Part shown: in pieces, positions 1 to 46,675 of the stretch
Layout: each line of letters opens with the position of its first letter
Numbering within the stretch: the first letter of the stretch is position 1
Origin: Bacteroidales bacterium
Lineage (GTDB): Bacteria > Bacteroidota > Bacteroidia > Bacteroidales > Muribaculaceae
DNA: 46,675 nucleotides
Assembly (NCBI GenBank): GCA_910575615.1
Contig: CAJTEX010000023.1
Coordinates: forward strand, 1-46,675
Reading direction: 5' to 3'
Position numbers and translations under genes: made by a program
Notes under the pieces: model-generated
What the model was told of the DNA's origin: nothing
The model's database searches: none
What the model saw: only the letters and a program-made list of their open reading frames with translations

Positions 1-453
1 CAAAAGAGGTTTACGACCCGTAGGGCCTTATTCCCTCACGCGACTTGGCTGGTTCAGCCTTCCGGCCATTGACCAATATTCCTCACTGCTGCCTCCCGTA
101 GGAGTTTGGACCGTGTCTCAGTTCCAATGTGGGGGACCTTCCTCTCAGAACCCCTACGCATCGTCGGCTTGGTGGGCCGTTGCCCCACCAACTACCTAAT
201 GCGCCGCATGCCCATCCATGACCGGGGTCGCCCCCTTTGACCGGCAGGGGATGTCCCCTCCCGGCATTATGTTGTATTAGGCGGGATTTCTCCCGGTTAT
301 CCATCTGTCACGGCCAGGTTGCATACGTGTTACTCACCCGTGCGCCGGTCGCCGGCGGCAGAAAGCAAGCTTCCTACCCCGCTGCCCCTCGACTTGCATG
401 TGTTAAGCCTGTCGCTAGCGTTCATCCTGAGCCAGGATCAAACTCTTCGTTGT
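1..453 (-). rRNA. 16S ribosomal RNA, 5' portion (partial)
   Basis: This is the reverse complement of the first third of a bacterial 16S rRNA. The universal 27F site lies near 426-447, and the complement of the conserved ACTCCTACGGGAGGCAGC block lies at about 96-113. The stretch reading GATGAACGCTAGCGACAGGC is typical of Bacteroidetes. The rest of the gene, and any 23S and 5S, would lie to the left outside the window. The exact mature 5' end is estimated to within about 5 bases. Confidence 0.97.
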
Positions 454-641
454 TGTTATCTTGTTTCTTTTTCTTTTCAGAATCAGAGACGACCTCGGAG
501 AGCCTCTTGTTGACCCGACTCGGGTTTGGAGAATTGACAAAGTACTTCTATTAGCTCTTGTACTACTCTTAATGTCTATTGTAAATCTTTCAATGTGCTC
601 GTTCGGATTGACTTCCGTTGCGGAGTCGCCGAAAAACTTTG

Positions 642-673
642 CAAAGTTACGGACAATTTTTCAAACCACCAAA
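642..673 (-). promoter_or_regulatory. rRNA promoter P1, Bacteroidetes type
   Basis: On the minus strand TTTG (670-673) is followed by exactly 20 bases and then TAACTTTG (642-649), the -33/-7 pair read by the Bacteroidetes primary sigma factor. It points at the 16S gene and would give a leader of about 180 bases. Confidence 0.85.
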
Positions 674-803
674 TTTTTCTTGAACTTTTTTTCAAGTTTT
701 TTTCGGCGGCCGACTCGTGTCCGCGGCCTTGCCTGTCAGGATTTCAATCTTGCGGAAACCCGGGCTTATCTTCCCGGCGGGACCTCCGTCCCAAAAGCGA
801 GTG

Positions 804-835
804 CAAAGTTAGGCACTTTCTTCCATTCCACCAAA
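804..835 (-). promoter_or_regulatory. rRNA promoter P2, Bacteroidetes type
   Basis: This is a second TTTG (832-835), 20-base spacer, TAACTTTG (804-811), 162 bases upstream of the first. The flanking minus-strand sequence GAAAAATTTGGTGG is shared by both copies, so they look duplicated. Confidence 0.83.
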
Positions 836-1016
836 TTTTTCAGCAAGAATTTTATGCTAAAAAAACATAGTTTTACGAAATATCCACCTCAGTCGCCTAT
901 GTATCAGTAATTTAAACAAATGTTAAAAATCGGAACAAAAAAGCCGGGCTTACGAACACATAAGGTGTCCGGACACCCCACAGGAATAGGGAGCGCCCGG
1001 ACAAGTCCAAATCACC

Positions 1017-1049
1017 GCTGCCAAGACTCATATGGCAGCTATTGTTTTT
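1017..1049. terminator. Possible terminator hairpin
   Basis: Stem GCTGCCA (1017-1023) pairs with TGGCAGC (1033-1039), followed on the plus strand by TATTGTTTTT. It lies downstream of the minus-strand gene ending at 1095, but the T-run is on the wrong side for that gene, so its role is uncertain. Confidence 0.35.
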
Positions 1050-1094
1050 CCATAAACAGCGTCTGAAAAAAATTGGATTCCGCCAGTTGACGAG

Positions 1095-1847
1095 TCAGTA
1101 AACGACCTTGCGGCCATCTACTACATATATACCATGGCCGGGATGGGCCACCTTGCGGCCGTAAAGGTCATAGACCGCTGATTGGCCGGTTTCGCTTTGG
1201 GACATGTCGGCCGCAACCCCTTCAAGCCCTGAAACCGGCTTGCGGGGAGAGAGCCTAAACACCCACTCGTTGGTGTCATAGGCCACCGTGGCACGCGACA
1301 CGTTGATGGCGTAGTCCTGGTCAGCACCGGCGCAATTCATATATCTGAATAGGCCTTCCTCGTCTGCGTCGGTGTAGATGTCTGTATACACCTCGCCAGT
1401 CTCTGAATCCACCCCGGCCTTGAGCGCGCCGAGTTTGAATCCATATTTGTCATCGGGGGTCGAACTGTCGGAGGTGGAGACATATTTCCACCGGCCATCT
1501 ACGCTGAACGCGGTTGGGTCGATGCTGAGGTAGCCGTCTGGAGCCGCTTTGCAGACGAGAGCAAAGACTTTGGGGTCATCGGGTGACGGCTCGAAACGCC
1601 AGAACTGATAGTCGTATGCGGCATCAGTGGCTTCAACGGGAGCGGCCGACCATATCATGTCGGAATGCGCCGAACCTTCGGGAAAATACTGCACACACCT
1701 GCCAAGGCGCGCGTCCGCGCCGTTATACATCGTCACGAGGCGGTACCACACATCGGTGTCGGGGGTCTGCGCATCCTGCGCGGCGATTGGCGACGCAAAT
1801 GCAGCCATACCTGCAATAGCGAGAGAAATTGTCTTTACGCGTGACAT
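1095..1847 (-). CDS. Exported hypothetical protein with C-terminal sorting-like domain
   Basis: I do not recognise a specific family. The start at 1847 gives a 250-residue protein opening with a clear signal peptide (MSRVKTISLAIAGMAAFASP, cleavage near AAQ-DAQ). A start further upstream would bury that signal behind 45 unlikely residues. The body is rich in Asp, Tyr and Trp. The last 35 residues (VYDLYGRKVAHPGHG, then a short beta segment ending RKVVY) resemble the short C-terminal domain common on exported Bacteroidales proteins, which often act as type IX secretion signals. With porU 2 kb away, export or surface anchoring is plausible. No Bacteroidetes -7 box was seen directly upstream. Confidence 0.8.
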   Translation of the reverse strand: MSRVKTISLAIAGMAAFASPIAAQDAQTPDTDVWYRLVTMYNGADARLGRCVQYFPEGSAHSDMIWSAAPVEATDAAYDYQFWRFEPSPDDPKVFALVCKAAPDGYLSIDPTAFSVDGRWKYVSTSDSSTPDDKYGFKLGALKAGVDSETGEVYTDIYTDADEEGLFRYMNCAGADQDYAINVSRATVAYDTNEWVFRLSPRKPVSGLEGVAADMSQSETGQSAVYDLYGRKVAHPGHGIYVVDGRKVVY

Positions 1848-2000
1848 AAGCAAAGTCTTTTTTTGATACACATCTTGTTTATAAATCATATCCGGGAACA
1901 GAGGACGATTCTGACCAATGCCCTTTGCACATCCCTCAGATATTAAAACTTCCGCTGCGCCACTTTGTTCATGCCTTTGCAAAATTTGCCGTCCCGGAAG

Positions 2001-2046
2001 ACAGAAACCGCCCCGGGATTCCTATGGGAGGGAATCGCCGGGGCGG
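2001..2046 (-). terminator. Terminator of the enolase gene
   Basis: A GC-rich hairpin (CCGCCCCGG near 2008 pairing with CCGGGGCGG ending at 2046, extended by GATTCC/GGAATC) is followed on the minus strand by TTTCTGTCTT. It lies about 60 bases past the eno stop. Confidence 0.65.
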
Positions 2047-2108
2047 CTATCTTCAATGACAGTCACCACCATCCAGCGGCGGAGCCTGTCGGTTGTTCAC
2101 AGGGATGA

Positions 2109-3422
<1,314 letters not shown>

Positions 3423-3500
3423 CTAAAAAGCAGTTGGGTTATTTATAGTATCGTGTCAGGGACGCCGGGAGCACCTGCCGGCACGACTCAACGTCGGGTG

Positions 3501-3508
3501 CAAAGTTA
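3501..3508 (-). promoter_or_regulatory. -7 box of the enolase promoter
   Basis: TAACTTTG on the minus strand, about 100 bases before the eno start. No matching -33 TTTG is found at 19-21 bases, so only the -7 element is supported. Confidence 0.55.
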
Positions 3509-3527
3509 CGAAAAAAACCGGGAATAT

Positions 3528-3559
3528 GTTGCCGGATTGATTAAAAAAGCGTAAATTTG
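3528..3559 (+). promoter_or_regulatory. Promoter of tRNA-Leu
   Basis: GTTG (3528-3531), 20 bases, TAAATTTG (3552-3559). This places the transcription start about 40 bases before the tRNA and back to back with the eno promoter. Confidence 0.6.
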
Positions 3560-3605
3560 CGGCGGAAAAAGGTGGGAGGATACAAGCCATCCTCCCAGTC
3601 GTTCC

Positions 3606-3689
3606 GGCCGAATGGTGGAATGGTAGACACGAAGGACTTAAAATCCTTTGGCCATTGAGGCTGTGTGGGTTCGAGTCCCACTTCGGCTA
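3606..3689 (+). tRNA. tRNA-Leu (anticodon UAA)
   Basis: A class II tRNA folds with acceptor GGCCGAA/TTCGGCT (with a G-U first pair), D stem GTG/CAC, anticodon stem AAGGA/TCCTT with loop CTTAAAA (anticodon TAA), a long variable arm, and T arm GTGGG-TTCGAGT-CCCAC. The 3' CCA is not encoded, as is common in Bacteroidetes. The ends could shift by one base. Confidence 0.95.
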
Positions 3690-3696
3690 CAACGAT

Positions 3697-3747
3697 AAAA
3701 AGCCCTCGGGGCCAGCCGTCAACGCGGCTGGCCCCGAGGGCTTTTTT
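3697..3747. terminator. Strong bidirectional terminator
   Basis: A perfect 18-bp stem (3701-3718 with 3725-3742) with a 6-base loop is flanked by AAAA on the left and TTTTTT on the right. It ends the tRNA transcript on the plus strand and porU on the minus strand. Confidence 0.93.
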
Positions 3748-3758
3748 AATGCTCGGCA

Positions 3759-6700
3759 TCACCTGCCGACCACGATTGTGGCCGGAGACGCCGAACCATA
3801 GCGGCGGCCTGCCTTGAAGTAGACGCGGGCCGTGTATGCGCCATCCTCAACCTGCCGGCCGTCATTGTCGACGAGATTCCACGAGTAAGGGAACGAGACG
3901 TTCTCACACGAGAACACCGTGCGTCCGGCAGCGTCCTCCACCACAAGCCGTCCCTCGGGCGCATCCGGCAACTGGTGGTCGAGGTCAATAACCGCCTCGT
4001 GACGGGCGAGGGGGGCGTCGACCACGATTGCAGCCTCGGCCACATTGACGACATTAACATTGATGGTTTTCTCGGCCGACATTCCGCCGATGTTGACCAC
4101 CCTGAGGGTCAATGAGTGTGGGCCGTCGGCAATCCCAGTGACAGGATAAGCCAGCTGGGCCGACCCATCGGCGGCCACGTCAAGATAACCGTCAACGCCG
4201 GCAAGTTTCTTAGAATTGTCGAGAATCAGGCTGACGCTGCCCCCCATGCGGTCTGAGCTTCCAAGCAATCCTATTTCGTCAGACTCCACCGAGGCATACA
4301 GCACGAAGTCGCCGGGCAGGCAGGCATTTGCCGAATTATCCTCGTCGGCGGCATACATCGAGGAGATGACCGGGGCTTCGACCACCACTCCGTCAGGGAC
4401 CGATTGGCCAACCGACAGGCCATCGAGATGGCCCACAGCGGAGCGCGACAGGTCGTCGGTGATTGCATAGAGGTTCATGCGGTTGCCTTTGCCTGAATAG
4501 GCCGGGACCGCGAACGCGAACTCGCCGCTGAAACGGCCATCCTCCACTGTCATCTTCACCTCCTGGAGCATATCCTCTTCGAGGTCGATACTCATGACAG
4601 GGTTGTCGACATTGGCTGTGCTGGCAGAGGTCACAGTGTGCGCGCCGTCATACACGGTGATGGTCAGAGTCCCTGAGAACGATGTGTCGACACTACCGTC
4701 TGCAGCCGTCACCACACCCTCAATGCGCTGTTTCTCAAGCGGGTTGGCCTCAATTGCACTTCCGTCGACCTCCTTATTGTTGAACGACAGAATCTCCACC
4801 TTGTTGCCAGGCAATCCACGAATCGGGAGCATCGGGTCTCCGGCGAAGTTGTAACACATAGTGTTAACGGCGATTCCGGTATGTCCGGCAGTGAGACCAG
4901 GGTAAATCGTCCCCGGGCTGGAGATATACAGGTTATGGCCGTCGCGGTAGACATCGCCGAATGTGGCTCCCGGCTTCTGGGAATAATATCCACGGGCCAT
5001 CATGGTGCAGACGTGGACATTGTACTGGGCGTAGACCGGGCGTGTCGACCCTACACCGGCAATCATACCGCCATTTGGGTTGAACAGCATATCGACCTGG
5101 AGGCTGGGCGCCGGAGAGTCAAGCACCATCGTCTGGCATGTGCCGTAAACGGCAAACGGGGGATTCTCGTTGTAGACCTCCTTATCGTAAGCGTTGGACC
5201 ACAGCATACCTGAGCCAATCTGGGTGCATCCGAGCGAATGCCCGAGGAAAAACCACATGCCCACACCGCGCTGCAGCTGTTGCCGTATGCGGGTGCGCAT
5301 GCTGTTGTTGCTTCCGCCCGAAGGATTATACAAAGCCTGTATGTGCATATCGAGCATCGTCGACGGGGAAATCTTGGCGATAAGGTCGCGCATGTCCTTT
5401 GCCTGGTTGAAATGGAGGTTCTCATCCCCCATGTCGGCGGTCATGATGGCGCGGTTGTAGACCGGCCGGTCTGACAGCGTGTCGAGATAACGGTTTGCCT
5501 TGACGAGGTAATCGGCCGCCTCGCCCCAGTTGATGGCCGGGATGCGGCCTACCTTTATGTCGAGTTTCGAACGCAGAAGATGGTTCTCCTCCACGGCGTA
5601 GTCATATTTGAATTTGTCTGACAGCATTCCGTAGATGGCGTCGGTGGCGTAAGACTTGGGCTGTTCGCCACATCCGGAGGTGTCGTCACACTCCAGCATC
5701 GGGATGTATGTCCGGGCAAATTCCTCTGGCGACTCCACAGCCGTAAGGCCGGTGTTGTCATTGAAGGCGCGGCCGAATATCAGCAATGCCTCGAACTTCT
5801 CCGGGTCTCGGTCGTAAAGCATCTTAGCCAGACGGCGGATGGCCATCGGATGGGGATGGCCCGAGCCAAACTCATTGCAGATGTCGAGGAAAGGCACCAC
5901 TGCCACCTCCACGCCTGTCTTCTGGCGGTGCATCTCGGCCAGCAGGAGCGCCTGGTCGTAAGTCTTGGCGGAGGCCACGACGAGCATCTGCGGCACATCC
6001 ATCCCGTGATAGTTCTGGTTGGCCACCTCGCCGACCACCTCCACCCGGCAAAGCTCGCGGGAGGGGTCGAACACGATGGCCTGCACGCCGGCCCTGGAGG
6101 TCGACATCTGCGTCCTCCGGTCAGACACGAATCCAAGCGAGCCATCCGCGTCGATTTCCTTGACGACGAGTTCGGTCGGGACCGAACCCGGGGTGACCAC
6201 CCAGGCTTTTGTGGATCCTGTCGCGTTGACAAGCTTCACAGGTTGCCCGGTGGTAATCATAGTAAACGACAGGCGGTGCTGGGGAATGCCGGACACATCG
6301 GTAGTGCGGGGATAGCTGAACGCGTAATAATCCATCGAAGCCTCCAGCAGAGGGGCAACAGACTTGGACGGGTCGACCGTCAACGGGTAGATGTCATCCG
6401 CGGTCTTGGCCAGCCCCGAGAAATATGCCTGGTTCGCCGCATAACGATATACAAAATGCCCCGGGTCATCTCCATATCCCTGCACAGAGGAGGTCTGCCT
6501 GATGACCCCATCATCTCCCGGCATAGAAAACTCGAGACGGCCAGACTGCGCCTTTATCCCCAAGCCATATGTCAGCGTCGGTATATCTTTCGATGTCGGG
6601 TCGTAGGCCGGCATATGCACGTCATACGTAGCCGTGCCGGTGTCGGCGATGTTATCGCCAAAGAGATACGCGCCCAGGCTGTAAGGCTGGCGGTCAGTGA

Positions 6701-7232
6701 AATTGCGCCACACCAGGCCATGGGCCTTCTCAAGCACTGAGGAAGTGGCAGAAACCGGCGTGTCTACCGACTCCACCTCAAGCCGGGGATGCGAGTCGGT
6801 CAGGAAGTAATACGCGCAGGCATTGTTGAGGTTACGTTTCATCTGTATCCTGAAGCGGGTCGACAGGTTGCCGACAAATTCCTGCGGCTCCTCGGTGGCC
6901 ACGCCATAAAAGACCAGCTTGTCGCCATACGACGCCACAGGGACGGCTGGAAGGTCGTCGGGCATCGAGGTGGAGAACTCATAGCTGCTCAGCTCCACTC
7001 CGGAGTAACCGTAGACCGCCACCTTCGACGGGTCGGAGAAACCGAGTTGTTTGAGCTGGCTGAACGGTATCTCCTGCATTCCGGTGGATGACACCTTTAT
7101 TTTCACCCACTTTCCGGAAGACAGCAACGAATTTTCTGTATAATAGGATGTCGGCAACGCGACAACCAACGGGGCCAGCAACATGACGGCCACAAGTGAA
7201 GAGAGAGGTCTGCGATATGATTGTCTAAACAT
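3759..7232 (-). CDS. porU: Type IX secretion system sortase PorU
   Basis: PorU is the cell-surface C25-family (gingipain-like) cysteine protease that removes C-terminal signals from type IX cargo and attaches cargo to lipopolysaccharide. Starting at 7232 the protein has 1157 residues and opens with a signal peptide (RRPLSSLVAVMLLAPLVVA); P. gingivalis PorU is about the same length. The catalytic dyad is visible: His665 in FFLGHSLG and Cys699 in VYGTCQTMVLDSP, followed by the C25-type GGMIAGVGSTRPVY. The last ~90 residues (ending YGSASPATIVVGR) form a FlgD-like Ig/sorting domain. Starts at 7244 or 7283 are possible but weaken the signal peptide. The gene stands alone and converges on the tRNA. 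Confidence 0.93.
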   Translation of the reverse strand: MFRQSYRRPLSSLVAVMLLAPLVVALPTSYYTENSLLSSGKWVKIKVSSTGMQEIPFSQLKQLGFSDPSKVAVYGYSGVELSSYEFSTSMPDDLPAVPVASYGDKLVFYGVATEEPQEFVGNLSTRFRIQMKRNLNNACAYYFLTDSHPRLEVESVDTPVSATSSVLEKAHGLVWRNFTDRQPYSLGAYLFGDNIADTGTATYDVHMPAYDPTSKDIPTLTYGLGIKAQSGRLEFSMPGDDGVIRQTSSVQGYGDDPGHFVYRYAANQAYFSGLAKTADDIYPLTVDPSKSVAPLLEASMDYYAFSYPRTTDVSGIPQHRLSFTMITTGQPVKLVNATGSTKAWVVTPGSVPTELVVKEIDADGSLGFVSDRRTQMSTSRAGVQAIVFDPSRELCRVEVVGEVANQNYHGMDVPQMLVVASAKTYDQALLLAEMHRQKTGVEVAVVPFLDICNEFGSGHPHPMAIRRLAKMLYDRDPEKFEALLIFGRAFNDNTGLTAVESPEEFARTYIPMLECDDTSGCGEQPKSYATDAIYGMLSDKFKYDYAVEENHLLRSKLDIKVGRIPAINWGEAADYLVKANRYLDTLSDRPVYNRAIMTADMGDENLHFNQAKDMRDLIAKISPSTMLDMHIQALYNPSGGSNNSMRTRIRQQLQRGVGMWFFLGHSLGCTQIGSGMLWSNAYDKEVYNENPPFAVYGTCQTMVLDSPAPSLQVDMLFNPNGGMIAGVGSTRPVYAQYNVHVCTMMARGYYSQKPGATFGDVYRDGHNLYISSPGTIYPGLTAGHTGIAVNTMCYNFAGDPMLPIRGLPGNKVEILSFNNKEVDGSAIEANPLEKQRIEGVVTAADGSVDTSFSGTLTITVYDGAHTVTSASTANVDNPVMSIDLEEDMLQEVKMTVEDGRFSGEFAFAVPAYSGKGNRMNLYAITDDLSRSAVGHLDGLSVGQSVPDGVVVEAPVISSMYAADEDNSANACLPGDFVLYASVESDEIGLLGSSDRMGGSVSLILDNSKKLAGVDGYLDVAADGSAQLAYPVTGIADGPHSLTLRVVNIGGMSAEKTINVNVVNVAEAAIVVDAPLARHEAVIDLDHQLPDAPEGRLVVEDAAGRTVFSCENVSFPYSWNLVDNDGRQVEDGAYTARVYFKAGRRYGSASPATIVVGR

Positions 7233-7468
7233 TTTCCAGGGCATATTGAAGAGGGGACGGCAGAACAATACCATACCTGTCACGCGTTGTTAATATAGTG
7301 ATACAAATTTCCCAAAGGATTAACGTGTGAACGCGTGATTTATTACACCTCCGCCGAAATTCACTCGCCATCCACGCCACATGAAGTCATCACCCCAAGA
7401 TTCCGCGTCCAAACATCGCCGGGATTTGCCGATAAGTCTGAAAAGCAACCCAGCTTGATATTTTTTAG

Positions 7469-7476
7469 TAACTTTG
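7469..7476 (+). promoter_or_regulatory. -7 box upstream of the PCMD protein
   Basis: TAACTTTG lies 20 bases before the ATG at 7497. No TTTG is found at the expected -33 spacing. Confidence 0.5.
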
Positions 7477-7496
7477 CCGTCCAAAAACTATTTTTT

Positions 7497-8456
7497 ATGA
7501 GACATTACCTTGTATTCCCCATAATTCTGATGGTGGCGCTGTCAGCCGCAGCCCAGAAGACCGAGCCTATAAAATATGGCAACTTCGAGAACTGGGTGAC
7601 ACGCAACATACATGAATCGCGCGTAATAGGCGGCAACACCCGCCAGATTTATGAAATAGCCCCCAACGCCACCATCAACGGCGACACACCCTATAAAAAC
7701 CAGGGAGGCTCACCTTGGGCCACCTCCAATGTGATGGCCAAGGTGTGTGGCGTCACCAAGACCTCAAACGCCGTCTTCCCCGACAAGCGCGAGACCGGCG
7801 GACGCTGCTGCAAGCTGACCACCCTCATGGAGGAATGCAAGGCTCTGGGAATCGTAAATATCGATGTGTTGGTCGCCGGCTCGATTTTCCTGGGGGAATT
7901 TTTCGAACCGGTGAAATCGACCTCCGAGCCATACTCGAAGATGGAGATGGGCATACCGTTCACACGCCGCCCCAAGGCCCTGCAGTTTGACTACAAACTC
8001 CACATGCCCCCGGCCTCAACCGGCAGGATCTACTCCTCGGGCTTCGGCAAGAAGAAACAGCTCAAAGGCAACGACGCGGCCGAGGTCTACATCATACTCC
8101 AGCGCAGATGGGAGGACGCCGACGGCAACCTCTACGCCAAGCGTGTCGGCACAGGCCGCGAACGGTTTGGCAAAGGCACCAACGGATGGGTCAGCTCCCA
8201 CCGCATTCCTGTCCATTACGGCGACATAACGAAAGAGCCGTATTACAAAAGCTACATGGGACTCATCCCCGCTGAGAAATCCTACTATGCCCGCAACTCC
8301 AGAGGGAAGATGGTGCCGGTCAAGGAGGTCGGCTGGGACTCGGCCGACGCCACTCCGACCCATCTGATGGTGATGGCCTCGGCTGGCTCGGGCACCGCCT
8401 ACATAGGCACACTCGACCTCACCCTGTGGGTCGACAACTTCGCCTTGGTCTATTGA
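7497..8456 (+). CDS. Exported PCMD-domain protein
   Basis: The protein has 319 residues when started at 7497, which gives a signal peptide (MRHYLVFPIILMVALSAAAQ). It resembles the PCMD family (putative carbohydrate metabolism domain) of Bacteroidetes: an early NFENW segment, a central run GGRCCKLTT, and FTRRPKALQFDYKL, which is characteristic. The C-terminal segment with GTLDLTLWVDNFALVY closes a jelly-roll-like fold. PCMD proteins are exported and often linked to glycan handling, but no SusC/D or glycosidase gene is adjacent. The upstream 160 bases that could extend the frame contain the -7 box, so the short start is preferred. Confidence 0.8.
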   Translation: MRHYLVFPIILMVALSAAAQKTEPIKYGNFENWVTRNIHESRVIGGNTRQIYEIAPNATINGDTPYKNQGGSPWATSNVMAKVCGVTKTSNAVFPDKRETGGRCCKLTTLMEECKALGIVNIDVLVAGSIFLGEFFEPVKSTSEPYSKMEMGIPFTRRPKALQFDYKLHMPPASTGRIYSSGFGKKKQLKGNDAAEVYIILQRRWEDADGNLYAKRVGTGRERFGKGTNGWVSSHRIPVHYGDITKEPYYKSYMGLIPAEKSYYARNSRGKMVPVKEVGWDSADATPTHLMVMASAGSGTAYIGTLDLTLWVDNFALVY

Positions 8457-8471
8457 ACTCCACCCCTCCCG

Positions 8472-8500
8472 ATCCGGCCTCCACGGGCCGGATTCTCATT
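8472..8500. terminator. Terminator between converging genes
   Basis: Stem ATCCGGCC (8472-8479) pairs with GGCCGGAT (8486-8493), followed by TCTCATTT. It ends the PCMD gene and lies at the end of the rex operon. Confidence 0.6.
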
Positions 8501-9131
8501 TCAACCTGAGCGACAACGCCTCGCGGCCGTCGACCGAGGCCACCAGCGAACAATCGAGCTGCAAGGGGAACTCCAGTCCCACTGAGGCGGGGAGCACCAT
8601 GTCGCCGCTCTTCAGAGTGGCGTAACGGCTCAGCAAGGCGATTGTATCGTCGATATGCAACGCCGTCAGGTCAATCAGGCATTCCTTTTCAACCGCAGAC
8701 GCCACCGAAACGGCCCTGCCAGGCAGCGGACTCATCACCGCGCCCACGGCAATTTTCCCTCCCTGGGGCAGCGGCATCATCTCCCCTGCCGTCAACGCGC
8801 CGTCGAAGCTGTCGGTCAGCGCATCAGGCACCGAGTCGCCGCATGGTCTGACACAGGCCACCAGCGAGAACCCTTCGACATACCTGCTGGCGAACCTGGG
8901 GGATATGAACTTCCCAAGCCGACCAATATGCACCGCCGGGCGCACCTCCACCACCCATCCCTCACGGGCAAAGTCGGGGATGAACACCGGGCGGTTGTTG
9001 CGCACGACAGCCGAGTCGGCGACAAGCCTTGCGGGCAACACCCCCGCCGGGACAGCCTCCGGGCTATCCAGCGCCGAGGCGGCGGCCTGCGGCCATCGCG
9101 ACGCGTCGCGGTCAATCCTGAATATCTTCAT
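8496..9131 (-). CDS. Fumarylacetoacetate hydrolase-like protein, degenerate
   Basis: The 211-residue protein resembles the short FAH-family proteins of Bacteroidales in the middle segment: RPVFIPDFA, then IGRLGKFISPRFASRY, then DSFDGALTAGEMMPL. Family enzymes hydrolyse or decarboxylate small keto acids using a metal held by an E-x-E pair. At the matching place I read VEVRPAVHI, where one glutamate is kept and the second is arginine, and much of the N-terminal and C-terminal catalytic region is poorly matched. It may therefore be inactive or have a changed function. The gene starts 16 bases after the rex stop, so the two are probably co-transcribed. Confidence 0.65.
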   Translation of the reverse strand: MKIFRIDRDASRWPQAAASALDSPEAVPAGVLPARLVADSAVVRNNRPVFIPDFAREGWVVEVRPAVHIGRLGKFISPRFASRYVEGFSLVACVRPCGDSVPDALTDSFDGALTAGEMMPLPQGGKIAVGAVMSPLPGRAVSVASAVEKECLIDLTALHIDDTIALLSRYATLKSGDMVLPASVGLEFPLQLDCSLVASVDGREALSLRLK

Positions 9132-9147
9132 TGCTGCAATCCGGGGA

Positions 9148-9783
9148 TTATCTCGACAACATACGGTTATACATCACCGCAAGATGAGCGTATATAGAGG
9201 TGTTGGTGACAACAATTTCCTCAGGCACCTGGATGCGGTAGGGGGTGAAATTCCAGATGGCTTTAAGCCCCGCCTCCACTATCGAATCGGCGGCATCCTG
9301 GGCATACTCCACCGGGACGGTGACGATACCGATTTCCATTCCAAGCTCGCGGGCCTTCTCGCCCAGACAGGCGACATCATATACAGGCATCCCCTCATGG
9401 GTGGTGCCGATCTTGGCGGGGTCGACATCGAAGCCGGCCACCACCTCCAGGCCATAGTTGGTAAGACCGGAGTCCTGCATCAGGGCGCGCCCGAGCGAGC
9501 CCACCCCTATTATAGCGGCCCTGTGGCGTTTGCGAAACCCGAGAAACTCCTCCAGCTTATGTTCGAGCAGCGCCACCTCATAGCCTATGCGGGTCTTCCC
9601 TTTTATGTCAAGAAACGACAGGTCTTTGGCTATCTGCGACGCGTCGACATTTATGCCGCGGGCGATACCGGTCGAGGAGACATACTCCACACCCCTCTCC
9701 CTGAGGAGGCTGACATAAGCCAGGTACCACGGCAGGCGGCGCAAGGCCGGTTCTGGTATCAAATCGCGTAGTCGGTCAAGCAT
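9148..9783 (-). CDS. rex: Redox-sensing transcriptional repressor Rex
   Basis: Rex is a dimeric NADH/NAD+ sensor that represses fermentation and respiration genes until NADH rises. The 211-residue protein has an N-terminal winged helix (about residues 15-80, with VSSTGIARGINVDASQIAKD as recognition region). A Rossmann domain follows, with AIIGVGSLGRAL as the nucleotide-binding loop, FDVDPAKIG, and VPVEYAQDAAD. The C-terminal WNFTP and the swapped helix are as expected. It leads a two-gene operon with the FAH-like gene. Confidence 0.96.
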   Translation of the reverse strand: MLDRLRDLIPEPALRRLPWYLAYVSLLRERGVEYVSSTGIARGINVDASQIAKDLSFLDIKGKTRIGYEVALLEHKLEEFLGFRKRHRAAIIGVGSLGRALMQDSGLTNYGLEVVAGFDVDPAKIGTTHEGMPVYDVACLGEKARELGMEIGIVTVPVEYAQDAADSIVEAGLKAIWNFTPYRIQVPEEIVVTNTSIYAHLAVMYNRMLSR

Positions 9784-9824
9784 TGCTGGTTCTCTCTTCT
9801 AAATCTGTTGTGTTATTCCGTGTG

Positions 9825-9832
9825 CAAAGTTA
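9825..9832 (-). promoter_or_regulatory. -7 box of the rex operon
   Basis: TAACTTTG on the minus strand, 41 bases before the rex start. No clear -33 element is seen at 19-21 bases. Confidence 0.55.
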
Positions 9833-9865
9833 AGCAATTTCCCTCAAAAATCCGCTTTCGGCGTG

Positions 9866-11902
9866 TCATCCCGCGGTCTTCTTGGCCGGAGCTTCCGGGG
9901 GATATGACACGCGGCCATGATACATCGACCTCAGACGCTTGATGAAAGTGTCCTTGATCAGTCCTACATCCCGGAACGACAACGGCGAGTCGTTGTGGTA
10001 TCCCTCGGCCACCTGCTGGTCTACCAGCCGGTTTACCAGTTCGGCTATCGCAGCCTCGGAGTGGTCGGTCAGCGAGCGCGAGGCGGCCTCCACCGCGTCG
10101 GCCATCATCAGCAGCGACGCCTCGGCGGTCTGGGGGTTAGGCCCCGGGTAGGTGAATGGGGCCGGGTCGATTTCCTCTCCGGGATGGAGCTGCTGCTCCT
10201 TCATGTAGAAATATTTCGCCTTACCTCGCCCATGGTGCTGGAGGATGAAATCCTTAATCACCGCCGGGAGCTTGAATTTCTCGGCCCGCTTGATACCGTC
10301 GGTGACATGGCCGATTATTATGCGCGCGCTCTGGACGGGCGACAGAGCGTCGTGTGGGTTGATGCCATACTGGTTCTCGGTGAAAAACGCAGGGTTGTCG
10401 ATCTTGCCGATGTCATGGTAGAGGGCCCCGGCACGCACAAGCTGCACATTGGCCCCTATCTTATGGGCGGCCTCCGAGGCCAGGTTGCTGACAGCCATGG
10501 AGTGCTGGAATGTGCCGGGACACTCCCTCGACAGGTCGCGCAGCAGGGGGTTGTTGATGTCAGACAGCTCCACAAGGGTCACCACCGAGGTCATGCCGAA
10601 TGTCTTCTCCACCACGAAAATCAATATGTAGGCAAAGGAAATCAATACGGCGTTGATGGCGAAATATCCAACCAGCCGCCCTGACATGGCCGTCAGCGAC
10701 CCCGCCGACATCAGTTCGACAGCGACATATCCGGCCACATATGTGAAAAAGGCCAGGAGCGCCGACCTCAGCAGCTCGCTGCGTTTCGACAGCTCCTTGA
10801 GGGAGAATATGACCACCGTGCCCGCCAGTATCTCTATGAAGACAAACTCCAGCTGGAAGGAGGCAAGGACGGCACACATCAGCACCTCAAGGACGAAGGT
10901 GAAAAACGCCGTGCGGGCATCGAAAAACACCTGCACCACGATGGGCAGTATCGCAAGAGGCACGATATACAGCCCCGAGATGATGGTCTTTGACATCGCC
11001 GCCGCGAACAGGAAGAACACCACCATCAGCAACACCACCGAGAGCATCCTCTTGACCGAATGGAGCGTGGCCGGGAAATAGAACCCGAAATATATGTAGA
11101 GCAGCCCGAAGAGGCAGACCACAAACATCACCTGGCCCAGGATGGTGTAGACCTGGCGGTTACGGTCGTGGTTGCCGACCTTCTCCAATGCCAGCTCATA
11201 GCTCTTCAACACCTGGAAAAGCTGCGGACTCACCCTGTCGCCACGGTCGATGATACGTTCACCCTGCTGTATCACACCGACAGCCGCCACGATGGGCTGT
11301 ATCAGGTTCTCGCGGTACTGATCGGTGGCCCTCGTGTCTTCTATCACATTTGGGTTCAAGACATTCGAAAGCCCGAGGGCCTGTATGCGCCCTCTTTCGG
11401 GATTGTCGCGGAAGATACTGTCGATAAGGGCATACGCGTCGCGTTGCGACAGGAAGCTCGCCGTCGGGCGCGCCACATTGACATTGTCGATGTTGAACTT
11501 GACCTCAGGCAGCTCGCCCCGGCCAATTATGGAAGCCGTGCGGGCATCTATCACTCCGCCTGAGTAGATGCGGTCTATCACATCAAGCAGCCGGCGCCGC
11601 GTGGCATCAGACAGGTCCTTGCTCCCCCTTACCACAGCCGTCACCCTCGCCTCGGCGCTCTCGTCAACCTTGAAGATCGGCACCATCACACGGTCGATGC
11701 TGTCGATCATATGGTTCACCGTGGCCGAGTCGCGGTAGACCGGGATATCAAAAGGAGCCGTCAGCAGCTCATAGTTCCACGGACGGTTAAGCTCGTAAGT
11801 GTATTTGTGTTTACTGTCGCCGGGCATGAAGTAGACCACTATCGCCGTGGCCACCACAAACATCAGCGCGAGATATGTTATGTTTCTTGACGGGGTTTTC
11901 AT
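9866..11902 (-). CDS. 7TM receptor with intracellular HD hydrolase domain (PgpH-like)
   Basis: The 678-residue membrane protein matches the 7TMR-HD family, whose Listeria member PgpH degrades cyclic di-AMP. Order of parts: N-terminal membrane segment (YLALMFVVATAIVVYF), an extracytoplasmic domain of about 230 residues, seven hydrophobic helices (about residues 255-450), and a cytosolic HD domain. HD residues are visible: the first histidine in CPGTFQHS, His496-Asp497 in YHDIGK, a histidine in IIGHVTDG, and LQHHG. The start at 11902 is chosen because a TAATTTTG -7 box lies only 5 bases upstream, inside any longer frame. The product probably tunes cyclic di-AMP, but the substrate is inferred from the family. 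Confidence 0.88.
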   Translation of the reverse strand: MKTPSRNITYLALMFVVATAIVVYFMPGDSKHKYTYELNRPWNYELLTAPFDIPVYRDSATVNHMIDSIDRVMVPIFKVDESAEARVTAVVRGSKDLSDATRRRLLDVIDRIYSGGVIDARTASIIGRGELPEVKFNIDNVNVARPTASFLSQRDAYALIDSIFRDNPERGRIQALGLSNVLNPNVIEDTRATDQYRENLIQPIVAAVGVIQQGERIIDRGDRVSPQLFQVLKSYELALEKVGNHDRNRQVYTILGQVMFVVCLFGLLYIYFGFYFPATLHSVKRMLSVVLLMVVFFLFAAAMSKTIISGLYIVPLAILPIVVQVFFDARTAFFTFVLEVLMCAVLASFQLEFVFIEILAGTVVIFSLKELSKRSELLRSALLAFFTYVAGYVAVELMSAGSLTAMSGRLVGYFAINAVLISFAYILIFVVEKTFGMTSVVTLVELSDINNPLLRDLSRECPGTFQHSMAVSNLASEAAHKIGANVQLVRAGALYHDIGKIDNPAFFTENQYGINPHDALSPVQSARIIIGHVTDGIKRAEKFKLPAVIKDFILQHHGRGKAKYFYMKEQQLHPGEEIDPAPFTYPGPNPQTAEASLLMMADAVEAASRSLTDHSEAAIAELVNRLVDQQVAEGYHNDSPLSFRDVGLIKDTFIKRLRSMYHGRVSYPPEAPAKKTAG

Positions 11903-11907
11903 TATGG

Positions 11908-11915
11908 CAAAATTA
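11908..11915 (-). promoter_or_regulatory. -7 box adjacent to the HD gene start
   Basis: TAATTTTG ends 5 bases before the ATG at 11902. If it is used, transcription would begin at or next to the start codon, making the mRNA leaderless or nearly so. No -33 element at standard spacing. Confidence 0.45.
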
Positions 11916-12020
11916 GGCAATCCGCAGGCAAACACCAAGCTTTACACCATTTTTTTGTTCAGCCACCCCCCTCATTCCTTATCATAGCTTATCTGCAGAC
12001 ATTCCATGACACCATTTTAA

Positions 12021-12052
12021 TTTGTATGTCTATACTATTTTACATATCTTTG
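12021..12052 (+). promoter_or_regulatory. Promoter of the thioredoxin-like protein gene
   Basis: TTTG (12021-12024), 20 bases, TATCTTTG (12045-12052). A full match to the Bacteroidetes consensus, about 125 bases before the preferred ATG. Confidence 0.8.
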
Positions 12053-12176
12053 CAAAAATCAAGTTGATTGACAAACGCAGCCGCCGAAAAACGTATTGTA
12101 CAGAGTAGGCAGTCACAACACATCCAAAACGCTTCATTGTATCATCGCGCTATTTTGGTGCATCATATTCATCACT

Positions 12177-13922
12177 ATGTCAAGACAATTTCTGCTGATT
12201 TTTATCATCTCGCTGGCACTCGTCACACCAGTTTCATCAAAAGACATCGTACCGGAAGCCGCCGAGGCAGGGATTCAGGTAAGACAACAGCCTCACACTG
12301 AGGCATTCTTGCAATCATTTTTCAATCAACTGCCACAATCAGTGGACACATTATATGCCACGATTTTTCGGCCGGCCCACTGCCCACGTTGCGAAGCGAC
12401 GATAACCAAAACGCATACTCTCCTGAAAGAACATACCCCCCATCCGACAGTGTTAATCTCGGTTTACCCTGACTCTGCAATCGCAAAAAAATACAACTCC
12501 GCACATTCCTTTCAAGCCGATTATCATATATACGACACCGACGAGCGGTTTGCTGATTTCTTATCCTTTGACTGCGGCTACCTCCACATTCCATATCTGT
12601 TGAAGATCTCAAGGAACGCGGGTCGACTAATCGTAGGAATGACTGAAGACTATGCGACATCCTCTTTCATAAAAGCTCTCTCCGGGTTCAACACACAACT
12701 GGATTATGCCTCTTTCCCAAAGGCGCAACCCATAACGCCTTCATCCGAATATCAGACCATGTTGAAAGAAACCGGACGAAGAAGATTTGTCAACATCCCC
12801 ACGGAAGAGATTGTCTCGGAGGTGATGTATTCACCTTTGCTTACAGATGGTCATCTGTATTTCAATGACAAACTCGCCATGACTATATACCACCTGCAGG
12901 ATTCTGCAGATGTGATGACATTCCGCAACCGAATCGAGGCGGACAAATCAGAACAGACAGAGTTTGTAGACATCCCTGAACATCATTACCAGGGGTTGCT
13001 GAAACGCGACGAAGTCAAATTCATACCTCTGCAACCATTCAGATACGACTCCACCCACATAGCCGTTTCTTATTCACTACCTCGTCTATGGATGGAAGAC
13101 TCCACTTCGATAGCCTATATGAATGAGGCCTGCTTCATTGTCAGAGACATGGATGGTTTGTCAGACAGACGCATAAAGCAGGCCCTGCCAGACACCGATG
13201 ATGACTTTTTCTACACACATTTCTATCTGAAAAAACTTAAAGACAAACTCATCGTCAACTGCGAACGACTGACCGGCCCGGCGGTTTATGAGAAGGATGA
13301 ATATGCGGGCAATCCAGAAATGGACCAGTTCATTGATTCCTTTTACGATGACTTCCGCCAGCCTGTCCTTGCATCTGTCAATCTCGGTGACGGCAACATC
13401 CACCAGCAATTCGGCAAATTGCCATTCTTCGCCAGAACCGCCAAGACGGGATACAGCTTCAGCAATGCCGTCTTTGACACCCGTGGTGACGAAATCGCGT
13501 ATGCCTCCCCATATTCCGGAGAGATTTTCATATCGACATACGACACCCTCGACTGCGACGATTGCACCCGTAAATACTCCGCTTTCAATATCCCCGTCGA
13601 AAGCATCATCGCTCCCGACCCGTCATTGTATTACACCTTCAATTGCGAACAGCAAGTCAAAACTTTGCTGCGAAAACAGATAGTCGACCTGAAATTCAAC
13701 TCTTCCGACATTTTCCTTCTCATCCGTGACGGGCAGACAAACATAGGCCGCCCATTTGCCACTGACTACTTGTATGTAATCATTTCACGCCTGACAGGAG
13801 ATGTCGCGACATACCGCTTTCCGGCCGGCAAAGAAACCGGCCTGCTAACCATAGGGTATGGCATAGGTGAAGACAACGACAATGAGCTGTTTCCATATTA
13901 TTGCTGTCCGGTAAAACTTTGA
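12177..13922 (+). CDS. Exported thioredoxin-like/propeller-like protein with CPRC motif
   Basis: No named family is recognised with confidence. Starting at 12177 the product has 581 residues with a signal peptide (FLLIFIISLALVTPVSS). Residues 50-150 look like a thioredoxin fold with a redox pair Cys69-Pro-Arg-Cys72 in a FRPAHCPRCEA setting. The remaining 400 residues contain repeated beta-rich segments with paired aspartates (for example FDTRGDEIAYASPYSGEIF), suggestive of a beta-propeller. The C terminus ends PYYCCPVKL with an adjacent cysteine pair. The gene is AT-richer than its neighbours on both sides, so transfer is possible. A 17-base piece of its 3' end is repeated, inverted, 184 bases downstream. 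Confidence 0.72.
   Translation: MSRQFLLIFIISLALVTPVSSKDIVPEAAEAGIQVRQQPHTEAFLQSFFNQLPQSVDTLYATIFRPAHCPRCEATITKTHTLLKEHTPHPTVLISVYPDSAIAKKYNSAHSFQADYHIYDTDERFADFLSFDCGYLHIPYLLKISRNAGRLIVGMTEDYATSSFIKALSGFNTQLDYASFPKAQPITPSSEYQTMLKETGRRRFVNIPTEEIVSEVMYSPLLTDGHLYFNDKLAMTIYHLQDSADVMTFRNRIEADKSEQTEFVDIPEHHYQGLLKRDEVKFIPLQPFRYDSTHIAVSYSLPRLWMEDSTSIAYMNEACFIVRDMDGLSDRRIKQALPDTDDDFFYTHFYLKKLKDKLIVNCERLTGPAVYEKDEYAGNPEMDQFIDSFYDDFRQPVLASVNLGDGNIHQQFGKLPFFARTAKTGYSFSNAVFDTRGDEIAYASPYSGEIFISTYDTLDCDDCTRKYSAFNIPVESIIAPDPSLYYTFNCEQQVKTLLRKQIVDLKFNSSDIFLLIRDGQTNIGRPFATDYLYVIISRLTGDVATYRFPAGKETGLLTIGYGIGEDNDNELFPYYCCPVKL
13900..13916 (+). repeat. Inverted repeat, left copy
   Basis: The 17 bases ATTGCTGTCCGGTAAAA are perfectly repeated in inverted orientation at 14101-14117. 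This copy lies inside the 3' end of the preceding gene. Confidence 0.9.
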
Positions 13923-14203
13923 CATGATAGGAAATGGACTATTTTTATCTCATACAGCATAAAACAGACTCGTATAGATGTCTTTTAAGGGCTTTTTGAT
14001 GCTTAATGCTACCAATTTCACATCGCCTCAAATGACAAGCCCTTTTTCGTAAAACAGGTGTAACTTATTATATTTGTAGAGAATATATGATTTTGTCTTT
14101 TTTTACCGGACAGCAATATTTCCATATATGATTGCCATGGATGAGGCCGATTGCTTCCTCGTGACATTCAAGCCATGACAACAGGAAAACTCCACATCCA
14201 TTA
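13923..14203. other. Intergenic region with possible gene remnant
   Basis: AT-rich stretch between converging genes. It contains the right inverted-repeat copy, a TATATTTG -7-like box at 14069-14076 with no gene behind it, and on the minus strand a short frame (about 14069-14220) ending in a TAA. No complete gene is supported. Confidence 0.6.
14101..14117 (-). repeat. Inverted repeat, right copy
   Basis: Perfect inverted copy of 13900-13916. Read on the minus strand it sits in a short open frame giving YCCPVK, the same residues as the upstream gene's C terminus, so it may be a remnant of an inverted paralogue. Confidence 0.9.
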
Positions 14204-14992
14204 CTACGCCTGTTTATGACGGGGTTCCTTTGGGTTGCCCCCACGGGAGGCCAAAGGGGGAGTGGAGAACGGAATCCTCACCCAGAGCCAGTCGGGCACC
14301 AGCCGCCACAGGCCGACAATCAGGTTCCACCGCCAATCTATCACGGCCACACGCCGCCTGCGCCCGATGGCCCTGACAATCCGGCTCACGGCATATGGGA
14401 TGGTCATCAGCAGCGGGTAACGGCTGCCGTCGTCGAGAAGCGGTGTGCGTATCCATCCGGGGCGTATGTCGGTGAATCTGATGTCGAGTCTCTCTATCGC
14501 GCAGAGTTGCTCCAATGCCCTGAGATATGTTTGCTGGCAGCTTTTCGAGGCGGAATAGGCGGGGAGGCACCCCAGGCCGTTGGTGCCTGCCACGGATGTG
14601 ACGGCGGCGATGAGGCCACGCCCGGCGTTATGGTCGCGAAACCAGCGGAAGGCCGCGCCCACCATGCGGGTGAAGCCTGTGACATTGGTCTCCATCACGG
14701 CGATTTCCTCGCGGGGCCTGAGCGGCAGGTTGTCATAGCCTATGCCGGCCACATGGAGATAGACATCCATCCCTCCCATCTCCCCTATCAGGGCCTCAAG
14801 CTCAACGGGGGCATCGGCCGAATTGATGTCGATGGCGCGGCTCACTATACCATCGGGATACAGCGCGGCGAGCCTGGAAAGCTGACCGGCCGACCGGCCG
14901 GCGGCTCCTACCTTCCATCCCCTGGCGGCATACTCCTCGGCCAGCTGCAGGCCGATGCCGGAGGTTGCGCCCATTATGAGAATCTTTTTCAT
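14204..14992 (-). CDS. SDR-family NAD(P)-dependent oxidoreductase
   Basis: A classical short-chain dehydrogenase of 262 residues. The nucleotide-binding GATSGIG is at residues 8-14, VAGIGY follows the fourth strand, the conserved Asn is in METNVTG, and the catalytic Tyr146 and Lys150 are in AYSASK. A basic tail with a hydrophobic Trp-rich segment (residues 215-250) could touch the membrane. The start at 14992 is preferred because it begins directly with MKKILIMGAT. The substrate cannot be told from sequence. The gene follows the rplU-rpmA terminator and has no clear consensus promoter. Confidence 0.9.
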   Translation of the reverse strand: MKKILIMGATSGIGLQLAEEYAARGWKVGAAGRSAGQLSRLAALYPDGIVSRAIDINSADAPVELEALIGEMGGMDVYLHVAGIGYDNLPLRPREEIAVMETNVTGFTRMVGAAFRWFRDHNAGRGLIAAVTSVAGTNGLGCLPAYSASKSCQQTYLRALEQLCAIERLDIRFTDIRPGWIRTPLLDDGSRYPLLMTIPYAVSRIVRAIGRRRRVAVIDWRWNLIVGLWRLVPDWLWVRIPFSTPPLASRGGNPKEPRHKQA

Positions 14993-15030
14993 GTCTGTCA
15001 TGGTTTCGGCCCTGCGGGTCGCGCGGGGCT

Positions 15031-15080
15031 GTATAAAAAACGTCCGGCGGGGCGACGGGGTTTCCGCGACGCCCCGCCGG
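15031..15080 (-). terminator. Terminator of the rplU-rpmA operon
   Basis: Minus-strand hairpin with an 11-bp GC stem (15044-15054 with 15070-15080) followed by ACGTTTTTTATAC. A classical intrinsic terminator 40 bases past the rpmA stop. Confidence 0.9.
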
Positions 15081-15119
15081 AGCGGGAATTTTCTTCAGTT
15101 TTGCTGACTGAAACCGGGG

Positions 15120-15383
15120 TTATGCCTCGGCTTCGGGAGTCACGTTGATGAAGCGGCGACCTTCCTTGCCATGGGTGAAGACAACGGTGCCGTCAACGAG
15201 AGCGTAGAGAGTATGGTCTTTGCCCATCCCCACGTTCAGGCCGGGGTGGTGAACCGTACCGCGCTGACGCTTGATGATGTTGCCTGCCTTAGCCTTCTGG
15301 CCACCGAAAATTTTCACACCGAGTCGTTTGCTTTCTGACTCGCGGCCGTTCTTCGAACTACCTACACCTTTTTTATGTGCCAT
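15120..15383 (-). CDS. rpmA: 50S ribosomal protein L27
   Basis: The 87-residue protein begins [16 protein letters not shown] and contains the conserved [24 protein letters not shown] and [12 protein letters not shown] segments of bL27. The N-terminal tail reaches the peptidyl transferase centre. It starts directly at Met, with no cleavable N-terminal extension as in Firmicutes. The gene lies 34 bases after rplU and shares its promoter and terminator. Confidence 0.99.
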
Positions 15384-15417
15384 TTGAGTTTTAGTTTACG
15401 GAACTTTCCGGTTGGGA

Positions 15418-15738
15418 TTAAGCAATTACGTCCTTGATCACGATCTGGGAGAACATCTGGCGGTGGCCGTTCTTGCGGCGGTAGCCTTTGCGACGTTTCT
15501 TCTTGAAGACGATAACCTTATCGCCCTTTACGAGGGGACGTTTCACCTCGCAAACTACTTTTGCCCCTTCCACGGTGGGCGCGCCTACTTTAACGGCACC
15601 GTCGGCGTCAACGAGGAGGACTTTGTCAAACTCTACGGTCTCGCCCTCTTTCTTCTCGTCGCCGAGATAGTGGACATACAGGAATTTGCCGGCTTCGGCC
15701 TTGAACTGCTGTCCCTGGATTTCTACGATAGCGTACAT
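15418..15738 (-). CDS. rplU: 50S ribosomal protein L21
   Basis: The 106-residue bL21 protein has [19 protein letters not shown] at its start, [10 protein letters not shown] and [10 protein letters not shown] in the middle, and the basic [17 protein letters not shown] rRNA-binding segment near the end. It is the first gene of the rplU-rpmA operon. Confidence 0.99.
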
Positions 15739-15824
15739 CTAATCTTGGATGATTAATGGTTATGCCTGCGGGCGCGTCCCCACAGGGGCCGGCTTCCAAA
15801 AGCCCGCTACGGCTAAAAAGCCCA

Positions 15825-15856
15825 CAAAGTTACAAACTTTTTTTCATTCCGGCAAA
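15825..15856 (-). promoter_or_regulatory. Promoter of rplU-rpmA
   Basis: TTTG (15853-15856), 20 bases, TAACTTTG (15825-15832) on the minus strand. Full consensus, about 85 bases before rplU. Confidence 0.85.
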
Positions 15857-16084
15857 TATTTTTCGCGCTGCGTCCCAGCTCAATAAACAGGCATGCCGAC
15901 AAGAATGCCAGCCCACACATCCCGGCCCGCGCCTTACACGGCCCGCTCTGGAGGCCGCCAGCAGGCTCCGCCGGCCCCTCACACGCCATGCCGTATCGAC
16001 ACTTTTTGTGGCGCAAATGTCTTCATCAAACACCGCTTAACTCATTTTAACAGAAAAAAGGATTAATTCTCGGGGGAGAAATCA

Positions 16085-16092
16085 TAACTTTG
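16085..16092 (+). promoter_or_regulatory. -7 box before candidate small RNA
   Basis: TAACTTTG at 16085-16092. No convincing -33 element at 19-21 bases upstream. Confidence 0.45.
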
Positions 16093-16097
16093 TATCG

Positions 16098-16228
16098 GAT
16101 TTGAGAAGCCAACAACTCAGTCCGCTTTGAGATGATTTTTGCACACAACGTTTGTTAGACGAAAAGAACATATATACTTGAATTTTGGTTATGAGGGAGG
16201 TGTGTTTCTGTGAAGAAACACACTTTTC
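16098..16228 (+). ncRNA. Candidate small RNA of about 130 nt
   Basis: Downstream of a TAACTTTG box there is a first hairpin (CGGATTTGAG at 16096-16105 with CTCAGTCCG at 16116-16124). An AT-rich middle follows, then a terminator-like stem (about 16200-16209 with 16214-16222) and TTTTCG. No protein frame of note lies inside. It is not antisense to any called gene. The ends are estimates. Confidence 0.4.
16199..16228 (+). terminator. Intrinsic terminator
   Basis: TGTGTTTCT pairs with AGAAACACA across a GTGA loop, followed by CTTTTCG. Confidence 0.65.
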
Positions 16229-16366
16229 GTTTATATACACCTCATATATATGCCCAGGCCCCGGTCTCACGCAGTTTTCCCGGTCGCCAACCTCCTACCC
16301 CACTTCCCACAACTCCCGGATTTTCCATTCTTCCCAAGGTGAGGGAACAGCATCTTTCGTGGAAAA

Positions 16367-16455
16367 GTCTCACAGATTACACAGATTGCACAGAAGCCAT
16401 CCGGATGGAATCCCGCACCGGATGGCTTCTGTGCAATCTGCGCAATCTGCGAGAC
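16367..16455. repeat. 38-bp imperfect inverted repeat
   Basis: Arms 16367-16404 and 16418-16455 match at 35 of 38 positions around a 13-base loop. Each arm contains repeated CAGATT(A/G)C units followed by GCACAGAAGCCATCCGG. Related units (AATCTGCGTGAGACC) recur at 16494-16507 and at 36186-36218, so this is a dispersed repeat family. Confidence 0.9.
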
Positions 16456-16542
16456 CCCTCTTTATATCCGCGGGGAATCTGCATATCCGCGGAATCTGCG
16501 TGAGACCTTTGGGAGGAGGGTGAGATTCAGGATAACGGGGTA

Positions 16543-17364
16543 TCAATAGGATTCCTCGGGAGAGGGGAAGCTGACGGCTTTCACATCAGAGATGTAAGAG
16601 GTCAGCGCGTCGTTGATGACTGTGCCGAGGTCGGCGTAATGGCGCAGGAACTTTGGGGTGAAGCCCTTGTTCATGCCGAGCATGTCGTTGACCACGAGCA
16701 CCTGCCCGTCGACTCCGCTCCCGGCCCCTATGCCGATGACGGGGATGGAGACCGACTCTGCCACCTTGCGGGCAAGCTCCGAGGGGACTTTCTCCAGCAC
16801 CATGGCGAAGCAGCCTATCTCTTCAAGCATCTTCGCGTCGTCAAGGAGCTTCCGGGCCTCGGCTTCCTCCTTGGCGCGGATGCCGTAGCCGCCGAACTTG
16901 TTGACGCTCTGTGGGGTGAGGCCGAGATGGCCCATCACGGGGATTCCGGCAGAGAGGATTTTCTCTATCGACTCGCGGATTTCCGAGCCCCCTTCGAGCT
17001 TGACAGCCTCGCAACCCGACTCTTTCATAAGGCGGACGGCGTTGTGGAGGGCGGCGTTGGAGTCGCCCTGGTATGTGCCGAAGGGCATGTCGGCGACGAC
17101 GAGGGCGCGCTCTGTGCCGCGCGCCACGCAACGGGCGTGGTAAATCATCTCGTCGAGGGTCATGGGCAGCGTGGTCATGTTGCCTGCCATGACATTCGTG
17201 GCTGAGTCACCCACAAGAATGACATCCATTCCCGACCCGTCTACCAGACGGGCCATCGAGTAGTCGTAGGCGGTCAGCATCGCGATTTTCTCCCCGGCGG
17301 CTTTCATCTTTCGCAGGGTCGCCGTGGTCACTTTCCTTGGTTTGTCTATGGTGTTTGTTGACAT
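16543..17364 (-). CDS. panB: 3-methyl-2-oxobutanoate hydroxymethyltransferase
   Basis: PanB adds a hydroxymethyl group from 5,10-methylene-tetrahydrofolate to alpha-ketoisovalerate, the first committed step of pantothenate and CoA synthesis. Starting at 17364 it has 273 residues. Visible family motifs: [69 protein letters not shown], and [21 protein letters not shown]. An earlier start would add [13 protein letters not shown], which is not conserved. It lies downstream of the TPR gene with a hairpin between; no separate consensus promoter was found. Confidence 0.98.
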
Positions 17365-17388
17365 CTTTTTTTGTTTTTGCATACAAAC

Positions 17389-17431
17389 TGAAAGGCCGTC
17401 CATCCCCGTGACGGGGAGGGAGGCCTTTCAT
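17389..17431 (-). terminator. Hairpin between TPR gene and panB
   Basis: TGAAAGGCC pairs with GGCCTTTCA with further pairing of CCCC/GGGG inside. On the minus strand it is followed by CAGTTTGT, a weak T-run, so it may be a partial terminator that lowers panB read-through. Confidence 0.5.
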
Positions 17432-17459
17432 GGTATCGTTGTTCCTTTAAGGTGTTGTC

Positions 17460-18143
17460 TTATTTGGCTTCAGACTGGAGCTGGGCACGGTCATAGAGCT
17501 TCTCCACGTCGATGTTGTTGGCCGAGCCGTAGGCGGGATACTTTGTCATCACCTCCTTGTATATGGCGGCCTCCTCCGAGTGGTTGCCGAGGGCGGCGTA
17601 GACGCGGGCGAGCTTGAGCATGAAGTAGGGGGTGTAGGCGGGATTCTCGTCGCTCTGGCTGATGGCATCCTTGTAGCACTTGACGGCATCCTGGAGCTTG
17701 TCGAGGTTGACGTAGCAGTCTCCCTTGAGCGAATATGCGGCCGAACCGATGATTTCCTCCTTGGCGGAGTATTTCGACAGGTAGTCGAGGGCCTTCTCGT
17801 AGTCACCTTTCTGGTAGAGGAGGATGGCGCTCTGGAGGGCGGCGCGGTTGGCTGCGTCGTAGCCATACTCATAGGCGACATTCATGTACTGGGCGAGGGC
17901 CACAGAGTCGTTGCCCTGGGCGAGGGTGAGGTCGGCGGTGCCGATCGCGTCGTTGGCCTTGTTGATGCCGGGGCCGCGGAAGAAGTAGACATACGCCAGG
18001 ATGATGACAACGACAGCCACCACCGCGAGCGAGCAGATGGTGATGAGCTTCTTGTTGTCCTGTACCTTGTTTGTCATCGAGGTCAGGGAGTCGTTGATGG
18101 CCTCCAGCCCTGATTCGGTCGTTTCGGTTTTCTTTGTAGACAT
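17460..18143 (-). CDS. Membrane-anchored tetratricopeptide repeat protein
   Basis: The 227-residue protein has a short cytosolic N terminus, one membrane helix (LITICSLAVVAVVVIILAYVYF, about residues 33-54) and a soluble domain with three to four TPR-like helical pairs (AILLYQKGDYEKALDYL, LKGDCYVNLDKLQDAVKCY, LKLARVYAALGNHSEEAAIY). This layout resembles the YfgM family, which associates with the Sec translocon and periplasmic chaperones. That function is inferred. A full consensus promoter lies upstream and panB lies downstream. Confidence 0.85.
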   Translation of the reverse strand: MSTKKTETTESGLEAINDSLTSMTNKVQDNKKLITICSLAVVAVVVIILAYVYFFRGPGINKANDAIGTADLTLAQGNDSVALAQYMNVAYEYGYDAANRAALQSAILLYQKGDYEKALDYLSKYSAKEEIIGSAAYSLKGDCYVNLDKLQDAVKCYKDAISQSDENPAYTPYFMLKLARVYAALGNHSEEAAIYKEVMTKYPAYGSANNIDVEKLYDRAQLQSEAK

Positions 18144-18212
18144 GGATTATGATGTTTTTGTTTTTTCACGGGGAGAATGCCGCCGGCCTTGCGGCAGGCA
18201 GCCTTTGAAGCG

Positions 18213-18244
18213 CAAAATTAAGCAATTAGCCGCAAACAGCCAAA
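18213..18244 (-). promoter_or_regulatory. Promoter of the TPR gene
   Basis: TTTG (18241-18244), 20 bases, TAATTTTG (18213-18220) on the minus strand, 70 bases before the start codon. Confidence 0.82.
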
Positions 18245-18284
18245 AAAATCATCCCCATTTCGGCTTTTTTTCGTAATTTAGCGT

Positions 18285-18292
18285 TATCTTTA
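18285..18292 (+). promoter_or_regulatory. Possible -7 box of cdd
   Basis: TATCTTTA differs from TAnnTTTG only at the last base and sits 80 bases before the cdd start, back to back with the TPR promoter. Confidence 0.35.
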
Positions 18293-18372
18293 CGGAGAGG
18301 TTCGCCCCACGCGTAGCCTCCACCACTCGCGGCCACCGCCGCCGCGCTCCACTTCTGACCACCAACCGACCC

Positions 18373-18846
18373 ATGGAAAAGAAAACCATATCAATCCCCT
18401 ACGAGATTCTGTCGTATGAAGAGCTGCAAGACGCAGACGCGCTGCTTGTCGACACCGCCCGCGAGGCTTCATTCCGCAGCTATGCCCCCTATTCACGTTT
18501 TTCGGTGGGGGCGGCCATCCTCCTCGACAACGGAGAAATCGTCCCGGGAAGCAACCAGGAGAATGTAGCCTTCCCCTCGGGCACCTGCGCCGAGCGGTCG
18601 GCCTGCTTCTACGCCCACGCCCGGTATCCCGACGCCAAGTTCCGCAAGATAGCCATCGCCGCCCGGGGCACCGACGGTGAGTTCACCGCCGTCCCGACCG
18701 CCCCCTGCGGCAGCTGCCGCCAGGCCCTGCTCGAATACGAGATGCTCGCCGGAGCCCCAGTGGAAGTGCTGCTGGCCGGCAAAGAGGTGATATACAGGCT
18801 CCCGTCGGTGGTCTCCACCCTCCCGTTCGCCTTCACCGAGTTCTGA
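18373..18846 (+). CDS. cdd: Cytidine deaminase
   Basis: Cdd converts cytidine and deoxycytidine to uridine and deoxyuridine in pyrimidine salvage. The 157-residue protein has the zinc site as Cys72-Ala-Glu74 (TCAERSA, the glutamate being the proton shuttle) and Pro111-Cys112-Gly-Ser-Cys115. YSRFSVGAA and NQENVAFPSG, which bind the nucleoside, are also present. The length fits the homotetrameric class. It precedes gldE but that gene has its own promoter. Confidence 0.97.
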   Translation: MEKKTISIPYEILSYEELQDADALLVDTAREASFRSYAPYSRFSVGAAILLDNGEIVPGSNQENVAFPSGTCAERSACFYAHARYPDAKFRKIAIAARGTDGEFTAVPTAPCGSCRQALLEYEMLAGAPVEVLLAGKEVIYRLPSVVSTLPFAFTEF

Positions 18847-18886
18847 CGCAGTGGCAGCCAACCGCCTGCCGCCTGATCAACATATA

Positions 18887-18918
18887 TTTGGGAATATCCC
18901 GGATAATCTGTAACTTTG
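18887..18918 (+). promoter_or_regulatory. Promoter of gldE
   Basis: TTTG (18887-18890), 20 bases, TAACTTTG (18911-18918). It rules out a start at 18888, which would lie inside the promoter. Confidence 0.85.
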
Positions 18919-18971
18919 CAGCCCGAACCAAGCTATACAGAGAATTGGACACAGACCCTTTACCACCTTTG

Positions 18972-20285
18972 ATGATCGCCCTTGAGGCCCTCCCGTTCGG
19001 GGCGGCCCAGATTGTGGCGTTGTGTTTCGCGGGAGTGGCGTTGCTCATATCAGGCTTCGTCAGCGGAAGCGAGATAGCATATTTCTCCATCACACCCCAG
19101 CAGGCCGAAGACCTCGACGAGTCGGAGCGCTCAGGCGCGATACGCCGTCTGCTCGGCATGCCCGAACGCCTCCTGGCCACCATCCTGATTGCCAACAACC
19201 TTGTCAACGTGACGATTGTCGTGCTGACGTCATTCGCCCTGACATCGCTTTTCGAGCAGATGAGCCCTGTGGCCAACTTCCTGCTGCAGACCGTCTGCCT
19301 GACCTTCCTGATTCTGCTCTTCGGGGAAATCCTCCCCAAGCTCGCCGCCAACACCAACCCGCTGCGCTGGGCCGGTTTCGCCTGCGGCGGCATCAACTTC
19401 CTGATGAGACTCTTCTGGCCGCTTTCATCCGTCATGGTGAAGTCGACAAAGCTGGTCAACAAAGTCGTGACACGCCAGAGCCGCAACATAACGGCCGACG
19501 AACTGGGACAGGCCCTGGAGATAGCCGATGTGGAGAACCGCCCCGACAAGGAAATGCTCCAGGGGATATTGCGGTTTGGCGACACCAACGCCGCAGCTAT
19601 CATGACCCCGCGCGTCGACATCACAGGCCTTGACTCCGACATGGATTTCGCTGAGGTGATGGATGTAATCGTCACGAAAGGCTACTCCCGCATGCCCGTA
19701 TTCGGCGAGTCACAAGACGACATAGTCGGGGTTTTGTATGCCCGCGACCTTCTCCCCCATATCCCCGACGGCAAACAAGCCGGCAAAGAGGGGGATGACG
19801 GGTTCAGGTGGCAGTCGCTCGTCAGGGAGCCGTACTTCGTGCCGGAGTCACGTATGATCGACGACCTGCTCGAGGATTTCAGGAAACTCAAAATCCACAT
19901 AGCCATCGTGGTCGACGAATTTGGCGGCACGCGCGGCGTGGTGACTCTCGAGGATGTACTTGAGGAAATCGTCGGCGACATCAACGACGAGTATGACGAG
20001 GAGGAAATCACCTACCGCCGCCTGCCCGACGACACCTACATCTTCGAGGGGAAAACCCTGCTCAACGACTTCTTCCGCATCACCGGACTCGACGCCGACG
20101 ACTACCGGGATGTGGCCGAGGAATGCGAGACCCTAGCCGGCATGCTCCTGGCAATCAAAGGCGACTTCCCGAAAGAGAAGGAGCCGCTGGTCTATGGCCG
20201 CTGCCGCTTCCTCATCCTCGACATCGAGCATCACCGCATCACATCGGTGCGCGTGAAAGTCATGCCGCAGGACCAGACCGCCTGA
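18972..20285 (+). CDS. gldE: GldE-like CNNM/CBS/CorC-domain membrane protein
   Basis: Starting at 18972 (placed by the promoter) the protein has 437 residues. Its parts in order are an N-terminal CNNM/DUF21 membrane domain with three to four helices (about residues 1-150), a CBS pair (starting near AAAIMTPRVDITGL, with SRMPVF and VVDEFGGTRGVVTLEDVLEEIVGDI), and a C-terminal CorC/HlyC domain (YIFEGKTLLNDFFRITG). This is the family named GldE in Bacteroidetes, associated with gliding and type IX secretion in flavobacteria. Related CNNM proteins handle Mg2+. The following gene is a phosphopantetheinyl transferase, a pairing I recall from other Bacteroidetes. Confidence 0.87.
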   Translation: MIALEALPFGAAQIVALCFAGVALLISGFVSGSEIAYFSITPQQAEDLDESERSGAIRRLLGMPERLLATILIANNLVNVTIVVLTSFALTSLFEQMSPVANFLLQTVCLTFLILLFGEILPKLAANTNPLRWAGFACGGINFLMRLFWPLSSVMVKSTKLVNKVVTRQSRNITADELGQALEIADVENRPDKEMLQGILRFGDTNAAAIMTPRVDITGLDSDMDFAEVMDVIVTKGYSRMPVFGESQDDIVGVLYARDLLPHIPDGKQAGKEGDDGFRWQSLVREPYFVPESRMIDDLLEDFRKLKIHIAIVVDEFGGTRGVVTLEDVLEEIVGDINDEYDEEEITYRRLPDDTYIFEGKTLLNDFFRITGLDADDYRDVAEECETLAGMLLAIKGDFPKEKEPLVYGRCRFLILDIEHHRITSVRVKVMPQDQTA

Positions 20286-20357
20286 CCGCGCAGGGCGGCC
20301 TCCTCCAGACACAATCCACATCTCTCCATCCCCCCAACTCACCAGTCATCCCCCACA

Positions 20358-20954
20358 GTGGTCTTATTCGACAAACAAGGCATAAAGGTGTTTGCCTGCC
20401 AGCTACCAGACGACACACCCCGGCGAGGCCCCGGCCGGGCCCTGGCCGAACGCGCCGCCATAAAACGCCTTCTCCGGGAAGCATTCCCCGGCGACCGCGC
20501 CATCACGATAGGGCATCACCCATCAGGCGCGCCGTTCCTGACCCGCGAGGATGACCGGCTATGGGCCACCCCCCTCCCCTCCATATCGGTAAGCCACTGC
20601 TCGAGGATGGCCGCGATTGCCATCGCCCCGGCACACACACGGATAGGCATCGACTGCGAGAGCGGCGACCGGATGGACACGCTCCAGAGGACTGCCCACA
20701 AGTTCCTGTCTCCCGAACAAACCGAGGCTTGGGGGGAATATCCGGCCACACTATGGGCCTGGTGTGTGAAGGAAGCCGCATACAAGGCTGCCGGCCAGCC
20801 CGGGCTCGCCTTGGCGTGGATTCCCCTTCCACTCGAGATTCCACTTGGCGCGCCAACCCCCGACTCCGTCATCGAGATTTCCGGCAACAGCTACAACGTC
20901 ATGCAGGTCGACACCCTCGACCTCCCTGCGGTCCTGATGCTGGTGTCTGGCTGA
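20358..20954 (+). CDS. 4'-phosphopantetheinyl transferase superfamily protein
   Basis: The 198-residue Sfp-type enzyme would move the phosphopantetheine arm of CoA onto a carrier-protein serine. Core motifs are present: SISVSHCSRMAAIAI, then RIGIDCES with the Mg-binding Asp and Glu, and WCVKEAAYKA with the second Glu and Lys. The start is GTG at 20358; no ATG is available nearby in frame. The gap after gldE is 72 bases, so the two may share a transcript. The N-terminal region is arginine-rich and poorly conserved. Confidence 0.88.
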   Translation: MVLFDKQGIKVFACQLPDDTPRRGPGRALAERAAIKRLLREAFPGDRAITIGHHPSGAPFLTREDDRLWATPLPSISVSHCSRMAAIAIAPAHTRIGIDCESGDRMDTLQRTAHKFLSPEQTEAWGEYPATLWAWCVKEAAYKAAGQPGLALAWIPLPLEIPLGAPTPDSVIEISGNSYNVMQVDTLDLPAVLMLVSG

Positions 20955-20983
20955 TCGCAACAGCTGATTTCGCCACATCATGC

Positions 20984-21014
20984 TTTGGAATTTACAGATT
21001 TATTTCTAACTTTG
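20984..21014 (+). promoter_or_regulatory. Promoter of the nuclease-fold gene
   Basis: TTTG (20984-20987), 19 bases, TAACTTTG (21007-21014), 50 bases before the ATG at 21064. Confidence 0.78.
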
Positions 21015-21063
21015 CCAGACTCAAAACTACACGTCAACACAACACCTTACAGTATATACCTAA

Positions 21064-22158
21064 ATGAAACGATTACTCCTTCTTCCGCTGATGGCAGTGA
21101 TTGCCCTGGCCGCGATTGCCCAGAGACAGGACAGGACAAACGCCAAATCCTCGAACAACGCACAATACCAGGTCTTCGGGGTAGCTTTCTACAACCTTGA
21201 GAACCTGTTTGACACGATACCCAACAACCCCCTCGGACGCGACGCGGAATTCACCCCCCAGGGCGCCCGCCAGTGGACCGGCAAACGCTACTGGTCGAAA
21301 ATCGACAACCTCGCGCGCGTCATCTGCAACTTCACCACCCAGACCACACCCAACGGCCCGGCGTTCATTGGTGTCAGCGAGATTGAGAACCGCTCGGTGC
21401 TTGAAGACCTCGTCAAGGCAGTCGACCGCCGCCTCCAGGCCGACGGCAAGGCTCCCTGGAACCTCCAGATCGTGCATCACGATTCCCCCGACCGCCGTGG
21501 CGTCGATGTCGGCGCCCTCTACAACCCCCGCTACTTCAGGCTCGTGAATGTATCCAACACCCTGCTGACCGTCGAAGGAATGCCCAACTTCCGCACCCGC
21601 GACCAGATGTGTGTCACCGGAGTGATGGGCAACGACACTGTGAGCGTAATCGTCAACCACTGGCCCTCGCGCCTCGGAGGCGAGGAGCAGAGCAGCCACC
21701 TGCGCGAGGCGGCCGCCGCAACCTCGAAGCATATCGCCGACTCGCTCTGGCAACTGCGTCCCAACCAGGGAGTAATCATCATGGGCGACCTCAACGACGA
21801 CCCCCACAACAAGTCTTGCGCCAAGGTGCTTGGTGCCACCAAAAAACCTGACGGAGTGGAGCCTCACGGCTTCTACAACCCCTTCTGGTCTATCCTCGAC
21901 AAGGGAATCGGCACCCTGGCTTACAGAAGTCAATGGAACCTCTTCGACCAAATAATCGTCAGCGGCACACTGCTCGAGAACCACACCGGCAAGCGCAACC
22001 TCCATTACTGGAAAGCACAGGTAAACAACTTCGAGTTCCTGCGCGACACTGAGGGCACCCGGCAGAATTATCCATTGCGCACCTATTCGGGCGGAGTATT
22101 CCTCAACGGATACTCCGACCACTTCCCGACCGAGATTTTCCTCATCAGGCAGCGTTGA
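21064..22158 (+). CDS. Exported endonuclease/exonuclease/phosphatase family protein
   Basis: The 364-residue protein has a signal peptide (MKRLLLLPLMAVIALAAIAQ) and the EEP fold: FYNLENLFD with the metal-binding Asn44/Glu46, GVSEIENR with Glu106, VNHWPSR, IIMGDLNDDP, and the terminal YSDHFP with the catalytic Asp-His. These groups make it a metal-dependent phosphodiesterase, probably periplasmic or secreted. Bacteroidetes carry many such proteins, and the natural substrate (DNA, nucleotides or phospholipid) cannot be deduced. It ends at a hairpin that overlaps the next promoter. Confidence 0.93.
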   Translation: MKRLLLLPLMAVIALAAIAQRQDRTNAKSSNNAQYQVFGVAFYNLENLFDTIPNNPLGRDAEFTPQGARQWTGKRYWSKIDNLARVICNFTTQTTPNGPAFIGVSEIENRSVLEDLVKAVDRRLQADGKAPWNLQIVHHDSPDRRGVDVGALYNPRYFRLVNVSNTLLTVEGMPNFRTRDQMCVTGVMGNDTVSVIVNHWPSRLGGEEQSSHLREAAAATSKHIADSLWQLRPNQGVIIMGDLNDDPHNKSCAKVLGATKKPDGVEPHGFYNPFWSILDKGIGTLAYRSQWNLFDQIIVSGTLLENHTGKRNLHYWKAQVNNFEFLRDTEGTRQNYPLRTYSGGVFLNGYSDHFPTEIFLIRQR

Positions 22159-22232
22159 CCCTCCAGAGTTGCACACGTGCGGCTTTAAGCTAAAAAATCT
22201 TATAAACCCTGACGGTTTGTTACAAAACTTGA

Positions 22233-22262
22233 CATGGCCATTGCACAATGGCCATGTTTTTT
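22233..22262 (+). terminator. Intrinsic terminator overlapping the next promoter
   Basis: An 11-bp perfect stem (CATGGCCATTG, 2-base centre CA, CAATGGCCATG; 22233-22256) is followed by TTTTTTA. The -33 element of the nhaC-type promoter lies within the stem. Confidence 0.85.
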
Positions 22263-22271
22263 ATATCTTTG
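22240..22271 (+). promoter_or_regulatory. Promoter of the NhaC-type antiporter
   Basis: ATTG (22240-22243), 20 bases, TATCTTTG (22264-22271). Confidence 0.65.
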
Positions 22272-22368
22272 CGGCCAATCATCCGAAGTCGGCATTTCTT
22301 GTCAACGCTACGAAAAGACTTCCAAGGTTTCCAACATCAGAAAAAAAATCCCAAAATTGAAAGGCACT

Positions 22369-23799
22369 ATGTTCGGCAAGCCCAACCTTCCCTCTCTGGG
22401 CATCTCTGCCATACCTCTCATCGTTCTCCTGGCAGCCCTGCCAACAGTGATAATCCTCCACGGCGCGGACGCTGTGGCCGACACCGGCCCCTGGGTCCTG
22501 CTATGCTGCGCCCTGCTGTCGGTGACACTCGCGGCGATTGGCCGCACCGCCACACGCCGCGGACTGCGGTGGGGCTTCCTGCGCAGCGCCGGGCAGATCC
22601 TTCCCGCCGTCCCCATACTCATCTGCATAGCGATGGTGGCCACCACATGGATGGCATCCGGCGTGGTTCCCACCCTGATATGCTACGGACTCGACATCCT
22701 CTCCCCCTCCCTGTTCCTGATGCTCGCCTGCATGGTAAGCGCCGCCATCTCGGTGCTGACCGGCAGCTCATGGACCACCATAGCCACCATCGGCGTGGCA
22801 TTCATGGGCATCGGCGAGGTCATGGGCTACTCAGCCCCCTGGATTGCCGGGGCCATAATCTCCGGGGCCTATTTCGGCGACAAGGTGTCGCCCCTGAGCG
22901 ACACTACGGTGGTTGCGTCCTCGGCTGCCGGAGTCGACCTGTTCCGCCACATCCGCTACCTGATGGTCACCACCGTGCCGTCAATCGTCATCGCCCTGGT
23001 GGTATATCTGCTCGTCGGGCTGCTGGGCGACCACTCCACCGCCGCTGTAAATCCCGGACAGATGACAGCCGCCATCCACTCCACATTCAACATCACCCCC
23101 TGGGTGCTTGTCATACCCGCCCTGACGGTAATTCTCATCGTCTTGCGTGTCAACACGATGCTTGTGCTTTTCATCAGCGCGCTCCTCGGCGGGGTCGGCA
23201 TCATTGTCTTCCAGCCACAATTCGGCATGGGAGCCGGCGAGATACTCCTCGCCTTCTGGAAAGGGGTGCATTTCTCGACCGGAATCCCCTCCCTCGACGA
23301 CCTCGTGGCCACCGGAGGCATCCTTGGCATGACCTCCACCATCTTCCTCGTCGTGTGCGCGATGATTTTCGGAGGCGCCATGATCGGCACCGGGATGCTG
23401 TCGCGCATCACGGCGGCATTCACCGCCTCCCTGCGCAAACGCACCTCCATCGTGGGGGCCACCGTCTCCAGCGGACTGGCCATGAACTGCCTGACCGCCG
23501 ACCAGTATCTATCGCTGATAATCACCGGCAACATGTACCGCGGGCTCTACCACCGTTTCGGCCTCGAGCCGCGCCTGCTCAGCCGCTCCATGGAAGATGC
23601 AGTGTCGGTTACCTCGGTGCTGATTCCCTGGAATTCCTGCGGCATCACCCAGTCGACCGTCCTGGGAGTCTCCACACTGGCCTATTTCCCTTTCTGCATA
23701 TTCAATATCCTCTCCCCCCTGATGTCAGTACTGATTGCCTGGATAGGCTACCGCATCCCTGTCTCCGCCACAGCTCCCCTCCGCCCTGCCAGGGCGTGA
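22369..23799 (+). CDS. Na+/H+ antiporter, NhaC family
   Basis: The polytopic membrane protein of 476 residues (start at 22369, MFGKPNLPSL) has about 11-12 hydrophobic helices. Family-like segments include SAAISVLTGSSWTTIATIG, GAIISGAYFGDKVSPLSDT with its paired aspartates, SGLAMNCLTADQYLSLI and IPWNSCGITQ. NhaC-type proteins exchange sodium for protons; some relatives move organic acids with sodium or protons, so the exact substrate is not certain. An earlier start at 22234 would place the promoter inside the coding region, so it is rejected. Confidence 0.92.
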   Translation: MFGKPNLPSLGISAIPLIVLLAALPTVIILHGADAVADTGPWVLLCCALLSVTLAAIGRTATRRGLRWGFLRSAGQILPAVPILICIAMVATTWMASGVVPTLICYGLDILSPSLFLMLACMVSAAISVLTGSSWTTIATIGVAFMGIGEVMGYSAPWIAGAIISGAYFGDKVSPLSDTTVVASSAAGVDLFRHIRYLMVTTVPSIVIALVVYLLVGLLGDHSTAAVNPGQMTAAIHSTFNITPWVLVIPALTVILIVLRVNTMLVLFISALLGGVGIIVFQPQFGMGAGEILLAFWKGVHFSTGIPSLDDLVATGGILGMTSTIFLVVCAMIFGGAMIGTGMLSRITAAFTASLRKRTSIVGATVSSGLAMNCLTADQYLSLIITGNMYRGLYHRFGLEPRLLSRSMEDAVSVTSVLIPWNSCGITQSTVLGVSTLAYFPFCIFNILSPLMSVLIAWIGYRIPVSATAPLRPARA

Positions 23800-23868
23800 T
23801 CCCACCTCCGGCAGAGGGCCACAGCCCCGGTTTCTCGTTTTTTGCCTCCCATTGTCGGCTTTTTTTGT

Positions 23869-23876
23869 TACTTTTG
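23869..23876 (+). promoter_or_regulatory. -7 box of the DUF308-like gene
   Basis: TACTTTTG, 100 bases before the ATG. The nearest TTTG (23841-23844) is 24 bases away, longer than usual. Confidence 0.45.
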
Positions 23877-23976
23877 CGTTAATACATTACGGAAACTCTC
23901 CAAGACGTTCCGGCCCGCGGCAGCCGACCCATCGCGCCCGGCGGGAATTACACGCTAACAATTATTTATTTCTGAC

Positions 23977-24795
23977 ATGGATACCGAAAAAACCACTTTC
24001 CCTGACATGGCCGACAATGCGACCCCCACGTCGCCACAGACCGTGACACCCACGGAGACACCCCGCGCCCCTGAAGCGGCTTACGCCTCCCAGGAGGAGA
24101 CAAAGGCCGATAAAAGCCCCCGGCCCGACCTCAAGGTCGAGGCCCCCTCGTCACAGGCCGGCAACATATTCCTGTCGCTGATAATGGCAATCCTCGGCCT
24201 CATATTCATATGGATGTGTGACCGCCATGTGGTTGGCTCCACCGTCCTGACAGTCGGCGGCCTGGCATTCATCATCCCCGGCGCCGCGCTGATGCTGTCA
24301 TTGCTTGTCCGCCGCAAAAACAAGTCTCGCGGATCGGTGATGACATTCATCACCGCCGTCTGCGGACTCGCCGCCATAGCCCTCGGGGTCGTGATACTTG
24401 TCGCCCCCGACTCCTTCCGCCACCTGCTGGTCTACCTCTTCGGCGGCCTGCTGATTGTCTCCGCCGCGTGGCAGTTTGACATGATGATGAGGAAAAACCG
24501 TGGCATACTCTATCCCGCGTGGCTCACCATCGCCCCGGTGCTGATTGTCGCCCTCGGAGTGGTGATGCTCACACTTGAGGCATTCAAAGGTGAGGCCAAC
24601 GAGAAATGGATGATGCTCGCAACCGGATGCGGCTTCGCCCTCTTCGGCATCATCGGCCTCTTCATCAGCTACTACGCCATCAAGGCCACCCATACCGCCA
24701 AGAAACTCGCAGCTGCCGCCGCCAAAGCAGCCAAAGCCGGCGCGTCGGCCTCACAGGTCTCCTCTCAGGAAACCTCCCCCTCTGAAAAAGCCTGA
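23977..24795 (+). CDS. DUF308/HdeD-like membrane protein
   Basis: The 272-residue protein starts with a 60-residue Thr/Pro/Glu-rich cytosolic tail and then has six membrane helices in three pairs (for example IFLSLIMAILGLIFIWM and AVCGLAAIALGVVILVA). The layout resembles the HdeD/DUF308 family, which has a role in acid resistance in E. coli but is otherwise of unknown function. The C terminus (KKLAAAAAKAAKAGASASQ) is a low-complexity Ala/Lys helix. The gene is monocistronic, ended by a clear terminator. Confidence 0.82.
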   Translation: MDTEKTTFPDMADNATPTSPQTVTPTETPRAPEAAYASQEETKADKSPRPDLKVEAPSSQAGNIFLSLIMAILGLIFIWMCDRHVVGSTVLTVGGLAFIIPGAALMLSLLVRRKNKSRGSVMTFITAVCGLAAIALGVVILVAPDSFRHLLVYLFGGLLIVSAAWQFDMMMRKNRGILYPAWLTIAPVLIVALGVVMLTLEAFKGEANEKWMMLATGCGFALFGIIGLFISYYAIKATHTAKKLAAAAAKAAKAGASASQVSSQETSPSEKA

Positions 24796-24810
24796 CCTAC
24801 TGAAATACAA

Positions 24811-24860
24811 AAATCACTACCGGGCAACCCGCCCAATGGGTTGCCCGGCAGTGATTTATC
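24811..24860 (+). terminator. Intrinsic terminator
   Basis: ATCACTaCCGGGCAACCC pairs with GGGTTGCCCGGcAGTGAT (stem about 17 bp, one mismatch), followed by TTATCATT. It lies just after the DUF308-like gene. Confidence 0.82.
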
Positions 24861-24979
24861 ATTCCCAGAAAACGCCCGCAGCCTGCACCCGACTATAAAT
24901 CCACCGGTTCCCACACACCTTAAACAGCTGTCACACAAAGCAATCAGGCTTGGCTCACACTACTTTTTTGTCATTTGCC

Positions 24980-25011
24980 ATTGGTCGTTATGGATATTGG
25001 ATGTATCTTTG
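24980..25011 (+). promoter_or_regulatory. Promoter of the GH31 gene
   Basis: ATTG (24980-24983), 20 bases, TATCTTTG (25004-25011). It supports the start at 25083 over upstream Met codons. Confidence 0.65.
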
Positions 25012-25082
25012 TGATATCATATCTGGCTTCAGAAAAGAAGACCTGTTCTCAGCCCGTATTCAGAATCAACCTTAATAATGAC

Positions 25083-27443
25083 ATGGACAAACCAGTAAGA
25101 TTGTGGAATTGCATTGCCTGGATATTCTGCGCAATATGTATGATGGAGCCATTTACAGTTGCCTCACAGAATCCTGTCGCCAGGAAAGAAGCCATCGTGA
25201 AGTCGGGCAATGTCCGGTTCACGGTCCTCACCCCTGAGATGATTCGCATCGAACATAGCGACCTGGGTGAATTTGAGGACCGGGCGACATTCGCCATCCA
25301 GAACCGCGAAATGGATGTCGTCCCCCCGTTCACAAAAAATGAAGACAAGGAATTCCTTTATATCGAAACCGACAAGTTAAGACTCAAATACCGCAAGGGG
25401 ACAAATCCCCTGACAGTTCCGGCCTCTCCCGACAATCTCACAATCACACTGTCTCACAACGGGCAACCCGTTGTATGGTATCCAGGCAAACCTGACCCTT
25501 TGAACCTCAAGGGGACATGCCGCACACTTGACGGAAGCAACGGCGACAACAAACGTTCGGAGCTTGAAGATGGATTGATCTCACGGTCAGGATGGGCCGT
25601 CATCGATGACTCCTGGGCCGCCGTCCGTCCCGACGGAAGCAGGTCATTCGCCCTCTCCCCAGACCAGGAAGTCGGATATGACTGGTGGCGCGAGCGTAAA
25701 GACCCCGATGCCTCCGACTTATACTTCATGGGCTATGGATCGGATTACAAGAAAGCTTTGGCCGACTTCACCAAGCTGGCAGAGAAAATCCCCTTGCCTC
25801 CAGACTATGTATTTGGTTACTGGTATAGCCGCTACGCATCCTACTCTGATGACGATTACCGTCAGATAATGTCGGAACTCGCCGAGAATGACATACCGAC
25901 GGATGTCATGATCCTTGACATGGACTGGCATTGGAATGGCGACGCGAATTGCTTGTCGGCCGGACGGGGAGGATGGACCGGCTGGTCATGGAACACCAAT
26001 CTGATACATGACCCCGTGAGACTGCTTCATGACATCCACGACAACAAGCTCAGGCTGGCCCTGAACCTTCATCCTGCCGATGGCATCAACAATGTCGAGT
26101 CGCCCAGATATTACAATGCAATGAAGTCAGAACTGCAAGGCAGGTATGACAATGACGGCACAATAGCGTGGAGCATCGACTACACCGACTTCACTCGGTC
26201 GTTCTTCAAGAATGTCATACGCAGCCTTGAGGATGATGGAGTGGATTTCTGGTGGCTTGACTGGCAACAACATCTCACAAGCCCGTACACCCCGGGGCTT
26301 GGCGAGACATTCTGGTGCAACCATGTCTTCTTCAATGACATGAAGACCAACCGCACTGGCCGCCGTCCGGTGATTTTCCACCGTTGGGGCGGTCTTGGCA
26401 GCCATCGTTATCAAATCGGTTTTTCGGGTGACGCGCTGATCAACTTCCCTACTCTCGCGTTCCAGCCCTATTTCACATCTACGGCTTCCAATGTCGGATA
26501 TGCCTACTGGGGCCATGACCTTGGAGGACATGCCTTTACTGACGAGAAGATAGTCAACGACCCTGAACTGATGTTGAGATGGATACAGTTTGGCGTGTTC
26601 ACTCCCATATTCCGCAGCCATGCCACCAAAGATGACCGGATTGAGCGCAGGATGTGGAAATTCAGCAATTTCCCGCTGATGCGCGACGCAGTGAAGCTAC
26701 GTTATGCGCTGTTTCCCTACATATACACGATGGCGCGCAAAACCTACGACACCGGCATCGGCATCTGTCGCCCGCTGTATTATGAGTTTCCTGACGACGA
26801 AGAGGCTTACAGATATGAGGGTGAATATTTCTTCGGCGATGACATACTCGTGGCTCCCATAACGGAGGCTGCCGCCGACGGCAAGACAAGCAGCAAGGAA
26901 ATATGGTTTCCTGAAGGGCAATGGTGGAGCGTCGCCACGAATCAGCTTGTCGAGGGGCCACGCACGATGACCATGGACTTCACTGCCAAGGATATTCCAT
27001 ATTTCTACAAGGCCGGATCTGTCATTCCCCTTAATCCGGCTTCAGTCGACAGGGTCACGACAAGACCCACGCAGATGGTGCTTGACATCGTGGCCGGCAG
27101 TGATGGCGAGGGCGTCCTATATGAGGATGAAGGCGACAATCCAGATTACGCGACAAGATATGCTGTCACCAGGCTGGAACACACCGTCAGTGGCGACACG
27201 GAGACCTACGCCATCAGACCGAGAACCGGCCAACAGTCAAATCTGGTCAAAAGCCGCTCTTGGATTCTCAACATTCTCAACGCCCGCTCTCCAGAGGGAA
27301 TAAAAATCAATGGTGTCACGCCGCGCCAGGAAGAGTGGCGCTACAATGCCGATGACCGCCGGCTCACGATACAGGTTCCGGAAACAAGTTGCGACACCGC
27401 TGTCGACATAGTCGTGGAATATGTCACCGGGCGAGAGGATTGA
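25083..27443 (+). CDS. Exported glycoside hydrolase family 31 protein
   Basis: GH31 enzymes are retaining alpha-glycosidases (alpha-glucosidase, alpha-xylosidase, alpha-galactosidase and others). Starting at 25083 the protein has 786 residues with an N-terminal signal-like helix. An N-terminal beta-sandwich (to about residue 230) precedes a TIM barrel with DVMILDMDWHW, the nucleophile Asp393 in VDFWWLDWQQ, the likely acid/base Asp450 in GFSGDALIN, and YWGHDLGGH. Proximal and distal beta domains follow. The WWLDWQQ form is typical of a Bacteroidetes subgroup. No SusC/D pair is adjacent. The base composition is more AT-rich than the flanks. The 3' end overlaps the next, converging gene by 20 bases. 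Confidence 0.93.
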   Translation: MDKPVRLWNCIAWIFCAICMMEPFTVASQNPVARKEAIVKSGNVRFTVLTPEMIRIEHSDLGEFEDRATFAIQNREMDVVPPFTKNEDKEFLYIETDKLRLKYRKGTNPLTVPASPDNLTITLSHNGQPVVWYPGKPDPLNLKGTCRTLDGSNGDNKRSELEDGLISRSGWAVIDDSWAAVRPDGSRSFALSPDQEVGYDWWRERKDPDASDLYFMGYGSDYKKALADFTKLAEKIPLPPDYVFGYWYSRYASYSDDDYRQIMSELAENDIPTDVMILDMDWHWNGDANCLSAGRGGWTGWSWNTNLIHDPVRLLHDIHDNKLRLALNLHPADGINNVESPRYYNAMKSELQGRYDNDGTIAWSIDYTDFTRSFFKNVIRSLEDDGVDFWWLDWQQHLTSPYTPGLGETFWCNHVFFNDMKTNRTGRRPVIFHRWGGLGSHRYQIGFSGDALINFPTLAFQPYFTSTASNVGYAYWGHDLGGHAFTDEKIVNDPELMLRWIQFGVFTPIFRSHATKDDRIERRMWKFSNFPLMRDAVKLRYALFPYIYTMARKTYDTGIGICRPLYYEFPDDEEAYRYEGEYFFGDDILVAPITEAAADGKTSSKEIWFPEGQWWSVATNQLVEGPRTMTMDFTAKDIPYFYKAGSVIPLNPASVDRVTTRPTQMVLDIVAGSDGEGVLYEDEGDNPDYATRYAVTRLEHTVSGDTETYAIRPRTGQQSNLVKSRSWILNILNARSPEGIKINGVTPRQEEWRYNADDRRLTIQVPETSCDTAVDIVVEYVTGRED

Positions 27444-28092
27444 AGCCCAGGCGGCGCTCCATGTAGCGGGCCAGCACATCCACCATCCCCTCCATCGGGA
27501 GCAGCGATGAGTTGAGGCAAAGGTCGTATGACGAGGCCATGCCCCAGCGTTTGTCGGTGTAGAAGTTGTAATAGTTGGCCCTGAGCTTGTTAGTCTTCTC
27601 TGCGAGCGCCTTGGCTTCCTGCTCCTTCAACTTGTCGCCGCGTCTGAGGATGCGCTTCACGCAATCATCCATCGAAGCGTGGATGAAGAGGTTGATGGTA
27701 TCCACCCCGTGGTCGCGCAGCACATAGTCGGCCGAACGTCCCACGATGACACAAGGCCCGCGGTCGGCGATTTCCTTGATCACGTCAGACATGTCGCGGT
27801 AAATCGACTCGTCGGAGATTGACGAAGGGGTGTACCATGGCATGGAGCTGATGCCCATGTTGAACGAGAATCCACCGCCGGTGAAGGTCGGGAACTTCTC
27901 GTCGGACCGCTCGAAAAAGCCTGCGTCGACCCCAGCATGGCAGGCCGCCTCCAGCAGCAGCTCCTTGTCGTAGTAGGCGATGCCGAAAGCGTCGGCGATA
28001 TGCCGGGCAAACTCACGGCCGCCGCTGCCAAACTGGCGTCCGACTGTGATCACATATTTCCGGTTCTCGTTTTTTTCGTTCAGGTCTGTCAT
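27424..28092 (-). CDS. Cytidylate kinase-like family protein
   Basis: The 222-residue P-loop protein belongs to the family related to cytidylate kinase. It opens with YVITVGRQFGSGGREFARHIA (the glycine-rich loop) and has IADRGPCVIVGRSADYVL and INLFIHASMDDCVKRIL. Substrate-binding arginines are present in RILRRGDKL. True cytidylate kinases (cmk) phosphorylate CMP; these relatives are widespread in gut Bacteroidales and their substrate is not established. It is the last gene of the 33.2-27.4 kb operon, 35 bases after pdxB. Confidence 0.87.
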   Translation of the reverse strand: MTDLNEKNENRKYVITVGRQFGSGGREFARHIADAFGIAYYDKELLLEAACHAGVDAGFFERSDEKFPTFTGGGFSFNMGISSMPWYTPSSISDESIYRDMSDVIKEIADRGPCVIVGRSADYVLRDHGVDTINLFIHASMDDCVKRILRRGDKLKEQEAKALAEKTNKLRANYYNFYTDKRWGMASSYDLCLNSSLLPMEGMVDVLARYMERRLGFNPLAR

Positions 28093-28127
28093 GGCGTGAA
28101 AGGATTTGATATGCCGCATCGGCCCGG

Positions 28128-29165
28128 TCAGTCAGCCGCCCCCACTTCGTGGCGCAGGCTGTAAGTGTTGCGGAGCCGTTCAAAGTCGGCCGGTGATGAT
28201 TTCAGTGGAATACTGTCTGAGAGAGGGTCGTAGCTGTCTGTCACCGCGCTTGCGCTGACAGCTGCCGGAGGCTGCATGGCCACACCCGGCTCTATCCGCC
28301 GGTCAGAGCCGAAATGCTCCAGCACGGCATTGAATGTCACCGCCGTGGCCCGCTTCTTCCCCTCTATTGAATAACCGGCGATATGAGGGGTGGAGATTTC
28401 GGCAAGGCGCAGCAGCTCGGTGGATATGGCAGGTTCACCCTCCCAGCAATCCATGGCCAGCCTGTCAACGCGCCCACGGCTGACCGCCTCGGCCAGCGCG
28501 CGGTTGTCAGCCACAGCGCCACGGGCCGAGTTTATGACCAACGCCTTCGGGGCGATGTCGAGGAAATCGTGGTCTATGAGATGGAATGTCGGGCATAGAC
28601 CATCTTTAGACAGCGGGGTATGGACTGTGACCACGTCGGCCTTGCGACCGATTTCAGCCATCGTGACAAACTCCCGGTCGCCGCCTTTGAAAGGGTCTGC
28701 GGCGTCCCAGCCCCTATCCCTCGACTGGCGGGGCGGGTCACAGGCCAGCACCTCCATTCCGAGGTTGGAGGCCCAGGAGGCCACTATTGACCCGACATGG
28801 CCAAGGCCGACCACACCAAGCCTCATGCCGGGCTGTCCCAGACCGAGGGCGAATATCGAGGCAAGCACATACTGGGCCACTGCCGGGGCGTTGCAGCCGG
28901 GGGCCGATACGGTCTTGATTCCGCGAGATGCGAGCCAGGGGAAATCCAGATGGTCGGTGCCGATGGTCGCGGTCGCCACTATCCCCACCCGCGAGCCGTC
29001 AAGCAGCCCCGCGCCACATTTTGTGCGGGTCCTGACAATCAGCGCGTCGGCATCAGCGACAGCGTCCCGGGTGATTTCCTCGGGCGACAGCCTGAGGGTG
29101 TCGGCGATTCCGGCGAAAGGGTCGCCGTCGAAAGGTATATACTTGTCTATTACAACTTTTTTCAT
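28128..29165 (-). CDS. pdxB: Erythronate-4-phosphate dehydrogenase
   Basis: PdxB oxidises 4-phosphoerythronate in the DXP-dependent route to pyridoxal phosphate. The 345-residue protein is a D-2-hydroxyacid dehydrogenase: substrate domain with IVRTRTKCGAGLLDGS, then the NAD loop LGVVGLGHVGSIVA, VVTVHTPLSKDGLCPTFHLI, LVINSARGAVADNRAL (catalytic Arg), and the Glu/His pair (CWEGEP, STPHIAGYSIEGK). GTDHLD and the YSIEGK form fit PdxB better than SerA. The start at 29165 begins MKKVVIDKYIPF. Confidence 0.94.
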   Translation of the reverse strand: MKKVVIDKYIPFDGDPFAGIADTLRLSPEEITRDAVADADALIVRTRTKCGAGLLDGSRVGIVATATIGTDHLDFPWLASRGIKTVSAPGCNAPAVAQYVLASIFALGLGQPGMRLGVVGLGHVGSIVASWASNLGMEVLACDPPRQSRDRGWDAADPFKGGDREFVTMAEIGRKADVVTVHTPLSKDGLCPTFHLIDHDFLDIAPKALVINSARGAVADNRALAEAVSRGRVDRLAMDCWEGEPAISTELLRLAEISTPHIAGYSIEGKKRATAVTFNAVLEHFGSDRRIEPGVAMQPPAAVSASAVTDSYDPLSDSIPLKSSPADFERLRNTYSLRHEVGAAD

Positions 29166-29192
29166 TGGCTGAGGATTCAAGCAGTCTGACAC

Positions 29193-30173
29193 CTATATAA
29201 CACCCCAGACATAAAATCCGACATATACCCCGGCAATAATCAGGATAGGGATGTAGCTTCGCCGGTTGCGACGGTAGGTGAAAAAATGGGCTATCTGATA
29301 GGCCGTCAGGCAGTTGAGCAGGGGAATATAGAAAGCGAAATTGTTGAAATTCAAAATCGAAAACAGCCCCGTGGCGAAGAGCAGCAGGGTCAGGAACCCG
29401 TTGAAGGCCCTCACTCGGGAATTGTAGCTCAGTATCTTGAGCAGGTTGGCGACAGTGAATCCGACACCGATCACCAGGGTGAAGCCGGTCACAACAAGCG
29501 CGGTCACCACATCGGGGTCGCTGAACATCGACCAGGCTACCACCAGTTCGGGCCAGTGAAGCACCCCCGGGTCAACCAGGCCGAACCCGAACAGTATCCA
29601 TGGAGGGGTGATGACCCCCATCCCCGCAGCCAGGAATGTGCGCAGGTCGAAGACCCTCATCTGCACACACCCCACCAGAAACACCGGCAGGTAGAGCAGA
29701 TATGACAAATCGGTGAATCCGGCAAGGGCTATCAGGAAGAATATCAGGAAGATGCGCCGCTGACAGGCCCCGTCTGACCAGGAACTGAACAGCAACACGA
29801 CGCATATCATCATCATCACCCCCATAAGGTCGCCCCCATAGAAACGGTCCATGACCGAGGGCAACGAGGTCTGCATGATGAAGAACAGGCCGGCAACCAG
29901 CGACGTGAGGCTCCGGAAGACATTGAACGCCCTGTTGACATATATTATCAGCACACCCATCGACACCGTGCAGGCGACAGAGGCCACGAGCGACGACAGG
30001 GGGCTGCCGAGCCACTCTCTCGCCGGAGTAAGGCCGATGCCGAGAGGGCCGCCGAGAGGCACCACGCCTCCTTTGGCATAAGCCACCCACGCCAGCACAC
30101 AGGCCACCCCCAGCATCACCATCGCGCAGGCGCGGGTGTGGAGGAATGCAGACAGGTCTCGTTCAGACAACAT
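29193..30173 (-). CDS. DUF6427-like polytopic membrane protein
   Basis: A 326-residue integral membrane protein with about nine hydrophobic helices and charged loops. Features include YVNRAFNVFRSLTSLVAGLFF and, later, LPVFLVGCVQMRVFDLRTF. It looks like the DUF6427 proteins that sit beside purD and pdxB in other Bacteroidales; that match is from memory. No catalytic motif can be named and no function is assigned. It lies 29 bases after purD and 27 bases before pdxB, inside the operon. Confidence 0.75.
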   Translation of the reverse strand: MLSERDLSAFLHTRACAMVMLGVACVLAWVAYAKGGVVPLGGPLGIGLTPAREWLGSPLSSLVASVACTVSMGVLIIYVNRAFNVFRSLTSLVAGLFFIMQTSLPSVMDRFYGGDLMGVMMMICVVLLFSSWSDGACQRRIFLIFFLIALAGFTDLSYLLYLPVFLVGCVQMRVFDLRTFLAAGMGVITPPWILFGFGLVDPGVLHWPELVVAWSMFSDPDVVTALVVTGFTLVIGVGFTVANLLKILSYNSRVRAFNGFLTLLLFATGLFSILNFNNFAFYIPLLNCLTAYQIAHFFTYRRNRRSYIPILIIAGVYVGFYVWGVI

Positions 30174-30202
30174 AGGCGCGTCAGTATGTATCGGTCAGGC
30201 AA

Positions 30203-31483
30203 TCAGACAAACTCGTTGCCGATGTCGCGACGGAATGTCTTACCTTCGAATTCAACCTTCTCCACCATCGCGTAGCTGCGCGAAAGGGCCTCGGAGAGGT
30301 CTTTGCCATAGCTGCTTACGGCTATCACACGGCCTCCGGAAGTGACGGTGTCACCTTCAGGAGTGACAGCTGTCCCGGCATGGAACAGAATCGTGTCAGG
30401 ATTCCCGTCGGCACAGTCAAGGCCGCTCATCACCTTCCCTTTGGGGTAAGAGCCGGGATAACCTCCAGAGACAAGCATCACAGTGGCTGCAGCCCTCGGG
30501 TCATGCTCCAGAGGCAGGTCGCCGAGGTCACCCTTGGCGGCGGCGGCGAGCAGCGGCACAAGGTCGGAGGCCACACGGAGCATCACGGCTTCGGTCTCGG
30601 GGTCGCCCATACGGACATTGTATTCAATCACCATCGGCTCACCCTTGACATTGATGAGTCCCAGGAAGATGAATCCCTTGTAATCTATCGAGCGTTTGCG
30701 GAGCCCCTCGACAGTGGGCTTTATGATGCGTGTCTCCACCTTCTCCATGAAAGCGTCGTCGGCGAAGGCTACCGGGGTCACAGCCCCCATGCCTCCAGTG
30801 TTGGGGCCTTTGTCACCTTCGAAGATACGTTTGTAGTCCTTCGCGACAGGCAGCACGCGGTAACCGCCGTTGCCGTCGGTCAGCACGAACACCGAGCATT
30901 CTATGCCGCTGAGGAACTCCTCGATGACCACTGTGGCCGAAGAGGCACCGAACATGCCGCCAAGCATCTCGGCAAGCTCCCTCTGGGCCTCCTCAAGGCT
31001 GTCAAGGATCAGCACACCCTTTCCGGCGGCGAGGCCGTCGGCCTTAAGCACATAAGGGGGTGTGAGGCTGGCCAGGAACTGTTTCCCCTCCTCCAGGGTC
31101 TCGGCGGTGAAACTGCGGTAACGTGCCGTGGGAATCCCCTCGCCCTCCATGAACTGCTTGGCGAAATCCTTGCTGCCTTCGAGTCGGGCACCCTCCTTCG
31201 ACGGGCCGACCACCAGCACTTCCGGGGCCTCCTTGGCCAGGAAGTCGGTGATTCCGGCAACCAGCGGGTCTTCATTGCCGACCACCACCATATCTATCGA
31301 GTTGGCTTTCACCGCCTCCAGCACCGCCTCAAGGTCGGTGGGCTTGAGCGCGAGGTTGCAGCCATAACGGGCAGTCCCGCCATTGCCGGGAGCGATGATG
31401 AGGTTGGTGCAGTCGGGACTCTGACTGATTTTCCAGGCCAGGGCCGACTCACGGCCACCTGAGCCAAGCAGGAGAATGTTCAT
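30203..31483 (-). CDS. purD: Phosphoribosylamine-glycine ligase
   Basis: PurD (GARS) joins phosphoribosylamine and glycine using ATP, the second step of purine synthesis. The 426-residue protein starts [19 protein letters not shown] and has the ATP-grasp segments [58 protein letters not shown] and [15 protein letters not shown] with its Mg ligands. It is the second gene of the operon, 32 bases after the rRNA methyltransferase gene. Confidence 0.98.
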
Positions 31484-31515
31484 AGGGGGATATTATGTTG
31501 TTTTTTCTTTGTTTC

Positions 31516-33186
31516 TTATTCCTCTTTGTTCTTGCGGGCGCGCATCACCGGCAATGTCGGCTGCTTGCCCGTTATCGACTTCAACGCCTCGGGGTTGCGG
31601 CGTATGGCCAGCGGGTTCTCCGACTGGCGCGGCCTCTCCTCGAAGCCACGGCGGTCCTTGTCGAAACCGCGTCTCTCACCCCTGTCGAAGCCACGCTCCC
31701 TGCGGTCGGAATCCTTGCGGAACCCGTCACGCTCCTGCGGGCCAGACCTCTTGCCTCCCGGGCGGTAACGCTCCTCAAGCTTGTTGCGGGGTTCCTTGGC
31801 CCGGTTTTCACGTCGCTCGGCCCTCTTCTCGCGGAACGGGCGCTCCTCTCCGGGCTTGCGGCGGTCGCGCGGCCCCTGGCGGCGTTCATCGCCATCGCGT
31901 CCGGACTCCTTGCGGAATCCTCCGTCACGGTCTTTGCGGAACTCCTTGAATTCGTTGCGGCGGCGGTCTTTGAAGCCACCCGCGCGCTGCTCCTTCTTCT
32001 CCTCCACGTCGCGCAGACGGCCCCCCTGGCTGCGGAAGCTCTTGTAATCACCCTCGAAGATGATATACTCGCGCAGCTGGCATTCCAGCGCGCCGTTGAG
32101 AATCGGCATTTTGGTAGACGGAGCCAGCCCCACGCGGTGGAAATACTCCTCGTGGTAACCGATAATCCAGGCGTGATAGCCCTTGAAGACATTCTTCAGC
32201 TTCGAACCGATAAGTTCGTAAAGCCCCTCCATGTCGTCAGAGGAGATGCGCTCGCCGTAAGGGGGATTGGTGACCAGCACACCGTTGGCGGGGGCTTCGG
32301 TCCAGGCCGACAGAGGCTTTGTCTCCAGCTCTATCATGCGCCCCACACCCGCGCTCTTGATGTTCTTCTCGGCAATCTCGACAGCCTTGGGGGAAATGTC
32401 GGCGCCGTATATCTTGAAATTGAACTCCTTCTCGTTGGAGTCGTCATTATACAGACGGTCAAACAGCTCAGGGTCGAAGTCGCGCCAGTTCTCGAATGAG
32501 AAATGCCGACGGTAGACACCCGGATTGATGTTGGCGGCGATGAGGGCAGCCTCGATGAGGAATGTGCCGGAGCCACACATGGGGTCGACCAGCGGACAGT
32601 CTCCGCGCCATCCGCTTTTCAGGATTATGCCGGCGGCCAGCACCTCATTGATGGGGGCCTCGGTCTGGGCCACACGGTAGCCGCGCTTGTGGAGCGACTC
32701 GCCCGAAGAGTCGAGCGACAAGGTCACCCGGTCGCCCGCGATATGCACATTTATCATCACATCCGCATCCTGCAGACGCACACCTGGACGCACATCGTCG
32801 CCGTAACGGTCCTTGAACCAGTCGACAATCGCATCCTTTATCCTGTATGTAACAAATCTGGAATGGGTGAACTCGTCGCTGTATGCCACTGTGTCGATAG
32901 CGAAAGTGCTTGACGGCGACATCAGTTTCCCCCAGTCGAATTCCTTGGCGTATTCATACAGCTCGTCTGTGTCGCGGGCTATGAACTTGTATATCGGCTT
33001 GAGAATCCTCAACGCCGTGCGGCAGCTCAGGTTGGCACGGTAAAGCATTTCGAGGTCTCCCTCGAACGACACCATCCTCTTGCCGGGTTCCACATTCTCC
33101 GCGCCCAGTGCGCGCAATTCCTCGGCAAGCACATCTTCCAATCCCTGGAAGGTCTTCGCCACCATTTCAAAACGTTCGTTCGCCAT
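31516..33186 (-). CDS. THUMP-domain class I SAM RNA methyltransferase (RlmL-like)
   Basis: The 556-residue protein has an N-terminal THUMP RNA-binding domain (about residues 1-155, FEMVAKTFQGLEDVLAEEL) and a Rossmann methyltransferase core with DPMCGSGTFLIEAA for SAM and VTNPPYGERI as the target-base motif. It resembles the N-terminal half of RlmL, which makes N2-methylguanosine 2445 in 23S rRNA. Residues from about 395 on form an unusual disordered tail very rich in Arg, Asp, Glu, Lys and Gly, with recurring RR/DRR/FRK groups. The gene leads a five-gene operon. Confidence 0.93.
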   Translation of the reverse strand: MANERFEMVAKTFQGLEDVLAEELRALGAENVEPGKRMVSFEGDLEMLYRANLSCRTALRILKPIYKFIARDTDELYEYAKEFDWGKLMSPSSTFAIDTVAYSDEFTHSRFVTYRIKDAIVDWFKDRYGDDVRPGVRLQDADVMINVHIAGDRVTLSLDSSGESLHKRGYRVAQTEAPINEVLAAGIILKSGWRGDCPLVDPMCGSGTFLIEAALIAANINPGVYRRHFSFENWRDFDPELFDRLYNDDSNEKEFNFKIYGADISPKAVEIAEKNIKSAGVGRMIELETKPLSAWTEAPANGVLVTNPPYGERISSDDMEGLYELIGSKLKNVFKGYHAWIIGYHEEYFHRVGLAPSTKMPILNGALECQLREYIIFEGDYKSFRSQGGRLRDVEEKKEQRAGGFKDRRRNEFKEFRKDRDGGFRKESGRDGDERRQGPRDRRKPGEERPFREKRAERRENRAKEPRNKLEERYRPGGKRSGPQERDGFRKDSDRRERGFDRGERRGFDKDRRGFEERPRQSENPLAIRRNPEALKSITGKQPTLPVMRARKNKEE

Positions 33187-33211
33187 ACGGTGAAAGTCAT
33201 CAAATTTTGTG

Positions 33212-33219
33212 CAAAGTTA
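33212..33219 (-). promoter_or_regulatory. -7 box of the rlmL-like/purD/pdxB operon
   Basis: TAACTTTG on the minus strand, 25 bases before the start at 33186. No standard-spaced -33 element. Confidence 0.55.
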
Positions 33220-33363
33220 CAAAAATCCCCGCAATCGCCATCTCCGCCGCCACCCTACTTTGCGGTTTCCGTTAAAGATTTTTTTGGTAAAATCAAACCG
33301 TCAAGTCAATCGTGTTTTGTTAAATCCACCTGCAATTGTTAACAAACATTCAAAACCACACGA

Positions 33364-33407
33364 AAAATGCGCCATATAAGTTAACAAAACTTAATATGAC
33401 GCATTTT
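33364..33407. repeat. Large hairpin between divergent genes
   Basis: AAAATGCGcCATAT-AAGTT (33364-33382) pairs with 33388-33407 with one bulge and one G-U, around a 5-base loop. It ends no called gene, because the genes on both sides point away from it. Confidence 0.75.
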
Positions 33408-33443
33408 CTTGCCCCAAAATTATGTTGCACAACATAAAACCAC

Positions 33444-33451
33444 TACCTTTG
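33444..33451 (+). promoter_or_regulatory. -7 box of the leader RNA, behind a dyad
   Basis: TACCTTTG preceded by the dyad TATGTTG-CA-CAACATA (33421-33436), which covers where the -33 element should be. The dyad could be an operator. Confidence 0.55.
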
Positions 33452-33463
33452 CATCAGTTTTTC

Positions 33464-33484
33464 ATGGTATTAGATTTAAGGTAA
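33464..33484 (+). CDS. Candidate 6-residue leader peptide
   Basis: The frame reads Met-Val-Leu-Asp-Leu-Arg-stop, beginning about 6 bases after the predicted transcript start and ending 6 bases before the terminator stem. That placement is what a translation-coupled attenuator would need. There is no direct proof that it is translated. Confidence 0.3.
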   Translation: MVLDLR

Positions 33485-33490
33485 GAAGAT

Positions 33491-33520
33491 TATTCGTCGC
33501 GACGACGAGTAATTTTTTTT
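33491..33520 (+). terminator. Terminator of the leader RNA
   Basis: Stem TATTCGTCG (33491-33499) with CGACGAGTA (33503-33511), loop CGA, followed by eight T (33513-33520). Confidence 0.85.
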
Positions 33521-33637
33521 ATACCTGTCCCAATTGGTTTGAAAAATTCCGGGTTGATTACCCGATGTCATCGTTATGCCGTAAATTTCTCGGTAACCCG
33601 TCACGGCAGATGATAAATCGCCACTTTTCCGTAAACG

Positions 33638-33669
33638 GTTGTGAGTTTGGCTTTTTTTAAGTAATTTTG
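33638..33669 (+). promoter_or_regulatory. Promoter of the C10 protease gene
   Basis: GTTG (33638-33641), 20 bases, TAATTTTG (33662-33669), 28 bases before the ATG. Confidence 0.6.
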
Positions 33670-33697
33670 TCGCAGTCAAATAACTTACTGGATTTTT

Positions 33698-35989
33698 ATG
33701 AAATTACGCGCTGTCCTCACCAACGCAGTCACATTGATGATTCTGCTGTCGTCTAACCTTGCCGGAGCTGAAACCATAAGCCACGCCGAGGCAATGTCAA
33801 AAGCTTATGCTGCTATCACACGCCATCAGAGTGATTCGCGCCGTGTTCCCTCATCCTCTCTTCTCAAACTGAGCTATGATGCCGGTAGCTATTACATTTT
33901 CAATTCCGAGAGAGGAGGATGGGCTGTGGTGGCTGCGGACAATCGTGTGCCGCAGGCTGTGCTGGCCTACTCCCCATCCGGGTCTTTCGATATAGACAAT
34001 GTGCCTGCAACCGTCAGGAGCCTCCTTGACGGTTATGCAGGTGAGATTGATGCTCTCGACACCCGGGAGTATGTCATTGCCCCCAAACGTGCGTCGGGCC
34101 GCAGTGTCGCGCCACTTCTTGGAGAGACTGCCTGGGCGCAGGGTGACCCGTTCAACCGTATGTGTCCTGTCATTGACGGCCAAAGATGTGTCACAGGGTG
34201 TGTCAACACCGCCATAAGCCAGATAATGTATCACCACCGTCACCCTGCTGTCGGTCGGGGATCGCATAGCTATCAGTACAACGAAGGCACCTTGTCCGCA
34301 GATTTTTCCAAGTCTGTCTACCAATGGGATTTGATGAAGCCCGTTTACTACGGCAGCGACAGCGAGGAGTCGAAGGATGCCGTAGCGTTGCTTATGAGGG
34401 ATTGCGGCATCGCCAATTCGTCGAACTATGGCACTTGGGAGACAGGCGCATCACTGAATTTGGCCGGACTTGTCGAATATTTCGGTTATGACAGAAGTGT
34501 GAGAAGTCTTGACCGTAACAACTGCACACGCGAGTATTACGAAGAGACGATGCGCTCCGAGCTTGACGCGGGACGCCCTGTCGAGTATGAAGGTGGTAGT
34601 CCGAATGGCGCACATGCGTTTGTCTGTGACGGGTATGACAGCGAGGGGTATTTCCACTTCAATTTCGGGTGGGGACCCGGTTCGACCGGCTATTATCTGA
34701 CCTCCGCCACCGGTTTTGATTCCTCTCCCGGAATACATTATTCAATTATGCCCGATGTCGGCAATCCGCCGGCTATAACCGCAGGTTCGTCGAAAGACTT
34801 TTCATGGGAAAATGGCGACCGCATAGGCTGTTCAATTGATTGCCTGGTTGCCTGCGGCGAGCCTTCGACAATCGAGGTTGGACTGGAGGTGTGCGACAAA
34901 GCGACCGATGAGGTGTCGTATCTCATAAAGTATACCTATCCCAATATGAGTGGCGTTTACATCGGGGAATTTATTTTCGATGACGCTGTGGCCGACGGCG
35001 ATTACCGCCTGAGGGCTGTTTGCCGTGTAAACGGAGGTGAATGGGTGCGAGCTACCTTCGGCGACATGCGTGTCAGCTATGTCGATGTCAATGTCAGCGG
35101 AGGAAGAAAAACTTATACCGACGAGGTCATAGAGGATGATATGGACCCCGGAGTGGTACGCATCGACGGTGTTTATTACCGGTTGGATGGAGACAGGGCA
35201 GTCGTCACCAGCCGAAACGCCCGTAAAGCGAGCTACTCAGGCAATGTCATCATCCCGGACAAAGTGAACTACCAGGGACGCACAATGATTGTCGATGAGA
35301 TAGGTGAAAGCTCTTTCGCGGAGAGTCAGGTCAGCAGCGTGGTGGTCGGGCGGAATGTCAAGACCATAGCTTTCGGCTCATTCGACTTCACTACCATTGG
35401 AAGCCTGATTTTCGAACAGCCGTCCGCTCTGCGCGAGATAGGCGGCTGGGGCTTCAACGCTTGCAAAATCGACGTGGTGGAATTGCCTGAGGGGCTTGAA
35501 TCCATAGCCACCTGCGCTTTTCAATCGACATCGATGACAAAGCTTAAGTTGCCCTCAAGCTTAAGATTCATCTCCAACTCCGCTTTCAATTACAGCACTC
35601 AATTGCGGGATGTGTATGTCCGATGGAATGATGTCGCGTCACTGCCGACACTTGGCAATGGTGTGTTTGATGGATGTGAGAAATCCCAAATCAATCTGCA
35701 TGTGCCTGTAGGTAGCGCTTCAATATATGCCGCCGAACCTCAATGGAATGAACTCAATATAATAGAAGATGCTGATTCGGGTGTCGAAGAGATTGCAGGA
35801 GACTGGTTGGAAATTATGGCGGCCAACGGTCGTATCGTCATCACCGGACTCCCTGTCGGCACTGTCGCCACCGTTTATGGCCTCAGTGGTATGGCAGTCG
35901 CGACAACTGTTGACGGCGAGGTGGATGGGCTCAACCACGGAGTGTATATCGTGAAAGCCGGTTCGACTGTGGCAAAGGTTGTCTTATGA
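33698..35989 (+). CDS. Exported C10 (streptopain-family) cysteine protease with leucine-rich repeats
   Basis: The 763-residue protein has a signal peptide (residues 1-24) and an inhibitory propeptide of the C10 type (about 27-130). The protease domain follows, with Cys168 in RCVTGCVNTAISQIM and His306 in GAHAFVCDGY, then FHFNFGWGPGSTGYY. Relatives are streptopain (SpeB) and the Bacteroides bfp proteases. A beta-rich linker leads to BspA-type repeats (about 510-660; VIPDKV, IGESSFAES, ALREIGGWGFNAC, LPEGLESIATCAF). The tail (NGRIVITGLPVGTVATVYG, ending GVYIVKAGSTVAKVVL) resembles a type IX sorting domain. It is probably a surface or secreted protease cutting host or dietary protein. The gene is more AT-rich than the genes around it. 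Confidence 0.92.
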   Translation: MKLRAVLTNAVTLMILLSSNLAGAETISHAEAMSKAYAAITRHQSDSRRVPSSSLLKLSYDAGSYYIFNSERGGWAVVAADNRVPQAVLAYSPSGSFDIDNVPATVRSLLDGYAGEIDALDTREYVIAPKRASGRSVAPLLGETAWAQGDPFNRMCPVIDGQRCVTGCVNTAISQIMYHHRHPAVGRGSHSYQYNEGTLSADFSKSVYQWDLMKPVYYGSDSEESKDAVALLMRDCGIANSSNYGTWETGASLNLAGLVEYFGYDRSVRSLDRNNCTREYYEETMRSELDAGRPVEYEGGSPNGAHAFVCDGYDSEGYFHFNFGWGPGSTGYYLTSATGFDSSPGIHYSIMPDVGNPPAITAGSSKDFSWENGDRIGCSIDCLVACGEPSTIEVGLEVCDKATDEVSYLIKYTYPNMSGVYIGEFIFDDAVADGDYRLRAVCRVNGGEWVRATFGDMRVSYVDVNVSGGRKTYTDEVIEDDMDPGVVRIDGVYYRLDGDRAVVTSRNARKASYSGNVIIPDKVNYQGRTMIVDEIGESSFAESQVSSVVVGRNVKTIAFGSFDFTTIGSLIFEQPSALREIGGWGFNACKIDVVELPEGLESIATCAFQSTSMTKLKLPSSLRFISNSAFNYSTQLRDVYVRWNDVASLPTLGNGVFDGCEKSQINLHVPVGSASIYAAEPQWNELNIIEDADSGVEEIAGDWLEIMAANGRIVITGLPVGTVATVYGLSGMAVATTVDGEVDGLNHGVYIVKAGSTVAKVVL

Positions 35990-36010
35990 GATATTGATAT
36001 CTGACGAAAC

Positions 36011-36075
36011 ACAGCCGTGGGTTAGCGCCTGGTGTAGTCCCTCAGGGGGAACTAACCACCGACGCTAACCCAAGG
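36011..36075. repeat. REP-like hairpin
   Basis: TGGGTTAGCG-CC-TGGT (36018-36033) pairs with ACCA-CC-GA-CGCTAACCCA (36055-36072), extended by CC/GG outside. It lies just after the protease gene and could serve as its terminator despite lacking a T-run. Confidence 0.8.
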
Positions 36076-36185
36076 TTATTCATATGTCATATACTTATTA
36101 TAAATGATTCTTCCGCAATCGCCATAGTGACAGATAATCAGTGGAATACATTTGAATCCGTGGAATCCGGTGAGCGCAGCGAACC

Positions 36186-36219
36186 AATCTGCGTAATCTG
36201 TGTAATCTGCGTGAGACCT
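36186..36219. repeat. Dispersed CAGATT-type repeat
   Basis: Three units of (T/A)AATCTG(C/T)G ending in TGAGACC. The same units form the arms at 16367-16455 and the copy at 16494-16507. Short flanking pieces GAGCGCAGCGA also occur twice (36171-36182 and 36226-36236). Confidence 0.8.
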
Positions 36220-36247
36220 TGAAGGGAGCGCAGCGACCGGAAGAGGG

Positions 36248-37963
36248 TCAGGCGTGGATGATGCCCTTGTTGGGGGGAGTCTGCGGAATCTTGATGGCGG
36301 AGTTGGCAGCGTCGGAGGCACGGATGGCCACACGTCGGATTTTGCCCGATATGGTCTTGGGCAGCTCCTTGACAAACTCTATCACGCGGGGATATTTGTA
36401 AGGGGCGGTGATACGCTTCACATGGTTCTGGATATCCTTCACGAGGTCAGCACCGGCCTGCTGCACATAATCGGCGGCAAGCACGATGGTGGCCTTGACA
36501 ATCTGCCCCCTGACATCGTCAGGCACGGCGGTGATGGCACACTCCACCACTGCCGGATGGGTCAGGCACGCGCTCTCGACCTCGAACGGGCCGATGCGGT
36601 AGCCCGACGACTTTATCACATCATCCTTGCGGCTGACAAACCACAGGTAGCCGTCTTTGTCGCGCCATGCGATGTCGCCTGTATGGTAGAAGCCGTCGTG
36701 CCAGGCGTTGGCGGTCAGTTCCTCATCGTCGAGATACTCTTTGAACAGCCCTGCGGGTTTCTCCCCGTCGCGGTCGGCCCTTATGACAATCTCTCCGTTT
36801 ACATTGTCATCCACCGGATTTCCATCCTCATCCACGATGTCTATCCCATACAGCGGGTTGGGAAGCCCCATCGAGCCGGGACGCGGCTCCACCCAGGGGA
36901 AGGTGCCGACGGTCAGCGTGGTCTCGGTCTGGCCGAACCCCTCGCGGAGCGAAATGCCTGTAAGCTCCTTCCATTTCTCGAACACCGAGGGGTTGAGCGC
37001 CTCTCCGGCAATCGTGCAGCGGTCGAGGGCCGAGAGGTCAAACGACTTGACATCCTCCCTTATCAGGAACCTGAACACCGTGGGAGGAGCGCAGAAGGAG
37101 TTGATGCGGTATTTCTCCATTATCCCCAGCAGGTCTTTAGGCACGAATTTGTCGAAGTCATACACAAAGACATCGGCCCCGCAAATCCATTGTCCGTAAA
37201 GCTTGCCCCACACAGCCTTTCCCCACCCGGTGTCGGCCAGGGTCAGGTGGATGTCGCCCGGACGCAGGTTGTGCCAGAAACGGGCAGTCACGATATGCCC
37301 CAAGGGATATGTGAAGTCATGGGCCACCATCTTCGGCTCGCCGGAGGTGCCGGAGGTGAAATAAAGCAGCATCTCGTCGGAGTTGCTGTTGACTTTCTCA
37401 GGACGGCGAAAAGCAGGGGCGCCATCAACACCCTTGTTGAAGTCAAGCCATCCCGCCGGCACGCAAGGCCCGGTTGAGACCAGCCATTCAAGGCTCTTGC
37501 AGCGGGGACGCGCCTCTTCGATATGCTCCACCATGTCTGGGTCTCCGGCAGCGACAATCACCTTTATGTCGGCCATACGGCAACGGTATTCGATATCCTC
37601 AGCCGTAAGCAGGTGGGTGGCCGGGATAGCCACGGCCCCGAGCTTGTGGAGGGCCATCATCGCGGGCCAGAACTGCCAGTGGCGTTTGAGCATCAGCATC
37701 ACCCTCGTGCCCTTGCCTACCCCGAGGCTTTGGAAGAAAGAGGCGGTCTGGTCTGACAGCTCCTTCATGTCGGCGAAAGTGAATCGCCGTTCCTCCCCAT
37801 CGGGATTGGTCCATAACAACGCCTCCCTGGAAGGCTCCTCGGCAGCCCACACGTCCACCACATCATACGCGAAATTGAAATCGCGAGGGATGGTCAGCTT
37901 GAAATTGGCGGCGAAGTCGGCATAGCTCTCAAAATCTGTGCGGTTTGTGAAACGTTCAATCAT
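36248..37963 (-). CDS. AMP-binding acyl-CoA synthetase
   Basis: The 571-residue enzyme would activate a carboxylic acid to acyl-AMP and then acyl-CoA. Core motifs: LLYFTSGTSGEPKM (P-loop), REGFGQTETT, FYHTGDIAW, WFVSRKDDVIKSSGYRIGP and the catalytic lysine in LPKTISGKIRR. The layout fits the medium-chain/acetyl-CoA synthetase-like class common in Bacteroidales; the acid cannot be deduced. The start region is duplicated: a 20-base tandem repeat (37961-38000) copies the AGGTnnATTATG block, creating a tiny upstream frame that ends by overlapping this ATG. Confidence 0.92.
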   Translation of the reverse strand: MIERFTNRTDFESYADFAANFKLTIPRDFNFAYDVVDVWAAEEPSREALLWTNPDGEERRFTFADMKELSDQTASFFQSLGVGKGTRVMLMLKRHWQFWPAMMALHKLGAVAIPATHLLTAEDIEYRCRMADIKVIVAAGDPDMVEHIEEARPRCKSLEWLVSTGPCVPAGWLDFNKGVDGAPAFRRPEKVNSNSDEMLLYFTSGTSGEPKMVAHDFTYPLGHIVTARFWHNLRPGDIHLTLADTGWGKAVWGKLYGQWICGADVFVYDFDKFVPKDLLGIMEKYRINSFCAPPTVFRFLIREDVKSFDLSALDRCTIAGEALNPSVFEKWKELTGISLREGFGQTETTLTVGTFPWVEPRPGSMGLPNPLYGIDIVDEDGNPVDDNVNGEIVIRADRDGEKPAGLFKEYLDDEELTANAWHDGFYHTGDIAWRDKDGYLWFVSRKDDVIKSSGYRIGPFEVESACLTHPAVVECAITAVPDDVRGQIVKATIVLAADYVQQAGADLVKDIQNHVKRITAPYKYPRVIEFVKELPKTISGKIRRVAIRASDAANSAIKIPQTPPNKGIIHA

Positions 37964-38000
37964 AATCTACCTAATTCTATCATAATGTACCTGATTCGTA
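37961..38000 (-). repeat. Tandem 20-bp duplication at a translation start
   Basis: Two copies of about 20 bases (37961-37980, 37981-38000), about 15 positions identical. On the minus strand each gives AGGTnnATTATGAT. The upstream ATG at 37983 opens MIELGRL-stop, whose TGA overlaps the main ATG as ATGA. Confidence 0.85.
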
Positions 38001-38090
38001 GTTGGAAACATCTGCAAGTTACAAAAAGATTTTATCAACAATGCTATAATTACACAGTTTAATTTTATGCACACCAATAGTTAACGTGCG

Positions 38091-38112
38091 TTAAAGCCCT
38101 CCTCACGGAGGT
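38091..38112 (-). terminator. Weak terminator of the CcsA operon
   Basis: CCTCC-TCAC-GGAGG (38098-38111) followed on the minus strand by GGCTTTAAC. Confidence 0.4.
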
Positions 38113-38131
38113 CAGACACCACAGGCTGATT

Positions 38132-40303
38132 TCAGGCGTAGGAGTGAAGTCCGGAAAGGAGATGATTGACCCCGAAATAGGTCATCAGCACAGACAGGAA
38201 GGCCAGGAGCAGGTAGAGACACAGCACACGAGGACGGCGCAACAGGGGAAACGAGGAGCCATGGAGCGGGAAGGCATACACCAGCAAAGTGACCAGTGCC
38301 CAGGTCTCCTTGGGATCCCACCCCCAGTAGCGTCCCCACGACTGGTTGGCCCACACCGCCCCGACGAAAATCCCGGCGGCAAGCAGAAACACCCCGGGAT
38401 AAAGCAACAGGGCGCAGAGACGCGCCACAGCCGAGCCTCTCGGGGTTGATGCCCCCACACCTAGGGCCACACCTGACAGGATGGCGATGGCCGCCAGCAA
38501 CGCGTAGGAGGCCATCACAAGCAGCACATGGATGGAGAGCAACGGGGAGGCAAGCACCGGCATCAGATGAGACACCGTGGCCCCGCCTCTGCCCATCATC
38601 GCCACAAGCAGCGACAGGCCGCCGACGGCAAGGGAGGCATATGCCGCGGGGCCAAACCTCCGGGCCTGGAAGAAACCCACGGCGGCCCCGATCGACAGCC
38701 ACCCCATCAGCAACATGGTCTCGTAGCCGTTTGACAAGGGGACATGCCCTCCGACATACCACCTCAACCCCATCAGCATACTCACCCACACAAACAGGCC
38801 CACAGTCAGAAGAAAGCAGGCACGCCGGCACCTTGAAGAAGGCAGAAAACCGGCGACTGCCAGCATAAGAGCCACGAGGCCGGGCCATAGGGGGCTGCCA
38901 TAACGGTTGTAGAGGAGTTCAGCCTCAATACGCGAGGCCGACGGGAGCGTGACTCCCGGGATGGAAGACTGGAAATCCCGCAACCGGGAAATCTCATCAT
39001 CAGCATTTTTCCATTGCCTGGCCGCCACCTCGCGCGAGATGCGGTCAAGCACCGTGGTCATGAATATGTAGTCCTCCCCGTCAATGTCGGCTGGGGGACG
39101 GTCGGCGAATGACAGCCATTCGACAGGCCCGTCGTGAGAGACGGCCACAGGAAAAACCCTGAAGGCAGACCCCGTGCAGACCATCGTCACCAACGCCACC
39201 TGCGAGTCGGTGTCGCGTAGCTTTCGGTCGGCAAGGTCGTCGGCCACCGCGTGTTCAAGCCTGTAACCACGAGTGGTGTAGAAATCCTTTATCGAGGCAT
39301 ATCCCCCTCCGTCAACCCCGAGCAACCGTGAGGCCTCCTCACCCTCGACCTTAATGAACGGTTCATTCTTCCAGGAATCATAATAAAAGAGCCATCCCGC
39401 GACCACCTGCTCGGCGGTCAGACCACGGTAAGATGTGGAACCATTGACTTTCAGGCAGAAGTCACGCGCCATTGTCTGCAGCGGCATCACCCGGTCGCCC
39501 CAGTAGACATACACCTTGCCGAGGCGGGCAGCCAAAGCCCGGGGGACAGTCTGCGGCGGTGGCGCGGATACTGCCGCCGAGGCGGTTTCCGAGAACAGAA
39601 GCAAAAGCAACGGGGCGGAGCGGCGCAACAGCTGACGGAACCGGCTTTTGTGCGACATGAAGAATCCTGTCATCGACAACACCAATGATATGTAACCGGC
39701 GTAAGTCACCCCTATCCCCCAGGGATCATACGATACCGAGAGGGTCGAACTGTCAGGGGCAAGCGATGTCTGATAGAAACGGTAGCCCCGCAGCTCGAGT
39801 ATGTTGTTCATCGACAGCCGGCGGCGCGACTGGGCGGCAGACCCATCATTGACCACCACCACCGAGGCGTAATCCATCGGCGACGATGTGCCGGGATAAT
39901 ATTCAATCTCTGAATGGTCGAGCGACAGCGAGAACGGCAACGGCTCATGGCCCCCCTCGTCAAGGGTGAAACCGTCAGCCGGAGGCTCGCCACACACCAG
40001 GGTGACCTTCCCCTGCTTCCCCCAGACGTAGGTGATTCCCGCGCCGGCGAGAATCAGCAAGAGCGACAGATGCAGCCCCATTGTCGCCACGGACATGCCA
40101 CGCCTGCGGGCCAGCAGCCACGCGAGCGAGCAAGCCGCGGAGACCGCCCAGAGGGCGATCATCCACGGCGAATGATATATGGCGGTGAACGCCGCCTCGC
40201 TCCCGGCCAGCCGCTCGACCACGGTCGCCGTCATAAGCGAGAGGGTCAGGAAGCCGGCCGAGCCAAACGCGAGATTGCGTAGTGTATGGCTGTCGGTCAT
40301 CAC
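38132..40303 (-). CDS. System II cytochrome c biogenesis protein, ResB-CcsA fusion
   Basis: The 723-residue membrane protein combines a ResB-like N-terminal half (membrane segments near residues 12-85, and a periplasmic domain with FSLSLDHSEIEYYPG and NILELRGYRFYQTSLAPD) with a CcsA C-terminal half. The CcsA half carries the tryptophan-rich heme-handling loop WGRYWGWDPKETWAL, and histidines in SIHVLLVMASY and HGSSFP. Such fusions carry heme across the membrane and attach it to CxxCH cytochromes. It is the last gene of the porin/imelysin/di-heme operon, starting 6 bases after the di-heme gene. The start may be the second Met (40300). Confidence 0.92.
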   Translation of the reverse strand: MMTDSHTLRNLAFGSAGFLTLSLMTATVVERLAGSEAAFTAIYHSPWMIALWAVSAACSLAWLLARRRGMSVATMGLHLSLLLILAGAGITYVWGKQGKVTLVCGEPPADGFTLDEGGHEPLPFSLSLDHSEIEYYPGTSSPMDYASVVVVNDGSAAQSRRRLSMNNILELRGYRFYQTSLAPDSSTLSVSYDPWGIGVTYAGYISLVLSMTGFFMSHKSRFRQLLRRSAPLLLLLFSETASAAVSAPPPQTVPRALAARLGKVYVYWGDRVMPLQTMARDFCLKVNGSTSYRGLTAEQVVAGWLFYYDSWKNEPFIKVEGEEASRLLGVDGGGYASIKDFYTTRGYRLEHAVADDLADRKLRDTDSQVALVTMVCTGSAFRVFPVAVSHDGPVEWLSFADRPPADIDGEDYIFMTTVLDRISREVAARQWKNADDEISRLRDFQSSIPGVTLPSASRIEAELLYNRYGSPLWPGLVALMLAVAGFLPSSRCRRACFLLTVGLFVWVSMLMGLRWYVGGHVPLSNGYETMLLMGWLSIGAAVGFFQARRFGPAAYASLAVGGLSLLVAMMGRGGATVSHLMPVLASPLLSIHVLLVMASYALLAAIAILSGVALGVGASTPRGSAVARLCALLLYPGVFLLAAGIFVGAVWANQSWGRYWGWDPKETWALVTLLVYAFPLHGSSFPLLRRPRVLCLYLLLAFLSVLMTYFGVNHLLSGLHSYA

Positions 40304-40309
40304 GGAGAA

Positions 40310-41941
40310 TCAGATAGCGTCAAGGAAGGTTATCACCGCGTCGCGGTCAGCCTTGGACAGCTGGCGGAACCGCTCCACCGAGTAGCGGGCATCGCTCCGG
40401 GGGGAAACTCCATGCCACATCACAGCCTCCATGGTGGTGCGGGCGCGGCAGTCGTGGAGACGGTCGGCGGTGGCCGAACCGGTCACGCGCTGATGCAGTC
40501 CGCGTCCCCAGAGCGGGGTGGTGCGGCACCATCCGGTGCGGATGTCATTGGTCATATGCAGCTTGTGCTGCACCATGTCGGTGTAGGGCCAGATGGTCTG
40601 GTAGGGGTAACGCGGCAACTCGTTCCCGGCGAAGAAACGCGCCGGGTCGCGCACATTGTCGGCCCCTGTCTTCCAGGATGGACGGTGGCAGTAGGCGCAG
40701 CCGATTTCCTCGAAAATCTCCTTACCACGGGCCACATCCGGATTGTCGATGTCGCGGACAGCCGGCACAGCCAGTCCTCGGTGCCACACCATCAGGTCGG
40801 TGTACTCGTCGTCGGTCATCTCCACATCAAGATTCCTGGAGTTGAGATAAGCCAGGATGCGGGTCTCGATGTCGCCGTTCCACCACTCGGGATGGTTGCG
40901 CCCCGGGTCGACCGTGGCGAGATAGTCGTCAAAACCGGCCTGCACGGCAGGGTCTTTGGCCGAATACGCGGCCCATGTGCCTGCCCCGTCGAGATAATGG
41001 TAACGGCGGTCAGAACGGGTGACATTGGTGATGTTCCAGATGGCGTTGGCCCCGGCGGCATCCTGGAGAGGGCCGCGCGAGAGGGCGTAGGTGAAACGGC
41101 GCGGATAGGGGGTGCCGTCACCCTGGAGCGAGTTGGAATACTGGCTCGTCCACTGCCCGTCGGCGAAGAAAGCCGGGTTGAGGCCATTGGGGAGCAGCCC
41201 GTCAGCCTCCTCCTGGCGGTACTGGGCGAGCAGGTCAGCATCGTCGATGGCATCGAGCAGTCCGGTGCCGTATATGCCGATTGTGCTTTCGAGCTTCACC
41301 TCATACGCCTCGGGCAGCTGGTAGCCCTGGCGCACCACATATATCGCGTCGGAGGGCATGGTCACCTCGGGATATTGCAGCTCATAGGTCTCCCCGTCGG
41401 GGAAACGGTTGCCCCAGTCGTCGGTCTGGGCCAGCCATTTCACCTGTATCTTGTTCTCGTCGACCGGAGCCGAGAAGGGGGCCACGGCATGGCTCTGCGG
41501 CATGCCGGCGAGCCAGCTGACATACCCCTCGGTCTGGGGATTGTAGACCACCAGCAGGCATCCGTTGCCTATCTGGTCGGTCTTGAAGGCTCCGGCCTCC
41601 ACCCGTTTGCCATGGCTGTAGCCGGGGTGGCAATGCATGCATGACGTGCGGATATAGACAGGGCCGAGACCCGACCTGACACCGCTCGCGTTGGACATGA
41701 ACGGCTTCTCGAAAATGGCCTCGCCATTCTTGAAACTCTGGTATAGGCCCGCCTCCTCGACAGCCGGGGAGGGCTGTTCGAGGGCATTGGAGGTGGTCAG
41801 GAAAGCGGTGCCGAGTTCCCCGCCCGAATAATACCACTGGGGGAAAACGCGGTCTGTGGGTTCCTCGTTGCGTATCGGCTCGTCATCCGAGCAGGAGACA
41901 AGCAGCAGCGAGGCGGCAACGGGCAGAATCAGTTTTCTCAT
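40310..41941 (-). CDS. Di-heme oxidoreductase lipoprotein (DUF1111/DHOR family)
   Basis: The 543-residue protein has a lipoprotein signal (LLLVSCSDD, lipid Cys17) and two CxxCH heme sites: Cys101-Met-His-Cys-His105 and Cys415-Ala-Tyr-Cys-His419. PLWGRG and a late Met-rich segment (MEAVMWHG) are typical of the DHOR fold, which is related to the MauG/CcpA di-heme peroxidases. It should act on the periplasmic side of the outer or inner membrane. It lies 6 bases after the imelysin gene and 6 bases before the cytochrome assembly gene. Its electron partner is unknown. Confidence 0.92.
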   Translation of the reverse strand: MRKLILPVAASLLLVSCSDDEPIRNEEPTDRVFPQWYYSGGELGTAFLTTSNALEQPSPAVEEAGLYQSFKNGEAIFEKPFMSNASGVRSGLGPVYIRTSCMHCHPGYSHGKRVEAGAFKTDQIGNGCLLVVYNPQTEGYVSWLAGMPQSHAVAPFSAPVDENKIQVKWLAQTDDWGNRFPDGETYELQYPEVTMPSDAIYVVRQGYQLPEAYEVKLESTIGIYGTGLLDAIDDADLLAQYRQEEADGLLPNGLNPAFFADGQWTSQYSNSLQGDGTPYPRRFTYALSRGPLQDAAGANAIWNITNVTRSDRRYHYLDGAGTWAAYSAKDPAVQAGFDDYLATVDPGRNHPEWWNGDIETRILAYLNSRNLDVEMTDDEYTDLMVWHRGLAVPAVRDIDNPDVARGKEIFEEIGCAYCHRPSWKTGADNVRDPARFFAGNELPRYPYQTIWPYTDMVQHKLHMTNDIRTGWCRTTPLWGRGLHQRVTGSATADRLHDCRARTTMEAVMWHGVSPRSDARYSVERFRQLSKADRDAVITFLDAI

Positions 41942-41947
41942 AAATGT

Positions 41948-43108
41948 TTATTGCTTGGAGAGTTCGGAATAGACCTTTTCAAGGGTGGCCACAAGGTTGT
42001 CGCCCACCACTTCGACGGCGTTGGCGGCTTCAGCACCGGCGGCATTGAGGGCGAACGGTTCGGGGATGGCGGCGATGGCCGAGATGGCATTGTCTATCGC
42101 GGCGCGCATCTCTGAGTCGAGCGCGGGGTTGACACTGCGGACATAGTCGGAGATTGAAGCGTCACCGGCCACAGAGCCGCAATATGAGTTCTTTATCGAG
42201 CGGATATTGTCCTGGAAGTCCTCGATGGAGTTGAGGCTGTAAGGCGACTCGATATAGTTGCGGTCGTCAAGCGAGCTGCCGTTGTGGGGACGACCGATTT
42301 TGGTGTTGCCAACCTCGTCGGCGATGTCGATGCACCCCTGGATGATTTCCTCGGCCACCTCCTGGTAGGTCTTGTAAATCGAACCGGCCTGTCCGGCGTT
42401 GGCCATCATCCATCCGTGGTCCTTACCCTTGTCGAGGTCGGCCTCGTCGAGGATATCCTGTTTCTCGGAAGAGATGTTGGGAGTCCCGGCCCAGCAGGCC
42501 TCAAGACACACACACTGGTTGCGGAGGTCTTCGGCCACCATCAGCAGGTATGTGATTTCCTCGGGGGTGTAATTGAGGGAGTGATAATTTGAGGTACGCC
42601 CGTCGGCCGAAAGCTCGAAGAGCATGTACTCGATGGAGTGGAATCCGAGCAGTCCGTAGCCGAAGTTATTGTCAAGGGTCAGCTCCGCCCCTTTGCGCAG
42701 CTCGGCCAGCAGCCTGTCCATGGCGGCCTTGTCGAGAGGCCAGGAGTCGATATGCGGGTCGATGTTGTAATCTGCGGCAGGGCCGAAGAGAAATGCCTCA
42801 GACAGCTCCCAGTAGCGGCGCGACTCCTTCCAGGCATTGGCGGCGGCGGCGATGTCGGCGGTGGTCAGGGCCCCGGCGGCATGGTGCTGGCTGATAATCT
42901 CGCAGTTGTCATACAGCTCGATGGCAGCATCGGCCATGCCCTTGTAGGTGGGAAGCACGGTATGGCTCACATATGCCTGTGCGGCACTCTTGAGCATGGT
43001 CTCCTTGGTTGATTCCTCCGGTTCGCCGGGGGTGTTATCAGAGCATGACACGGCAGCCAGTCCGAAGAAAAAGAGGGAGAGCGACTTTAGGGTGTTCTTG
43101 ATGTTCAT
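41948..43108 (-). CDS. Imelysin (M75) family lipoprotein
   Basis: The 386-residue protein has a lipoprotein signal (FFFGLAAVSCSDN, lipid Cys22) and two helical repeats. The first contains the imelysin GxHxxE motif as Gly155-Phe-His157-Ser-Ile-Glu160 (GFHSIEYMLF). Members include IrpA and relatives of the EfeO iron-binding protein; no peptidase activity is established. A role in metal or heme uptake is inferred. It starts 39 bases after the porin gene and is followed 6 bases later by the di-heme gene. Confidence 0.92.
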   Translation of the reverse strand: MNIKNTLKSLSLFFFGLAAVSCSDNTPGEPEESTKETMLKSAAQAYVSHTVLPTYKGMADAAIELYDNCEIISQHHAAGALTTADIAAAANAWKESRRYWELSEAFLFGPAADYNIDPHIDSWPLDKAAMDRLLAELRKGAELTLDNNFGYGLLGFHSIEYMLFELSADGRTSNYHSLNYTPEEITYLLMVAEDLRNQCVCLEACWAGTPNISSEKQDILDEADLDKGKDHGWMMANAGQAGSIYKTYQEVAEEIIQGCIDIADEVGNTKIGRPHNGSSLDDRNYIESPYSLNSIEDFQDNIRSIKNSYCGSVAGDASISDYVRSVNPALDSEMRAAIDNAISAIAAIPEPFALNAAGAEAANAVEVVGDNLVATLEKVYSELSKQ

Positions 43109-43147
43109 ATGTCTTTTGTTTTAAAATTTCTGCATCATGTCGGGCAA

Positions 43148-44467
43148 TCAAAGGAACCAGCCTGAATAGGCCACGCCGAGGGAGATTGAAGGCTCGTTGT
43201 TGTATTTTCGGTCAAGCAGCCCCACGGCATATTCCCCCTTGATGACCACCTGGGGGATGGGATAGTAGTTGAGTCCGACGGCGACACGCTGGCGGGCGCA
43301 CCAGTCGTAATCGAGGTCGCCACCCTGCATCTTGTACATGGAGTCATAGTAGTCGTAACGGCCGAAGAGGTAGAGACGCTGGTTGGCGGCGCGTAGCCTG
43401 GGCGACAGGGAGAAGAAATCATATCCGGCCTCGATGCCCGTCGCGATCGCGTCGGAGGCCACTCTCTGTTTTTTTGACGGCGACTTGCTCGGCATGTTCA
43501 TATTGAAGGATGAGATATGTTTTGAGTCGCTCAGATGACCGTAATCGAAGTGGCCCCGGGCGAGGAAGCCGAATCCCTCATAACGGAAATCGAAGGTGCC
43601 GATAGTCACGGTGCCATGCACGCCGTCATTCTTCTCGCTGGCGGTGGGGGCCATGGTGTTGCGGAAGGAATTGCCGACATATCCCGCCACCGACAGCCTC
43701 AACCCCTTGACCGAGGTGTTGTCGACACGAAACGCCCCGGCGTAGCTGTTGGCAATCTTGTATTCATAAGGCGAGGCCGATCCGTCATGGATCCAGCCCT
43801 GCGAACCAAACCGCTCGCTGTCGAGGCCGGGCATGAACATCAGCTCGTAACGCCAGTCGCCGGCCTTTCCCCAGAGGGAGATGCCGATTTCATGCCAGGT
43901 GCAGGGCATTATGGTGTTCTCCCCTTCGGGGCGGTAGACCCCGAAGAACTCGGTCGGCATATGGTGGGAGTTGGTCTGCCCCACAGGGACAACCATCATA
44001 CCGGCCCTCACGTTAAGCTGGGGCATGAATGACTTCTGAATCCAGAACTGCTCGAGGGCGACCTCGCCGCCGCGCTCGACCTCGCTCTCATACTCGCCCC
44101 CCTCCTCATTCTCAAACTCGACGGCCGACTCGGTGCCGCCATGCTCGAATTCAATTTCCGAACTCATCGACCATCCTTTGCCGAAGTCATAGCCGATGAA
44201 AATCACCGCGTGGGGGATATCGAAACGCCCGTTGCTGCGCGCGTCGCGGTAATTCTCGGGAGAGACATAGCGGAGATAGCTGTCACTGTAAAAGTTGCGG
44301 GTCATGGCCACCTCGCCGTAACCTCCCACATGGAGGCGGCTGGTCCAGGAGCTTTTTGATTTTGAAGAAGAGGCCACACTGTCAGCCTCCTCGGGATGAG
44401 CCGAGGCGGCCGGGAGGCAAGCCATTGACAAGGAGAGGATTGCGGTCAACGCGAAATGTCTGGTCAT
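43148..44467 (-). CDS. Outer-membrane porin-like beta-barrel protein
   Basis: The 439-residue protein has a signal peptide (residues 1-23, LTAILSLSMACLPAASA). It has alternating beta-strand segments ending in an aromatic C terminus (SLGVAYSGWFL), as expected for a beta-barrel. HVGGYGEVAMTRNF and AGMMVVPVGQTNSHHMPTEF resemble phosphate-selective or general porins of Bacteroidetes. An acidic loop (about residues 113-127, EFENEEGGEYESEVE) could bind cations. The start at 44467 is set by the promoter at 44500-44531. It leads the operon. Confidence 0.88.
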   Translation of the reverse strand: MTRHFALTAILSLSMACLPAASAHPEEADSVASSSKSKSSWTSRLHVGGYGEVAMTRNFYSDSYLRYVSPENYRDARSNGRFDIPHAVIFIGYDFGKGWSMSSEIEFEHGGTESAVEFENEEGGEYESEVERGGEVALEQFWIQKSFMPQLNVRAGMMVVPVGQTNSHHMPTEFFGVYRPEGENTIMPCTWHEIGISLWGKAGDWRYELMFMPGLDSERFGSQGWIHDGSASPYEYKIANSYAGAFRVDNTSVKGLRLSVAGYVGNSFRNTMAPTASEKNDGVHGTVTIGTFDFRYEGFGFLARGHFDYGHLSDSKHISSFNMNMPSKSPSKKQRVASDAIATGIEAGYDFFSLSPRLRAANQRLYLFGRYDYYDSMYKMQGGDLDYDWCARQRVAVGLNYYPIPQVVIKGEYAVGLLDRKYNNEPSISLGVAYSGWFL

Positions 44468-44499
44468 AATATTCCTTTGCAAACTGTGAAAATGTGTTG

Positions 44500-44531
44500 C
44501 AAAGTTACCTGTATCTGTTAACGTCCGCAAT
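44500..44531 (-). promoter_or_regulatory. Promoter of the porin/imelysin operon
   Basis: ATTG (44528-44531), 20 bases, TAACTTTG (44500-44507) on the minus strand, 32 bases before the porin ATG. Confidence 0.72.
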
Positions 44532-44663
44532 CCTCAAAATCGGGTAATTTTCACCAACCTTAACTCCCGGCCTCCATACCCCCAATACCAACTTTTGATT
44601 ATTTTAACCATTAATTACGGCCATTTCACCCTTGATTGCACAGCAGAGTATCCGGATTTTGGC

Positions 44664-44671
44664 TAAATTTG
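44664..44671 (+). promoter_or_regulatory. -7 box of the esterase gene
   Basis: TAAATTTG, 20 bases before the ATG at 44692. No TTTG at the standard spacing. Confidence 0.45.
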
Positions 44672-44691
44672 CAGCAACTCACACAAATGCC

Positions 44692-45696
44692 ATGAAAAGA
44701 TTCAATCCGATGAGAATATGCCTGCTCCCGGTGATGGGAGCGTTGCTGGGATGCGCATGCTCCAAGTCTGGAAAGGATGTCAAGGAAGAGGCCGACACCG
44801 CCGTCACTCCACCGCTGCAGACCGCCTCAGCTGGTGACATCGACCGGTATCGCATCTACTCGCCTGAGATGGGCGACACTGTCACCATTGATGTCTGGAC
44901 TCCCGAGGGTTATCCCGGCGATGACGGCCACCGGTATCCTGTGATATACATGCATGACGGCCAGAACCTCTTCGACGCGTCGACCACATGGAACGGCCAG
45001 TCGTGGGAGATGGACTCTGTCGTCTCGGAGCTTGTGGCAGCTGGCGAAATCGAGGCCCCGGTAATAATCGGCATACACAGTGTGGCCGAGACTCGCGTGG
45101 GCGACCTGATGCCCCAGAAGGCCAAGGATTACATCACCTCCACCCCCGACTCGGTATTGCGCGACTTCCTGGAGAAGACCCCGCTGAGAGGGGATGCCTA
45201 CGCGGCTTTCATTGTCAACACGCTGCGTCCGGCGATGGACGCGGCATACCGGCTGACTGCCAATGCCGACTCCACTTTCGTGATGGGGTCGAGCATGGGC
45301 GGCCTGATGTCGGTCTATGCGATGTCGGAATATCCCGATGTGTTCGGCGGGGCCGGATGCCTCTCCACCCATTGGGTGGGCACACTCGACGGCGACCCGA
45401 CTTTCGCCAACGCCATGTATGATTACCTGTCGGAGCATATGCCGCGCGACGGCCGCCACCGTCTATATTTCGACCACGGGACGGAGTCCATCGACAGCCT
45501 TTATGGACCGGCAAACGAACGCGTGGTGGCGCTGGCCAGGTCGCTGGGCTACAGCGAGCGCCCGGCTGACGGCACACGCCCGACTCTCGACAATTATGTC
45601 GCCGAGGGAGCGGGCCACGAGGAACGTTTCTGGGCGGCTCGTGTGAAACGCCCCCTGCGCTTCCTTTTGGGCAAGAAGCAGGCAGAGGGCGAGTGA
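44692..45696 (+). CDS. Esterase-family lipoprotein (alpha/beta hydrolase, esterase D-like)
   Basis: The protein has 334 residues from 44692 and a lipoprotein signal (PVMGALLGCACSK). It shows the esterase D/enterochelin esterase pattern: YPVIYMHDGQNLFD near the front, the nucleophile elbow GSSMGGLMSVY, an Asp region, and the late catalytic His in EGAGHEERFW. Substrates in the family range from feruloyl esters to siderophores; here it cannot be fixed. It diverges from the porin operon and lies next to an imelysin system, so a siderophore link is possible but unproven. Confidence 0.88.
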   Translation: MKRFNPMRICLLPVMGALLGCACSKSGKDVKEEADTAVTPPLQTASAGDIDRYRIYSPEMGDTVTIDVWTPEGYPGDDGHRYPVIYMHDGQNLFDASTTWNGQSWEMDSVVSELVAAGEIEAPVIIGIHSVAETRVGDLMPQKAKDYITSTPDSVLRDFLEKTPLRGDAYAAFIVNTLRPAMDAAYRLTANADSTFVMGSSMGGLMSVYAMSEYPDVFGGAGCLSTHWVGTLDGDPTFANAMYDYLSEHMPRDGRHRLYFDHGTESIDSLYGPANERVVALARSLGYSERPADGTRPTLDNYVAEGAGHEERFWAARVKRPLRFLLGKKQAEGE

Positions 45697-45716
45697 TTCT
45701 GTCGGGGAGTTGGCTG

Positions 45717-46274
45717 TCAGAGGCTTTCGCGCAAAATCTCCACGATTTCGCCACGGGTCATCCTGCGGTAGCCGCCAGGGAGGATAATCGAGGCGTCGGC
45801 GATGCCGTCAATCATCTCCGGGGTCACACCGAGCGAACTGATTTCTGATGCCGCGCCTATCTCTTTTATCCAGGCGGCGAGCGCGTCGATTCCCTCCTCG
45901 GCGAGCTGCCTGTCGGTCTTCCCCTCCGAGGGGATGCCCCATACGGCAGTTGCAAAACGGGCGAAGCGACCCAGGCCGTCTTCCATTATGTGGCGGTAAT
46001 AGGCCGCCGAGACTCCGGCGAGGGCCATGCCGTGGGTGGCGTCGGTGTAGGCCCCGATGGCGTGTCCTATCATATGCACCATCCAGTCCTCACTCTTGCC
46101 GCAGCCTATGAGGGTGTTGAGCGCCCAGGTCGATGACCACATGAGGTTGGAGCGGGCCTCATAGTCATCGGGATTCTTAACAGCCACACGGCTCGACGCG
46201 ATGACCGAACGCATCAGTCCCTCGGCGAGGTAGTCTGACGTGGAATCGTCATCCCCCGAGAAATACTTTTCGCA
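45717..46274 (-). pseudogene. Iron-containing alcohol dehydrogenase, N-terminally truncated
   Basis: The frame contains only the C-terminal half of a Fe-dependent alcohol dehydrogenase (butanol dehydrogenase type). It has DDYEARSNLMWSSTWALN, MIGHAIGAYTDATHGMALAG with two metal-binding histidines, and a C-terminal helix ending GEIVEILRESL. Homology can be followed upstream to EKYFSGDDDSTSDYLAEG near 46271, and two codons further there is an in-frame TAA. The N-terminal NAD domain is missing and is replaced by transposase sequence. The methionine at 46214 is not a real start. Confidence 0.85.
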
Positions 46275-46567
46275 GTATTACCGACACTGTGTCACTTGCC
46301 ACGCCACGAACCATTGCCGCAAGAGCCCCTTTGCCCCCATGCGCGGCTTTGTTGGTCAGTATGGTGTAGACATCGCCATTGCTCAGGCAGGTCTCGTCAA
46401 GACTCATGTCCGCGCCGAAATTTTCAGGATACAATATGTATTCATCGGCATGGTCAAGCTGGCCCCACAACCGATAGCCACTGATCACTTCCTTGTATTG
46501 CTTGCGCAGTGTCTGTCCGTTCAGTCCGTTGCGTGCGGCAAGAGTGGATATGCTGACGGGAGTGATT
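46249..46567 (-). pseudogene. Transposase second ORF, truncated
   Basis: The frame carries ARNGLNGQTLRKQY, LWGQLDHADEY and the LDETCLSNG acidic motif of the catalytic domain. It stops after VSVILRKVFLGG because it runs into dehydrogenase sequence. About two thirds of a normal transposase is missing, so it cannot be active. Confidence 0.7.
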
Positions 46568-46675
46568 TCAATCTCCCTCTTTTAAAAAAGCGACGAACTC
46601 GGCGTTAAGCCTTGTGCCGTCGAACTCAGAGATGTCCCACTGATAACTGAATATCTCGCCGGTTGACCTGTCCAG
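46275..46675 (-). mobile_element. Truncated insertion sequence, ISAon1-like
   Basis: Two short minus-strand frames look like the two overlapping ORFs of ISAon1-like elements. The upstream piece (46568-46675) has STGEIFSYQWD and NAEFVAFLKEGD. The downstream piece has LDHADEYILYPENFG, LDETCLSNGDVYTILTNKA and AAMVRGVASDTVSV. The element runs off the window on the right and is cut at about 46275 where the dehydrogenase sequence begins, long before a normal transposase would end. Confidence 0.75.
46568..46675 (-). CDS. Transposase N-terminal region protein, 3' part (partial)
   Basis: The frame is open from the window edge to a TGA at 46568. It reads ...STGEIFSYQWD...GTRLNAEFVAFLKEGD, similar to the end of the small first ORF of ISAon1-type elements. 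The start lies beyond the window. It overlaps the next frame in a run of TTTTTTAAAAG, a place where ribosomal frameshifting may occur. Confidence 0.6.
   Translation of the reverse strand: MDRSTGEIFSYQWDISEFDGTRLNAEFVAFLKEGD

What the first reader, a model, noticed from the sequence alone, without database searches (positions are those of the whole stretch)
38132..44531. Self-contained operon: porin, imelysin, di-heme oxidoreductase and its own cytochrome c assembly protein
Four minus-strand genes with 39, 6 and 6 bases between them share one consensus promoter. They encode an outer-membrane barrel with an acidic loop, an imelysin lipoprotein with a GxHxxE metal motif, a lipoprotein with two CxxCH sites, and a ResB-CcsA fusion that could attach heme to it. 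Imelysins are linked to iron uptake, and DHOR proteins are di-heme redox enzymes. Together this suggests an envelope module in which heme-dependent electron transfer is coupled to capture or oxidation state change of a metal. The dedicated assembly gene implies the operon can mature its own cytochrome. The order of events is inference; the gene order and motifs are visible.
Basis: partly seen in the sequence, partly recalled or inferred. Interest (0 to 1): 0.72.

Follow-up and report, generated by a model that had tools for sequence, protein, structure and literature searches.

The report
Gut-bacterial iron-starvation envelope heme operon
Four neighbouring genes in a gut bacterium make an outer-membrane pore, a metal-site protein, a two-heme enzyme and the factor that installs the hemes; they stay together across many related bacteria and look like an iron-scavenging unit switched on when iron is scarce.

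Summary
In detail: four minus-strand genes (gaps 39, 6, 6 bases) behind one Bacteroidales-type promoter. In 198 genomes of the window's family, 66 carry the di-heme gene (DHOR); all 60 whose contigs reach far enough have the order barrel-imelysin-DHOR-CcsA. Two diverged versions exist, never seen together: one has a circularly permuted imelysin and up to three extra genes; the other, as here, is compact with a canonical imelysin. The assembly gene is the only CcsA found in this 99.75%-complete genome, and three cytochrome-c family searches gave no other convincing cytochrome. I add a palindromic operator overlapping the -33 box, a porin-like barrel with invariant glutamates, and a DHOR model that aligns with di-heme peroxidases, MauG and MbnH. 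The locus kind is in print: Bacteroides thetaiotaomicron BT2473-82 rises about 63-324-fold in low iron (PMC10434189); imelysin-DUF1111 operons were described in 2011 (PMC3143127). Iron binding, the redox step and the electron source are not shown. Best reading: an iron-starvation outer-envelope iron-acquisition unit. Boldest open reading: DHOR oxidises a tryptophan of the imelysin to build its metal site.

The parts
44579..44608 (.). second operator-like palindrome (18.4 bits on -, 17.3 bits on +)
   Evidence: PWM scan of the window; 36 of 114 upstream regions hold two or more sites above 12 bits
44524..44549 (-). operator, AATTACC-N8-AGGATTG type, overlapping the -33 box (24.5 bits, best site in the window)
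   Evidence: EM on 114 upstream regions; motif at one fixed distance (17 bp) from TAnnTTTG in 83 of 114; coordinates; specificity
44500..44530 (-). promoter: -33 TTG, 20 bp, -7 TAACTTTG
43148..44467 (-). outer-membrane porin-like barrel, 439 aa
   Evidence: no Pfam hit; AlphaFold2 pLDDT 86.1, pTM 0.83; Foldseek to VhChip, PorB, OmpU, OprP, best E 6.2e-13
44051..44158 (-). acidic segment of the barrel (residues 104-139): 11 glutamates invariant across both operon types
   Evidence: alignment A3, 23 sequences of both types; 9 of the 11 invariant in A4, 60 sequences
41948..43108 (-). imelysin lipoprotein, canonical (unpermuted) topology, 386 aa
   Evidence: PF09375; 4ecg E 1.7e-34 in one stretch, permuted 3n8u E 2e-35 in two swapped stretches
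42629..42646 (-). GxHxxE motif (GFHSIE)
   Evidence: motif present in 138 of 138 imelysins longer than 340 aa
40310..41941 (-). di-heme oxidoreductase (DHOR, DUF1111) lipoprotein, 543 aa
41627..41641 (-). first heme site CMHCH
   Evidence: C, C, H invariant in 61 of 61 rows of A5
40685..40699 (-). second heme site CAYCH
   Evidence: C, C, H invariant in 61 of 61 rows of A5
38132..40303 (-). ResB-CcsA fusion, system II cytochrome c assembly, 723 aa (GTG start; an ATG follows three bases on)
   Evidence: PF05140 and PF01578; sole PF01578 match in the genome
38306..38338 (-). WWD-type heme-handling motif WGRYWGWDPKE
   Evidence: sequence; motif name recalled, from no call

Best explanation
An iron-starvation outer-envelope iron-acquisition unit, transcribed from one promoter under a palindromic operator. 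ResB-CcsA moves heme across the inner membrane and attaches two hemes to DHOR. DHOR and the imelysin are lipoproteins, probably surface-facing, and act as a pair: the imelysin holds iron, or a small iron ligand, in the pocket between its two helical bundles, and DHOR does one-electron chemistry on that metal or ligand so that it can be taken up. The glutamate-rich barrel lets the released cation into the periplasm, from where an ordinary inner-membrane transporter takes over. Shown here: gene content, order, conservation, promoter and operator-like motif, heme motifs, predicted fold, exclusive assembly gene. Taken from print: strong induction by low iron of the B. thetaiotaomicron counterpart. 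Inferred: metal identity, redox direction, surface location, passage through the barrel.
For: Order barrel-imelysin-DHOR-CcsA in 60 of 60 uncut loci out of 66 family loci and, in a scan biased to close DHORs, in 56 of 65 named loci with enough flank. The order survives DHOR divergence to 27-29% identity and circular permutation of the imelysin. Of the site residues listed by Xu et al., those corresponding to Arg302, Glu306, Glu309, Asp322, Asp326, His368, Glu371, Glu111, Lys116, Glu137, Asp147 and Asn151 are invariant in 138 of 138 imelysins of both topologies (list from PMC3143127; correspondence by my alignment and spacing). CcsA in 65 of 66 DHOR+ and 26 of 132 DHOR- genomes. Conserved promoter and operator-like motif. 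Acidic barrel segment with invariant Glu. Acidic residues right after the lipobox Cys in most imelysins and DHORs. BT2473-82 up 62.7-323.7-fold in low iron and also up in colitis (PMC10434189, passages).
Against: PIBO (permuted B. ovatus imelysin) showed no zinc, ferric or heme binding in thermofluor (PMC3143127). The residue corresponding to PIBO Ser141, also on the Xu et al. list, is Ser in only 108 of 138 and Ala in 30. No inner-membrane permease and no electron donor in the compact operon. The operator was not found at two other places tested in this genome (flavodoxin gene, hemerythrin-LuxR regulator gene), so a shared iron-responsive operator is not shown. Iron regulation of the window's own operon is untested. 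In 6 of 72 named loci with enough downstream sequence no CcsA lies directly behind DHOR on the same strand (L167, L175, L184, L203, L211, L212; in a seventh, L170, a second DHOR intervenes).
Confidence: 0.6

Rival explanations
1. Maturation pair. DHOR works like MbnH or CorB/SACCP: a MauG-type di-heme enzyme oxidises a conserved tryptophan of the co-transcribed imelysin (for example to kynurenine), and only the modified protein binds the metal. The oxidant is peroxide or another acceptor, so no electron donor is needed.
Against: No modified residue has been seen; bCcP proper scores as high as or higher than MauG; conserved Trp can be structural; in M. alcaliphilum a knock-out of the CorB equivalent grew better, which argues against an essential role there (PMC3912023); gut conditions are mostly anoxic.
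Confidence: 0.12
2. Peroxide defence. DHOR is a bacterial di-heme peroxidase protecting the envelope when iron scarcity and inflammation coincide; the imelysin only withholds iron.
Against: Strict pairing with imelysin and barrel; strong induction by iron limitation; no electron donor in the compact operon.
Confidence: 0.13
3. CcsA is a general cytochrome assembly gene that happens to sit here.
For: CcsA without DHOR in 26 of 132 DHOR- genomes: 10 beside ORFs with 3-4 CxxCH, 7 paired with a RidA-like gene.
Against: Only CcsA hit in this genome, no NrfA hit, no PF00034 hit but DHOR, and only five sub-cut-off PF13442 matches that I judge chance; 61 of 66 DHOR+ genomes have exactly one PF01578 match.
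Confidence: 0.07
4. The unit handles something other than iron, for example a polysaccharide or another metal, and the iron control has another reason.
For: Imelysin-fold Algp7 binds alginate (quoted in PMC3143127); PIBO did not bind Fe(III).
Against: Iron repression of imelysin operons in other phyla (PMC3143127); a heme enzyme made more, not less, in low iron argues for an iron purpose.
Confidence: 0.08

Closest known systems
B. thetaiotaomicron BT2473-BT2482 iron-starvation locus (PMC10434189)
   Same: CcsA, porin, thiol oxidoreductase (DHOR), peptidase M75 (imelysin) in one locus strongly induced by low iron
   Different: By annotation it matches the longer, permuted-imelysin version, with porin, hypothetical genes and a HTH regulator; the window has the compact version. 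Sequences were not compared directly.
PA4370-PA4373 / VC1264-VC1266 Fur-regulated imelysin operons (PMC3143127)
   Same: imelysin beside a DUF1111 di-heme protein, outer-membrane side, no permease
   Different: two imelysin-like proteins there; no ResB-CcsA or acidic barrel mentioned in the passages I saw; Fur control not shown here
EfeUOB/M
   Same: imelysin (M75) domain next to a heme enzyme, iron-linked
   Different: no EfeU permease in the operon; EfeB is called DyP in PMC3577903 (start of abstract in a listing) although PMC3143127 calls it DUF1111
CorA-CorB and MopE-SACCP (PMC3912023); MbnP-MbnH (recalled)
   Same: metal-repressed pair of surface metal-binding protein and di-heme bCcP/MauG-like partner
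   Different: copper not iron; unrelated binding protein; modification not tested here
Permuted imelysin PIBO (3n8u) and 4ecg, 'putative iron-regulated protein A'
   Same: same family and nearly all site residues
   Different: window protein is unpermuted like 4ecg; PIBO belongs with the other operon version (E 1.7e-139 to the L045 imelysin)

Membership tests
Imelysin (PF09375, IrpA/PIBO family) | Pfam match over cut-off and GxHxxE | tested here: met
   163 bits vs 23.5; GFHSIE
Imelysin (PF09375, IrpA/PIBO family) | site residues around the motif listed by Xu et al. | tested here: met
   12 of the 13 listed positions invariant in 138 of 138; the Ser141 position is Ser in 108 and Ala in 30 (Ser in the window); list from PMC3143127
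Imelysin (PF09375, IrpA/PIBO family) | binds iron | not testable with these tools
   published thermofluor test on PIBO negative (PMC3143127)
DHOR / DUF1111 (PF06537) | Pfam match over cut-off and two CxxCH | tested here: met
   129.9 bits vs 22, middle of the profile not matched; two CxxCH in 64 of 66 family loci, one in the other 2
bCcP/MauG superfamily | shared di-heme fold | tested here: met
bCcP/MauG superfamily | distal heme ligand type and peroxidase or Trp-oxidising activity | not testable with these tools
   His459 and His510 invariant in both types, roles unknown
System II cytochrome c biogenesis (ResB-CcsA) | ResB and CcsA domains with WWD motif | tested here: met
   TIGR03144 matched below its cut-off, 137.5 vs 187.6
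EfeUOB | EfeU/Ftr1 permease in the operon | tested here: not met
   no such gene among the four
Porin_O_P (PF07396) | Pfam match | tested here: not met
   window barrel has no Pfam hit at E up to 0.1; the second porin of the long version, tested in L045, does match
BT2473-82 type locus | sequence orthology to the B. thetaiotaomicron genes | not tested
   only the published annotation was compared

The most novel reading that the evidence does not exclude
The imelysin is a protein whose metal site must be built after secretion: DHOR, a MauG/MbnH-fold enzyme made with its private assembly factor, oxidises an invariant tryptophan at the imelysin's domain interface, and only this modified imelysin binds iron. 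That would explain why a recombinant imelysin failed to bind the metals tested, why imelysin and DHOR are inseparable across permutation and deep divergence, and why the compact operon needs no electron donor.
Probability: 0.1. Interest if true: 0.88.

Novelty: new variant of a known kind. Interest (0 to 1): 0.52.

Why it matters
How imelysins and DUF1111 di-heme proteins work was open in 2011 (PMC3143127), and I found no later answer in my searches. This compact version holds both with a single assembly gene, in a genome where no other convincing c-type cytochrome was found, so heme loading, redox chemistry and metal binding can be dissected by removing one gene at a time. The operator-like motif gives a handle on iron control in Bacteroidales, whose mechanisms the authors of PMC10434189 call scarcely known. 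The same locus kind is strongly induced in colitis, so it bears on how gut commensals live through inflammation.

Tried and rejected
Fur-type or global iron operator: not supported. In this genome only the window matches operator plus promoter with fewer than 2 mismatches (26 matches with up to 3 against 17 for the reversed control), and the flavodoxin gene and the genome's own hemerythrin-LuxR regulator gene have no good site around them (best 4.6 and 5.7 bits).

Hemerythrin-LuxR regulator as the dedicated partner: only suggestive. It sits divergently within 800 bp of the barrel in 14 of 74 named and 5 of 62 family loci that have a barrel (some loci are in both sets), but 179 of 198 family genomes have a relative, so presence carries no signal. 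This genome has one elsewhere (C4:113482). Of five such regulator genes away from the operon that I scanned (G000, G063, G097, G166, G086), one, in G086, has a 16.2-bit site 37 bp before its likely start; the other four do not.

Count of CxxCH by DNA pattern: 369 matches against 144 control, only the first 100 listed; dropped in favour of family searches. Five PF13442 matches below the cut-off lie in frames of 261, 90, 413, 108 and 125 aa; I judged them chance by eye, with no signal-peptide program.

Foldseek on the DHOR model gave nothing useful (best E 0.69); the fold call rests on VIA-align. By sequence DHOR has no solved relative but a cytochrome c555 stretch; the barrel has none.

Distal heme ligand: I suspect His510 where bCcP has Met, from a recalled motif; not tested.

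Type A and type B never in one genome (19 and 47 of 198; 4.5 overlaps expected, hypergeometric P 0.004), without correction for relatedness. Two genomes (G082, G112) have a further weak PF06537 match under the cut-off, set aside.
Full report
Observation. Pfam supports imelysin, DHOR, ResB and CcsA. The barrel has no Pfam family, but its AlphaFold2 model (60 sequences, pLDDT 86.1, pTM 0.83) matches general porins with Foldseek E down to 6.2e-13 at about 10% identity. Only one promoter-like match lies on this strand between 37,900 and 44,700.

Conservation. In 198 genomes of the window's family (drawn evenly by the tool, unnamed, the window's own included) 66 have DHOR. I took all 66 loci (the window) and classified ORFs with profiles grown from the window proteins. 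59 have barrel-imelysin-DHOR-CcsA on one strand, one more has it with CcsA split in two frames, and 6 lack one or two end genes because the contig stops there. The genome-contig scan gave 80 named loci, the best of at least 592 and so biased towards this DHOR; by title nearly all are Bacteroidales or near it (Muribaculaceae, Bacteroides gallinarum, Porphyromonas uenonis, Prevotella, Alistipes, Paludibacteraceae). Of 70 with at least 3.5 kb upstream, 68 have imelysin and barrel; of 72 with at least 3 kb downstream, 65 have CcsA next; all four in 56 of 65 with both. The exceptions: no CcsA found in L203, L211, L212; CcsA on the other strand in L175, L184; a split CcsA far off in L167; a second DHOR before CcsA in L170; in L173 the barrel was found only 6.5 kb off and in L189 not at all.

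Two versions. 19 family loci (type A) have DHORs with Pfam E about 1e-52 to 1e-58, and 47 (type B, window) about 1e-24 to 1e-31. Window DHOR shares 27-29% identity with the 4 type A rows and 51-68% with the type B rows of alignment A1. All 19 type A imelysins have the motif at the C-terminus (circularly permuted); the 119 others examined (44 family loci and 75 named, with some overlap between the sets) are canonical. A type A imelysin (L045) matches the permuted B. ovatus structure 3n8u over its length (E 1.7e-139), while the window imelysin matches it in two swapped stretches and 4ecg in one. Between DHOR and CcsA type A carries a second porin (19 of 19 loci), a one-CxxCH lipoprotein (16) and a RidA-like gene (18); Pfam, run on L045 only, gives Porin_O_P, nothing and PF01042. 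That resembles the gene list printed for B. thetaiotaomicron BT2473-82 (PMC10434189, passages); I did not compare those sequences. No genome holds both types (hypergeometric P 0.004 without correction for relatedness).

Assembly gene. PF01578 has one match in the window's genome, the operon's own. NrfA (PF02335) has none at E up to 1, PF13442 none over cut-off, and PF00034 only the DHOR site. Across the family CcsA is in 65 of 66 DHOR+ genomes (in the other, G004, it is cut by the contig end) and in 26 of 132 DHOR- genomes (Fisher P 1.3e-29, uncorrected for relatedness). In those 26, ten have split CcsB/CcsA beside ORFs with 3-4 CxxCH, seven a RidA-like gene next to CcsA, one the right part of a type A operon at a contig start, and eight are fragments, unpaired or not confirmed by my profile. 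So CcsA mostly goes with a cytochrome; here the only one found is DHOR.

DHOR fold. The model (61 sequences, pLDDT 91.1) found no Foldseek match, but VIA-align over 995 chains gave hydrazine synthase 14.8, YhjA 14.6, di-heme peroxidases 14.3 and lower, MauG-like 6e1c 13.9, MauG about 12.0-12.7, then a drop to 3.7. The heme motifs, His459 and His510 are invariant across both types. The enzyme is thus predicted to be of the di-heme peroxidase/MauG build with large insertions; activity is unknown.

Imelysin and barrel. After rotating the permuted proteins, 12 of the 13 residues that Xu et al. list at the domain-interface pocket correspond to positions invariant in 138 of 138 imelysins longer than 340 aa (four shorter ORFs left out); the thirteenth, their Ser141, is Ser in 108 and Ala in 30. 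Trp123 and Trp206 are invariant too (PMC3143127, passages). The barrel holds 11 glutamates invariant in 23 of 23 sequences of both types within residues 104-139, 9 of them invariant in a further set of 60. In the model residues 110-125 have pLDDT below 50, so their place is uncertain. Many imelysins and DHORs have acidic residues right after the lipobox cysteine (two or more of five in 88 of 124 and 91 of 131 with a recognised lipobox, out of 142 and 149 ORFs), which from recalled work on Bacteroidetes suggests surface export. BT2479, the B. theta M75 protein, was seen in culture supernatant and its mutant kept EspB protease activity (PMC6282197, passage); its signal peptide was used to secrete cargo (PMC13192842, passages).

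Control. In 114 distinct upstream regions TAnnTTTG occurs in 104 (shuffles 19.5) and TTG-N18-22-TAnnTTTG in 72 (2.5). EM found a palindromic motif, consensus ATTTACCnAnTTTTGGGTATTG, at one fixed distance from the -7 box in 83 of 114. At 18 bits it marks 58 sites in 40 kb of operon promoter windows and 8 in 1.31 Mb elsewhere, with a site in 50 of 73 named loci; part of these loci trained the matrix. A matrix from 52 family loci scores 48 of 62 named loci above the shuffled 99th percentile, though its sites were picked with the full matrix. The window has two sites. Overlap with the -33 box fits a repressor, or an activator of LuxR type (recalled). A hemerythrin-LuxR regulator is divergent and within 800 bp in 14 of 74 named and 5 of 62 family loci; in the two tested by Pfam the LuxR domain is over the cut-off in both and hemerythrin in one. 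By description it resembles CdhR and BT0519-20, themselves induced by low iron (PMC10434189). Which protein binds is open.

Function. My literature searches listed no paper that, by title and start of abstract, tests what imelysin plus DHOR do in Bacteroidales; this covers only the open-licence library, and figure 8 of PMC3143127, which draws imelysin gene contexts, is not held. Induction by low iron, iron-linked imelysins in other phyla and the acidic barrel make iron acquisition most likely (0.6). The copper pair CorA-CorB (PMC3912023, passages) suggests the bolder reading, that DHOR matures the imelysin by oxidising a tryptophan.

Verdict. Observation confirmed; interpretation partly supported; a compact variant of a known, iron-regulated locus kind, with features (two versions with permuted and canonical imelysin, operator-like motif, sole assembly gene) that I did not see described in the passages read.

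Noticed in passing
L106:1725-6047 (genome G181, same genus): A hydrazine-synthase-alpha-like (PF18582, E 3.3e-36) protein with two CxxCH and a MauG-like protein with a beta-propeller stretch stand before a RidA-like gene and a ResB-CcsA fusion: a different cytochrome set using the same assembly gene kind.
   Followed up: partly
L045:11124-12332; L104, L111, L117, L120, L123, L126: A RidA-like gene (PF01042 in L045) is paired with CcsA also in DHOR- genomes where no ORF with two or more CxxCH was seen near by; its link to cytochrome assembly is unexplained.
   Followed up: partly
window 44692-45693 (+): Divergent neighbour is a putative lipoprotein of the PF00756 esterase family with weak similarity to enterochelin esterase; among the family loci a homologue was clustered only in L084.
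   Followed up: partly
L170:6603-8234 and L190:5493-7160: A second, diverged DHOR behind the first in Porphyromonas uenonis, and in front of the operon in a roe-deer duodenum Bacteroidales assembly.
   Followed up: no
L245:6879-6904 (genome G086): An operator-like site of 16.2 bits lies 37 bp before a hemerythrin-LuxR regulator gene away from the operon, a hint of autoregulation; four other such genes lack it.
   Followed up: partly
window 33698-35989 (+): C10-family peptidase with Spi inhibitor domain and BspA-type leucine-rich repeats.
   Followed up: no
L133 record title: The closest named locus is titled 'Staphylococcus sp.' although its genes are of Bacteroidales kind: probably a mislabelled metagenome assembly.
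   Followed up: no
PMC3143127 versus PMC3577903: EfeB is called a DUF1111 di-heme protein in one paper and a DyP peroxidase in the abstract of the other.
   Followed up: no
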